Position numbers and translations under genes: made by a program
Shown: one piece after another, positions 1 to 38,387 of the stretch
Position numbering within the stretch: the stretch's first letter is position 1
Layout: the number at the start of each line of letters is the position of its first letter
The notes under the pieces: generated by a model
What the model was told of the DNA's origin: nothing
Databases searched by the model: none
What the model saw: the letters and a program-made list of their open reading frames with translations, nothing else
Source of the DNA: Flavobacteriales bacterium
Lineage (GTDB): Bacteria; Bacteroidota; Bacteroidia; NS11-12g; UBA955
Direction: 5' to 3'
NCBI GenBank assembly: GCA_947496375.1
Contig: CANMCY010000021.1
Location: 1 to 38,387 of the forward strand
DNA: 38,387 nucleotides

Positions 1-402
1 CAGCCAGTTATGACAACACCGCTTGACAAGTGGATTGCTCGTGGAGAAAATGGACATTACGTTATCAAGCGACTAAAAAACGCTGACCAAGTTTTGACAG
101 CCGAGACACTTCAAAAAATGAAACGAGAATGTGAAAAATTTAAGGGTAAAAACTACGACCTGACTTTTGAGTGGAGCGACGAGAAAATTTATTGCTCTGA
201 ACTAATTTGGAAAGTTTATCAACGTGCGACAGGAATTGAAATTGGCAAGCTTGAAAAACTTAGCGACTTTAATTTGACACACGAAGCAGTTAAGAAAAAA
301 ATGAAAGAACGTTATGGCGACAAAATCCCAACAGAAGAAATTGTAATTTCACCAACAGCAATTTTTAACAGCGACCTTTTAATGACAGTAAAATCAAATT
401 AG
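1..402 (+). CDS. YiiX/YebB-like permuted NlpC/P60 cysteine hydrolase, 5' truncated
   Basis: The reading frame is open to the first base (Q-P-V precede the first ATG at 10), so the true start lies outside the window. The visible part matches the C-terminal half of YiiX/YycO-type permuted papain-like hydrolases: TPLDKWI, then YVIKRL, then the YCSELIW motif, whose Cys is the expected nucleophile (residue 63 counted from the ATG at 10). The catalytic His would lie upstream, off the window. Family members are thought to cleave amide or ester bonds in cell-wall or lipid substrates; the substrate here is unknown. The gene is AT-rich and is followed after 3 bp by a small membrane-protein gene, probably cotranscribed. 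Family call fairly sure, function not. Confidence 0.75.
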   Translation, partial: QPVMTTPLDKWIARGENGHYVIKRLKNADQVLTAETLQKMKRECEKFKGKNYDLTFEWSDEKIYCSELIWKVYQRATGIEIGKLEKLSDFNLTHEAVKKKMKERYGDKIPTEEIVISPTAIFNSDLLMTVKSN

Positions 403-405
403 ATT

Positions 406-690
406 ATGAAAGGTATGGCAATGCGACTATCTGTTATTTTTTTAATTGTATCAATCTTAACCTTTCTATCACTTGTAAGTATGGGAGCAATTGACGAAGG
501 GACACAAGGAGATGGGATATTGGGTTCAATTATGTTTGCTTTTTCTAAGTTGTTTTACCTTTTTAGGTTTCCTACTCATACGTTTCTTTTTGATTATATG
601 GATGGCAGTAAATTTATTTGGGGACTATTAATTAACTGTTTATTTTGGACAATAGTCATACATTATACGATAAAATATTTAAGGAAATGA
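406..690 (+). CDS. small hydrophobic membrane protein, unknown
   Basis: A 94-residue protein I do not recognise. Hydrophobic stretches at about residues 6-25, 38-56 and 71-88 suggest two or three transmembrane helices, with a short polar loop around residues 29-36 (DEGTQGDG) and a basic C-terminus (KYLRK). The first ATG (406) is 3 bp after the hydrolase stop; a second ATG six codons later is equally possible. The adjacency suggests that it is translated with, and perhaps anchors or protects against, the preceding hydrolase, but that is inference. Base composition is AT-rich like its neighbour and unlike the housekeeping genes from 2.5 kb onward. Confidence 0.55.
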   Translation: MKGMAMRLSVIFLIVSILTFLSLVSMGAIDEGTQGDGILGSIMFAFSKLFYLFRFPTHTFLFDYMDGSKFIWGLLINCLFWTIVIHYTIKYLRK

Positions 691-699
691 ACAAAACTT

Positions 700-810
700 C
701 AGCAGGTAAGAGCATCTACCCGAAAGGCGGGGTTTTCCCGTTTGGACGGGACAAGCTGTGCTCCAAAGACAGTTTTGTGGTAAAAACCTCGCCCTTCGGC
801 TAGCTGCAGC
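700..810. repeat. multi-hairpin intergenic element, weakly attC-like
   Basis: Arms 720-736 and 783-799 are complementary at 15 of 17 positions plus one G-T wobble. Between them CCCGT (737-741) pairs with ACGGG (746-750), and CTG (756-758) with CAG (770-772). Outside them GGTA (705-708) pairs with TACC (717-720), and CAGC (700-703) with GCTG (803-806). The right side ends in CCCGTTAT. An imperfect folded unit of about 100 bp directly behind an AT-rich gene pair is how integron gene-cassette attC sites look, but the right end (GTTATTT) does not fit GTTRRRY and the left end has no RYYYAAC box. It could instead be a dispersed palindromic repeat or a terminator. No run of T follows it. Confidence 0.45.
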
Positions 811-878
811 CCGTTATTTCACTAAACTCATAATTCACACAAATACAAGCGGAATGAAAACCAGATTCATAAAATAAT

Positions 879-886
879 TATATTTG
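879..886 (+). promoter_or_regulatory. predicted -7 box TATATTTG of the lipoprotein gene
   Basis: Perfect match to the Bacteroidota TAnnTTTG box, 18 bp before the ATG at 905. No clear -33 TTG is visible upstream. The box covers the alternative TTG start at 884, which argues that translation begins at 905. Confidence 0.5.
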
Positions 887-904
887 TTTCAATATCCTAT
901 CATT

Positions 905-1654
905 ATGCCATATAAAACCCAACAATACCCAGCTTTTTTTATTTTCTGTTTGGCCTGCCTTTTTGCCGGTTGCAGCCAATCACCTAACCCGGAAGATCAA
1001 GTTAAGATGGGTGCTTTGTCTGAAATAGATACTTTTTATCTCGGCAACAGGCTTGTTCATGTTAAAAAATCCGATAAAAACACATTTGATAAATTACCTG
1101 GTTTTACTGAAAACTGGAATGCCCACAAAGAAGAAAAAAACAAACTAAAAAAAGATGCGAAATGGGTATATAGAAATTCAGATACATTGTTTTTTAACAT
1201 TGCAGGAAATAAAAAAGTTACCCTTGTAAATTCCTCAAATAATCAAAGTGATAATGCGGTAGTTTATCATTACGTCGGTGTAATTCCGGAACTAAATAAA
1301 TACCTGATTTACGCTACACTGTGGGAAGGTTTTAATTATGTAATGATTGATAAAGAAACCGGAGACACCACCATTACCATTGGTTTTCCAGTTGCTTCGC
1401 CAGACAAAAAATACTTTGTCTGTGGAAATTGTGATCTTATAGCAGGCTATACATTTAATGGTATTGAGTTGTATACCAATGAAAACAAACCTAAACAATT
1501 GGCAAGCAGAGAACTCAAAAATTGGGGAATTAATAATATTCGCTGGCTTGATAACAGCTCTCTGATTGTGAGTGCCTCTTTTTTTGACACTGCAAGTGTG
1601 AATTATCAAAGAACAGAATACTTGAAACTGCGCTGGAATGACAAGGCCAAATAA
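905..1654 (+). CDS. lipoprotein of unknown function
   Basis: A 249-residue protein with a signal peptide of about 22 residues ending in the lipobox LFAGC (lipidated Cys23), so it is exported and membrane-anchored. The mature part carries no motif I recognise; it is polar and beta-rich, with patterns such as TLWEGFNYVMIDKETGDT that recall beta-propeller-like or repeat-containing secreted proteins. The open frame extends upstream to a TTG at 884, but that codon lies inside the predicted -7 box, so ATG 905 is preferred. It stands alone between two structured intergenic elements. Function unknown. Confidence 0.65.
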   Translation: MPYKTQQYPAFFIFCLACLFAGCSQSPNPEDQVKMGALSEIDTFYLGNRLVHVKKSDKNTFDKLPGFTENWNAHKEEKNKLKKDAKWVYRNSDTLFFNIAGNKKVTLVNSSNNQSDNAVVYHYVGVIPELNKYLIYATLWEGFNYVMIDKETGDTTITIGFPVASPDKKYFVCGNCDLIAGYTFNGIELYTNENKPKQLASRELKNWGINNIRWLDNSSLIVSASFFDTASVNYQRTEYLKLRWNDKAK

Positions 1655-1681
1655 GATTCCCGTTGTCAGTTGCTCAAATTA

Positions 1682-1717
1682 TCTGCTGCCCGAAGTCTCA
1701 CGACTTCGGGCGGCAGA
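1682..1717. terminator. 16-bp stem palindrome, copy 1 (hairpin/REP-like)
   Basis: A 16-bp stem with one T-G wobble and the loop TCAC, built around CCCGAAGTC (1689-1697) and GACTTCGGG (1702-1710). It lies 27 bp after the lipoprotein stop and is positioned to stop transcription, although a T-rich tract appears only about 18 bp later (1733-1741). A shorter copy of the same core occurs at 2527-2546, so it may be a dispersed palindromic repeat rather than a simple terminator. Confidence 0.6.
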
Positions 1718-1805
1718 ATGGTTAAATTAAGTGATTTTTTTACTACCCTCTGGTCCAGGATTCAGGGATTATTATAAAGCAACCATAACCAAGCAGAAAA
1801 CAAAT

Positions 1806-1842
1806 TTGCAAAATACGTATCTTTTTATTATATTCGTACGTA
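1806..1842 (+). promoter_or_regulatory. predicted promoter and TACGTA operator sites of the toxin-antitoxin pair
   Basis: TTG at 1806-1808 and TATATTCG at 1829-1836 are separated by 20 bp, which fits TTG-N17-23-TAnnTTTG with one mismatch. The self-complementary hexamer TACGTA occurs at 1814-1819 and again at 1837-1842, 23 bp apart, one in the spacer and one at the likely transcription start. Two palindromes about two helical turns apart are what one would expect if the antitoxin represses its own operon. The operator role is inference. Confidence 0.45.
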
Positions 1843-1851
1843 CAATTGGCT

Positions 1852-2097
1852 ATGGATACTAAATTAACTTTAAAGCTAAACGAAGATATCATCGCGAAGG
1901 CAAAGGAATATGCAAAATCAAGAAAGACCAGTCTTTCAGATTTGATTGAAAACTATTTGCAAAAAATCACCTCAGACAAAAACAACAATAGAACAATTAC
2001 ACCGCTTGTGAAAAGTCTTTCAGGCGTTATCTCACTTCCAAAAGACGCTGATTATAAAGAAGACTATACCGATTATCTCATAAACAAATACAAATAG
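1852..2097 (+). CDS. DUF6364 family antitoxin
   Basis: An 81-residue protein beginning DTKLTLKLNEDIIAKAKEYA and continuing SRKTSLSDLIENYL, the pattern of DUF6364 proteins: a short N-terminal beta strand and two helices like a ribbon-helix-helix DNA-binding unit. The C-terminal part, about residues 40-81, is polar and would wrap the toxin. ATG 1852 is preferred over a TTG two codons upstream. The toxin's GTG start follows the stop codon without a gap, so the two are translationally coupled. It probably neutralises the PIN protein and represses the operon. Confidence 0.85.
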   Translation: MDTKLTLKLNEDIIAKAKEYAKSRKTSLSDLIENYLQKITSDKNNNRTITPLVKSLSGVISLPKDADYKEDYTDYLINKYK

Positions 2098-2511
2098 GTG
2101 GAAAAAGTATTTGTTGATTCTGACATTGTTCTGGATTTATTAAGCGCCAGACAGCCTCATTATAAATTCGCTGCTGAGCTATTCTCACTTGCCGACCAAA
2201 ATTCAATAAAAGTTTATATCTCCTCATTAACTTTTGCTAACGTTAATTATATTTTATCAAAACAACTTTCACCCGGACAAGCCAGAAAAATGCTTTTAAC
2301 ATTTAAAACCATAGTAAATGTGCTTGCGGTTAATGATAAAATTATTGAACTCGCATTACTTTCCAACTTTCAAGACTTTGAAGATGCGATTCAATACAAT
2401 ACAGCCATTGAAAATAGTATAACAACTTTATTGACGCGAAATCTCAAAGACTACAAAAAAGCAGAGATCACGATTCTTACTGCTCAACAATATCTTAAAG
2501 CAATAGAATAA
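2098..2511 (+). CDS. PIN-domain toxin (VapC-like ribonuclease)
   Basis: A 137-residue PIN-domain protein. Acidic residues expected to bind metal are visible: D8 and D13 in VDSDIVLDLL, the FEDAIQY motif around residue 100, and LTRNLKDY near residue 117. PIN toxins are Mg-dependent endoribonucleases, usually acting on tRNA or rRNA. The start is GTG at 2098, directly abutting the antitoxin stop, with no other plausible start in the region. Partner identity and order (antitoxin first) are those of a type II system. The RNA target cannot be told from sequence. Confidence 0.87.
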   Translation: MEKVFVDSDIVLDLLSARQPHYKFAAELFSLADQNSIKVYISSLTFANVNYILSKQLSPGQARKMLLTFKTIVNVLAVNDKIIELALLSNFQDFEDAIQYNTAIENSITTLLTRNLKDYKKAEITILTAQQYLKAIE

Positions 2512-2526
2512 AGCCTCGCTCGCCAC

Positions 2527-2546
2527 CCGAAGTCTCCCGACTTTGG
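2527..2546. repeat. short palindrome, copy 2 of the CCCGAAGTC element
   Basis: CCGAAGTC (2527-2534), loop TCCC, GACTTTGG (2539-2546): an 8-bp stem with one G-T pair, 15 bp after the toxin stop. Its core and loop length match copy 1 at 1682-1717, so the toxin-antitoxin pair sits between two versions of one palindrome. Confidence 0.6.
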
Positions 2547-2584
2547 ATAGCCCATTTCAAACTACTGATATTTTTTAAATACCC

Positions 2585-3028
2585 TCACCCGTTCAGCAAG
2601 GCCTTCACCTTTTCGCTGATGAGTTTGCCATCGGCCTTTCCGGCCATGGCCTTCATGGCCAAGGGCATTACCTTGCCCAGGTCTTTCATGCCCTCAGCAC
2701 CGGTTTCCGCCATAATGGCGCGGATGTTGGCCTCTATTTCGGCCTCGCCCAGCTGGGCAGGTAAGAAAGTTTCAATGATGAGCAGCTCCTCTTTTTCTTT
2801 ATCGGCCAAATCCTGGCGGCCTTCTTTTTCAAAAATCTCAATGCTGTCCTTGCGCTGTTTTGCCATTTTTTGCAGGGCTTTTATCCTGTCTTCATCGCTA
2901 ACAGTTCCACCCGCTGTGTCCAGCAGCAAAAACGCGCTTTTTATGTTTCTCAACGCCCTCAAACGGACTTCATCACGGGCTTTCATAGCCGTTTTTATGC
3001 CTTCATTGATTTGTTCTGCCAGGTTCAT
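2585..3028 (-). CDS. yqeY: GatB/YqeY domain protein
   Basis: A 147-residue protein consisting of one YqeY domain, the helical module also found at the C-terminus of GatB, where it binds tRNA. Recognisable stretches are MKARDEVRLRALRNIKSAF near the N-terminus, ETFLPAQL near residue 87 and LISEKVKALL at the end. Length is normal for the free-standing family (about 148). A perfect -7 box on the same strand (3033-3040) leaves only 4 bp before ATG 3028, predicting a leaderless or nearly leaderless mRNA. The cellular role of stand-alone YqeY is not settled. It is monocistronic here. Confidence 0.92.
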   Translation of the reverse strand: MNLAEQINEGIKTAMKARDEVRLRALRNIKSAFLLLDTAGGTVSDEDRIKALQKMAKQRKDSIEIFEKEGRQDLADKEKEELLIIETFLPAQLGEAEIEANIRAIMAETGAEGMKDLGKVMPLAMKAMAGKADGKLISEKVKALLNG

Positions 3029-3032
3029 ACCG

Positions 3033-3040
3033 CAAATTTA
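3033..3040 (-). promoter_or_regulatory. predicted -7 box TAAATTTG of yqeY
   Basis: Perfect TAnnTTTG on the minus strand, 4 bp before the yqeY start codon. No obvious TTG at -33. Confidence 0.5.
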
Positions 3041-3137
3041 ACATAGATTTGCCGAATACCGCCCCGGCACTGTTCATGCTAAATTGTAAAAACACACAAT
3101 ACACATAAATTACATCAACTTTTACGTTACTACATAA

Positions 3138-3359
3138 ATGCGCTACATGAAACTGCTGATATCATCATTGATTTTGCTTCCCATACTGCAGGGCTGTGGC
3201 GTTTATAATTATCACAAAGCCCGTAAGCTTAAGGAAGAACTCACGCTGGAACAAAAAAGAAATTCACGATTAATAAAAAAACGGGACGATGAATATTCCA
3301 AACTCCAGGTTTTAAAAGACAGTATTCGTTTTTACAAAGATTTTTTTAAAACTAAATAA
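3138..3359 (+). CDS. small coiled-coil lipoprotein
   Basis: A 73-residue protein with a lipoprotein signal ending in ILQGC (Cys20 from this start, Cys17 if translation begins at the ATG three codons later). The mature part is a charged helix of about 50 residues (KARKLKEELTLEQKRNSRL and onward), likely a short coiled coil. It lies 2 bp before the CAP-domain lipoprotein, whose N-terminal region is also a predicted coiled coil, so the two may pair at the membrane. That partnership is inference. No family recognised. Confidence 0.6.
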   Translation: MRYMKLLISSLILLPILQGCGVYNYHKARKLKEELTLEQKRNSRLIKKRDDEYSKLQVLKDSIRFYKDFFKTK

Positions 3360-3361
3360 CC

Positions 3362-4111
3362 ATGAGGATATTTTTTTTTATAGCTAATATTATGTTGATG
3401 TTTACACATTGTGTAAGCAGGCAGGAATTGGCATCTATTCAACAACAGGTAGCTGAAATAAAAGATGAAAATTATTCGGTTAAAACAGAAACCAAAGGAT
3501 ATATCGATTCTCAAAAAATACTAAAAGATACTTTAAATAAATTAAAATCAAACATTTCTAGGGTATCCTACAAAAAAAAGACTGAGGTTTTTCAGCAACA
3601 TTTCATTTCTGATTCCATGAAAATAGAGCGCTGCTCGTTTGCAACCCGCGATGAAAAAGATACGTATCATTATTTGAATTATGCCAGAACCAAACCCCGT
3701 GAATTCTGCGAAAAATTTGTAATCCCCTACTGGGATAAAAAAAACAGCTACCACAATTCCCTGGTAAAAACCATGATGAAAATGGAACCGGTGAACCCCA
3801 TTTTCCCTGATTTTCAATGCTATCAGTCGGCCTGGTGCCATGCACTCAAATCCGGCAAAACCGGCTACACGGGTCATGCACGCAACATTGACCCCAAAAC
3901 CAGAAGCAAATGCAACAGCCATTTCATGGGAGAATGCTGTTCTTACGGTCATGAAACCGGGCTTGGCATTATCCTGCAACTTTTGATAGATGATGGCGTC
4001 CCCAGCCTGGGTCACCGCAAAATCTGCCTTTCACCCGGTTATTCGGTGGTTGGCATATCCATTCAGCCACACAGCGTATGGGACTATAACTGCGTGCTGG
4101 ACTTTATGTGA
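3362..4111 (+). CDS. CAP (SCP/PR-1) domain lipoprotein
   Basis: A 249-residue protein with a lipoprotein-like N-terminus (MLMFTHC, Cys17), a coiled-coil stretch at about residues 20-65, and a C-terminal CAP domain at about 95-249. CAP hallmarks are YHYLNYARTKPREFCEKF (first helix), GHARNID, the GECCSYG segment, LLIDDGVPSLGHR and the terminal WDYNCVLDF. CAP domains are compact extracellular folds; bacterial versions bind small lipids or act in the envelope, and catalysis is rarely shown. There is a 2-bp gap from the preceding small lipoprotein. The gene lacks an obvious terminator and pheT starts 46 bp later. Confidence 0.75.
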   Translation: MRIFFFIANIMLMFTHCVSRQELASIQQQVAEIKDENYSVKTETKGYIDSQKILKDTLNKLKSNISRVSYKKKTEVFQQHFISDSMKIERCSFATRDEKDTYHYLNYARTKPREFCEKFVIPYWDKKNSYHNSLVKTMMKMEPVNPIFPDFQCYQSAWCHALKSGKTGYTGHARNIDPKTRSKCNSHFMGECCSYGHETGLGIILQLLIDDGVPSLGHRKICLSPGYSVVGISIQPHSVWDYNCVLDFM

Positions 4112-4143
4112 TGCACACCTTTTACAACATGCCGCTCTGTTAC

Positions 4144-4151
4144 TATCTTTG
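4144..4151 (+). promoter_or_regulatory. predicted -7 box TATCTTTG of pheT
   Basis: Perfect TAnnTTTG followed by CA, with only 6 bp to the pheT ATG at 4158. The transcript would start at or just before the start codon. No convincing -33 TTG. Confidence 0.6.
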
Positions 4152-4157
4152 CAAACA

Positions 4158-6491
4158 ATGCGCATTTCCTATTCATGGCTGAGCGATTTTCTGGGCAATA
4201 ACCTTTCTGCTGCCGACATAGCAGAGCGACTGAGCGTATCAGGACTGGAAGTGGAACACATTGAAAACACAGATTCCATACCCGGCGGATTGCGTGGATT
4301 TGTGATTGGGCATGTGCTCACCTGCGAAAAACACCCCAACGCAGACAAGCTGCACGTTACCACCGTTGACATAGGAACAGGCGAAGCCCAGCCCATTGTT
4401 TGCGGCGCTCCCAACGTGGCCGCCGGACAAAAAGTAATCGTGGCGCTGCCGGGAACGGAAGTGACCGTGCCCGGTAAAGGCACTTTTACCATTGGAGAAG
4501 CCAAAATACGAGGCGAAATCAGCCGCGGCATGATTTGCGCCGATGATGAGTGCGGATTGGGTAGTTCGCATGACGGCATTCGCGTGTTGCCCGCAGTTGC
4601 GCCCACAGGCATGCCTGCAGCCCAATATTTCAAGGTAGCTTCGGATACCGTTCTGGAAATAGGCCTTACCGCAAACCGTGGTGATGCCGCATCGCACCTG
4701 GGTGTGGCCAGGGATGTGGCTGCCCTTTACAACAAAAAAATCCAACTGCCAACCGGGGCAAATTTTACCGGTCCTGCAGCCAAAATCCATATAGAAATTA
4801 CCGATGCCGACCTCTGCAAGCGGTACGTAGCACTGGAAATTTCAGGCATTCAGGTGGTGCCTTCGCCCGAATGGATGCAAAACCGCCTGCGCAGCATTGG
4901 CATTGAGCCCATCAATCATGTAGTGGATTGTACCAACTATGTGCTGCACGAAATGGGACAACCCCTCCACGCATTTGATTTACATGCCCTCAAAGGCAAT
5001 CAAATTCATGTGCGCATGGCAAAACAGGGAGAAACCCTTGTTACGCTTGACAAACAATCCCGGAACCTGACAGACAATGACCTGGTTATTGCCGATGCAT
5101 CGGGTCCTGTGGCCCTTGCCGGTGTTTTTGGCGGACTGGAAAGCGGTGTAAACAACCAAACCATTGACATACTGCTGGAAAGTGCCTGTTTTCACCCGGG
5201 AAAGGTTAGAAAAACAGCCAGAAAGCATGTGTTGAATACCGATGCCTCTTTCCGCTTCGAACGGGGTACTGACGTGGAAATGTGTCTGAAAGCCGCACTG
5301 CGCGCCGCTGCCCTCATCATGGAAACCGCAGGTGGCAGCATCACCGGCCTAACCGACGTATATCCTACTCCCTTTGAGCCCCTGCAGCTGACGCTGGATC
5401 AAAACAAACTACGCAGCTTTGCCGGCGTAGATATTGACAATGCTACCTGCTCACAGATTCTTACGGATCTGGGCTTTACGGTAACTACCCTTCCAAATGA
5501 TGTACTGCAGGTGGGCGTTCCCTCCTGGCGCAACGATGTTGAGCAGCCGGTAGATCTGATTGAGGAAATCATGCGCATTTACGGATTCGACCAGGTTCCG
5601 CTAAAAGGTAACATGCAGGTTTCGCTGGGTGGGTTCGAGGGCAATCAGAACCGTGTGATGAAAAGCCGGGCAGGTAAAGCCCTACAGGCACATGGATTCT
5701 ATGAAATCATTAACAATAGTCTGGGTTCAGAAAACACCCATCGTCCGTTTTCTGAGCAACTAACCACGCTGAGCAACCCGCTGAGCAACGATATGGCCGT
5801 TATGAGGGCCTCTTTGCTGCCGGGGATGCTACAGGCCGCTCAATACAACCGCAACCGCAAAAATACGGCTGTAAAATTCTATGAATTTGGCCGCGTTTAT
5901 CGCACTTCCAAAGGCGCATTTGAGGAAACTGAAATGCTGGGTCTGCTGATGATGGGTAACGACAGCAGTGAAAGCTGGCGCAAAAAATCAGTGCGACTGG
6001 ATTATTATCACCTGAAAGAAACAGTGGCAGTGGTGCAGCAAAGTCTGCGAATCACTGTAACGCATGACGGATGGAAACTTCAGCAGGTAGACCCCGGGAT
6101 ACTCAGGGAATATGACCTGGACGGCGATGTGTGGTATGCAGAAATTGCATGGGATGCGCTGAAGGCAGGTATCAAAACCGGCGGATTTAAAGTGGTTGAA
6201 CCACCCCGATTCCCCAGAATGCGCAGGGATTTGAGTCTGGTAGTGGACAGCAGTGTCCCTTACGCTGAGCTGGAAAAAATAGCCGTTTCACAAAATATTG
6301 CTATCTTGCAGGAAATGAATGTGTTTGATGTGTTTGAAGGTAAACCCCTGGAGGCAGGCAAAAAAGCCATCGCCATTTCATTTATGCTGGGTGTAGCAGA
6401 CAGAACCCTCACCGACACAGAGGCCGATGCTGCCCTGAATGCCTTGATGAATGCGTTTGAAAGCCGCGCCGGAGCGCACATCAGAAAATAA
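4158..6491 (+). CDS. pheT: phenylalanyl-tRNA synthetase beta subunit
   Basis: A 777-residue PheT, close to the usual 790-800. It starts MRISYSWLSDFL, the canonical N-terminus; the open frame runs upstream to 3990 but that stretch overlaps the CAP gene and is not family sequence. Domains: tRNA-binding EMAP-like fold at about 40-155 (HPNADKLHVTTVDIG), B3/4 editing domain at about 210-390, B5 at about 400-475, the core catalytic-like domain (WRNDVEQPVDLIEEIMRIYGFD onward), and a C-terminal FDX-ACB anticodon-binding domain (FPRMRRDLSLVVD to the end). With PheS, which is not in this window, it charges tRNA-Phe. It begins a probable operon with the coiled-coil gene, zapA and rny. Confidence 0.97.
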   Translation: MRISYSWLSDFLGNNLSAADIAERLSVSGLEVEHIENTDSIPGGLRGFVIGHVLTCEKHPNADKLHVTTVDIGTGEAQPIVCGAPNVAAGQKVIVALPGTEVTVPGKGTFTIGEAKIRGEISRGMICADDECGLGSSHDGIRVLPAVAPTGMPAAQYFKVASDTVLEIGLTANRGDAASHLGVARDVAALYNKKIQLPTGANFTGPAAKIHIEITDADLCKRYVALEISGIQVVPSPEWMQNRLRSIGIEPINHVVDCTNYVLHEMGQPLHAFDLHALKGNQIHVRMAKQGETLVTLDKQSRNLTDNDLVIADASGPVALAGVFGGLESGVNNQTIDILLESACFHPGKVRKTARKHVLNTDASFRFERGTDVEMCLKAALRAAALIMETAGGSITGLTDVYPTPFEPLQLTLDQNKLRSFAGVDIDNATCSQILTDLGFTVTTLPNDVLQVGVPSWRNDVEQPVDLIEEIMRIYGFDQVPLKGNMQVSLGGFEGNQNRVMKSRAGKALQAHGFYEIINNSLGSENTHRPFSEQLTTLSNPLSNDMAVMRASLLPGMLQAAQYNRNRKNTAVKFYEFGRVYRTSKGAFEETEMLGLLMMGNDSSESWRKKSVRLDYYHLKETVAVVQQSLRITVTHDGWKLQQVDPGILREYDLDGDVWYAEIAWDALKAGIKTGGFKVVEPPRFPRMRRDLSLVVDSSVPYAELEKIAVSQNIAILQEMNVFDVFEGKPLEAGKKAIAISFMLGVADRTLTDTEADAALNALMNAFESRAGAHIRK

Positions 6492-6494
6492 GCC

Positions 6495-6785
6495 ATGCAA
6501 AATCTCACAGGAAGACTCTCTGAAATTCGCATAAAGGTTGAAAACCTATTGCAGGAAAACCGATTGCTAAAAAATGAGAATGAATCTATGCGAGACCGCA
6601 TTGAAGGGCTGGAAAGAACCGTGGAATTGCAAAAAAATACCTTGTCGGAGCTTACAGAACAAAATAAATTGATTAAACTTGCAAAGAATTTAACCCCGGA
6701 AGATTCCGATACCGAAGAAATGAAAAACAAGGTAAACGAGTTGATACGGGAAATTGACAGGTGTATTGATCTGTTAAACGAATAA
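6495..6785 (+). CDS. small coiled-coil protein between pheT and zapA
   Basis: A 96-residue, almost entirely helical protein with heptad patterns from about residue 7 to 62 (VENLLQENRLLKNENESM) and a short acidic tail helix. It starts 3 bp after pheT and is followed 9 bp later by zapA. Size and shape recall ZapB, the coiled-coil partner of ZapA at the division ring in Enterobacteria, but I see no sequence evidence for homology. A division role is inferred only from its place next to zapA. Confidence 0.7.
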   Translation: MQNLTGRLSEIRIKVENLLQENRLLKNENESMRDRIEGLERTVELQKNTLSELTEQNKLIKLAKNLTPEDSDTEEMKNKVNELIREIDRCIDLLNE

Positions 6786-6794
6786 AACGTAAGC

Positions 6795-7082
6795 GTGCGA
6801 CCTGAAGAAAAAATTCCAGTGCGTGTGGCCATAGCAGGAAAAGTCCTGCCGCTAAGGGTGGCTCCACGAGATGAAGAATTTGTAAAAACAGCCGCACGGA
6901 TGCTGAATAATCGCATGGAAGACTTCAGGGCCTTTCATGCAGGAGACGAAACCGACCGCCTGGCATGGGCGGCACTGGACTTTACCGGAGACCTGCTGCG
7001 CCTAAGAGCGGAAAGACAGGAAGAAAATCCGGCGTGGGAACAGGATTTGCAACAAATTGAGCAACTGTTGCAAGGGTATTGA
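6795..7082 (+). CDS. zapA: cell division protein ZapA
   Basis: A 95-residue protein with the ZapA layout: N-terminal globular part (IPVRVAIAGKVLPLRV, matching the family's short beta strands) and a C-terminal helix ending in EQDLQQIEQLL. ZapA binds FtsZ and bundles its filaments at the Z ring. The start is GTG at 6795; no in-frame ATG lies between the preceding stop and the conserved region. Its position between pheT and rny is seen in other Bacteroidota. Family members are short and divergent, hence some caution. Confidence 0.85.
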   Translation: MRPEEKIPVRVAIAGKVLPLRVAPRDEEFVKTAARMLNNRMEDFRAFHAGDETDRLAWAALDFTGDLLRLRAERQEENPAWEQDLQQIEQLLQGY

Positions 7083-7158
7083 TCTTAACATCCGTTTTAT
7101 CTGATTAGCGCGTTCGATTCACCTTCACCAAAACAAAAAAAGAAGGAGAAAAAAACAC

Positions 7159-8700
7159 ATGGAAATCGTAGTATTCAGCCTTGCCGGTATCTTAATAGGG
7201 TTGGCACTCGGATATGTTGTATTTGTTTTGCTGAGACGCAAACAAATCGAAGCCGAGCGCAAATCATTGATTGAAGAAGCCAAACTGCAAGGAGAAAATT
7301 TAAAGAAAGACCGGATTCTTGAGGCCAAAGAAAAGTACATGGGCCTAAAATCCGAGCATGAAAAAGAAATCAACCGCCGCAACAATGAGATGGCCAATGC
7401 CGAAAACCGCATTCGCCAGAAAGAGCAGAGCTGGGATCAGAAACTTCAGAACGTAAGGCAAAAAGAGGAAGAACTGGCCAAGGCCCGTGAGACCTTCGAA
7501 GCCCAGATGGAAGGCCTAAAAACCAAACAGCGCGACGTAGAAGCCATGAGAGAGCAGCAATTGCAGCAGCTGGAAAAAATGGCCGGTTTAAGTGCCACTG
7601 AAGCCAAAGAGCAAATGCTGGAGAACATCCGCATTAAATCTCACACCGAAGGACTCGCCATTGCCAAAAACATTGTGGAAGAAGCCAAGCTCAGCGCTAC
7701 CCGCGATGCCAAACGAATTGTGCTGCAGACCATTCAGCGCACTGCCGCAGAAACCGCTATAGACAACACCGTTACCTCGTTCCCGCTGGAAAACGACGAC
7801 GTTAAAGGGCGCATCATTGGCCGTGAAGGACGAAACATCAAAGCATTTGAAGCGGCTACAGGTGTAGAAATCCTGATTGACGACACCCCCGAAACCATTG
7901 TATTAAGCTGTTATGATCCCATCCGCAGGGAAATTGCCCGCGTTTCGCTGGAAAGACTGATAAAAGACGGTCGTATTCACCCGGCACGCATTGAAGAAGT
8001 AGTAGAAAAGACCAAAAAGCAAATCGAAGAAGAGGTGGTAGAATGGGGCGAAAGAACCGTGGTAGACCTCGGCATTACCGGTCTGCACCCTGAACTCATT
8101 CGCTATGTAGGCAGAATGCGCTTCCGTAGCAGCTTCGGTCAGAACCTGCTGAAGCACAGCCGCGAAGTGGCCCGTTTGTGTGCCACCATGGCGGCCGAAA
8201 TGGGTCTGAACGTGAAACTGGCCAAAAGGGCTGGTCTGCTGCACGATATTGGCAAAGTGCCCGATACCGACGAGGAGACACCACACGCGTTGCTGGGTAT
8301 GAAACTGTGTGAAAAGTATGGCGAACATCCTGAAGTAATCAATGCTGTAGGTGCCCACCACGACGAGATTGAAATGACCAGTCTCCTTAGCCCAGTCATT
8401 CAGGCCTGTGACGCCATTTCTGGCTCTAGACCGGGTGCAAGACGCGGTGATGAGCAATATGTTCAGCGTATTAAAGACATGGAAACAATGGCACTAGGCT
8501 ACCCCGGTGTAGAAAAGGCATTTGCCATCCAGGCGGGCCGCGAGCTGCGCATTATCATGAGTGCTGAAAAAAGTACCGATGACCAGGCCGATGTGCTGGC
8601 ATTTGAAATAAGCAATCGCATCATGACTGAGATGCGTTATCCCGGACAGGTGAAAATAACCGTTATCAGGGAAAAAAGAAGTGTTGGCGTAGCCAAATAA
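7159..8700 (+). CDS. rny: ribonuclease Y
   Basis: A 513-residue RNase Y. An N-terminal transmembrane helix (residues 3-25) anchors it to the inner membrane, a long coiled coil spans about 28-195, a KH RNA-binding domain contains GREGRN (221-226), and the HD phosphohydrolase domain has H333 and the pair H362-D363 in LLHDIGK. It is an endonuclease that initiates mRNA decay. The 76-bp gap after zapA includes AAGGAG about 12 bp before the ATG, one of the few Shine-Dalgarno-like sequences in this window. A strong terminator follows. Confidence 0.97.
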
Positions 8701-8721
8701 AATAGTCTGTCTGTTTTTAAA

Positions 8722-8755
8722 ACAAAAAAGAGGCCCCTTGTGGCCTCTTTTTTGT
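8722..8755. terminator. bidirectional intrinsic terminator after rny
   Basis: A 14-bp perfect stem (8722-8735 with 8742-8755), loop of 6, with A6 on one side and T6 on the other. It serves rny on the plus strand and the convergent gene at 8759-9325 on the minus strand. Confidence 0.92.
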
Positions 8756-8758
8756 TAA

Positions 8759-9325
8759 TTACGCCACCTTGCGGATCAAGACATTAATATCTTCTGCGGG
8801 CTCAAGGGTGTCAAAATCGGAGCGGATGGGACGAATTAAGGCACAACCGTCGCTAAAAACGATTTTAGGATTGCGAAAACGGTAATTGTCTATATTAAAC
8901 CGATACAGACGAAGCGCATGCGGGGGAATAGCATTGGGCGTGCAGAGGTAATGGTGGTGTGGCACATTTAGGTATTCGCTGTCGCTCTCCATGCCGGGAT
9001 CCAGGCACCAGGTAACGGCACACAAGCGGGTATCGATGCGCCAAAAAGCGTAATCATCGAACTGTGCGCCGTCATTTCGATGATTTGGATAGAACCAGTC
9101 TTCGCGATCCACAAAGTAAGGATACATAAAATCGAAAGAAGGTAATGCCTGGTGGGCATATACGGCGCCCCAAAGGGGCAATGCAAGGCCCTGCCTGGCG
9201 ATGAGCAGGTTCCGGTTTTTTTGGTTGTAAGTAACGTGCCAGAGGAAACGATCGTTTCTAACCGGATTTTCAAGGGTAACACTGCGTTTAAACAGCGGAA
9301 CATAAACTGAAGGATTTGTTTTCAT
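8759..9325 (-). CDS. unrecognised protein, possibly ADP-ribosyltransferase-like fold
   Basis: A 188-residue soluble protein. No confident family, but the order of short motifs is suggestive: LWHVTYN at 28-34, a G-L pair at 46-47, FWRIDT at 94-99, LDP at 108-110, YLCTP at 126-130 and IPPHAL at 133-138. The H-x-T, then G-L, then later I-P-P pattern recalls ADP-ribosyltransferase/RNA 2'-phosphotransferase-like proteins, where the first His binds NAD. This is a guess from pattern alone. ATG 9325 is part of an 11-base sequence that is complementary to the start of the transcribed leader, and a structured RNA with its own terminator lies just upstream. Expression is therefore probably controlled at transcription or translation. 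Confidence 0.6.
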   Translation of the reverse strand: MKTNPSVYVPLFKRSVTLENPVRNDRFLWHVTYNQKNRNLLIARQGLALPLWGAVYAHQALPSFDFMYPYFVDREDWFYPNHRNDGAQFDDYAFWRIDTRLCAVTWCLDPGMESDSEYLNVPHHHYLCTPNAIPPHALRLYRFNIDNYRFRNPKIVFSDGCALIRPIRSDFDTLEPAEDINVLIRKVA

Positions 9326-9339
9326 GATGTAATGGAATT

Positions 9340-9385
9340 AAAAAAGCCGGAAGCGGGGCGGAAAAACAATAAAAACGCACCCGGC
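9340..9385 (-). terminator. predicted intrinsic terminator in the leader RNA
   Basis: Minus-strand stem of 10 positions (8 Watson-Crick, one G-U, one U-U mismatch) between 9376-9385 and 9346-9355, a 20-base loop rich in U, then six U (9345-9340). It ends 14 bp before the start codon of the downstream gene and reuses bases of P1 and P3. Confidence 0.6.
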
Positions 9386-9492
9386 AATCCCCTGCCTCTA
9401 CGGTGCTCCCTGTCAAAGAACGAACCCCGGGCCTAGGCCACGGTTTCCGGTAATAGGGAGCTGGATTTGCGTTACATCATGAGCACAGTTAA
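9340..9492 (-). ncRNA. structured leader RNA or small RNA upstream of the 8759-9325 gene
   Basis: Read on the minus strand this stretch forms P1 (9468-9473 with 9374-9379), P2 (9455-9461 with 9405-9411, 7 bp) enclosing a GC-rich hairpin around the palindrome GGCCTAGGCC (9430-9439), and P3 (9393-9396 with 9383-9386): a three-way junction. An 11-bp perfect pairing (9472-9482 with 9322-9332) would close the whole unit and includes the downstream start codon. An alternative hairpin (9376-9385 with 9346-9355) followed by six U competes with P1 and P3. It could be a riboswitch-like attenuator or a free small RNA such as a 6S-like RNA. I do not recognise the class. Confidence 0.6.
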
Positions 9493-9498
9493 ACAATA

Positions 9499-9530
9499 CG
9501 AATATAGTAAAAATACGCGACAATTCCAAA
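9499..9530 (-). promoter_or_regulatory. predicted promoter of the structured RNA
   Basis: On the minus strand TTTG (9530-9527), 20 bp, TATATTCG (9506-9499). The box has one mismatch to TAnnTTTG and is identical to the one before the toxin-antitoxin pair. Transcription would begin near 9492, just before the folded region. Confidence 0.5.
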
Positions 9531-9570
9531 TAAAAGCACGGTGACACGACATATAAATAACTGGCAATTC

Positions 9571-9601
9571 TTGCATTGTTCAACAATACACACTACCTTT
9601 G
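9571..9601 (+). promoter_or_regulatory. predicted promoter of tRNA-Gln
   Basis: TTG at 9571-9573, 20 bp, then a perfect TACCTTTG at 9594-9601; the tRNA begins 12 bp later. The spacer carries a perfect odd palindrome, ATTGTT-C-AACAAT (9575-9587), which could be chance or a regulator site. Confidence 0.65.
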
Positions 9602-9613
9602 CACTCCCAAAAT

Positions 9614-9686
9614 TGTCCGATGGTGTAACTGGCAACACGTCTGGTTTTGGTTCAGAAGAGTCTAGGTTCGAGCCCTAGTCGGACAA
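9614..9686 (+). tRNA. tRNA-Gln (anticodon TTG)
   Basis: A 73-base cloverleaf: acceptor arm TGTCCGA (9614-9620) with TCGGACA (9679-9685), discriminator A9686, anticodon stem TCTGG/TCAGA around the loop TTTTGGT giving anticodon TTG, and a T arm with GGTTCGAGCCC. CCA is not encoded. Reads CAA and, by wobble, CAG codons. It has its own promoter and lies 69 bp before prs. Confidence 0.95.
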
Positions 9687-9716
9687 CAAAACGCTGATTT
9701 GATGATATCTGTGCTT

Positions 9717-9724
9717 TATTTTTG
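9717..9724 (+). promoter_or_regulatory. predicted -7 box TATTTTTG of prs
   Basis: Perfect TAnnTTTG, 31 bp before the prs start. TTG at 9699-9701 lies 15 bp upstream, slightly close for a -33 element. Confidence 0.5.
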
Positions 9725-9755
9725 TAGGGCACAGAGACAGTAAAATACAGAGATT

Positions 9756-10736
9756 ATGTCATCACTATTAAACCAAGTAAAAATCTTCTCGGGCAGTGCT
9801 TCTGCCTCACTCACCAAAGGTATTTGCGACTATTATGGTCTGGAGCCGGGCGATCTGGTTGTAAACCGCTTCAGCGATGGAGAATTCCAGCCCGTTTTCA
9901 ATGAAAGCGTTCGGGGTTGCGATGTTTTTGTGGTACAAAGCACCTTCCCTCCCACCGATAACCTAATGGAATTGCTGATGACCATTGATGCCGCTAAAAG
10001 AGCCAGCGCCAATTACATCACCGCCGTAATTCCTTACTACGGGTTTGCGAGGCAAGACCGGAAAGACAAGCCCCGCGTATCCATTGCATCCAAAATGATT
10101 GCCGACCTGCTTAGTACTGCCGGCGCAAACCGTGTGATGACCATGGAATTGCACGCCCCACAAATTCAGGGGTTCTTTAATGTTCCCGTGGATCACCTGG
10201 AAGGGTCTATCATTTTCGTTCCATACATACGTAGTCTGCCTCAGGATAACCTGGTCATTGCCGCACCCGATGTGGGTGCCAGCAATCGCATACGCGAAGT
10301 GGCCAAAGCACTTAATCTTCCGATGGTTATATGCGATAAAGAACGCAAAAAAGCCAATGAAATCGCCAATATGACTGTCATCGGCGATGTACAGGACAAA
10401 GACGTGGTGCTGATTGATGACATCATCGATACCGGAGGCACGCTTTGCAAATCGTCAGCCATGCTGATGGAAAAAGGGGCACGCAGCGTAAGAGCCCTGT
10501 GCTGTCACCCGGTACTTAGCGGAAAAGCATACGAGAACATAGCCAACAGTGTACTTACAGAGCTGGTAGTGACCGATACCATTCCCCTAAAGCAACATTC
10601 CGACAAAATCAAAGTACTGTCTGTGGCGCCACTCTTTGCTCGCGCCATCCGCAATGTGCACGAAAACGGCAGCATCAGCTCACTGTTTAAACAGATTCAC
10701 AACAGTCAAACCAACCTGGATTTAAAAAGCAATTAA
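9756..10736 (+). CDS. prs: ribose-phosphate pyrophosphokinase
   Basis: A 326-residue PRPP synthetase, usual length. It makes 5-phosphoribosyl diphosphate from ribose 5-phosphate and ATP for nucleotide, His and Trp synthesis. Visible motifs: RFSDGE (38-43), the ATP-site flexible loop FARQDRK (97-103), catalytic-region His133 in MELHAPQIQGFF, and the PRPP-binding loop DDIIDTGGT (221-229). The start ATG precedes MSSLLNQVKIFSG, the normal N-terminus. rplY follows after 28 bp, probably as one operon ending in the terminator at 11357-11387. Confidence 0.97.
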   Translation: MSSLLNQVKIFSGSASASLTKGICDYYGLEPGDLVVNRFSDGEFQPVFNESVRGCDVFVVQSTFPPTDNLMELLMTIDAAKRASANYITAVIPYYGFARQDRKDKPRVSIASKMIADLLSTAGANRVMTMELHAPQIQGFFNVPVDHLEGSIIFVPYIRSLPQDNLVIAAPDVGASNRIREVAKALNLPMVICDKERKKANEIANMTVIGDVQDKDVVLIDDIIDTGGTLCKSSAMLMEKGARSVRALCCHPVLSGKAYENIANSVLTELVVTDTIPLKQHSDKIKVLSVAPLFARAIRNVHENGSISSLFKQIHNSQTNLDLKSN

Positions 10737-10764
10737 ACAATAACAATAAGCGTAACTACTGAAT

Positions 10765-11340
10765 ATGAAAACCATTTTGTTCAAAGCAGAAAAAAGAGAA
10801 GGCAGCGGCACCTCGAATGCCAAAACCCTCAGAAACGCAGGTAAAGTACCTTGCGTAATGTATGGTGCAGGAGAAAATCTGCATTTTACCATTTATGAAT
10901 CCGACTTCAAAAACCTGGTTTACACCCCCAACGTGTACAAAGTAAAGATTGACCTGGAAGGAAACTCTTACGACGCCATTTTGCAGGACCTCCAGTTCCA
11001 TGCAGTGTCTGAAGCTATTATTCACGCCGACTTTATGGCTGTGGATGCTTCACGTGCCGTGGTAATGGACATTCCAGTTCGTGTTGTGGGCAACTCCCCC
11101 GGCGTGCGTGCCGGTGGTAAGCTCGTTAAGAAAATCAACCGCCTTCGTGTTCGTGGTTTTGTGAAAAACCTCCCTGATTATATCGACGTAAACATCGATA
11201 CCCTCGAAATTGGCCAGAGCGTTAAAGTGAAAAACGTAACCCCAGGTAATTTTGAAATTCTGGATGCCAAAGAAAATGCCATCGTGAGCTGTAAGACCAC
11301 AAGGGCACTGATGCAGGCAGCAGCAGAAACCGGCAAATAA
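10765..11340 (+). CDS. rplY: 50S ribosomal protein L25/Ctc
   Basis: A 191-residue protein of the long (Ctc/TL5) form of bL25: N-terminal 5S rRNA-binding beta barrel (residues 1-90, with GTSNAKTLRNAGKVPCVMYG) and a C-terminal beta domain. It binds 5S rRNA in the large subunit. It follows prs by 28 bp, an order widely conserved in bacteria; pth, often the third gene, is absent here. The terminator 17 bp after the stop ends the unit. Confidence 0.95.
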   Translation: MKTILFKAEKREGSGTSNAKTLRNAGKVPCVMYGAGENLHFTIYESDFKNLVYTPNVYKVKIDLEGNSYDAILQDLQFHAVSEAIIHADFMAVDASRAVVMDIPVRVVGNSPGVRAGGKLVKKINRLRVRGFVKNLPDYIDVNIDTLEIGQSVKVKNVTPGNFEILDAKENAIVSCKTTRALMQAAAETGK

Positions 11341-11356
11341 TATTTTTTCTTATCAC

Positions 11357-11387
11357 AAAAAACCCCGGCCTGGACCGGGGTTTTTTT
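11357..11387 (+). terminator. intrinsic terminator after rplY
   Basis: A6-CCCCGG (11357-11368), loop CCTGGA, CCGGGG-T7. A 6-bp GC stem extended by six A-T pairs. It could also act for the convergent barrel-protein gene at 11405. Confidence 0.93.
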
Positions 11388-11404
11388 ATGGTTATTTCTG
11401 TGGA

Positions 11405-12079
11405 CTAAAAAAGCCACCCAACCCTTATGCTGCCTAACTGTCCAAAGGTAGAAAGCGATGTATAGATTCCGCCCGGATTAACAGTTTTGATGGTAGATCC
11501 GTTGCTTCCGGATGTGGTTTCCGTATCATCCTGTATTTGCATTGTGATGGTTATGGGATGATAGATTGCCCCCACGTACAGCCCTTTGGCAACCCAAAAA
11601 TCAAACCCAATAGTGGCCCTTACACCTGCCTGTAAGGCCTGTGCGTCTCTCTCGTAACTATAATTTTTAATATATCCGCTGCTGTTGGCATCATCCCCTT
11701 CTTGGTGCGAACCATCAGCACCCATCAGCAAATCGGCACCCATAAACGGACTGAGGCGCGACGTGCCGGAAAAATGTTTTTGTACACCCAACGACAACTC
11801 AGTGTAGCGGCTGCGGCTTGTAAAAGAACCCTCTTCCCCAGTACCGTCGGTGTTTTCAGCAAAATTATCAATGTTCTGGTTGTAGGCAGCACCAAGTCCC
11901 AGCACCAAAGCCAGATCTGCATTGACAAAATATCGGCCATTAATGCCAAATGTGTTGATGGTATTGCCCCCATTCCCGAGCGATACGCCCAGTTCGGTGG
12001 TAACATTTTTTTCTTCGGGTTTTTGGGCAAACAAACCCAGTGCCAGAAGGCACACTGCCATAGAATATGCTTTTTTCAT
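11405..12079 (-). CDS. outer-membrane beta-barrel protein
   Basis: A 224-residue protein with an N-terminal signal peptide (about residues 1-18, ending LGLFAQ) and alternating strands typical of an eight-stranded barrel: INTFGINGRYFVNADLALVL, YTELSLGVQKHF, and a last strand ending in the aromatic terminus RVGWLF. This is the pattern of porin-like OMP_b-brl proteins of Bacteroidota. Poly-Ser/Gly/Asp loops (about residues 75-85 and 180-195) look extracellular. Specific role unknown. A perfect -7 box lies 13 bp upstream on the same strand (12093-12100). Confidence 0.8.
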   Translation of the reverse strand: MKKAYSMAVCLLALGLFAQKPEEKNVTTELGVSLGNGGNTINTFGINGRYFVNADLALVLGLGAAYNQNIDNFAENTDGTGEEGSFTSRSRYTELSLGVQKHFSGTSRLSPFMGADLLMGADGSHQEGDDANSSGYIKNYSYERDAQALQAGVRATIGFDFWVAKGLYVGAIYHPITITMQIQDDTETTSGSNGSTIKTVNPGGIYTSLSTFGQLGSIRVGWLF

Positions 12080-12092
12080 AGGTAATTTTTTT

Positions 12093-12100
12093 CAAACTTA
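12093..12100 (-). promoter_or_regulatory. predicted -7 box TAAGTTTG of the barrel-protein gene
   Basis: Perfect TAnnTTTG on the minus strand, 13 bp before ATG 12079. A divergent near-match (TA, six T, G at 12177-12185) lies before the plus-strand gene. Confidence 0.5.
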
Positions 12101-12186
12101 GTGCGATGCAATAACCCTGATACTGACAAACAGCAGGCGTTTGGGTGCTGCAAATCCCCGGTCAAATTGTTTTTAATATTTTTTGA

Positions 12187-13494
12187 TTGGACAATAAAGA
12201 CATCAACTGCGTAATTTGCACCTTACATTTTCTGAAACCGGCCATCTGTTATATCCCCAATTCCACACCCCGGATTCAATATGCCGCTGAAGAGCTTTTC
12301 GTGCACCGGGCGGGCCTGTCGGTAACATACACCGACAATGCAGCGGAATACATTTCATCAAATGCTTTTTACAAGTTTTATTATTCGAATGACAGTTTAC
12401 CAGGCATTTCACTGTTCCGGTCTGGGTTTTTAGATCAAACAGGAATTCAGGATGACTTTATGCCGACATGCTGCCGAATAAACGGGGTATTTTGCTTATT
12501 CCCGGATGAAACACAGCAGCAATTTGATTTATTGGCCATGATTTTCTGGTGCTTTTCAAGGTACGAGGAGTATCAGCCCTTTGAGCCGGACAAGCATGGT
12601 CGTTTCCCTGCATCTGCCTCTTTTTTAAAAAAGCAAGAGGTACTTGAGGTGCCTGTATGCGATATTGCCATAAATGCCATGTTCGCAACATGGAAACTGC
12701 CCTTTTTACAGCGCTTTGGCATTACCCCCACGTTGGATATTGACATTGCCTTTGCTTATGCAGGACGAAAGGCATTGCGCACCTTGGGAGGAACGCTAAG
12801 AAACCCCCTGAGTTTATCAAAACGGCTGAAAAGCATAGTCAATCCGGAAGCAGATCCCAACAATTCATTTACCTATATTAAGGAGTTGGTGGAAAATCAC
12901 TCTAAAACAAGAATTTTCTGGCATTGCGGGTCGATTACCAACAGATACGACAAACAGGTTGAACTGGATTACAGGCCTTTTCGGGAAGCTGTAAAAAACA
13001 TGGATAAAACCATGCATTGTGGCCTGCATCCAAGTTTTGCAGCGTTTTCGGACGAAAACGTGTTACAGCAGGAAAAGCAATACCTTGAAAACACCCTTAA
13101 CAGAGCTGTAACTGAAAGCCGCATGCATTACCTTATGCTGTCGATGCCGCGCACCTATCGCAGTCTGCTGAAAACCGGCATCACCGATGAATACAGCATG
13201 GGTTATCCGGATGCTCCGGGTTTCAGGGCCGGCACCTCACAACCTTTTTTCTGGTACGACCTGGTTGCCGAACATACTACATCACTCAAGATTCACCCGT
13301 TCTGTATTATGGAAGCCACCTGCAAACACTACCTACAACATTCCCCCGCAGAGGCGATACAGGCCGGAAATAAAATTAAAGCGAGCTTGCGCGAAACCGG
13401 GGGTGATTTTTGTTTTATTTTTCACAACGAGTCGCTGGGTTCACAAGCTGCTTGGAACGGGTGGAACAGGGTATTTGAAGCATGGTTGGCATAA
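12187..13494 (+). CDS. DUF7033/polysaccharide deacetylase-like protein
   Basis: A 435-residue protein matching a Bacteroidota family with an N-terminal DUF7033 region and a C-terminal NodB-like deacetylase fold. Landmarks: TPRIQYAAEELF, RYEEYQPFEPDKHGRFPAS, the metal-site-like TLDIDIAFAY, FWHCGSI, CGLHPSF, ESRMHYLML and GFRAGTSQPFFWYDL. Such enzymes remove N-acetyl groups from surface or cell-wall polysaccharide, though the substrate is unknown. No ATG is available before residue 150, so TTG 12187 is the best start, but it lies just after a near-consensus promoter box and is uncertain. The GNAT gene overlaps its end by 13 bp, so they are cotranslated. Confidence 0.8.
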   Translation: MDNKDINCVICTLHFLKPAICYIPNSTPRIQYAAEELFVHRAGLSVTYTDNAAEYISSNAFYKFYYSNDSLPGISLFRSGFLDQTGIQDDFMPTCCRINGVFCLFPDETQQQFDLLAMIFWCFSRYEEYQPFEPDKHGRFPASASFLKKQEVLEVPVCDIAINAMFATWKLPFLQRFGITPTLDIDIAFAYAGRKALRTLGGTLRNPLSLSKRLKSIVNPEADPNNSFTYIKELVENHSKTRIFWHCGSITNRYDKQVELDYRPFREAVKNMDKTMHCGLHPSFAAFSDENVLQQEKQYLENTLNRAVTESRMHYLMLSMPRTYRSLLKTGITDEYSMGYPDAPGFRAGTSQPFFWYDLVAEHTTSLKIHPFCIMEATCKHYLQHSPAEAIQAGNKIKASLRETGGDFCFIFHNESLGSQAAWNGWNRVFEAWLA

Positions 13495-14369
13495 GATATA
13501 TCAGGCACAAGGATATAGACGTGGTTGCATGGGATCATTGTATAGCCGCATCTCGTCGTCCATTGGTATATGCAGAATCTATTTACCTTAATGCAATTTG
13601 TGAACATGGCTGGGATGCATTGGTTTACGGTGATTACGAAGCGGTGTTTCCTTTGCCTGTTAAACGCAAATGGGGCCTATCAGTGGTATATCAACCGTTT
13701 TTTTGTCAGCAGCTGGGTTTGTTTGCTCCCCATGATTTTCATCTTGGGTATTCTGATTTTATAGATGTCATTCCCCGCAAGTTTATTCGGGCAGGTCTGC
13801 ACCTTAACCCATCCTTTGCTTTACCCGGTTATGTGAGACAGCGTTGCAATTTATTGCTGGACCTTAAACCCAACTACGCGCAGATTTTTGAGAACTACAA
13901 TGCAGATGCACGAAAAAACCTGCGCAAATGCAACGAGGCAGGCATCACGGTTGAAGAATGTCATGATTTTGAATTAGCTATTTCGTTGTACAGGGAAGTC
14001 TGGGGGCCACTAAATCCTGTTTTGAAGGATCATCATTACCGGGGGTTTGAAAATGCATGCATAGGGCTGGAAAAGGGCTCAAAAGCCATTTGCCTGCGTG
14101 CCATGCATGATACAAACCTACTGGCATACGCCATTTTCCTGTATTCACCACATTACGCGCATTATGTGTGTGGTGCTCCAACAGCAGAAGGCAGAAAACG
14201 CGGGGTAATGCATGCCATCATTGATTATGTTGCCCAAAAACATGCCGGTGAACACCTATTTCTTGATTTTGAGGGATCAGAAATTCCGGAGGTAGCAGCG
14301 TTCTACCGTAAATTTGGTCCAATTGAAGAAAAATATGGGGTCTGGAGTCGGAAAACGCCGGGGCTGTAA
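13482..14369 (+). CDS. GNAT/FemAB-like acyltransferase
   Basis: A 295-residue protein with two GNAT-type halves like FemAB or LPS-associated acyltransferases: YADFDARK-type segment YNADARKNLRKCNEAGI near residue 140, the acyl-CoA-binding-like stretch CGAPTAEGRKRGVMHAIID at about 226-244, and LFLDFEGSEIPEVAAFYRKFG near the C-terminus. It probably transfers an acyl or aminoacyl group to a surface glycan or lipid. ATG 13482 lies inside the end of the deacetylase gene (13-bp overlap), so coupling is expected. Deacetylase followed by N-acyltransferase suggests that an amino sugar is first exposed, then modified; this is inference. Confidence 0.75.
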   Translation: MVGIRYIRHKDIDVVAWDHCIAASRRPLVYAESIYLNAICEHGWDALVYGDYEAVFPLPVKRKWGLSVVYQPFFCQQLGLFAPHDFHLGYSDFIDVIPRKFIRAGLHLNPSFALPGYVRQRCNLLLDLKPNYAQIFENYNADARKNLRKCNEAGITVEECHDFELAISLYREVWGPLNPVLKDHHYRGFENACIGLEKGSKAICLRAMHDTNLLAYAIFLYSPHYAHYVCGAPTAEGRKRGVMHAIIDYVAQKHAGEHLFLDFEGSEIPEVAAFYRKFGPIEEKYGVWSRKTPGL

Positions 14370-14443
14370 TCATAATACCCCTCAGAATTACGCAAAAAAA
14401 ACCTACACAAAATACCCATTCAAAAAATCTGCTCAACCTTGCC

Positions 14444-14451
14444 TATTTTTG
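14444..14451 (+). promoter_or_regulatory. predicted -7 box TATTTTTG of the acyl-CoA dehydrogenase
   Basis: Perfect TAnnTTTG followed by CA, 7 bp before ATG 14459, so a leaderless or nearly leaderless mRNA is predicted. Confidence 0.55.
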
Positions 14452-14458
14452 CAGTCTT

Positions 14459-15601
14459 ATGCAATTTGAGCTTACCGAAGAACATCTGGCGGTGCAGCAA
14501 GCTGCCCGCGATTTTGCCCAAACCGAACTCCTTCCGGGAGTAATTGAAAGAGACGAGCACCAGAAATTTCCTGCAGAGCAGGTAAAAAAACTAGGGGAGC
14601 TCGGCTTTATGGGAATGATGGTAGACCCTAAATATGGCGGTTCCGGTATGGATACCATCAGCTATGTATTGGCTATGGAAGAAATTTCCAAGGTGGATGC
14701 TTCCTGCTCTGTAGTAATGAGCGTAAATAACAGTCTGGTATGCTGGGGTTTGGAAACTTTCGGCAATGAAGAGCAAAAGCAAAAATATCTGGTTCCACTG
14801 GCAAAAGGCGAAATCATTGGTGCGTTTTTGTTAAGCGAGCCTGAAGCCGGCAGTGATGCCACCAGCCAACGCACTACCGCTGAAGATAAAGGGGATCACT
14901 ATTTACTGAATGGCACCAAAAACTGGATTACCAACGGCAACAGTGCCAGTGTTTACCTGGTAATGGCTCAGACCGATGCGGCCAAAGGCCACAAAGGCAT
15001 CAATGCATTAATTGTTGAAAAAAACAGCCCCGGAGTAACCGTAGGTAAAAAAGAAGATAAGCTGGGCATACGTGGCAGCGACACGCATTCCATCATGTTT
15101 CAGGATGTGAAAGTGCCCAAAGAAAACCGCATTGGCGAAGATGGTTTTGGTTTCAAATTTGCCATGAAGACGCTTACCGGCGGACGCATAGGCATTGCTG
15201 CACAAGCCCTGGGTATTGCAAGCGGTGCTTATGAGTTGTCGCTGAAATATTCCAAAGAGCGTAAGGCGTTTGGTACTGAGATCATGAACCACCAGGCCAT
15301 TGCATTTAAGTTGGCAGACATGGCAACGGAAATTGAGGCAGCTCGTTTACTGTGCCTGAAAGCAGCATGGCTGAAAGACCAGCATCTGGATTATGGCCGT
15401 GCCAGTTCCATGGCCAAGTTGTTTTCCAGCGAAACGGCCATGAAAACTGCCGTAGAGGCGGTTCAAATCCATGGTGGTTATGGCTATGTGAAAGAATACC
15501 ATGTTGAGCGCCTGATGCGCGATGCCAAGATTACACAGATTTATGAGGGTACCAGTGAGGTGCAGCGTGTAGTAATCAGCAGGGATGTTTTGAAGGATTA
15601 A
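14459..15601 (+). CDS. acyl-CoA dehydrogenase
   Basis: A 380-residue FAD-dependent acyl-CoA dehydrogenase of the short-/branched-chain type (BCD/SCAD-like), normal length. Family landmarks: AFLLSEPEAGSDA and NGTKNWITNG for FAD and substrate binding, then QIHGGYGYVKEYHVERLMRDAKI, and the catalytic Glu in YEGTSEVQ near the C-terminus. It oxidises an acyl-CoA to the 2-enoyl-CoA and passes electrons to ETF. Chain-length preference cannot be fixed from sequence. Monocistronic, closed by the terminator at 15648. Confidence 0.95.
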   Translation: MQFELTEEHLAVQQAARDFAQTELLPGVIERDEHQKFPAEQVKKLGELGFMGMMVDPKYGGSGMDTISYVLAMEEISKVDASCSVVMSVNNSLVCWGLETFGNEEQKQKYLVPLAKGEIIGAFLLSEPEAGSDATSQRTTAEDKGDHYLLNGTKNWITNGNSASVYLVMAQTDAAKGHKGINALIVEKNSPGVTVGKKEDKLGIRGSDTHSIMFQDVKVPKENRIGEDGFGFKFAMKTLTGGRIGIAAQALGIASGAYELSLKYSKERKAFGTEIMNHQAIAFKLADMATEIEAARLLCLKAAWLKDQHLDYGRASSMAKLFSSETAMKTAVEAVQIHGGYGYVKEYHVERLMRDAKITQIYEGTSEVQRVVISRDVLKD

Positions 15602-15647
15602 TATTACGCAACAGCGGAATACGTTCTGTTTGTTGCATCCATACAAT

Positions 15648-15677
15648 AAAAAAGGCCGTCAAACGACGGCCTTTTTT
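15648..15677. terminator. bidirectional intrinsic terminator
   Basis: A6-GGCCGTC (15648-15660), loop AAAC, GACGGCC-T6 (15665-15677). Serves the acyl-CoA dehydrogenase on plus and the susD end of the susCD operon on minus. Confidence 0.93.
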
Positions 15678-15697
15678 GTGTTGTCTGATAATCTTCC

Positions 15698-17047
15698 TTA
15701 TTGGGGGAAGAGTTCCAGTGCATCAAACAGTGTTCCTGCAGCAGGAGCATTTTTGTTTGCATTGATTTCATCCTGAGGAACCAGGAAGCGCTGGGGCAGC
15801 TGGGTGCCTTTGTTGGGAACCACGCCTATCAGGTTTTTGGTTCTGCGCAGGTCGCACCAAGGCTCGATCTGGCCATAAAGAGATGTGTATTTTTCAACTA
15901 GAATCTCTTTAAGCATGGCATCATTTGCATTAGCACCGGGAACGATTTGACCGGGTCCAAAATCACCGGCTACATAATCATCATACTGTCCACCGGTAGA
16001 TGTTGCATTGTCTTTACGAACATTGTTCAGGTGGGTCAATGCGGTGTTAATGTCACCACCACGGATGGCGCATTCTGCCAAAATCAGCTGGTTTTCAACA
16101 TAAGAAACAATGGGGAAGTTGTTGGTTGCAGCAAAAATTCCATTATCGATGTTAGGATCCAGCGGTGTGTAATAGTCTTCCAGGAAATAATAGGCAAAAC
16201 GTGATGATTCATCGGTTTTCGCATTGTTGCGGAAGAAGGTTGATGAATCAAGCAATTTCTGCATGTGTGAACCGCTGGCAGAAATATAGCCGGCACGGTT
16301 CCAGTCCAGGAAGTCGTAGTACAGGTTCCAGGCACCGGGAGTTGCCTGACTGTGATCTGCAAGCAGATCCTTACCGGCAGCCACACCACTTGTAGCGGCA
16401 GCAGCAGCATTGGTGTAATCACCCATGCGCAGGTATGCGCGGGCTTTTAAGGTATTGGCTACCTGAGCCCAGTTGTGATTACCAGCGTATGCACCACTGA
16501 AATTGGCATGGTTGGCACTATATGACAAAGCCGAGTCCAGCAGCGCTATGGCATGCTTGTGTACATCAGACATCTTGTCAAATTTGGGGCTGGTGATACC
16601 ATCTGTACATGCTTCACTATCAGGAATATCCCCCCAAAGTGCAGATGCCGTCAGTAAAAGGTTGGCCTCTGTAATGCAGGCAACCGAGTTCAACTGTTTG
16701 TTGTTGGCTTTTGCTGCTTTTGCACGGATGATGCGGCACTGAGCAATACCTTCGGTGTAAAGGTTGCCCCAGGGAGTATTAAAATCACCGGCATTCATTA
16801 CATAATCGCCATAGGATACAAACTGACGATCCCAGCCTACGTGGTGACCTGAGAATATCCCGGCCAATCGGGCAGCTTCGCCTTCATTTACCAAAACATT
16901 TGCCAGCTGTGCACCGGGCATCATCAATACCGGATCAGAATCACTGAACTGACCGGGGTTAATTTTATTTATTTCCTTGATGTCTTTTTTGCAGGAACTA
17001 AAGCCTACAGCCAATGACAGGGCAAGGATATATGAAATCTTTTTCAT
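15698..17047 (-). CDS. SusD/RagB-like outer-membrane nutrient-binding lipoprotein
   Basis: A 449-residue SusD-family protein with a lipoprotein signal ending GFSSC (Cys19). The family's TPR-like helices and late motifs are visible: TLKARAYLRMGDY, YVENQLILAECAIRGGD followed by ALTHLNNVR, and the C-terminal region with LPQRFLVPQDEINANKNAP. SusD proteins sit on the cell surface as the lid of the SusC channel and bind the incoming glycan or peptide. It follows susC by 21 bp, a standard pair. No enzyme, sigma/anti-sigma or sensor gene adjoins the pair, so the ligand is unknown. Confidence 0.95.
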   Translation of the reverse strand: MKKISYILALSLAVGFSSCKKDIKEINKINPGQFSDSDPVLMMPGAQLANVLVNEGEAARLAGIFSGHHVGWDRQFVSYGDYVMNAGDFNTPWGNLYTEGIAQCRIIRAKAAKANNKQLNSVACITEANLLLTASALWGDIPDSEACTDGITSPKFDKMSDVHKHAIALLDSALSYSANHANFSGAYAGNHNWAQVANTLKARAYLRMGDYTNAAAAATSGVAAGKDLLADHSQATPGAWNLYYDFLDWNRAGYISASGSHMQKLLDSSTFFRNNAKTDESSRFAYYFLEDYYTPLDPNIDNGIFAATNNFPIVSYVENQLILAECAIRGGDINTALTHLNNVRKDNATSTGGQYDDYVAGDFGPGQIVPGANANDAMLKEILVEKYTSLYGQIEPWCDLRRTKNLIGVVPNKGTQLPQRFLVPQDEINANKNAPAAGTLFDALELFPQ

Positions 17048-17068
17048 GTTATTATTCCTTTGAAATTT

Positions 17069-20000
17069 TTAGAGGTTAAACTTAATGTTGAACAGGTATG
17101 ACTTGGTTCCTGGGTTATTGAAGTAATCCAGACCACGGCCGTTTGACACACCGGTCAGGTTGGTTTCAGGATCAAGGCCGTCAAACTTGGTCCAGAGGGC
17201 CAGGTTTCTGCCGGTAAATCCTACTGAAATACCACCGGGAACGTGCACGGCATCAGACCAAGCTTTAGGAAGCTGGTAAGACAGGCTGAGTTCGCGGATG
17301 CGGGTCCATGAAGCGTCCTTGATAAACTGCTCGGCAACCGAACCAAAACCACCACCCAGACTGGTGTACCAGTACTGGTTCAGCCATACATTACCTGCAC
17401 CAAAGTCTTTAAGACTTCCACGGGCAGTGATACTTCCATCTGCATTAACGCTAGCCAGACCATTGGCACCAGCGGCGGCGGCAGTAGCCAGTGTAACACC
17501 GCGGTAATCTACGATGTTGGCAGCATCAGCGGCAGAAACGGTAAATTCTGTTGCGGTTTCGGGAGTAACACCGAAGTTGTTCAACACGCCATAGGTACCG
17601 GCCCACATCTGATTGCCCTGGCAGGTTTCGACCAGTAAGTTGAAGTTAAGGTTTTTGTAATTGCCATTCAAACCTACGCTACCGCGCCAGTCTGGATTAG
17701 GATCACCAATCACGCCTTCTTCAGAAGAGGCAGTGGGGAACCCATCGGCGTCAAGAACCAGTTTACCTGATTCATCCTTAGCCCATTTGCCACCCCACAG
17801 TGCACCCATGGCCTGGCCTTCAACGGCACGAGACGAAGTTCCGGTAAATCCGGCGAGGAAAATTGGCGCTGCACCACTCAGGTTATCAACGGTATTGCGG
17901 TTGCGACCCAAATTACCATAAAGGTTTAGGTTGAAGTTGTCTGTCTTAACCAGATTAACGTTCATATCGATTTCGATACCCTTGTTAGAAAGATCAGCTG
18001 CATTTTTCCACTGGTTTGCGTAACCTGTTGAGTTGGCAACAGCAATAGCCAATACAGCGCCTTCAATTTTGTTCTGATAGTATGTAAAGCCCAAAGAAAC
18101 TTTGTTTTTGAAGAGCTTAATATCAGCACCCAGTTCAGTTTCAGTTTTTATTTCAGGTTTTATATCGGGATTGCCCTGGGTAGAACTGCGGTAGATAGAA
18201 CCACCATACAGCGAACCATCCAGGTAGTCACCCCATCCTGATGATGAGCTTGCAGCTACATAGTTTGTATTCCAGATATAAGCGGGAGGTGCTACACCCA
18301 CACGACCTGCAGATACACGCAGTTTAGCGTAGCTGAGTACATTGTTTGGCTTAAGATCTTTGGTCAGTTCATAGGCCAAGCTTCCGCTGGGTGAAAAGAA
18401 TCGGTCCGCATAGGTAGAAGATGCTTCCGAAGCACCGGTCAGTTGCAGGAAGATTTTGTCTTTAATATCAAAATCCAGAATTCCGTAAGCGCGGTTGCTG
18501 ATTAACTCAGAGTAAGAGTTGAAAGGGTCTTTGTTCTCTGTGGTAGAGTTAATGAAAGCAAATCGATCCTGGTCGCGGATGATAAACTGAGATGCGCTAC
18601 CACCGATGTTATATAGACTTCTGTAGGTATACAGATAACCTACGGTAGAATTCAAATTGATAGCACTGCCCAGCTTGTGGCTGCCCTGATTGATGAAGTG
18701 CATGCTGGTTTCAGTTTCCTGAATGTGATCATCAGTGAATGATCCGTTTGCCTGGCTACCCGCTGAATTTACGGGGAAATAGGTGATGCGGCGGTCAGTA
18801 GACATGTCGTGACCCAAACGAGCAATCAGCTTATGGTTTTCGTGCCACTTGTAGGAAGCTTCAGGCGTTAAAATAAAGCGTGTTACATCCGAAGTGTTGG
18901 TTTGTTCATTCAATGTCCAACCGGGGTTGTTGTAGGTAGGTGCAACATCGCCAAGGTAGCGGCGGTAACCGCGGTGTGCGTTGAACTTGGGAATACCAGC
19001 AGCTGAATAGTAAGTGCCTTTGTAATCGCTGTTGTCAAAATCAGGCGAGGTACGAAGGTAGCCCAGGTACAGACCATCGAGGTTAGAACCCATCTGTACG
19101 CGGTTTGAAACCGTTTTCGCCATGTTCGCATTTAAACCTACAGTGAGTTTGTCGCTTACATTCTGTGTAAAATTCAAACGGGCAGTGGTTCTTCTGTAAT
19201 CAGAAAGACCCTTCATAATACCCTGTTGGTTCCAGTCGCTCAGAGAGAAGAACATATTGCTCTTATCGTTACCTGCTGAAATTGAGAGGTTATTGTTCCA
19301 GGTAATACCATTGCGAAAAACCTGATCACGGTTTTTGTCGTTGTATACGGTTTTGTCACCCTTTCTAACGATCGTTCCGTAAACGGTGCCATCATCGGCT
19401 ACGAAACGGGCACCATTGGGGTTAATACTGTCTGTTCCGTTTCGCAGTGCAATACGGTCACCCCATGAATTGGCGTTGTTAGCGGCGAACCTACCACCGG
19501 CACCCTGGCCAAATTTTCCTTGTTTTTCATATTCACGGTTAACCTGGTCTATGGCATAAGTTGAGGAGAACTCGATGCTCATGCCACGCTTACCTTTTTT
19601 GGTGGTAACAACAATAACACCATTGGCAGCACGGGTTCCCCATACTGCAGCAGCTGCAGCACCTTTAAGTACTTCCACTGATTCAATATCGGAAGGGTTT
19701 AAATCATTCAGACGAGATTGCTGTACAACTCCGTCAGGACCGCCACCAAAGCTGGAGTTACTAACAGGAATACCATCCACTACGATGAGGGGCTGGTTGC
19801 TGCCGGTAATGGTGTTTTGACCGCGAATCTGAATGTAAGCACCTGCTCCGGGATCACCTGCTGAACGGGTAATCTGTACGTTGGATGCCTTACCTGTAAG
19901 AGCCTGTATCACACCGCTTTCGCCGGAAGATACCAGACCTTTTCCTTGAACTTGTGAAACGGAGTAGCCGATTTTGCGCACATTCTTGGTTGTACCAATG

Positions 20001-20128
20001 GCGGTTACGGTTACGGCTCCAACGTCCACAGTGTCACTGCCGGAGCTTCCGCCCGGGCCGGCCTGTGCAAACGCCGCCGGAACGATGGATGCAGCCGAAA
20101 TGACCATGAGTAGTTTTTTCATTCTCAT
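17069..20128 (-). CDS. SusC/RagA-like TonB-dependent transporter
   Basis: A protein of 1019 residues from the ATG at 20128 (two codons later, ATG 20122, is also possible; the frame itself opens at 20176). Signal peptide to about residue 22 (VPAAFAQ), then directly a TonB-box-like segment (VDVGAVTVTA), the plug domain (GVIQALTGKASNVQI, IQIRGQNTITGSNQPLIVVDGIP, LNPSDIESVEVLKGAAAAAVWGTR) and a 22-strand barrel ending in the aromatic-rich FNIKFNL. It imports a ligand across the outer membrane with energy from TonB-ExbBD. It lacks the N-terminal carboxypeptidase-regulatory-like domain usual in SusC proteins. Forms an operon with susD. Confidence 0.95.
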   Translation of the reverse strand: MRMKKLLMVISAASIVPAAFAQAGPGGSSGSDTVDVGAVTVTAIGTTKNVRKIGYSVSQVQGKGLVSSGESGVIQALTGKASNVQITRSAGDPGAGAYIQIRGQNTITGSNQPLIVVDGIPVSNSSFGGGPDGVVQQSRLNDLNPSDIESVEVLKGAAAAAVWGTRAANGVIVVTTKKGKRGMSIEFSSTYAIDQVNREYEKQGKFGQGAGGRFAANNANSWGDRIALRNGTDSINPNGARFVADDGTVYGTIVRKGDKTVYNDKNRDQVFRNGITWNNNLSISAGNDKSNMFFSLSDWNQQGIMKGLSDYRRTTARLNFTQNVSDKLTVGLNANMAKTVSNRVQMGSNLDGLYLGYLRTSPDFDNSDYKGTYYSAAGIPKFNAHRGYRRYLGDVAPTYNNPGWTLNEQTNTSDVTRFILTPEASYKWHENHKLIARLGHDMSTDRRITYFPVNSAGSQANGSFTDDHIQETETSMHFINQGSHKLGSAINLNSTVGYLYTYRSLYNIGGSASQFIIRDQDRFAFINSTTENKDPFNSYSELISNRAYGILDFDIKDKIFLQLTGASEASSTYADRFFSPSGSLAYELTKDLKPNNVLSYAKLRVSAGRVGVAPPAYIWNTNYVAASSSSGWGDYLDGSLYGGSIYRSSTQGNPDIKPEIKTETELGADIKLFKNKVSLGFTYYQNKIEGAVLAIAVANSTGYANQWKNAADLSNKGIEIDMNVNLVKTDNFNLNLYGNLGRNRNTVDNLSGAAPIFLAGFTGTSSRAVEGQAMGALWGGKWAKDESGKLVLDADGFPTASSEEGVIGDPNPDWRGSVGLNGNYKNLNFNLLVETCQGNQMWAGTYGVLNNFGVTPETATEFTVSAADAANIVDYRGVTLATAAAAGANGLASVNADGSITARGSLKDFGAGNVWLNQYWYTSLGGGFGSVAEQFIKDASWTRIRELSLSYQLPKAWSDAVHVPGGISVGFTGRNLALWTKFDGLDPETNLTGVSNGRGLDYFNNPGTKSYLFNIKFNL

Positions 20129-20176
20129 ATTGTATGGGATTAATTTTGTTTTGCAATCGTAATAAATATTTAACAA

Positions 20177-20397
20177 TTATCATAAAAACCCATAACTATA
20201 ATCACAACAATTTCAGCCATTTTTAACATTAACTTCATATTAACCATGTATGTTGGGCACCGCTCAAAACGCTATTTTTACTACGTTTTGTTTTTAAACC
20301 ATCCGTAAATCATGCTCTTGGAACACGCAATTAGCTGTGGATAACTTTTATAAAAAACAATATGTGTATGTTCATCTCAATCCCTGAACAATAAAAA
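20177..20397. other. AT-rich intergenic region upstream of susC
   Basis: About 220 bp without a gene. Minus-strand TACGATTG (20161-20154), one mismatch from TAnnTTTG, lies 25 bp before susC and is a weak promoter candidate. A single perfect DnaA-box sequence (20336-20344, minus orientation) is probably chance. No tRNA, repeat array or small ORF with support seen. Confidence 0.4.
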
Positions 20398-20416
20398 AGC
20401 CGGCTATTAACCGGCT
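20398..20416 (-). terminator. intrinsic terminator of the pit operon
   Basis: On the minus strand AGCCGG (20416-20411), loop of 7, CCGGCT (20403-20398), then T5 (20397-20393), 20 bp after the pit stop. Confidence 0.8.
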
Positions 20417-20436
20417 ATATACAAAATTTAAATTAT

Positions 20437-22092
20437 TTACATAAAGAACCGTATAATCCAGTAGCAAAGGCCGGCTACAATGGCGCTAACCGGTATGGTT
20501 AACAACCATGCCACAAGCAGATTGCGGGTTACACCCCAGCGAACGGCGCTGAGGCGCTTGGTGGCACCCACCCCAATAATGGAACCGGTGATGGTGTGAG
20601 TGGTGCTGACAGGAATACCCATCTGTTCAGTCATAAACAAAGTAACTGCACCGGCTGTTTCTGCGCTGACTCCCTCCAAGGGTGTAACCTTGGTAATGCG
20701 GGTTCCCATGGTTTTAACAATTTTCCAGCCACCGCTCAGTGTGCCCAGGCCAATGGCTCCGTAACATGCCAACGGCACCCAGTTGGGTAAATCTTTAAAG
20801 TCGCTGATATTTCCGTTTGCGATAAGGGCTGCGCCAATAATGCCCATTACTTTTTGAGCATCGTTACCACCATGACCCAGTGAAAACGCAGCAGAAGAAA
20901 GAAGCTGCAGTTTTTTAAACATGTTGGCGGTACGGTTTGCTGAGGGCTTGCGCAATTTTTCAATGTATATATAAGCCAAAACAAAAATCAGGATAACAAT
21001 CAACAGAGCGTAGCGTATAAAGGAATTGTCCGCTTTCTCAATTTCCTTTTTTAAATCGCCTGTCAAATCAATTTTGAAGGCTTTTTTAAGTTTATCTTCA
21101 TCAGAACCGGTGAAACCCATTGTATGTGAAACAGCCACCGCAAGACTGTCTGCCCCGATTTTCCGATGCTGTATTAATAACGATTCAAGACTCTTTATCT
21201 TGTTGGTGAGCGTCTCGAGCCGAGGTTTTTGGGTCTCATCGTAGAAAACTTCCTTTTTCAGGCGATCCAGTTTGGCTGTTTTTCCGATAATCTCCTTCAG
21301 CTTACTCGTTTCAAGGTCTATGAATGATACTGCTCCTGCGATTTGTTTTGCTACCTTTTCAGCACCCAATGCATCATATTGACTGAGATAAGGCAACGCA
21401 CGGTTGAAGTTGGAAAGGGCTTTTTCCAGTTTGACTTTAGCGTCCCAGCTATCAGGATTTTTTGCTACTTCATTTTTATATTTATCTACACGAAAAAACT
21501 TTTGCAGGTTTTCATCCATTTTACCCCGCTGGAAATGCAAAAACATAAACCATGTTCCAACACTGGTTGCTGCTATAATTCCCAGTTTTATCCATGTGTT
21601 TCGATGAATGGTTACCAGGCTGATGAACATAGAAATAGCCATACCAATTAGAGGCGCCAGAAAAATAAACAGCAATGTTTTAACAATTTTTTCCATTTCA
21701 ACCACACTGCTGAATGCCACAAAGCCCTTGGTTAGGTAGGCATGAGCTACTGCCGCACCGGCAAAACCTCCAATCAGGGTATGAGAGGAAGAAGAAGGAA
21801 TGCCATACCACCAAGTAAGTAAATTCCAGAAAATGGCTGCAATCAAACCGGCCAGAATCACTGGCAGGGTTACATAAGTGTCTATGACAGTTTTACCAAT
21901 GGTATTGGCTACTGCATGGTCTTTGAAAATAAAGAATGCAGCAAAATTGAACAATGCAGCCCACAAAACTGCCTGAAGCGGTGTGAGAACCTTGGTGCTA
22001 ACTACGGTTGCGATGGAATTGGCGGCGTCGTGAAACCCATTGATATAATCAAAGATGAGGGCTAAGGCAATAATGACAATTACAAGTGTCAT
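20437..22092 (-). CDS. pit: PiT family inorganic phosphate transporter with large central domain
   Basis: A 551-residue PiT-family phosphate:cation symporter. The two signature repeats are present: NGFHDAANSIATVV at 18-31 and GHGGNDAQKVMGII at 406-419, each within a hydrophobic half; GIPSSSSHTLIGG (97-109) and GIPVSTTHTITGS near the C-terminus are the second paired motif. Between the halves, about residues 190-358 form a soluble, highly charged, mostly helical domain flanked by membrane helices, much larger than the usual PiT loop. Gene order DUF47-DUF47-pit on the minus strand supports phosphate transport, the DUF47 protein being the known accessory of Pit. Terminator follows. Confidence 0.92.
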   Translation of the reverse strand: MTLVIVIIALALIFDYINGFHDAANSIATVVSTKVLTPLQAVLWAALFNFAAFFIFKDHAVANTIGKTVIDTYVTLPVILAGLIAAIFWNLLTWWYGIPSSSSHTLIGGFAGAAVAHAYLTKGFVAFSSVVEMEKIVKTLLFIFLAPLIGMAISMFISLVTIHRNTWIKLGIIAATSVGTWFMFLHFQRGKMDENLQKFFRVDKYKNEVAKNPDSWDAKVKLEKALSNFNRALPYLSQYDALGAEKVAKQIAGAVSFIDLETSKLKEIIGKTAKLDRLKKEVFYDETQKPRLETLTNKIKSLESLLIQHRKIGADSLAVAVSHTMGFTGSDEDKLKKAFKIDLTGDLKKEIEKADNSFIRYALLIVILIFVLAYIYIEKLRKPSANRTANMFKKLQLLSSAAFSLGHGGNDAQKVMGIIGAALIANGNISDFKDLPNWVPLACYGAIGLGTLSGGWKIVKTMGTRITKVTPLEGVSAETAGAVTLFMTEQMGIPVSTTHTITGSIIGVGATKRLSAVRWGVTRNLLVAWLLTIPVSAIVAGLCYWIIRFFM

Positions 22093-22119
22093 GAAAGGTT
22101 TGGTGGTTTATGCGTTTTT

Positions 22120-22767
22120 TTAAGCGTATTTAACAATAATGGTTTCTATCACGTTGGCAACATCTTCACATTTGTCAGTTGCTACCTCCATAACAGTATA
22201 AACCTCTCTGCGGCGTATCAGTTCTTTGAAGTCGTTCTCGGTCTCAAACAACTTTTTGATACTCATGTCAAAAATGTCGTCCGCGTGGTTTTCCAGACTG
22301 TTTACTTTAACCAAGCACTCAGATATTTTTTCAGGACGCTTTAATTCTCTCAACTGCATTACGGCTTTGCCGATTTCAATGGCACTCTGATTGATAACTT
22401 CTGCCATTTTCTGAATTCCCTGATCGTTAGGGTTCACTCCATGAAACTGAATCTTCTTGCAACTGGCATAGATGTAATCTGCCACATCATCCAAGGCACC
22501 TGCCAGATAATGTATATCCTCCCGGTCAAATGGGGTGATAAAATTACGGCCCAGTTCCTGAAAAATCTGGTGGGTCAACTCGTCATTCTGATGCTCCAGG
22601 TCTTCAATCTGCTTAGATAGCGCCAATCTTTTGTCTTCATCTGCCTCGTATACAAACTCCTCCAAAAGCTTACCCATCAGGGTTACTTTCTGGGCTACCT
22701 GTTCGAATAAACTATAGAATACCCTATCCTTAGGCAGAAAAATTTTCATGATGTTGTTAAATGCCAT
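22120..22767 (-). CDS. DUF47 (PhoU-like) Pit accessory protein
   Basis: A 215-residue all-helical DUF47 protein. Family features: FITPFDREDIHYLAGALDDVADYI at about 77-100 and a late ELIRRREVYTVMEVATDKCEDVANVIE segment with the E-x-x-x-D-x-C-E-D metal-binding pattern. DUF47 proteins resemble PhoU and regulate or enable Pit transport. It lies 27 bp before pit and has its own predicted -7 box, so these two may be expressed apart from the upstream paralogue. Confidence 0.92.
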   Translation of the reverse strand: MAFNNIMKIFLPKDRVFYSLFEQVAQKVTLMGKLLEEFVYEADEDKRLALSKQIEDLEHQNDELTHQIFQELGRNFITPFDREDIHYLAGALDDVADYIYASCKKIQFHGVNPNDQGIQKMAEVINQSAIEIGKAVMQLRELKRPEKISECLVKVNSLENHADDIFDMSIKKLFETENDFKELIRRREVYTVMEVATDKCEDVANVIETIIVKYA

Positions 22768-22788
22768 TTTGAAATATATTTAATGATG

Positions 22789-22796
22789 CAAAGCTA
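22789..22796 (-). promoter_or_regulatory. predicted -7 box TAGCTTTG before DUF47-pit
   Basis: Perfect TAnnTTTG on the minus strand, followed by CA, 21 bp before ATG 22767. It lies in the 91-bp AT-rich gap behind the upstream DUF47 paralogue. Confidence 0.5.
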
Positions 22797-22858
22797 TTTT
22801 GGTTATAATTTAAGAATAACGCTTTAAAACAAAATTAACAATAACATAATATTAAGTA

Positions 22859-23509
22859 TTATCCCACGTGTGTAAGCACAATTCCCTCAGCGGTATGTGC
22901 GGCATTCTGACAATATTCCCCAACCTCACGCAGTGAATTATACGCTTCTATTTTTCGCATGAACAATGCGGGGTCATCAACATTCTTGTACAGGCCCTGA
23001 AGTGCGTGATCGTAGGTCAATTCCATTTCCCGTCTCAGTGCATGCAACTGTTGCGCATGTTTCATCACAAATCTGCGCTTGGGCGTCCCAATTTCTTCCA
23101 CCATTTGTTTCAATTCGATGGACGATTTTTCTATTAACTGTCCTAAGTGCCTGGTATGGGTATCATTGATTACATTGTCGTGGGGGATATACCTTGGCAC
23201 CAGGTATAATCCACGGGAGATGGCATGCAAATTTGTAGAAAGCTCATGCACAGCTTCCCTGTCTATGGGCGTAATAAAAACCTTGGAAAGTCTTTTAATC
23301 GTTTCGCGATAGTGGTTCTGACTCTCGGAATACAATGATTTTATTTCCTGCCGGGAAGCACCATTTATTTGGTAATCAATATCCGTTGCGCTGAGAAGGG
23401 TGGTTAAGCAGGACGTCATTTTTACAGTAACTTCCGCACCTCGGTTGAAGAGTACATAAAACAATTCATCTCCGGGGATAATGAGTCTTCTAAGGGTTTC
23501 CGCAATCAC
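22859..23509 (-). CDS. second, divergent DUF47 protein
   Basis: A 216-residue paralogue of the neighbouring DUF47 protein and almost the same length. The shared core is FITPIDREAVHELSTNLHAISRGLYLVPR (compare FITPFDRED in the neighbour). The late metal-binding pattern is degraded: SLREVGEYCQNAAHTAEGI has lost the acidic E-D residues. GTG 23509 is chosen because a perfect -7 box (23514-23521) lies 4 bp before it, whereas the longest open frame starts at a TTG (23542) upstream of that box. It may be a regulator with reduced metal binding; that is inference. Confidence 0.8.
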   Translation of the reverse strand: MIAETLRRLIIPGDELFYVLFNRGAEVTVKMTSCLTTLLSATDIDYQINGASRQEIKSLYSESQNHYRETIKRLSKVFITPIDREAVHELSTNLHAISRGLYLVPRYIPHDNVINDTHTRHLGQLIEKSSIELKQMVEEIGTPKRRFVMKHAQQLHALRREMELTYDHALQGLYKNVDDPALFMRKIEAYNSLREVGEYCQNAAHTAEGIVLTHVG

Positions 23510-23513
23510 ACAC

Positions 23514-23521
23514 CAAAGGTA
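23514..23521 (-). promoter_or_regulatory. predicted -7 box TACCTTTG of the second DUF47 gene
   Basis: Perfect TAnnTTTG on the minus strand, 4 bp before GTG 23509. It decides the start: the TTG at 23542 lies upstream of the promoter. Confidence 0.55.
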
Positions 23522-23584
23522 TTCACATGTTCCAACGCACAAGGATATCCCTGTTAGATTTAACAGAAATATAATGAAGACTAA

Positions 23585-25042
23585 TTACAGTTCCTTACGC
23601 AATCTGGCAACAGGGATATTGAGCTGTTCACGATATTTTGCTACGGTGCGCCTGGCAATGTTATATCCTTTTACTTTGAGCAATTCCATTAATGCCTCAT
23701 CGGTGAGCGGCTTTTTTTTGTCTTCCGCACCAATTGCATCAGAAAGTATTTTTTTGATTTCACGGTTACTGACTTCTTCACCTTCATCTGTAACAATGCC
23801 TTCGCTAAAAAAGTATTTCAAAGGAAAAATGCCAAAATCTGTCTCTACATATTTGCTGTTTGCCACACGGCTGATGGTGCTGATATCCAGATTTACCTGC
23901 TGGGCAACATCCTTTAAAATCATGGGTTTCAAGAAGGTTTCATCGCCTTCCTCAAAGAAATCTTTCTGCCTGGAAACAATTGCATGCATGGTGCTAAGCA
24001 GTGTGTTTTGGCGCTGTTTAACACTGTCTATAAACCACTTGGCTCCGTCCAGTTTTTGTTTGATGTATTGAACGGCATCTCTCAGATTTTTATCATTCTT
24101 CCCAGAATGCTCATAAGCCCGGAGCGTTTCGGCATAAGATGAGGAAATGCGCAATTCGGGGGTATTACGGGCGTTGAGTCTAACCTCGATTTCACCATTG
24201 GTGCCAGTTACGATAAAGTCCGGAACAATATATTGGGTCTTATTTGATCCGGATCCGGTTTCTCCGGGCTTGGGATTGAGTTTTACAATCTCCGAAATGG
24301 CGTCTTTCAGCTGTTCATCGTTGATTTTTAGTGACCGCTTGATTTTGTCGTAGTGCTTTTTACTAAACGCCTCCATCTGATCAGAAATGATGGTTTCCGC
24401 CAGGGAGATGGCCGGATTGTCACCATAATCCTTCTTGTATAATTGCAGCAACAGACATTCCTGCAGGTCGCGGGCAGCGATTCCGGCAGGATCAAAGTTT
24501 TGAATCTTAATTAAAAGTTTTTCGAGGTGCGCCTCTGTGGTAATTATATTTTCATTAAAAGCAAGATCGTTCACAATGCTTCGCAATTCCCTTCGCAAAT
24601 ACCCATCCTCTTCAATAGAGTTAATGAGGTGAATGGCTAACTGAAGATCTTCCTCGTTATAAAATGTTGCCCTTGCCTGTTCTACCAGATATTCCTGAAA
24701 ACTCCCCTGACTTGCCAGTGGCATTTCTTTTTGCTCATCGCCACTGTAATCCTCGTTGAGGCGAAAACCACCATCATCATCACTTCCATTGACCCGAAGC
24801 AGTTCATCCACATCTACGTCATTGCCCATGTAATCTTCATCGCCAAAGTCTTCGGTATTGTCAAAATTATCTTCTGTAGACTCGCTGCGGTTGTCTTCCA
24901 GTGCAGGATTATCCAACAGTTCCTGCTCTACCTTTTCCTCAAAATCCTGGGTATTGAGCTGCAGGAGTTTAATAAACTGAATCTGTTGCGGACTTAATTT
25001 CTGCAACATTTTCTGGCTTAAACTCTGCTTCAGCGAACTCAT
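23585..25042 (-). CDS. rpoN: RNA polymerase sigma-54 factor
   Basis: A 485-residue sigma-54. Region I is present at the N-terminus (QSLSQKMLQKLSPQQIQFIKLLQL), followed by an acidic region II (about 45-105), the core-binding domain (ILINS-like HLINSIEEDGYL, NFDPAGIAARDLQECLLLQL), an HTH (LKDVAQQVNLDISTISRVAN) and the C-terminal RpoN box ARRTVAKYRE at 463-472, which reads the -24 element. It needs an AAA+ activator to open promoters; none is encoded in this window. Divergent from asnS with overlapping promoters. Confidence 0.97.
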   Translation of the reverse strand: MSSLKQSLSQKMLQKLSPQQIQFIKLLQLNTQDFEEKVEQELLDNPALEDNRSESTEDNFDNTEDFGDEDYMGNDVDVDELLRVNGSDDDGGFRLNEDYSGDEQKEMPLASQGSFQEYLVEQARATFYNEEDLQLAIHLINSIEEDGYLRRELRSIVNDLAFNENIITTEAHLEKLLIKIQNFDPAGIAARDLQECLLLQLYKKDYGDNPAISLAETIISDQMEAFSKKHYDKIKRSLKINDEQLKDAISEIVKLNPKPGETGSGSNKTQYIVPDFIVTGTNGEIEVRLNARNTPELRISSSYAETLRAYEHSGKNDKNLRDAVQYIKQKLDGAKWFIDSVKQRQNTLLSTMHAIVSRQKDFFEEGDETFLKPMILKDVAQQVNLDISTISRVANSKYVETDFGIFPLKYFFSEGIVTDEGEEVSNREIKKILSDAIGAEDKKKPLTDEALMELLKVKGYNIARRTVAKYREQLNIPVARLRKEL

Positions 25043-25047
25043 TGTTT

Positions 25048-25094
25048 TTGCTTACCCTCGTTTGCGTTACCTTTGCAATAACACTACAAAAGTA
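25048..25094. promoter_or_regulatory. overlapping divergent promoters of rpoN and asnS
   Basis: Plus strand: TTG 25048-25050, 17 bp, perfect TACCTTTG at 25068-25075, 34 bp before asnS. Minus strand: perfect TACTTTTG at 25094-25087, 44 bp before rpoN. The two boxes are 11 bp apart, so polymerases at the two promoters would exclude each other. Confidence 0.6.
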
Positions 25095-25109
25095 ACGTAT
25101 TTACACGGT

Positions 25110-26624
25110 ATGTATATAGAGGAATTGCACAGCGCGGTAGGCAAAACCGTCACACTCAAGGGTTGGGTTTCCAATAAGCGGGAAGGAAAAGGAATTGTTT
25201 TTATCGTCTTGAGGGATGGCTCGGGTTATTGCCAATGCGTGGTAACAGAAGAAACGGCAGGCACTGCAGGGTTAGAAAACGCGCAGGGATTATCACTGGA
25301 ATCCAGTGTAGAATTGACAGGACTGGTAATTGAGGATGAAAAGCAAATAGGAGGTTATGAACTTCAGGTTTCGGGCGTTATTCCGGTAGGGGAAAGCGAA
25401 AACTACCCTGTTTCCAAGAAGGAGCATGGGGTAGAGTTTTTGATGGATCAGCGTCATCTATGGCTCAGAAGCACACGCCAGTGGGCCATCATGCGCATAC
25501 GCAACCGTATTATTTACAGCATACACCAGTATTTTCAGGAACAGGGTTTTGTGCAGATGGATGCTCCAATTTTCACGGGAAATGCATGCGAAGGAACAAG
25601 CACTTTATTCGAAACTGATTTTTATGGTGAACCCGCCTATCTAAGCCAGAGTGGTCAATTATACGGCGAGGCCATGGCCATGGCTATGGGGAGAATTTAT
25701 ACATTTGGTCCCACTTTTAGGGCTGAAAAGAGTAAAACACGCAGGCACCTGAGCGAATTTTGGATGATAGAGCCGGAAATGGCATTTTATGACATTTTCC
25801 AGAATATGGATTGCATTGAAGGGATGTTGCACGCCATTATCAAGGATGTTCTTGCCCATTGCGCACAGGAGCTCAAAACCATAGGTAGGGATATTTCTTT
25901 GCTGGAAAGTAGTCTCACGTCTTTTCCCAGACTTACCTACGATGAGGCCGTTCGTATTATTAAAGGTGAACAGGATGTGAATGGGAAAAACGGCATAGGC
26001 AGTCTGGAAGAGGAACTTCGTCGTGTACAATTGCGTTTGGAAGAGGTAAATGCCGAGATTGCTGATCGTGAAACTAAAATTGCCAGTGGAGGAATGAAAA
26101 AGGGTGAAATAAACTTTTTCCAAACTAAAATTGATGCCCTCAAGCAAGAAAAAGCAGATTTGGAAGAGGATTCCCGCAATATTCCCCAGTGGATAAGGAG
26201 TGCCAGAGAGTTTGAATATGGTAATGACTTTGGGGGCAGTGATGAGACTGTCATAACCCGCTTATTCGATTCACCCATCATGGTATACGACTGGCCGCAT
26301 GCCGTGAAAGCATTCTATTTGAAAAGAAATCCGGAAAATCCGGATTTTGCCAGGGGTGTAGACGTACTTGCTCCTGAAGGTTATGGAGAAATTGTGGGTG
26401 GTGGTGAAAGGGAAACCAATGTGGAACTGTTGAAGGCAAAAATCACTGAACACGACCTGCCCATGGAAGCATTCGAGTGGTATCTCGATTTACGCAGATT
26501 TGGCGCTGTTCCTCACAGTGGCTTTGGTTTGGGTCTCGAACGCATGGTTACCTGGGTTTGCGGCCTCAAGCACGTGCGCGAGAGCATTCCCTTTCCAAGA
26601 ATGTACGGGCGATTAAAACCCTAA
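25110..26624 (+). CDS. asnS: asparaginyl-tRNA synthetase with coiled-coil insertion
   Basis: A 504-residue class IIb synthetase (usual about 430-470). N-terminal OB-fold anticodon domain (residues 1-100, LKGWVSNKREGKGIVFIVLRDG), motif 2 region FGPTFRAEKSKTRRHLSEFWM (199-219), motif 3 GFGLGLERMV (471-480). Between AVRIIKG (286) and REFEYGNDFGGSDE (366 onward) about 80 residues are inserted where about 10 are usual; they form a charged helical hairpin. It charges tRNA-Asn. ATG 25110 gives the family N-terminus; the upstream frame to 25062 runs through the promoter and is rejected. Confidence 0.96.
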   Translation: MYIEELHSAVGKTVTLKGWVSNKREGKGIVFIVLRDGSGYCQCVVTEETAGTAGLENAQGLSLESSVELTGLVIEDEKQIGGYELQVSGVIPVGESENYPVSKKEHGVEFLMDQRHLWLRSTRQWAIMRIRNRIIYSIHQYFQEQGFVQMDAPIFTGNACEGTSTLFETDFYGEPAYLSQSGQLYGEAMAMAMGRIYTFGPTFRAEKSKTRRHLSEFWMIEPEMAFYDIFQNMDCIEGMLHAIIKDVLAHCAQELKTIGRDISLLESSLTSFPRLTYDEAVRIIKGEQDVNGKNGIGSLEEELRRVQLRLEEVNAEIADRETKIASGGMKKGEINFFQTKIDALKQEKADLEEDSRNIPQWIRSAREFEYGNDFGGSDETVITRLFDSPIMVYDWPHAVKAFYLKRNPENPDFARGVDVLAPEGYGEIVGGGERETNVELLKAKITEHDLPMEAFEWYLDLRRFGAVPHSGFGLGLERMVTWVCGLKHVRESIPFPRMYGRLKP

Positions 26625-26632
26625 AACTAGAT

Positions 26633-26989
26633 TTAATGGATCTCTCTCCAGCGTTTTAGTTCTGTTTCAAGATACAGAATACGAACACGCTGATTTTCTA
26701 CCAATTCTGCCAGCAATTCATTTTCTCGCACCAGCGCTTTCCATTCCGGGCTATCCATGGTAGAAGGTGCCAGAATTTGTTCGCTGCTCACATTCTGAAG
26801 ATCTGCGAGTTCAATGCCCAGTCCCTTTGCAACCTGCTCGAGTGTATCAAATGTAATACTGCCCGTTCTTTCAATGTGGGAAATCATGGGACGGGTTTTG
26901 TTAATTTTTTCAGCAAGATCCTCCTGAGTCCATCCCTTGGATAACCGGGCAAGGCGTATACGCTGACCTATGTGATTTTTTCCCCTCAT
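26633..26989 (-). CDS. XRE-family HTH regulator with C-terminal coiled coil
   Basis: A 118-residue protein: an HTH_3 domain at residues 7-62 (IGQRIRLARLSKGWTQEDLA, INKTRPMISHIERTG) and a C-terminal helix at about 78-118 with leucines in heptad spacing (ENELLAELVENQRVRILYLE), probably for dimerisation. It is convergent with asnS (8 bp between stops). Upstream lie a -7 box and a perfect palindrome (27010-27024) suited to autoregulation. Targets unknown. Confidence 0.88.
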   Translation of the reverse strand: MRGKNHIGQRIRLARLSKGWTQEDLAEKINKTRPMISHIERTGSITFDTLEQVAKGLGIELADLQNVSSEQILAPSTMDSPEWKALVRENELLAELVENQRVRILYLETELKRWREIH

Positions 26990-27009
26990 TATAAAAAATT
27001 TACACTGCG

Positions 27010-27048
27010 AAATTGGACCAATTTAAATTTACATTATATTCAAATTTA
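27010..27048 (-). promoter_or_regulatory. promoter and palindrome upstream of the XRE gene
   Basis: Perfect minus-strand -7 box TAAATTTG (27048-27041), then a perfect 7-bp-arm palindrome AAATTGG-A-CCAATTT at 27010-27024, just downstream of the expected start site. AAATTTA is repeated directly at 27025-27031 and 27042-27048. An operator bound by the XRE protein itself is a reasonable inference. Confidence 0.5.
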
Positions 27049-27118
27049 TAGAAATTAGACAACATTATTGCCGAATTTAAAAAATAACGACTAATTTTTG
27101 TAGAACTATTTAGTATTA

Positions 27119-27153
27119 CATCGCAGTTCGGCTTAATAATTACCGACGCGATG
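27119..27153. repeat. inverted repeat downstream of GH92
   Basis: CATCGC (27119-27124) pairs with GCGATG (27148-27153), and TCGG (27128-27131) with CCGA (27143-27146), leaving an 11-base loop. No T-run adjoins it, so it is not a typical terminator. Confidence 0.45.
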
Positions 27154-27183
27154 GTAGCAGAGCCCTTATTCAGGGGTTAAATT

Positions 27184-30027
27184 TCATTTTATTTCCAGCT
27201 CATCCACAAAAATAAAGGTCTCTCCGCCGGCACCGGGGTGCCATTCAGGCAGCACACCATACTGCGCGGCCCTCATTTTTATGTACCGGGCTTTTACCGG
27301 CTTGGTATAGGTACTGAGCGTTTGTCTTTGCGAGCCCAGGCTATCTACAGGAATGGAATTCATACTGCCACAGGCATTACCCCAGCTTTCACCATCCATA
27401 GAAAAACTATAGCTTACATTTCTTGGATACACAATCCAACTTCGTATATCCTGCAGAAATCCTGCGTGAAGCGATGAGATGGTTTGTGTATCACCCAGGT
27501 CTATAATTGCTTCATAGGGCTGCCCCTGTATTCCCTGCCAGTTGCCCTTTTGCCATTCAGCATCTCCCAAAATACCATTACACAAGGCCAATTCTCCACC
27601 GCCAGTATATTGGGGATGCAAGGGATTCAGCACCTTCACTTTCCAGTGATTGGGTCTTTTGAAAAAGCATGCTTTGGCAACGCTACCTCCCTTCTGTGCT
27701 ATGGTTGATATACAACAACTTTGTGTGAGTACAATGTTTGTGTCATTTCCGCTCACAACCATTTTAATGTCCGGTTTACCTTCGGAAGACATGGAAATAT
27801 CAAAGCCTGCGCCGCTATTGATTCTTACAGTCATGCTGTCTTCAAACGCAATGTCTTTAAAGTATAGCACAGGTGCAGGCGCACCATACGTTTTTTCTGC
27901 GGTTTGAAAGCTGTTTTTGTCTCCGCTGCCCCAATCTGTGGGTTTCTCAGCCATGGTAAAAAGCAGCTTTCCGCCTTGCAACAAATCTTTATGAAATAGA
28001 TAATTGGCCTCAATTGCTTTACCGTTAAGGGTTACACGCTGTATATAATTTCCATTTCCTTTTTTAACGAGTTGCAGTTTCTTTCCATTTTCAAATGAAA
28101 TTGTGGCCTGTTTAAATAACGGATAACCTATGCTGTAGCGGGCATCACCCGGACAAACCGGATAGAAGCCCAAACTGCTTAGCACATACCAGGCGCTCAT
28201 TTGTCCGCAATCTTCATTGCCACTAAGCCCGTCAGTGCTATTCCTATATTGGGTTTCAAGGATCTGTTTTACCCTTTCCTGTGTTTTATGCGGTTTCCCA
28301 ACCGAATTATACAAATAAGCAATATGGTGGCTGGGTTCATTTCCGTGGGCATACTGACCAATCATGCCGGTAATGTCGGCCTGCTCACGGCCCGTCGTTT
28401 TTGAAGAGGTGGTAAACAAGCTATCCAGCAGGGCTTCCTGTGTTTTATTTCCTTGCGAAATCATGATTCCCATCCAGGTTTGCATATCATGGGGAACCGA
28501 GAATGAATAGTGCCAACTATTGGCCTCGGTGTAATGGTTGTTCACTTCCTTGGGGTTAAAAGGTTCCAGCCAGCGTCCGTAACTACGGGGACGCATGTGG
28601 CCCGTTTCAGGGTCAAAAACATTTTTCCAGGCCTCGCTTCGTTTCAAAAACAATGCTTCCAGGCTATCCTTGCCCAGCATTTTTGCCATTTGGGCAATAC
28701 ACCAGTCATTGTAGGCATATTCCAAGGTTTTGCTCACCGACTCGCTTTCATTTTCCATGCTGAGAAAACCGTATTTGATATAATCATCCAACCCAAAAAC
28801 AGGGGCTTTGGCGGTTTTAACCGCCGCTTCCAGCAGGGCTTCGGCGCTGTCGGGCATTATGCCCTTTGCCATAGCATCGGCAATCACCGAAACAGCGTGA
28901 TACCCAATCATGCAATTGGTTTCATTGGAAGCCAGCTCCCACACCGGCAAACGGCCGCTTTCGCGAAACATGCGCAGAAATGTTTTCATAAAATCGCGGG
29001 TTCGCTGTTGTTCAACAAGCGTGTAAAGCGGATGTGTAGCTCGATACGTATCCCATAGAGAAAAAACCGAGTAATGATTGCCTTTTCCGGCATGGGTTTT
29101 CTTATCCAGCCCCCGGTAGGAGCCATCAGGGTCAGAAACCAGGTTGGGTACAATCATGGTATGATACAAAGCGGTATAAAATATCTGTTCCTGTTCGGGT
29201 GTGCCTCTCACCTTTATTTTGCCCAATTGATTTTCCCATTCTTGGGTTGTTTTGGCCAGCATGGCCGAAAAACCGGAGGCGTCTGCTGTTAAATTACTTG
29301 TTTTGGGTATCCCCGCAAATGAAAGTCCAACACCAAAATAAATATCAGCAGCTTGGATAGGAAAATAAATGGCCAAAGCACGCACAGAGCTGTCTTTCTT
29401 TTTTAAAACCACAATTGAATCCGCTGCGGATGAGAAAATACCAGTAAAATAAAACCGTTGATCTTCCGCCCAGGCCTTGCTAAAACGGTACCCACTTATT
29501 TGTAAAACCGCTTTGCCGCTTTTCGTTACTTGGTTTACTGCTTTAATCTGCCCGTCCGTCACAAAATCGCGGTGCTCAAGGTCAATAACGATAACGGGTT
29601 TTATGCCAGTCGGAAACCGGTAGTGATGCATACCTTCCCGGGTACCTGCGGTCATTTCAGCAAAAACTCCATTATTGAACATAACGGAATAATAACCGGG
29701 AGATGCTTTTTCATTTTTGTGCTTAAAAACAAGGGGCTGTAAACCGGGCCGTACCAATAAATCACCATAATCTGAAACCCCTGTGCCACTGAGGTGGGTA
29801 TGCGAAAAACCATAACAAAGGCTATCATCGTAATGATAGCCGCTGCATCCATCCCAGCCATCAAGGCGTGTATCCGGACTTAATTGCACCATGCCAAAAG
29901 GGGCTGTGGCGCCGGGATAGGTGTGCCCGTGCCCACCGGTGCCAATAAAGGGATTGACTTTTTGAATGAGGGTTTGCGCATTTAACGGAGAAACCGCCAA
30001 CCAAAGCAGACCGTACAGAAATTTCAT
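27184..30027 (-). CDS. GH92 family alpha-mannosidase with C-terminal F5/8-type domain
   Basis: A 947-residue secreted enzyme (signal peptide to about residue 17, SPLNA). The GH92 core begins VNPFIGTGGHGHTYPGA and contains the family landmarks YTEANSWHYSFSVPHD, with the likely catalytic acid Glu near residue 501, and SGNEDCGQMSAWYVLSSLGFYPV (residues 602 on), which carries the acidic base residues. GH92 enzymes are Ca-dependent exo-alpha-mannosidases. From about residue 795 a discoidin-like (F5/8 C) domain follows, likely carbohydrate-binding. ATG 30027 is chosen over a TTG three codons upstream; CATCTTTG, one mismatch from the -7 box, lies 6 bp before it. No SusCD adjoins it. Confidence 0.95.
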   Translation of the reverse strand: MKFLYGLLWLAVSPLNAQTLIQKVNPFIGTGGHGHTYPGATAPFGMVQLSPDTRLDGWDGCSGYHYDDSLCYGFSHTHLSGTGVSDYGDLLVRPGLQPLVFKHKNEKASPGYYSVMFNNGVFAEMTAGTREGMHHYRFPTGIKPVIVIDLEHRDFVTDGQIKAVNQVTKSGKAVLQISGYRFSKAWAEDQRFYFTGIFSSAADSIVVLKKKDSSVRALAIYFPIQAADIYFGVGLSFAGIPKTSNLTADASGFSAMLAKTTQEWENQLGKIKVRGTPEQEQIFYTALYHTMIVPNLVSDPDGSYRGLDKKTHAGKGNHYSVFSLWDTYRATHPLYTLVEQQRTRDFMKTFLRMFRESGRLPVWELASNETNCMIGYHAVSVIADAMAKGIMPDSAEALLEAAVKTAKAPVFGLDDYIKYGFLSMENESESVSKTLEYAYNDWCIAQMAKMLGKDSLEALFLKRSEAWKNVFDPETGHMRPRSYGRWLEPFNPKEVNNHYTEANSWHYSFSVPHDMQTWMGIMISQGNKTQEALLDSLFTTSSKTTGREQADITGMIGQYAHGNEPSHHIAYLYNSVGKPHKTQERVKQILETQYRNSTDGLSGNEDCGQMSAWYVLSSLGFYPVCPGDARYSIGYPLFKQATISFENGKKLQLVKKGNGNYIQRVTLNGKAIEANYLFHKDLLQGGKLLFTMAEKPTDWGSGDKNSFQTAEKTYGAPAPVLYFKDIAFEDSMTVRINSGAGFDISMSSEGKPDIKMVVSGNDTNIVLTQSCCISTIAQKGGSVAKACFFKRPNHWKVKVLNPLHPQYTGGGELALCNGILGDAEWQKGNWQGIQGQPYEAIIDLGDTQTISSLHAGFLQDIRSWIVYPRNVSYSFSMDGESWGNACGSMNSIPVDSLGSQRQTLSTYTKPVKARYIKMRAAQYGVLPEWHPGAGGETFIFVDELEIK

Positions 30028-30089
30028 GGATTGCAAAGATGGGAATGAAAGAATAATTTTTTTATTTGATTTTTTCTAGCACACCTTCC

Positions 30090-30123
30090 AGGTCTTAGAC
30101 CTTCAAGGTCTTGAGTGCGCGCA
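30090..30123. repeat. alternating AGGTC/GACCT palindromes and GC palindrome
   Basis: AGGTC (30090-30094), GACCT (30098-30102) and AGGTC (30106-30110) alternate with 3-base loops, so the middle copy can pair with either neighbour. The GC-only-core palindrome TGCGCGCA follows at 30116-30123. The position is between the divergent GH92 and ferredoxin genes, upstream of the ferredoxin promoter. It may be a dispersed palindromic repeat. Confidence 0.5.
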
Positions 30124-30199
30124 CGCGCGAGGCCCGCCGCCAAAACAGTTTTTCCCAGTTACAACCCAGAAAAGTCAAACTGAAACGCCTTTCATGTGT

Positions 30200-30207
30200 T
30201 ACTTTTG
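30200..30207 (+). promoter_or_regulatory. predicted -7 box TACTTTTG of the ferredoxin gene
   Basis: Perfect TAnnTTTG followed by CA, 8 bp before ATG 30216. It rules out the longer open frame starting at 30111. Confidence 0.55.
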
Positions 30208-30215
30208 CAGTGAAT

Positions 30216-30545
30216 ATGGGCAATATCACATTTCAATTTGAGGACAAAACCCAACCACCGGTTACGGTAAGTATTGAAGCCGGCGAGAGTGTTTTGGAGG
30301 TGGCGCTGGACAACGATATACAGCTAAACCACAATTGCGGTGGCGTTTGTGGCTGCAGCACCTGCCATATCTATGTGCAGGCAGGCGAAAACCTATTGCC
30401 CGAAATGAGCGATCGTGAAGAAGACTATGTGGACCGCGCCAGAAACCCCCGCTACAACTCTCGCCTGGCCTGCCAATGTAAACTGACCCAAAATGGAGAT
30501 CTTGTGGTTACCATCCCTGACCAAAGCGGCATAATAGGCCATTAA
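30216..30545 (+). CDS. fdx: 2Fe-2S ferredoxin, adrenodoxin/Isc type
   Basis: A 109-residue ferredoxin with C-x5-C-x2-C at residues 41, 47 and 50 and the fourth ligand near Cys86, the Isc/adrenodoxin spacing; Cys45 and Cys88 are extra. EEDYVDRARNPRYNSRLACQC is the usual second half. In the Isc system this protein supplies electrons for Fe-S cluster assembly. The next gene, 23 bp on, is iscX, which supports that role, although iscS, iscU and hscBA are not here. Start at ATG 30216 is fixed by the family N-terminus and the promoter. Confidence 0.92.
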   Translation: MGNITFQFEDKTQPPVTVSIEAGESVLEVALDNDIQLNHNCGGVCGCSTCHIYVQAGENLLPEMSDREEDYVDRARNPRYNSRLACQCKLTQNGDLVVTIPDQSGIIGH

Positions 30546-30568
30546 TTCAATTTTATACCCCTTTAAAC

Positions 30569-30799
30569 ATGTTTGAACCCCCTATACACTGGAATGATCA
30601 TGAGGATATTGCCATGAAACTTTATGAGCGTTTCGGCAATGATTTCAACGAAAGCAAAATTTACAGAATCCGTTTTACCGAACTGCTTGAGTGGGTGTTG
30701 GAAATCCCAAACTTTAAAGGCACGCGTGAAGAGTGTACCGAAGGACACCTTGAGATGATTCAGGCACAATGGGTATACGAATGGCGTGATAATCAATAA
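30569..30799 (+). CDS. iscX: IscX, Fe-S assembly adaptor
   Basis: A 76-residue protein of the IscX (YfhJ) family: W8-x-D then DIAMKLYERFGNDF, YRIRFTELLEWVLEIPNF, and EGHLEMIQAQWVYEW at the end. IscX binds IscS and iron and tunes cluster assembly. It is slightly longer than the 66-residue E. coli protein. Operon with fdx. A weak hairpin (AAACCT 30805-30810 with AGGTTT 30825-30830) lies just after the stop. Confidence 0.9.
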   Translation: MFEPPIHWNDHEDIAMKLYERFGNDFNESKIYRIRFTELLEWVLEIPNFKGTREECTEGHLEMIQAQWVYEWRDNQ

Positions 30800-30822
30800 T
30801 TGATAAACCTATCATTGAAGTT

Positions 30823-31353
30823 TTAGGTTTTTATATAGCGATAGTGTAACTGATAAAGCCCTGTATCAAAGGTTTTTGTCGATACCAATTCCAATTTTAA
30901 TGTATTGTTATCACTCTGAAAAAGACGGGTTCCATCGCCTAAAATAACCGGTATTAATGATATGATCATTTCATCTATTAATTGATGTTTTAGCATCATA
31001 TTGACTACCTGTGCTCCCCCGTCTATAAAAATATTGAGTCCTGTTTCAACTTTTAACCTATGTATTAGTTTTTCAATGCTACCACTGTAAAAGGTTATAT
31101 TTCCGCGAGAAGGGCGATCTTGGCGTGTTATGATATAGGTTTTTTTATCGGCATGCGGAAATTCCGTGACCTTATCCATAACCCAGTCATAGGTTCTCCT
31201 GCCCATAATAACCGTATCTATGGTTTTTATAAATTCTCCATACCCATAATCTTCTCCTTCTGTGTGAACGGCATTTAAAAAATCCAGGTTATCGTTGGGT
31301 CCTGCAATAAAACCATCCAGGCTACAAGCTATATACAGTATGGTTTTTCTCAT
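30823..31353 (-). CDS. dihydrofolate reductase-like (RibD C-terminal fold) protein
   Basis: A 176-residue protein of the DHFR/RibD_C superfamily, YwjB/YyaP type: LYIACSLDGFIAGPND at the start, TVIMGRRTYDWV for the NADPH site, FIDGGAQVVNMML near residue 108, then LIPVILGDGTRLF. NADPH-dependent reductase activity is likely, but the substrate is not folate in most relatives studied and is unknown here. Convergent with iscX; no recognisable promoter box upstream. Confidence 0.9.
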   Translation of the reverse strand: MRKTILYIACSLDGFIAGPNDNLDFLNAVHTEGEDYGYGEFIKTIDTVIMGRRTYDWVMDKVTEFPHADKKTYIITRQDRPSRGNITFYSGSIEKLIHRLKVETGLNIFIDGGAQVVNMMLKHQLIDEMIISLIPVILGDGTRLFQSDNNTLKLELVSTKTFDTGLYQLHYRYIKT

Positions 31354-31435
31354 TGTTTTAACACCTTAATTCACAGCAAGTAGAGATGCACCTAAAGTAA
31401 ACTTCATTTGCCCAACCCTTAATGTAAATTTACAA

Positions 31436-32296
31436 TCACCTCCGGTCATCTATAAATTGATTAAACACTTTCTTTGCCTCTGTGTTTTCAAACATTGATT
31501 GGTGACCGAAACCGGGAACCTCATGAATAAGAACATCTTTACAATCGGTGCATGCCGTAACTTTTTGCTTAAATGTTGGCCAAGAATTCATCTGGATAGG
31601 GCTGTCATCCAGTCCTTGAACAAACAGAATATCAGACTTGAAACCTGCGGTAAACTTCAACAACGAACGGGCCTGATAGGCCTCAGGATTAATGGTGGTA
31701 GTGCCATACTTTGTTCTCAAAAGATTGCAGACTGCCCCTTTTGCTATTTTGCCATCCTCTTCCAGCTGACAGCGAAACACCAGATTGAGCGGACCCGGCG
31801 CATTGGCAATAACCCCATTGGTTTCGTGCATGGTGTTGAGGCGTGTTACCACATATCCACCCTGAGAATGTCCGGCCAAAAACACCTTGTTAATCTGTAT
31901 TCCCAACTCTGTGGCTGCCTTGTTTTTCAACCACAGCAGCGCTGCCTCGGCGTATTTTACATTATCGCCAAACAATAAATTTTCCTCTGGATAAGCCACG
32001 CTTACAATCATTATGTCTTTGCGGTCCATAATGCGCTTAAATCCATCGAGGGTGTTGTAGGCAGCATCTAATATTAAACTGTCATAACTCACAGTGCCAT
32101 GAAATACCATGAGTACATCGAACGCAACACCTTTGGGTTTATCAATGACCACATCCACAGAAAAACTGTCATCAACAACGGTTTTGGTTATCAGGTAAGC
32201 ACTGTCGTTGAAGGTTTGCACCGTGTCGACAGCTTTCTTTTTGCATGAAACAATGGCAAACAGCATTAACGATATAACAAGTACACTTTTTTTCAT
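31436..32296 (-). CDS. alpha/beta-hydrolase lipoprotein
   Basis: A 286-residue exported hydrolase. Lipoprotein signal ends AIVSC (Cys18). The alpha/beta-hydrolase fold shows the oxyanion segment MVFHG (63-67), the nucleophile elbow GHSQGG with Ser144, an Asp in QGLDDSPIQ and a His in PGFGHQSMF near the C-terminus. Esterase or peptidase-like activity on the outer membrane or in the periplasm is likely; substrate unknown. Several Cys (CRLE-type FRCQLEE, ACTDCKD) could form disulfides. Monocistronic, unrelated to its neighbours. Confidence 0.88.
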   Translation of the reverse strand: MKKSVLVISLMLFAIVSCKKKAVDTVQTFNDSAYLITKTVVDDSFSVDVVIDKPKGVAFDVLMVFHGTVSYDSLILDAAYNTLDGFKRIMDRKDIMIVSVAYPEENLLFGDNVKYAEAALLWLKNKAATELGIQINKVFLAGHSQGGYVVTRLNTMHETNGVIANAPGPLNLVFRCQLEEDGKIAKGAVCNLLRTKYGTTTINPEAYQARSLLKFTAGFKSDILFVQGLDDSPIQMNSWPTFKQKVTACTDCKDVLIHEVPGFGHQSMFENTEAKKVFNQFIDDRR

Positions 32297-32372
32297 GTTT
32301 AATTTGTTATTAGATACTATTTTAATATTTAGGTTTAATCACCATAACACATAATGTTAAGCTGTTTTCGAT

Positions 32373-33446
32373 TTAAATTACAGTATCCGGATACCCCATT
32401 TTTTTTAGTAATCTCAAATGAGAAAGTACTCCGCCCCAGTATGTGGTTTGGTTGGGTTCTATATGATTATCTCGCAAAACCTGATAAACTATTTTATTAA
32501 TTGCCGGATAGTGTATATGGTGATAGTGTGGAAATAAATGATGTGCAATATGATTGTTAAAACCCCCTAAAATAAAATTGGCCAATTGGCTGAATGGATG
32601 CATATCATTTGAGCTTCTAATCTGATTCATCACCCAAGATGTATTGATATAGCCCTGCTCATCGGTTGTAGGGTAGGATGTAGATTCCACATGATGGGTC
32701 ATAAAAAATGTAAATAGTAAAAACAGCGACTGAGCCAGATGCATGCACAAAAAGCCTGCAGCTACAATATACCAGGGCTGCTTGGTAAACAATAAAGGAA
32801 GTGCTAAAATGTAGCTGATGTAAACAATTTTCTGAATCCAGAAAGACAGGTGATACAATAATCCTTTTTCTTTTTTATCGGTAAATTCATCCTGTGAATA
32901 CAGAATGACAAAATCCTTTATAAAAACCCAAAATAAAGAATATGTAGTGTATGCCAACGGCGCATAGATGTGCTGAAAACGATGATACCAGCGCCTTTCA
33001 CTGTTGGGTATTACACGAATTAATTTGGTAATTCTTAAATCAGAATCGTAGTCTTCCACATTGGGTGCATAGTGATGAGAATGAATATGTCTGCTTTTCC
33101 AGGCCTCTGCATGGGCACCTTTCAGCGTATAAATAATAGCATACGCCCAATGATTTAGTTTTTTACTTTTAAAAATGGCGTTATGTGAAAAGTCATGCGC
33201 AAAATTGAAAGCAAATAACAAGGATATAAAACCATATAATATATAGCATAAAATAAATAATACCGGTTGGTTTATTTGGTATAATGAATAGTATAATATA
33301 GCAGACAATCCTAGATAAAAAATAAATTTAGTCCATATCAATATTCGGAAATGCAATTTATTTATATGCAAGTTTTCTTCAACCGACCGACTGAGTAACT
33401 TCAGCAACTCACTGTCATGGGGATTATGAATGTGTTTATCTCGCAT
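32373..33446 (-). CDS. fatty acid desaturase 2
   Basis: A 357-residue membrane di-iron desaturase. Three histidine boxes: HDFSH at 84-88, HIHSHH around residue 122, and NHIAHHLFPHYHH near residue 285; four hydrophobic helices. These enzymes insert a double bond into acyl chains of lipids or acyl-CoA. ATG 33446 overlaps the end of the upstream desaturase gene by 11 bp, so they are translationally coupled; the longer frame from 33476 is less likely. Related to but clearly different from its neighbour, so an old duplication. Bond position cannot be predicted. Confidence 0.9.
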   Translation of the reverse strand: MRDKHIHNPHDSELLKLLSRSVEENLHINKLHFRILIWTKFIFYLGLSAILYYSLYQINQPVLFILCYILYGFISLLFAFNFAHDFSHNAIFKSKKLNHWAYAIIYTLKGAHAEAWKSRHIHSHHYAPNVEDYDSDLRITKLIRVIPNSERRWYHRFQHIYAPLAYTTYSLFWVFIKDFVILYSQDEFTDKKEKGLLYHLSFWIQKIVYISYILALPLLFTKQPWYIVAAGFLCMHLAQSLFLLFTFFMTHHVESTSYPTTDEQGYINTSWVMNQIRSSNDMHPFSQLANFILGGFNNHIAHHLFPHYHHIHYPAINKIVYQVLRDNHIEPNQTTYWGGVLSHLRLLKKMGYPDTVI

Positions 33447-34533
33447 AGGGTTTGGGCAAATAATGAGATTGGGCACCCATTTTCTTTAAAAATCGGAAAT
33501 GCGAAGCCAGTGAATGACCATAAGACATTTCCATGTAGGTAATGCCATGTTTTTTGGCTGTTTCCCTAAAAATAGGCAGTATTTCCAGGTAATGAACATG
33601 AGAAATATTGGGCAATAAATGATGCAATGCATGGGCATTAAAACCACCCAAGGTCCAGTTAAAAAACACACTGCCGGGATTGTAATCTACAGAAGTACAC
33701 ATTTGCAGTTTGGGCCAGCTCATATCCAGTTTTTGGTTTTCATCGGCTACAGGGTGCGAAACATAATCGGAAAGGTGCGAAACACCCAAAACTCCGATAA
33801 ATATAAGGGACACCATAAAATGATTTAAGAAAAACGCCCAGATAACAACACCCCAACCGAACGGCAATAATAGTGCTGGTATCACAATCATATAACCGAT
33901 ATATAAAAATTTAAACAGCACCAGTTTTACCACCTCGTGTTTTGGAATGTGAATACTGATGGTTCTGCTGCTGTAATTAAACAGCATCAAGGTTTCGCGC
34001 ATAAAAAACCAGTTTATCGAATAAAAAAGATACAAAAACGGGGCATATATATATTGGTATTTATGAAACCATTTTACCGGCTGGGTTTCAGTCATACGCA
34101 GCAAGGGATTATTTAATACATCAATGTCACTGCCTTCTACATTGGTATATAAATGATGCGATTCGTTGTGGTTTTTACCCCATACATAGGCATTGTTTCC
34201 TTGCAGATTAAAACTCAATGAAAACAGCACCTTATTCCAAAATTTACTTTTCACAGCCACTCCATGGGCGGCATCGTGCGAAATATTGAAGGCGGTGAGC
34301 AGCACCGAGAGGCCCATTAATAAATAGTAGGCGTAAAACTCAAACGGGGTTTGGCTTTTTAGCATTAAAAAATAAAATAGAATATCCAGACCAAAATACA
34401 GGAATATTTTAAAATACATAATAGCATTTCCAGTTTTGGAAATGCCCTTTTCCGCAAAATGGCTGTCTATTTTTTCCGATAATTCTTTGTAGAAAGCGGA
34501 GCCTTCGTCTTTGGTAAATTTGAGTCGTTGCAT
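33436..34533 (-). CDS. fatty acid desaturase 1
   Basis: A 365-residue desaturase of the same family as the next gene: HDAAH at 86-90, HNESHH at 122-127, and HALHH near residue 301, with hydrophobic segments between. The N-terminal 35 residues are soluble and charged. The first gene of a coupled desaturase pair. Such pairs commonly adjust membrane fluidity at low temperature; here that is inference. No clear promoter box is seen in the 63 bp upstream, so it could also be read from the peroxidase gene. Confidence 0.92.
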   Translation of the reverse strand: MQRLKFTKDEGSAFYKELSEKIDSHFAEKGISKTGNAIMYFKIFLYFGLDILFYFLMLKSQTPFEFYAYYLLMGLSVLLTAFNISHDAAHGVAVKSKFWNKVLFSLSFNLQGNNAYVWGKNHNESHHLYTNVEGSDIDVLNNPLLRMTETQPVKWFHKYQYIYAPFLYLFYSINWFFMRETLMLFNYSSRTISIHIPKHEVVKLVLFKFLYIGYMIVIPALLLPFGWGVVIWAFFLNHFMVSLIFIGVLGVSHLSDYVSHPVADENQKLDMSWPKLQMCTSVDYNPGSVFFNWTLGGFNAHALHHLLPNISHVHYLEILPIFRETAKKHGITYMEMSYGHSLASHFRFLKKMGAQSHYLPKPYAR

Positions 34534-34596
34534 CTTATGGGGTTGTTGATTTCAATAATAGAAAAAAAATACCACTATTGCAATTATCGCTTTTAC

Positions 34597-35790
34597 TTAC
34601 GGAAATGGATTACTCCACTTGCTATTGGTATAAACATCGCTTCCTGACAGCGTTTTAAGGAATGCAATTACCGCATTTACCTCAATCGCATTCAGGTTGA
34701 GTTGCTGACCCCTTCCACCCGGTTTTAATCTCGGATCCAGGTTGGGATTGTTAATAGCGGCATTCACCAAGTTGCCATAATGGCCTATGGAAGCCTGCAA
34801 GTCCTTTATAACGGCAGTATGCATCATGGGTCCATTGATGATGCCCTGCGCATTGGTAAGGTTCCTCAGCGATGGAGAGCGTGTATTGGTGAAATCAGGG
34901 CCGCCGGCAAGGCTTCCGCCAATGCCATTGCTTCGGCTGTTGGGATCTATATCAAACTCAGGCGCACGATGGCAACCGCCACAACCCAGACCACCACCGG
35001 TTCTTACCCCATTCGCATCAAATGTTGGCGGAGCTAAAAACAGGTTTTTTCCATTGTTTTCCTGGGTCGTAAAGTTTGGAAATGGGACAGCATCATTGGC
35101 AACCTGACTGCGCCCTGCATCGTATTTACTGTCGAATGACACAATGCTTCGGATAAACTGCGCCAATGCCAGTTGCATTTTTTGTTCGGTGATATCATCG
35201 CTGCCATAAACCCATGAAAACAGCTCCCGGTAATATCCGATACCCTTCATTTTGGTTATCAAATCGGCAATACCGGGATCACCATTCTGCCCACTGTAAC
35301 CCATTTCGGCGTGGTCCTGTATGGGCTGGGTGGTTTGTTCCTCCAATGTGTTGGCTCGCTCATCCCAGAAAAATTTGGCTTCCTGACCAAAGCGTGCATT
35401 CACCAGTCTCATGCTGTGTCTGCCGGTTTTACCGTTAACCCCGGTGCTGGCCACTGCGGTATCGCCAAAGGCAAACCCCTGCTGATGGCAGCTGCCACAA
35501 GATATGGTGTTGTTTACGGATAACTGTTTGTCGTAAAACATAACCCTGCCCAGTGTTGCTCCTTTGTCACTGACGGGGTTTGACATACCATTGGATTTGG
35601 TAATGTATCCCGGAACAAATTGTGCGGCATAGTTCAGCGGATTGTTAATGTCAATGCTACCCTTAAAGGTTGTTTCAATGGCCGTGGGCTGATCAGATTC
35701 ATTCGGCAAAGCTTCTTTGCGACATGAACCCAAAACCACCAGTGTGGTTGAAGTTATTAAAAAAAAGTGGAAACAGATTTTGCGATTCAT
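34597..35790 (-). CDS. dihaem cytochrome c peroxidase (CcpA/MauG family) lipoprotein
   Basis: A 397-residue exported protein with a lipoprotein signal ending VLGSC (Cys23) and two c-type haem motifs: CGSCH at 98-102 and CGGCH about 170 residues later. Family stretches include GRVMFYDKQLSVNNTISC, GKTGRHSMRLVNARF, FWDERANTLEEQTTQPI, TRSPSLRNL and the C-terminal VNAVIAFLKTLSG. It reduces hydrogen peroxide with cytochrome electrons, or, as in MauG, modifies a partner protein. Start at ATG 35790 rather than 35799. A 26-codon Lys/Cys-rich ORF with its own promoter lies 56 bp upstream on the same strand. Confidence 0.93.
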   Translation of the reverse strand: MNRKICFHFFLITSTTLVVLGSCRKEALPNESDQPTAIETTFKGSIDINNPLNYAAQFVPGYITKSNGMSNPVSDKGATLGRVMFYDKQLSVNNTISCGSCHQQGFAFGDTAVASTGVNGKTGRHSMRLVNARFGQEAKFFWDERANTLEEQTTQPIQDHAEMGYSGQNGDPGIADLITKMKGIGYYRELFSWVYGSDDITEQKMQLALAQFIRSIVSFDSKYDAGRSQVANDAVPFPNFTTQENNGKNLFLAPPTFDANGVRTGGGLGCGGCHRAPEFDIDPNSRSNGIGGSLAGGPDFTNTRSPSLRNLTNAQGIINGPMMHTAVIKDLQASIGHYGNLVNAAINNPNLDPRLKPGGRGQQLNLNAIEVNAVIAFLKTLSGSDVYTNSKWSNPFP

Positions 35791-35846
35791 AGCAGGCATA
35801 TTATAGGGTTAGATGTTTAAAATAATAAAAGGTTTAATCCCCTTTG

Positions 35847-35927
35847 TTATTTCTTTTTGGGACAGTCTTTACAGCGTTTCGATGTTTTATATTTTTTGCA
35901 GCATTTCTTTTTTTTGCCACCGACCAT
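35847..35927 (-). CDS. 26-residue Lys/Cys-rich microprotein
   Basis: A very short ORF: 12 of 26 residues are Lys and 4 are Cys (9, 10, 19, 22), including the pair C9-C10 and C19-x2-C22, with the central sequence KKKKCCKKYKTSKRCKDC. Lys/Cys patterns of this kind occur at the ends of small unannotated Bacteroidota proteins. A perfect -7 box on the same strand (35970-35963) lies 35 bp before the ATG. The frame can extend to ATG 35975 (42 residues), but that codon overlaps the box. The peroxidase follows after 56 bp. It could bind metal, haem, nucleic acid or acidic lipid; no function is assigned. Confidence 0.6.
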   Translation of the reverse strand: MVGGKKKKCCKKYKTSKRCKDCPKKK

Positions 35928-35962
35928 TATGTAAGTGGGTAAAACAGATAGGACGCCTGTCG

Positions 35963-36006
35963 CAAAACTACGCATTTGTGACTGTGAATTTGAATGTGTA
36001 ACTTTG
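35963..36006. promoter_or_regulatory. divergent promoters of the microprotein and small membrane genes
   Basis: Minus strand: perfect TAGTTTTG (35970-35963). Plus strand: TTG 35976-35978, exactly 20 bp, perfect TAACTTTG at 35999-36006, 7 bp before ATG 36014. Both directions are supported by consensus boxes. Confidence 0.6.
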
Positions 36007-36013
36007 CCTTGTT

Positions 36014-36169
36014 ATGACAGACGCAAAGCGCAACACCGGTTTGTATTGGACCATCACCGCCATTTCGGCTATAGCCCTGATTCTGCTTACCATTTTCTTG
36101 CCACAAGGTTTTTGGCTGGGATTACCCACCTTCTTTGGTGGTCTGGTAATGGCCATGGATTGGGTGTAA
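36014..36169 (+). CDS. 51-residue membrane protein
   Basis: A short ORF encoding a polar N-terminus (MTDAKRNTG) and two hydrophobic segments, about residues 11-29 and 32-47, joined by a Pro-Gln-Gly turn and ending M-D-W-V. It is probably a helical hairpin in the inner membrane. A full promoter (TTG-N20-TAACTTTG) lies immediately upstream and would yield a leaderless transcript. It is divergent from the Lys/Cys microprotein-peroxidase unit and convergent with the TetR gene. Family not recognised. Confidence 0.65.
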   Translation: MTDAKRNTGLYWTITAISAIALILLTIFLPQGFWLGLPTFFGGLVMAMDWV

Positions 36170-36209
36170 TCCAAACTAGAATTTCTAAATAAGACTGAAT
36201 AAACACCTT

Positions 36210-36851
36210 TTAGGCAGTCATACGCTGGAAGCCCATACCGGATGTGGGTTCTGTTCCGGCTGATACGAACAATACCTCTTTTAACTGTCGTTGCAAAGCA
36301 TTCATCATTAAGGTAAAAACGTCACGACTATTGCGTGTTTTTGCAACGGCATAACAACCGTGTAGTTGTCCAATCAGACTATAGGCCATACTGCGGGCAT
36401 CAATCTGAGGCTTCATTTCACCGGCATCCTTGCCATTTAAGATGGCTCTTTGAATCAACTTTACCTGAGACTCCAACACCTCTTCCAGTTTCAGGCGAAA
36501 ACCTTCATCTTCATTGCTCATTTCAACCATCAAATTGGCGAGTACATCACCACGCTTCACTGAAATGTCGGTGCTGCTAACCTTAATATTCTCTATAATT
36601 TCATTCAGAGCCACCGCTACGCCCTTTGTTTTCTCTTCAAGCACAGACCATCGTTGAGCATACATGGGCATCAGTATTTCATCGATTACGGCATAACCTA
36701 AATCCAGTTTACCCGGGAAATAATGATAAAAAGCACCTTTGGTAATACGCAAGCGCTTGATTTCCTTGTCGGTACGCAAGTTGGTAAATCCGCCTTCACA
36801 AATGGCTTCGAAACAACGATGTAAGATCTTTTCTCTGGTGATTTTTGTCAT
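36210..36851 (-). CDS. TetR/AcrR family regulator
   Basis: A 213-residue repressor. N-terminal HTH: REKILHRCFEAICEGGFTNLRTDKEIKRLRITKGAFYHYFPGKLDLGYAVID, with the standard recognition helix ITKGAFYHYF; the C-terminal ligand domain is all helical and not diagnostic. ATG 36851 is chosen over a GTG/TTG-type start seven codons upstream since it fits the family N-terminus and follows the -7 box by 9 bp. A palindromic operator overlaps that box, so it very likely represses itself. Nearby desaturases and peroxidase are possible targets. Confidence 0.92.
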   Translation of the reverse strand: MTKITREKILHRCFEAICEGGFTNLRTDKEIKRLRITKGAFYHYFPGKLDLGYAVIDEILMPMYAQRWSVLEEKTKGVAVALNEIIENIKVSSTDISVKRGDVLANLMVEMSNEDEGFRLKLEEVLESQVKLIQRAILNGKDAGEMKPQIDARSMAYSLIGQLHGCYAVAKTRNSRDVFTLMMNALQRQLKEVLFVSAGTEPTSGMGFQRMTA

Positions 36852-36860
36852 AAGGGACTG

Positions 36861-36879
36861 CAAATATACCAACCGGTAT
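36861..36879 (-). promoter_or_regulatory. tetR promoter overlapped by TetR operator
   Basis: Perfect minus-strand -7 box TATATTTG (36868-36861) and the inverted repeat ATACC-AACC-GGTAT (36866-36879), a TACC-N-N-CCGGTA type site common for TetR/AcrR repressors. They share three bases, so bound repressor would block polymerase. Confidence 0.7.
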
Positions 36880-37065
36880 GTTTTTTGTTAATAAAAATGT
36901 GGAAAAAGTTTTTTAATTCACAATTTTAAAAGGAAACAATTCCGCCAAAACACCAAGATTCATTGGCAATAAGGGTTTTTTAACATTTAGAAAAAGAATC
37001 CAAATGTGGACAGTGTTGGCAAGCCCATTAAATTGAACTTTTGTTATTCCAATATAATGGACGGA
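36880..37065. other. AT-rich intergenic region between tetR and galE
   Basis: About 185 bp downstream of galE and upstream of tetR. I see no gene, RNA, promoter box or convincing terminator in it. Confidence 0.4.
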
Positions 37066-38070
37066 TTAAGAGTGTTTGCGTTGCCAGTTCCAGGCGTCGC
37101 GAAGCATTTCGCTCAGACTTCTGCGGGCTTGCCAACCCAGCACAGATGAAGCTTTTCCGGCATCGGCCCAAACAGCAACAACATCTCCGGGGCGGCGCGG
37201 ACCTACTTGATATGAGGGTTTTTCACCGGTCGCAGCTTCAAAACCATGCAGAACTTCAAGTACAGACTGCCCTGTGCCCGTTCCGATGTTAAAAACCTCA
37301 AAATGGTCTTGCTGCTTATTTCCCAACAAACGATTCAGTGAAGCAACATGTGCATCAGCCAAATCGCACACATGGATATAATCTCGTATGCAGGTTCCGT
37401 CAGGTGTTGGGTAATCACCACCATGCACGGTCAGTGGCGGGCGTAAACCGGCCACAGATTGGGTCAGGTATGGTATGAGATTGCTGGGAACACCCAATGG
37501 AAGTTCACCAATAAGTCCGCTGGGATGGGCTCCTATGGGATTAAAATACCGCAAGCACTGGGTTTGAAGCCAAGTACAATCTTTCAAAATGGTTTCGCCC
37601 ATCTGCTTGGTAACGCCGTAGGGAGAAGCTGCTGGTTTCGTCGGGGTTTCTTCACTCACAGGAACCTGGTCGGGTTCGCCGTAAACAGTGCAACTGCTGC
37701 TGAAAACCATATTTTTTACTGAAAGCCTCTCCATGGCCAACATTAGGGTGATAAGTCCCTGAACATTATTGTGGTAATATTTTAACGGCTGTTCAACGCT
37801 TTCTCCAACCGCTTTAAATGCCGCAAAATGAATTACCGCATGGATTGGTCCGGTTTGAGACACGATTTGATCATATACCGCTGCATCATTGACATCACCT
37901 TGAAAAAAAACAGGTTTTTTACCCATCAGTTTTTCCAGGCCTCCCAGCACATCAATCCTGGTATTACTGAGGTTATCAAGGATAATGGGATTATAGCCGG
38001 CCTCATGCAGGCTAACTACCGTATGGGAGCCAATAAAACCCAACCCTCCGGTAACCAGTATGTTCTTCAT
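37066..38070 (-). CDS. galE: UDP-glucose 4-epimerase
   Basis: A 334-residue extended short-chain dehydrogenase: NAD-binding GGLGFIGSH (8-16), Ser in [12 protein letters not shown] (121-132), catalytic Tyr151 and Lys155 in [11 protein letters not shown], and the GalE-type [14 protein letters not shown]. It interconverts UDP-glucose and UDP-galactose, or the GlcNAc forms, feeding surface-polysaccharide synthesis. ATG 38070 overlaps the upstream gene's stop by 4 bp (ATGA), so the two are coupled; the longer frame to 38130 lies inside that gene. Confidence 0.96.
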
Positions 38071-38387
38071 AAATCCGCACGGCCCACCTTGCCGTTTTGT
38101 AAATGATAGGTTTGCCCGCTCTCCGGACAAACGGCTATTCCCTGTGTGTCAAATTTTAACTTATGACCGTATTCACTCATCCAGCCGGTTTGTCTGGCCG
38201 GATTACCCACCACCAAAGCATAATCAGATATGTTTTTGGTTACAACCGCTCCGGCACCAACAAATGCATATTTTCCGATATCATGGCCACAAACTATGGT
38301 GGCGTTTGCACCGATACTGGCTCCTTTTCCCACATGGGTTTTTGCATAACTGCCACGTCGGTTTACCGCACTGCGTGGGTTTACCAC
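38067..38387 (-). CDS. WbpD/WlbB-like sugar N-acetyltransferase, 5' truncated
   Basis: The last 106 residues of a left-handed beta-helix acyltransferase; the frame is open to the window edge and the GTG there is an internal Val. Hexapeptide repeats ([20 protein letters not shown]) and [19 protein letters not shown] match WbpD/WlbB enzymes, which acetylate the 3-amino group of UDP-2-acetamido-3-amino sugars for O-antigen. The family tail with CPESGQTY is intact. It precedes and overlaps galE, marking the edge of a surface-glycan locus. Confidence 0.85.

Follow-up and report, generated by a model that had tools for sequence, protein, structure and literature searches.

The window analysed here, a stretch of 38,387 nucleotides in contig C21 of a 2.49-Mb assembly, carries on its minus strand a gene for a 188-residue protein (8759–9325, with the ATG at 9325–9323) that is restricted to a single genus and that we call the orphan gene. 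Downstream of it lies rny (7159–8700, plus strand), the end of which faces the orphan gene, and between the two convergent genes a GC-rich palindrome with T/A tails (8722–8757), which was read from the sequence and was not listed by the scan, is probably a shared two-way terminator. Upstream of the orphan gene lies the leader that is the subject of this study, and on its far side tRNA-Gln (9614–9687) and prs (9756–10736) are transcribed away from it. The congeners are freshwater Flavobacteriales known from metagenome-assembled genomes, and isolate names (for G006 and G002) suggest lake samples. All seven congeners (G000–G006) have the orphan gene in convergent orientation to rny, whereas tRNA-Gln and prs adjoin the unit in G000 and G004 only; the constant position at rny next to a variable neighbour on the other side indicates that leader and gene form one unit, at an old and stable place in the chromosome.

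A search of 147 relatives for the gene returned seven matches, all in this genus (0 of the 140 others). The gene is intact in six of the seven congeners, with a remnant of its C-terminal half in G005, and five of the six intact genes are preceded by a full leader, the sixth (G004) lacking the 5′ half. The RNA was found in six genomes of the genus, as its 3′ part only in G004, and it is a single-copy element, seen only beside the orphan gene; RNA and gene are never found apart save for the partial leader loss in G004. The first-pass annotation had tied a structured RNA to this gene, and the tie holds in every congener carrying the gene intact, through part of the leader in the case of G004. In G005 (L037 535–801) the leader is absent, the gene is reduced to its C-terminal remnant and rny is intact, so that leader and gene have been lost together. 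In G004 (L032 1400–1500) a deletion has brought the tRNA-Gln promoter region up against the leader's 3′ half. This species is thereby a natural leader deletion mutant, with an intact gene but no promoter, closing arm or hairpin I (all described below). Farther afield, a structured RNA model run against 108 genomes of the order matched only inside the genus, and a scan of 84,980 species genomes for exact 20-mers found two congeners and one Bifidobacterium match, the latter probably due to chance, with no exact 20-mers in viral contigs. Outside the genus, the best match of a sequence-only RNA model (in G167, with E = 3.8e-4) and its five weaker matches show neither the boxA block nor the leader layout and were rejected as chance.

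The orphan protein has no relative in Pfam, NCBIfam, PHROGs, PADLOC or the PDB, in agreement with the first-pass annotation, which did not recognize the gene. A profile search of 395 genomes of the phylum gave nothing convincing, the weak matches being dismissed because they sit in unrelated, longer proteins, and no relatives were found in viral contigs, phages or plasmids. AlphaFold, run on a three-sequence input, gave no usable fold (pLDDT 32). An ADP-ribosyltransferase-like fold, guessed from a resemblance in motifs, found no support: an hhalign comparison with Tpt1/KptA (PF01885), which covered this one family and used a shallow profile, gave a probability of 0.1%. The protein is 60–78% identical among the congeners, as against 95–100% for RNase Y, encoded by rny at the same locus.

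A promoter lies at 9499–9530 on the minus strand and consists of TTTGGAA (9530–9524) and a −7 box, TATATTCG (9506–9499). In G000, G002 and G006 a distance of 24 nt separates the first T of TTTG from the −7 box downstream of it, and the box itself (TATATTCG or TAATTTTG) is found ∼30 nt before a GATGTAA motif; G003 has the −7 box without TTTG. The arrangement is similar to the sigma-A consensus of flavobacteria, which is TAnnTTTG between −12 and −5 (PMC9723704), and would place the start of transcription near 9494. A genus-wide promoter type, TTTATTTGGAA...TATATTCG (window 9499–9530; L083–L092), precedes unrelated genes and is 76–84% conserved over ∼40 bp; these include a glycosyltransferase gene and others, identified by reading the sequence. 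The promoter proposed at first pass is thus well supported, both by its recurrence in G002 and G006 and by its presence before unrelated genes of the genus.

Between the promoter and the gene, the leader core is 0.65–0.89 identical among congeners, as compared with 0.30–0.58 at four-fold degenerate sites of the gene. The leader evolves more slowly than synonymous positions in the gene that it precedes, and it is therefore a non-coding stretch under selection; a coding role was rejected since the lengths of its indels are not divisible by three. The loops are conserved as well, and so are the joining bases. Folding energy compared with that of shuffled sequences is not above chance (z = 0.17; −2.0 to +0.4 for the leader core), and the case for structure therefore has to be made by comparison. 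On that footing, we regard the conserved, structured, genus-specific RNA as real.

Covariation was assessed in the five full leaders (alignment A1); the same related sequences had guided the choice of structure, and five of them make for weak statistics. Over hairpins I and II together with the closing helix, 92% of cells are paired and three pairs, located in hairpins I and II, show compensatory changes; 2 of 500 shuffles scored as high, and sliding the partners against each other gave at most 46% pairing. With five leaders and three compensatory pairs, the support from covariation is modest. Hairpin I (9405–9462, minus strand) has as its base the helix 9456–9462/9405–9411, which corresponds to stem P2 of the first-pass annotation (GCTCCCT/AGGGAGC; 90% of cells paired over the four inner pairs), carries a boxA-like block on its 3′ side and is recovered by an unconstrained consensus fold of the leader core. 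Hairpin II (9377–9406, minus strand) is the best-supported helix in the alignment. It consists of an outer helix, GCACC/GGTGC (9402–9406/9377–9381), and an inner helix, GGCAG/TTGCC (9392–9396/9383–9387), closed by a GGGA loop, with 100% and 96% of cells paired, respectively, and one compensatory change in each: GCACC/GGGTGC to GTACC/GGGTAC in the outer helix (G001) and GGCAA/TTGCC to GGCCA/TGGCC in the inner helix (G006).

All pairings that had been proposed from the single sequence are present in the window. They were thought to build a three-way junction of P1, P2 and P3, and two of the three stems are conserved: P2, at 90%, and P3 (GGCA/TGCC, within hairpin II), at 96% with one compensatory change. 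The stem meant to close the junction, P1 (AACGCA/TGCGTT, 9468–9473/9374–9379), is not, with 58% of cells paired in the four-pair helix and 67% in the whole set, and the junction closed by P1 was consequently rejected.

The terminator helix (3′ helix, 9346–9385, minus strand) is formed by the arms GCCGGGTGCG/CGCTTCCGGC (9376–9385/9346–9355), which make nine of ten pairs around a 20-nt loop; 91% of cells are paired, with no covariation. It is mutually exclusive with hairpin II, and in this form the earlier proposal of competing folds near the gene stands. A run of six U (9340–9345, minus strand) follows the helix and makes it terminator-like in the window species. The U-run is found there and in G004 (five U) and is absent from the other four of six species. 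Of the intrinsic terminator proposed at first pass, the helix is thus conserved and the U-run is not: a transcription terminator was rejected as a general feature, and transcription attenuation is not the general mechanism. In four of five species the 3′ helix of the full leader is predicted to be at least equal in stability to hairpin II, which agrees with one fold giving way to another while transcription proceeds.

A further helix, absent from the first-pass annotation, connects the two ends of the leader. Its 5′ arm, TCATGATGTAA (9472–9482, minus strand), is complementary without mismatch, over 11 nt, to the start-codon region, TTACATCATGA (9322–9332, minus strand), which contains the ATG, and 90% of cells in this 11-bp closing helix are paired. 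The complement to the start codon measures 11 nt in G000 and G002, 9 nt in G003 and 8 nt in G006, with shuffle p values of 0.0005–0.0075 (∼0.0005 in the window and G002). The original form of the helix is kept in four leaders and broken in G001, in which another helix, GTAAAGG/CCTTTAC, lying just above the ATG and present in the minimum-energy fold (p = 0.057), possibly replaces it. The linker beside the closing-helix motif is unconserved (identity 0.10–0.60), so the motif itself is under selection. The closing helix is thus well supported by comparison; it should be noted that it is never altered on both sides, so that its sequence might be conserved for some other reason. The phylum does without Shine-Dalgarno sequences, and structure at the start site tunes translation (PMC6847099); a conserved helix closing over the start codon in such a phylum points to translational control.

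The longest invariant block of the leader, TCGTTCTTTGAC, includes the boxA-like sequence GTTCTTTGAC (9412–9421, minus strand), which is invariant in five of five full leaders and lost in G004 and G005. In the few assemblies in which the rRNA boxA of the genus was read, GTTCTTTGAC matches the boxA that precedes 23S rRNA (the ITS boxA) in G003 letter for letter, and GTTCTTTGA is common to the leader block and the 16S leader motif. The 10-mer occurs six times on both strands of the 2.49-Mb genome, corresponding to an expectation of ∼2e-4 per 170-nt leader in a test that was made after the motif had been seen. The base following GAC is C rather than A in three species, and the last A of the consensus is found in G000 and G001 only. 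Furthermore, the block is base-paired inside hairpin I, and NusB/S10 are expected to bind boxA as a single strand. We put the odds that the boxA functions in the leader at somewhat below even; as the best candidate for the input of the leader, it has a plausible role. In the leaders of suhB and CKO_00699, Nus factors bind boxA and repress both genes, and in a survey of mRNA leaders most boxA sequences lie within 50 nt of the start codon (PMC5725501).

Comparison among the congeners demonstrates the conservation of the leader, its linkage to the gene, hairpins I and II and the promoter. Beyond these, we consider it likely that the RNA is a cis-acting mRNA leader, and translation is slightly favored as the main level at which it would exert control. 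The main reading, to which we assign a probability of about 0.55, is accordingly a cis-acting leader that acts mainly by closure of the start codon. An RNA of ∼170 nt starting near 9494 would form the 5′ leader of the orphan gene, and pairing of its 5′ end with the start-codon region would close the ribosome entry site. The domain closed in this way would enclose hairpin I and a switchable 3′ region that adopts either hairpin II, the first to form during transcription, or the competing 3′ helix. NusB/S10, together with the other members of the Nus complex, would bind the boxA of hairpin I, shift the balance between the folds and thereby set translation, and in the window species and G004 the U residues after the 3′ helix may also end transcription. 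Against this reading, G004 keeps an intact gene without promoter, closing arm or hairpin I. A more speculative and rather doubtful version of this scheme would have the occupancy of the boxA in the hairpin by NusB/S10, sensing free S10 or rRNA synthesis, open or close the start-codon helix and so couple the orphan gene to ribosome production.

The same unit could be explained if the orphan protein, or another protein, bound the leader and repressed translation of its own gene. The joint loss of RNA and gene in G005, and the fact that they are never seen apart, would fit such an autogenous leader, which nevertheless appears improbable given the rapid divergence of the protein (60–78% identity) downstream of a conserved leader and given that no RNA-binding family was found for the protein. 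Slightly less probable is the transcriptional riboswitch of the first-pass annotation, in which hairpins I and II would be the aptamer for a small molecule, with the 3′ helix as the expression platform. It would account for the presence of a conserved and structured leader beside a gene, for the two mutually exclusive folds at its 3′ end and for the conservation of loops and joining bases. As to an aptamer-like structure that covaries, three compensatory pairs in hairpins I and II stand beside an unconserved P1. Known riboswitch classes recur before metabolic and transport genes across many lineages, unlike this leader, which is confined to one genus and one gene. The Rfam covariance models found no match to the leader at gathering score, bearing out the earlier statement that the RNA class was unrecognized; permissive-mode matches (mir-483, UCA1 and others) were discarded as chance. 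The U-run is present in two of six species, there is no positive sign of a small-molecule ligand and boxA accounts at least equally well for the block that varies least.

A separate small RNA (6S-like or acting in trans) that happens to be located upstream of the gene and is ended by the 3′ helix is given the same low standing. It would have its own promoter and, in the window and G004, a terminator-like U-run, and no 6S RNA was found elsewhere in the seven congeners with RF00013 or RF01685, a result that keeps the 6S alternative from being dropped altogether; RF00013 matches control genomes and RF01685 matches none, so that the absence of RF01685 says little, and the 6S RNA of the genus may have diverged beyond the reach of either model. 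On the other hand, the leader resembles neither 6S model, its conserved pairing extends into the start codon, the U-run is absent from four of six species, and the loss of promoter and hairpin I in G004 and of the whole RNA in G005 is unlike a housekeeping RNA; the leader is thus unlikely to be 6S RNA. Least probable of all is a DNA element (an operator or a mobile-element site), for which the inverted GATGTAA/TTACATC at the ends and the lack of covariation in the closing helix could be cited, and against which stand the compensatory changes in hairpins I and II, the single genomic copy at the same chromosomal place in all congeners and the location downstream of the promoter.

The proposed start-codon-closing leader has its nearest likeness in the enterobacterial suhB and Citrobacter koseri CKO_00699 leaders (PMC5725501), where an mRNA 5′ leader also carries, ahead of the start codon, a boxA that matches that of the rRNA of its lineage and is shared between species. 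The present case, known from sequence alone, differs in phylum, in its unrelated gene, in the distance of the boxA from the ATG (∼87 nt), and in that the boxA lies within a conserved hairpin, with further conserved structure that closes over the start codon. With the boxA elements of the rRNA leader and spacer of the genus it shares GTTCTTTGAC (23S) and GTTCTTTGA (16S leader), whereas it is not linked to rRNA genes and no other similarity to rRNA operons was seen. It resembles transcription attenuators and terminator riboswitches in the mutually exclusive hairpin II and 3′ helix and in the U-run of two species, and differs from them in the U-run missing from four of six species, in the lack of a known aptamer and in the 20-nt terminator loop. 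Translational leaders that sequester the start codon likewise contain a segment complementary to the initiation region; here, there is no Shine-Dalgarno sequence, as in the phylum generally (PMC6847099), and a long-range helix of the 5′ end encloses the whole leader.

Even without a role for boxA, the leader represents a new structured RNA with no counterpart in Rfam, of a reach limited by its being known from one genus only. If the main reading is correct, it would offer a small, testable model in which a leader is much better conserved than the protein under its control, and boxA-dependent control of mRNA, experimentally tested in enterobacteria, would extend to another phylum, one without Shine-Dalgarno initiation.
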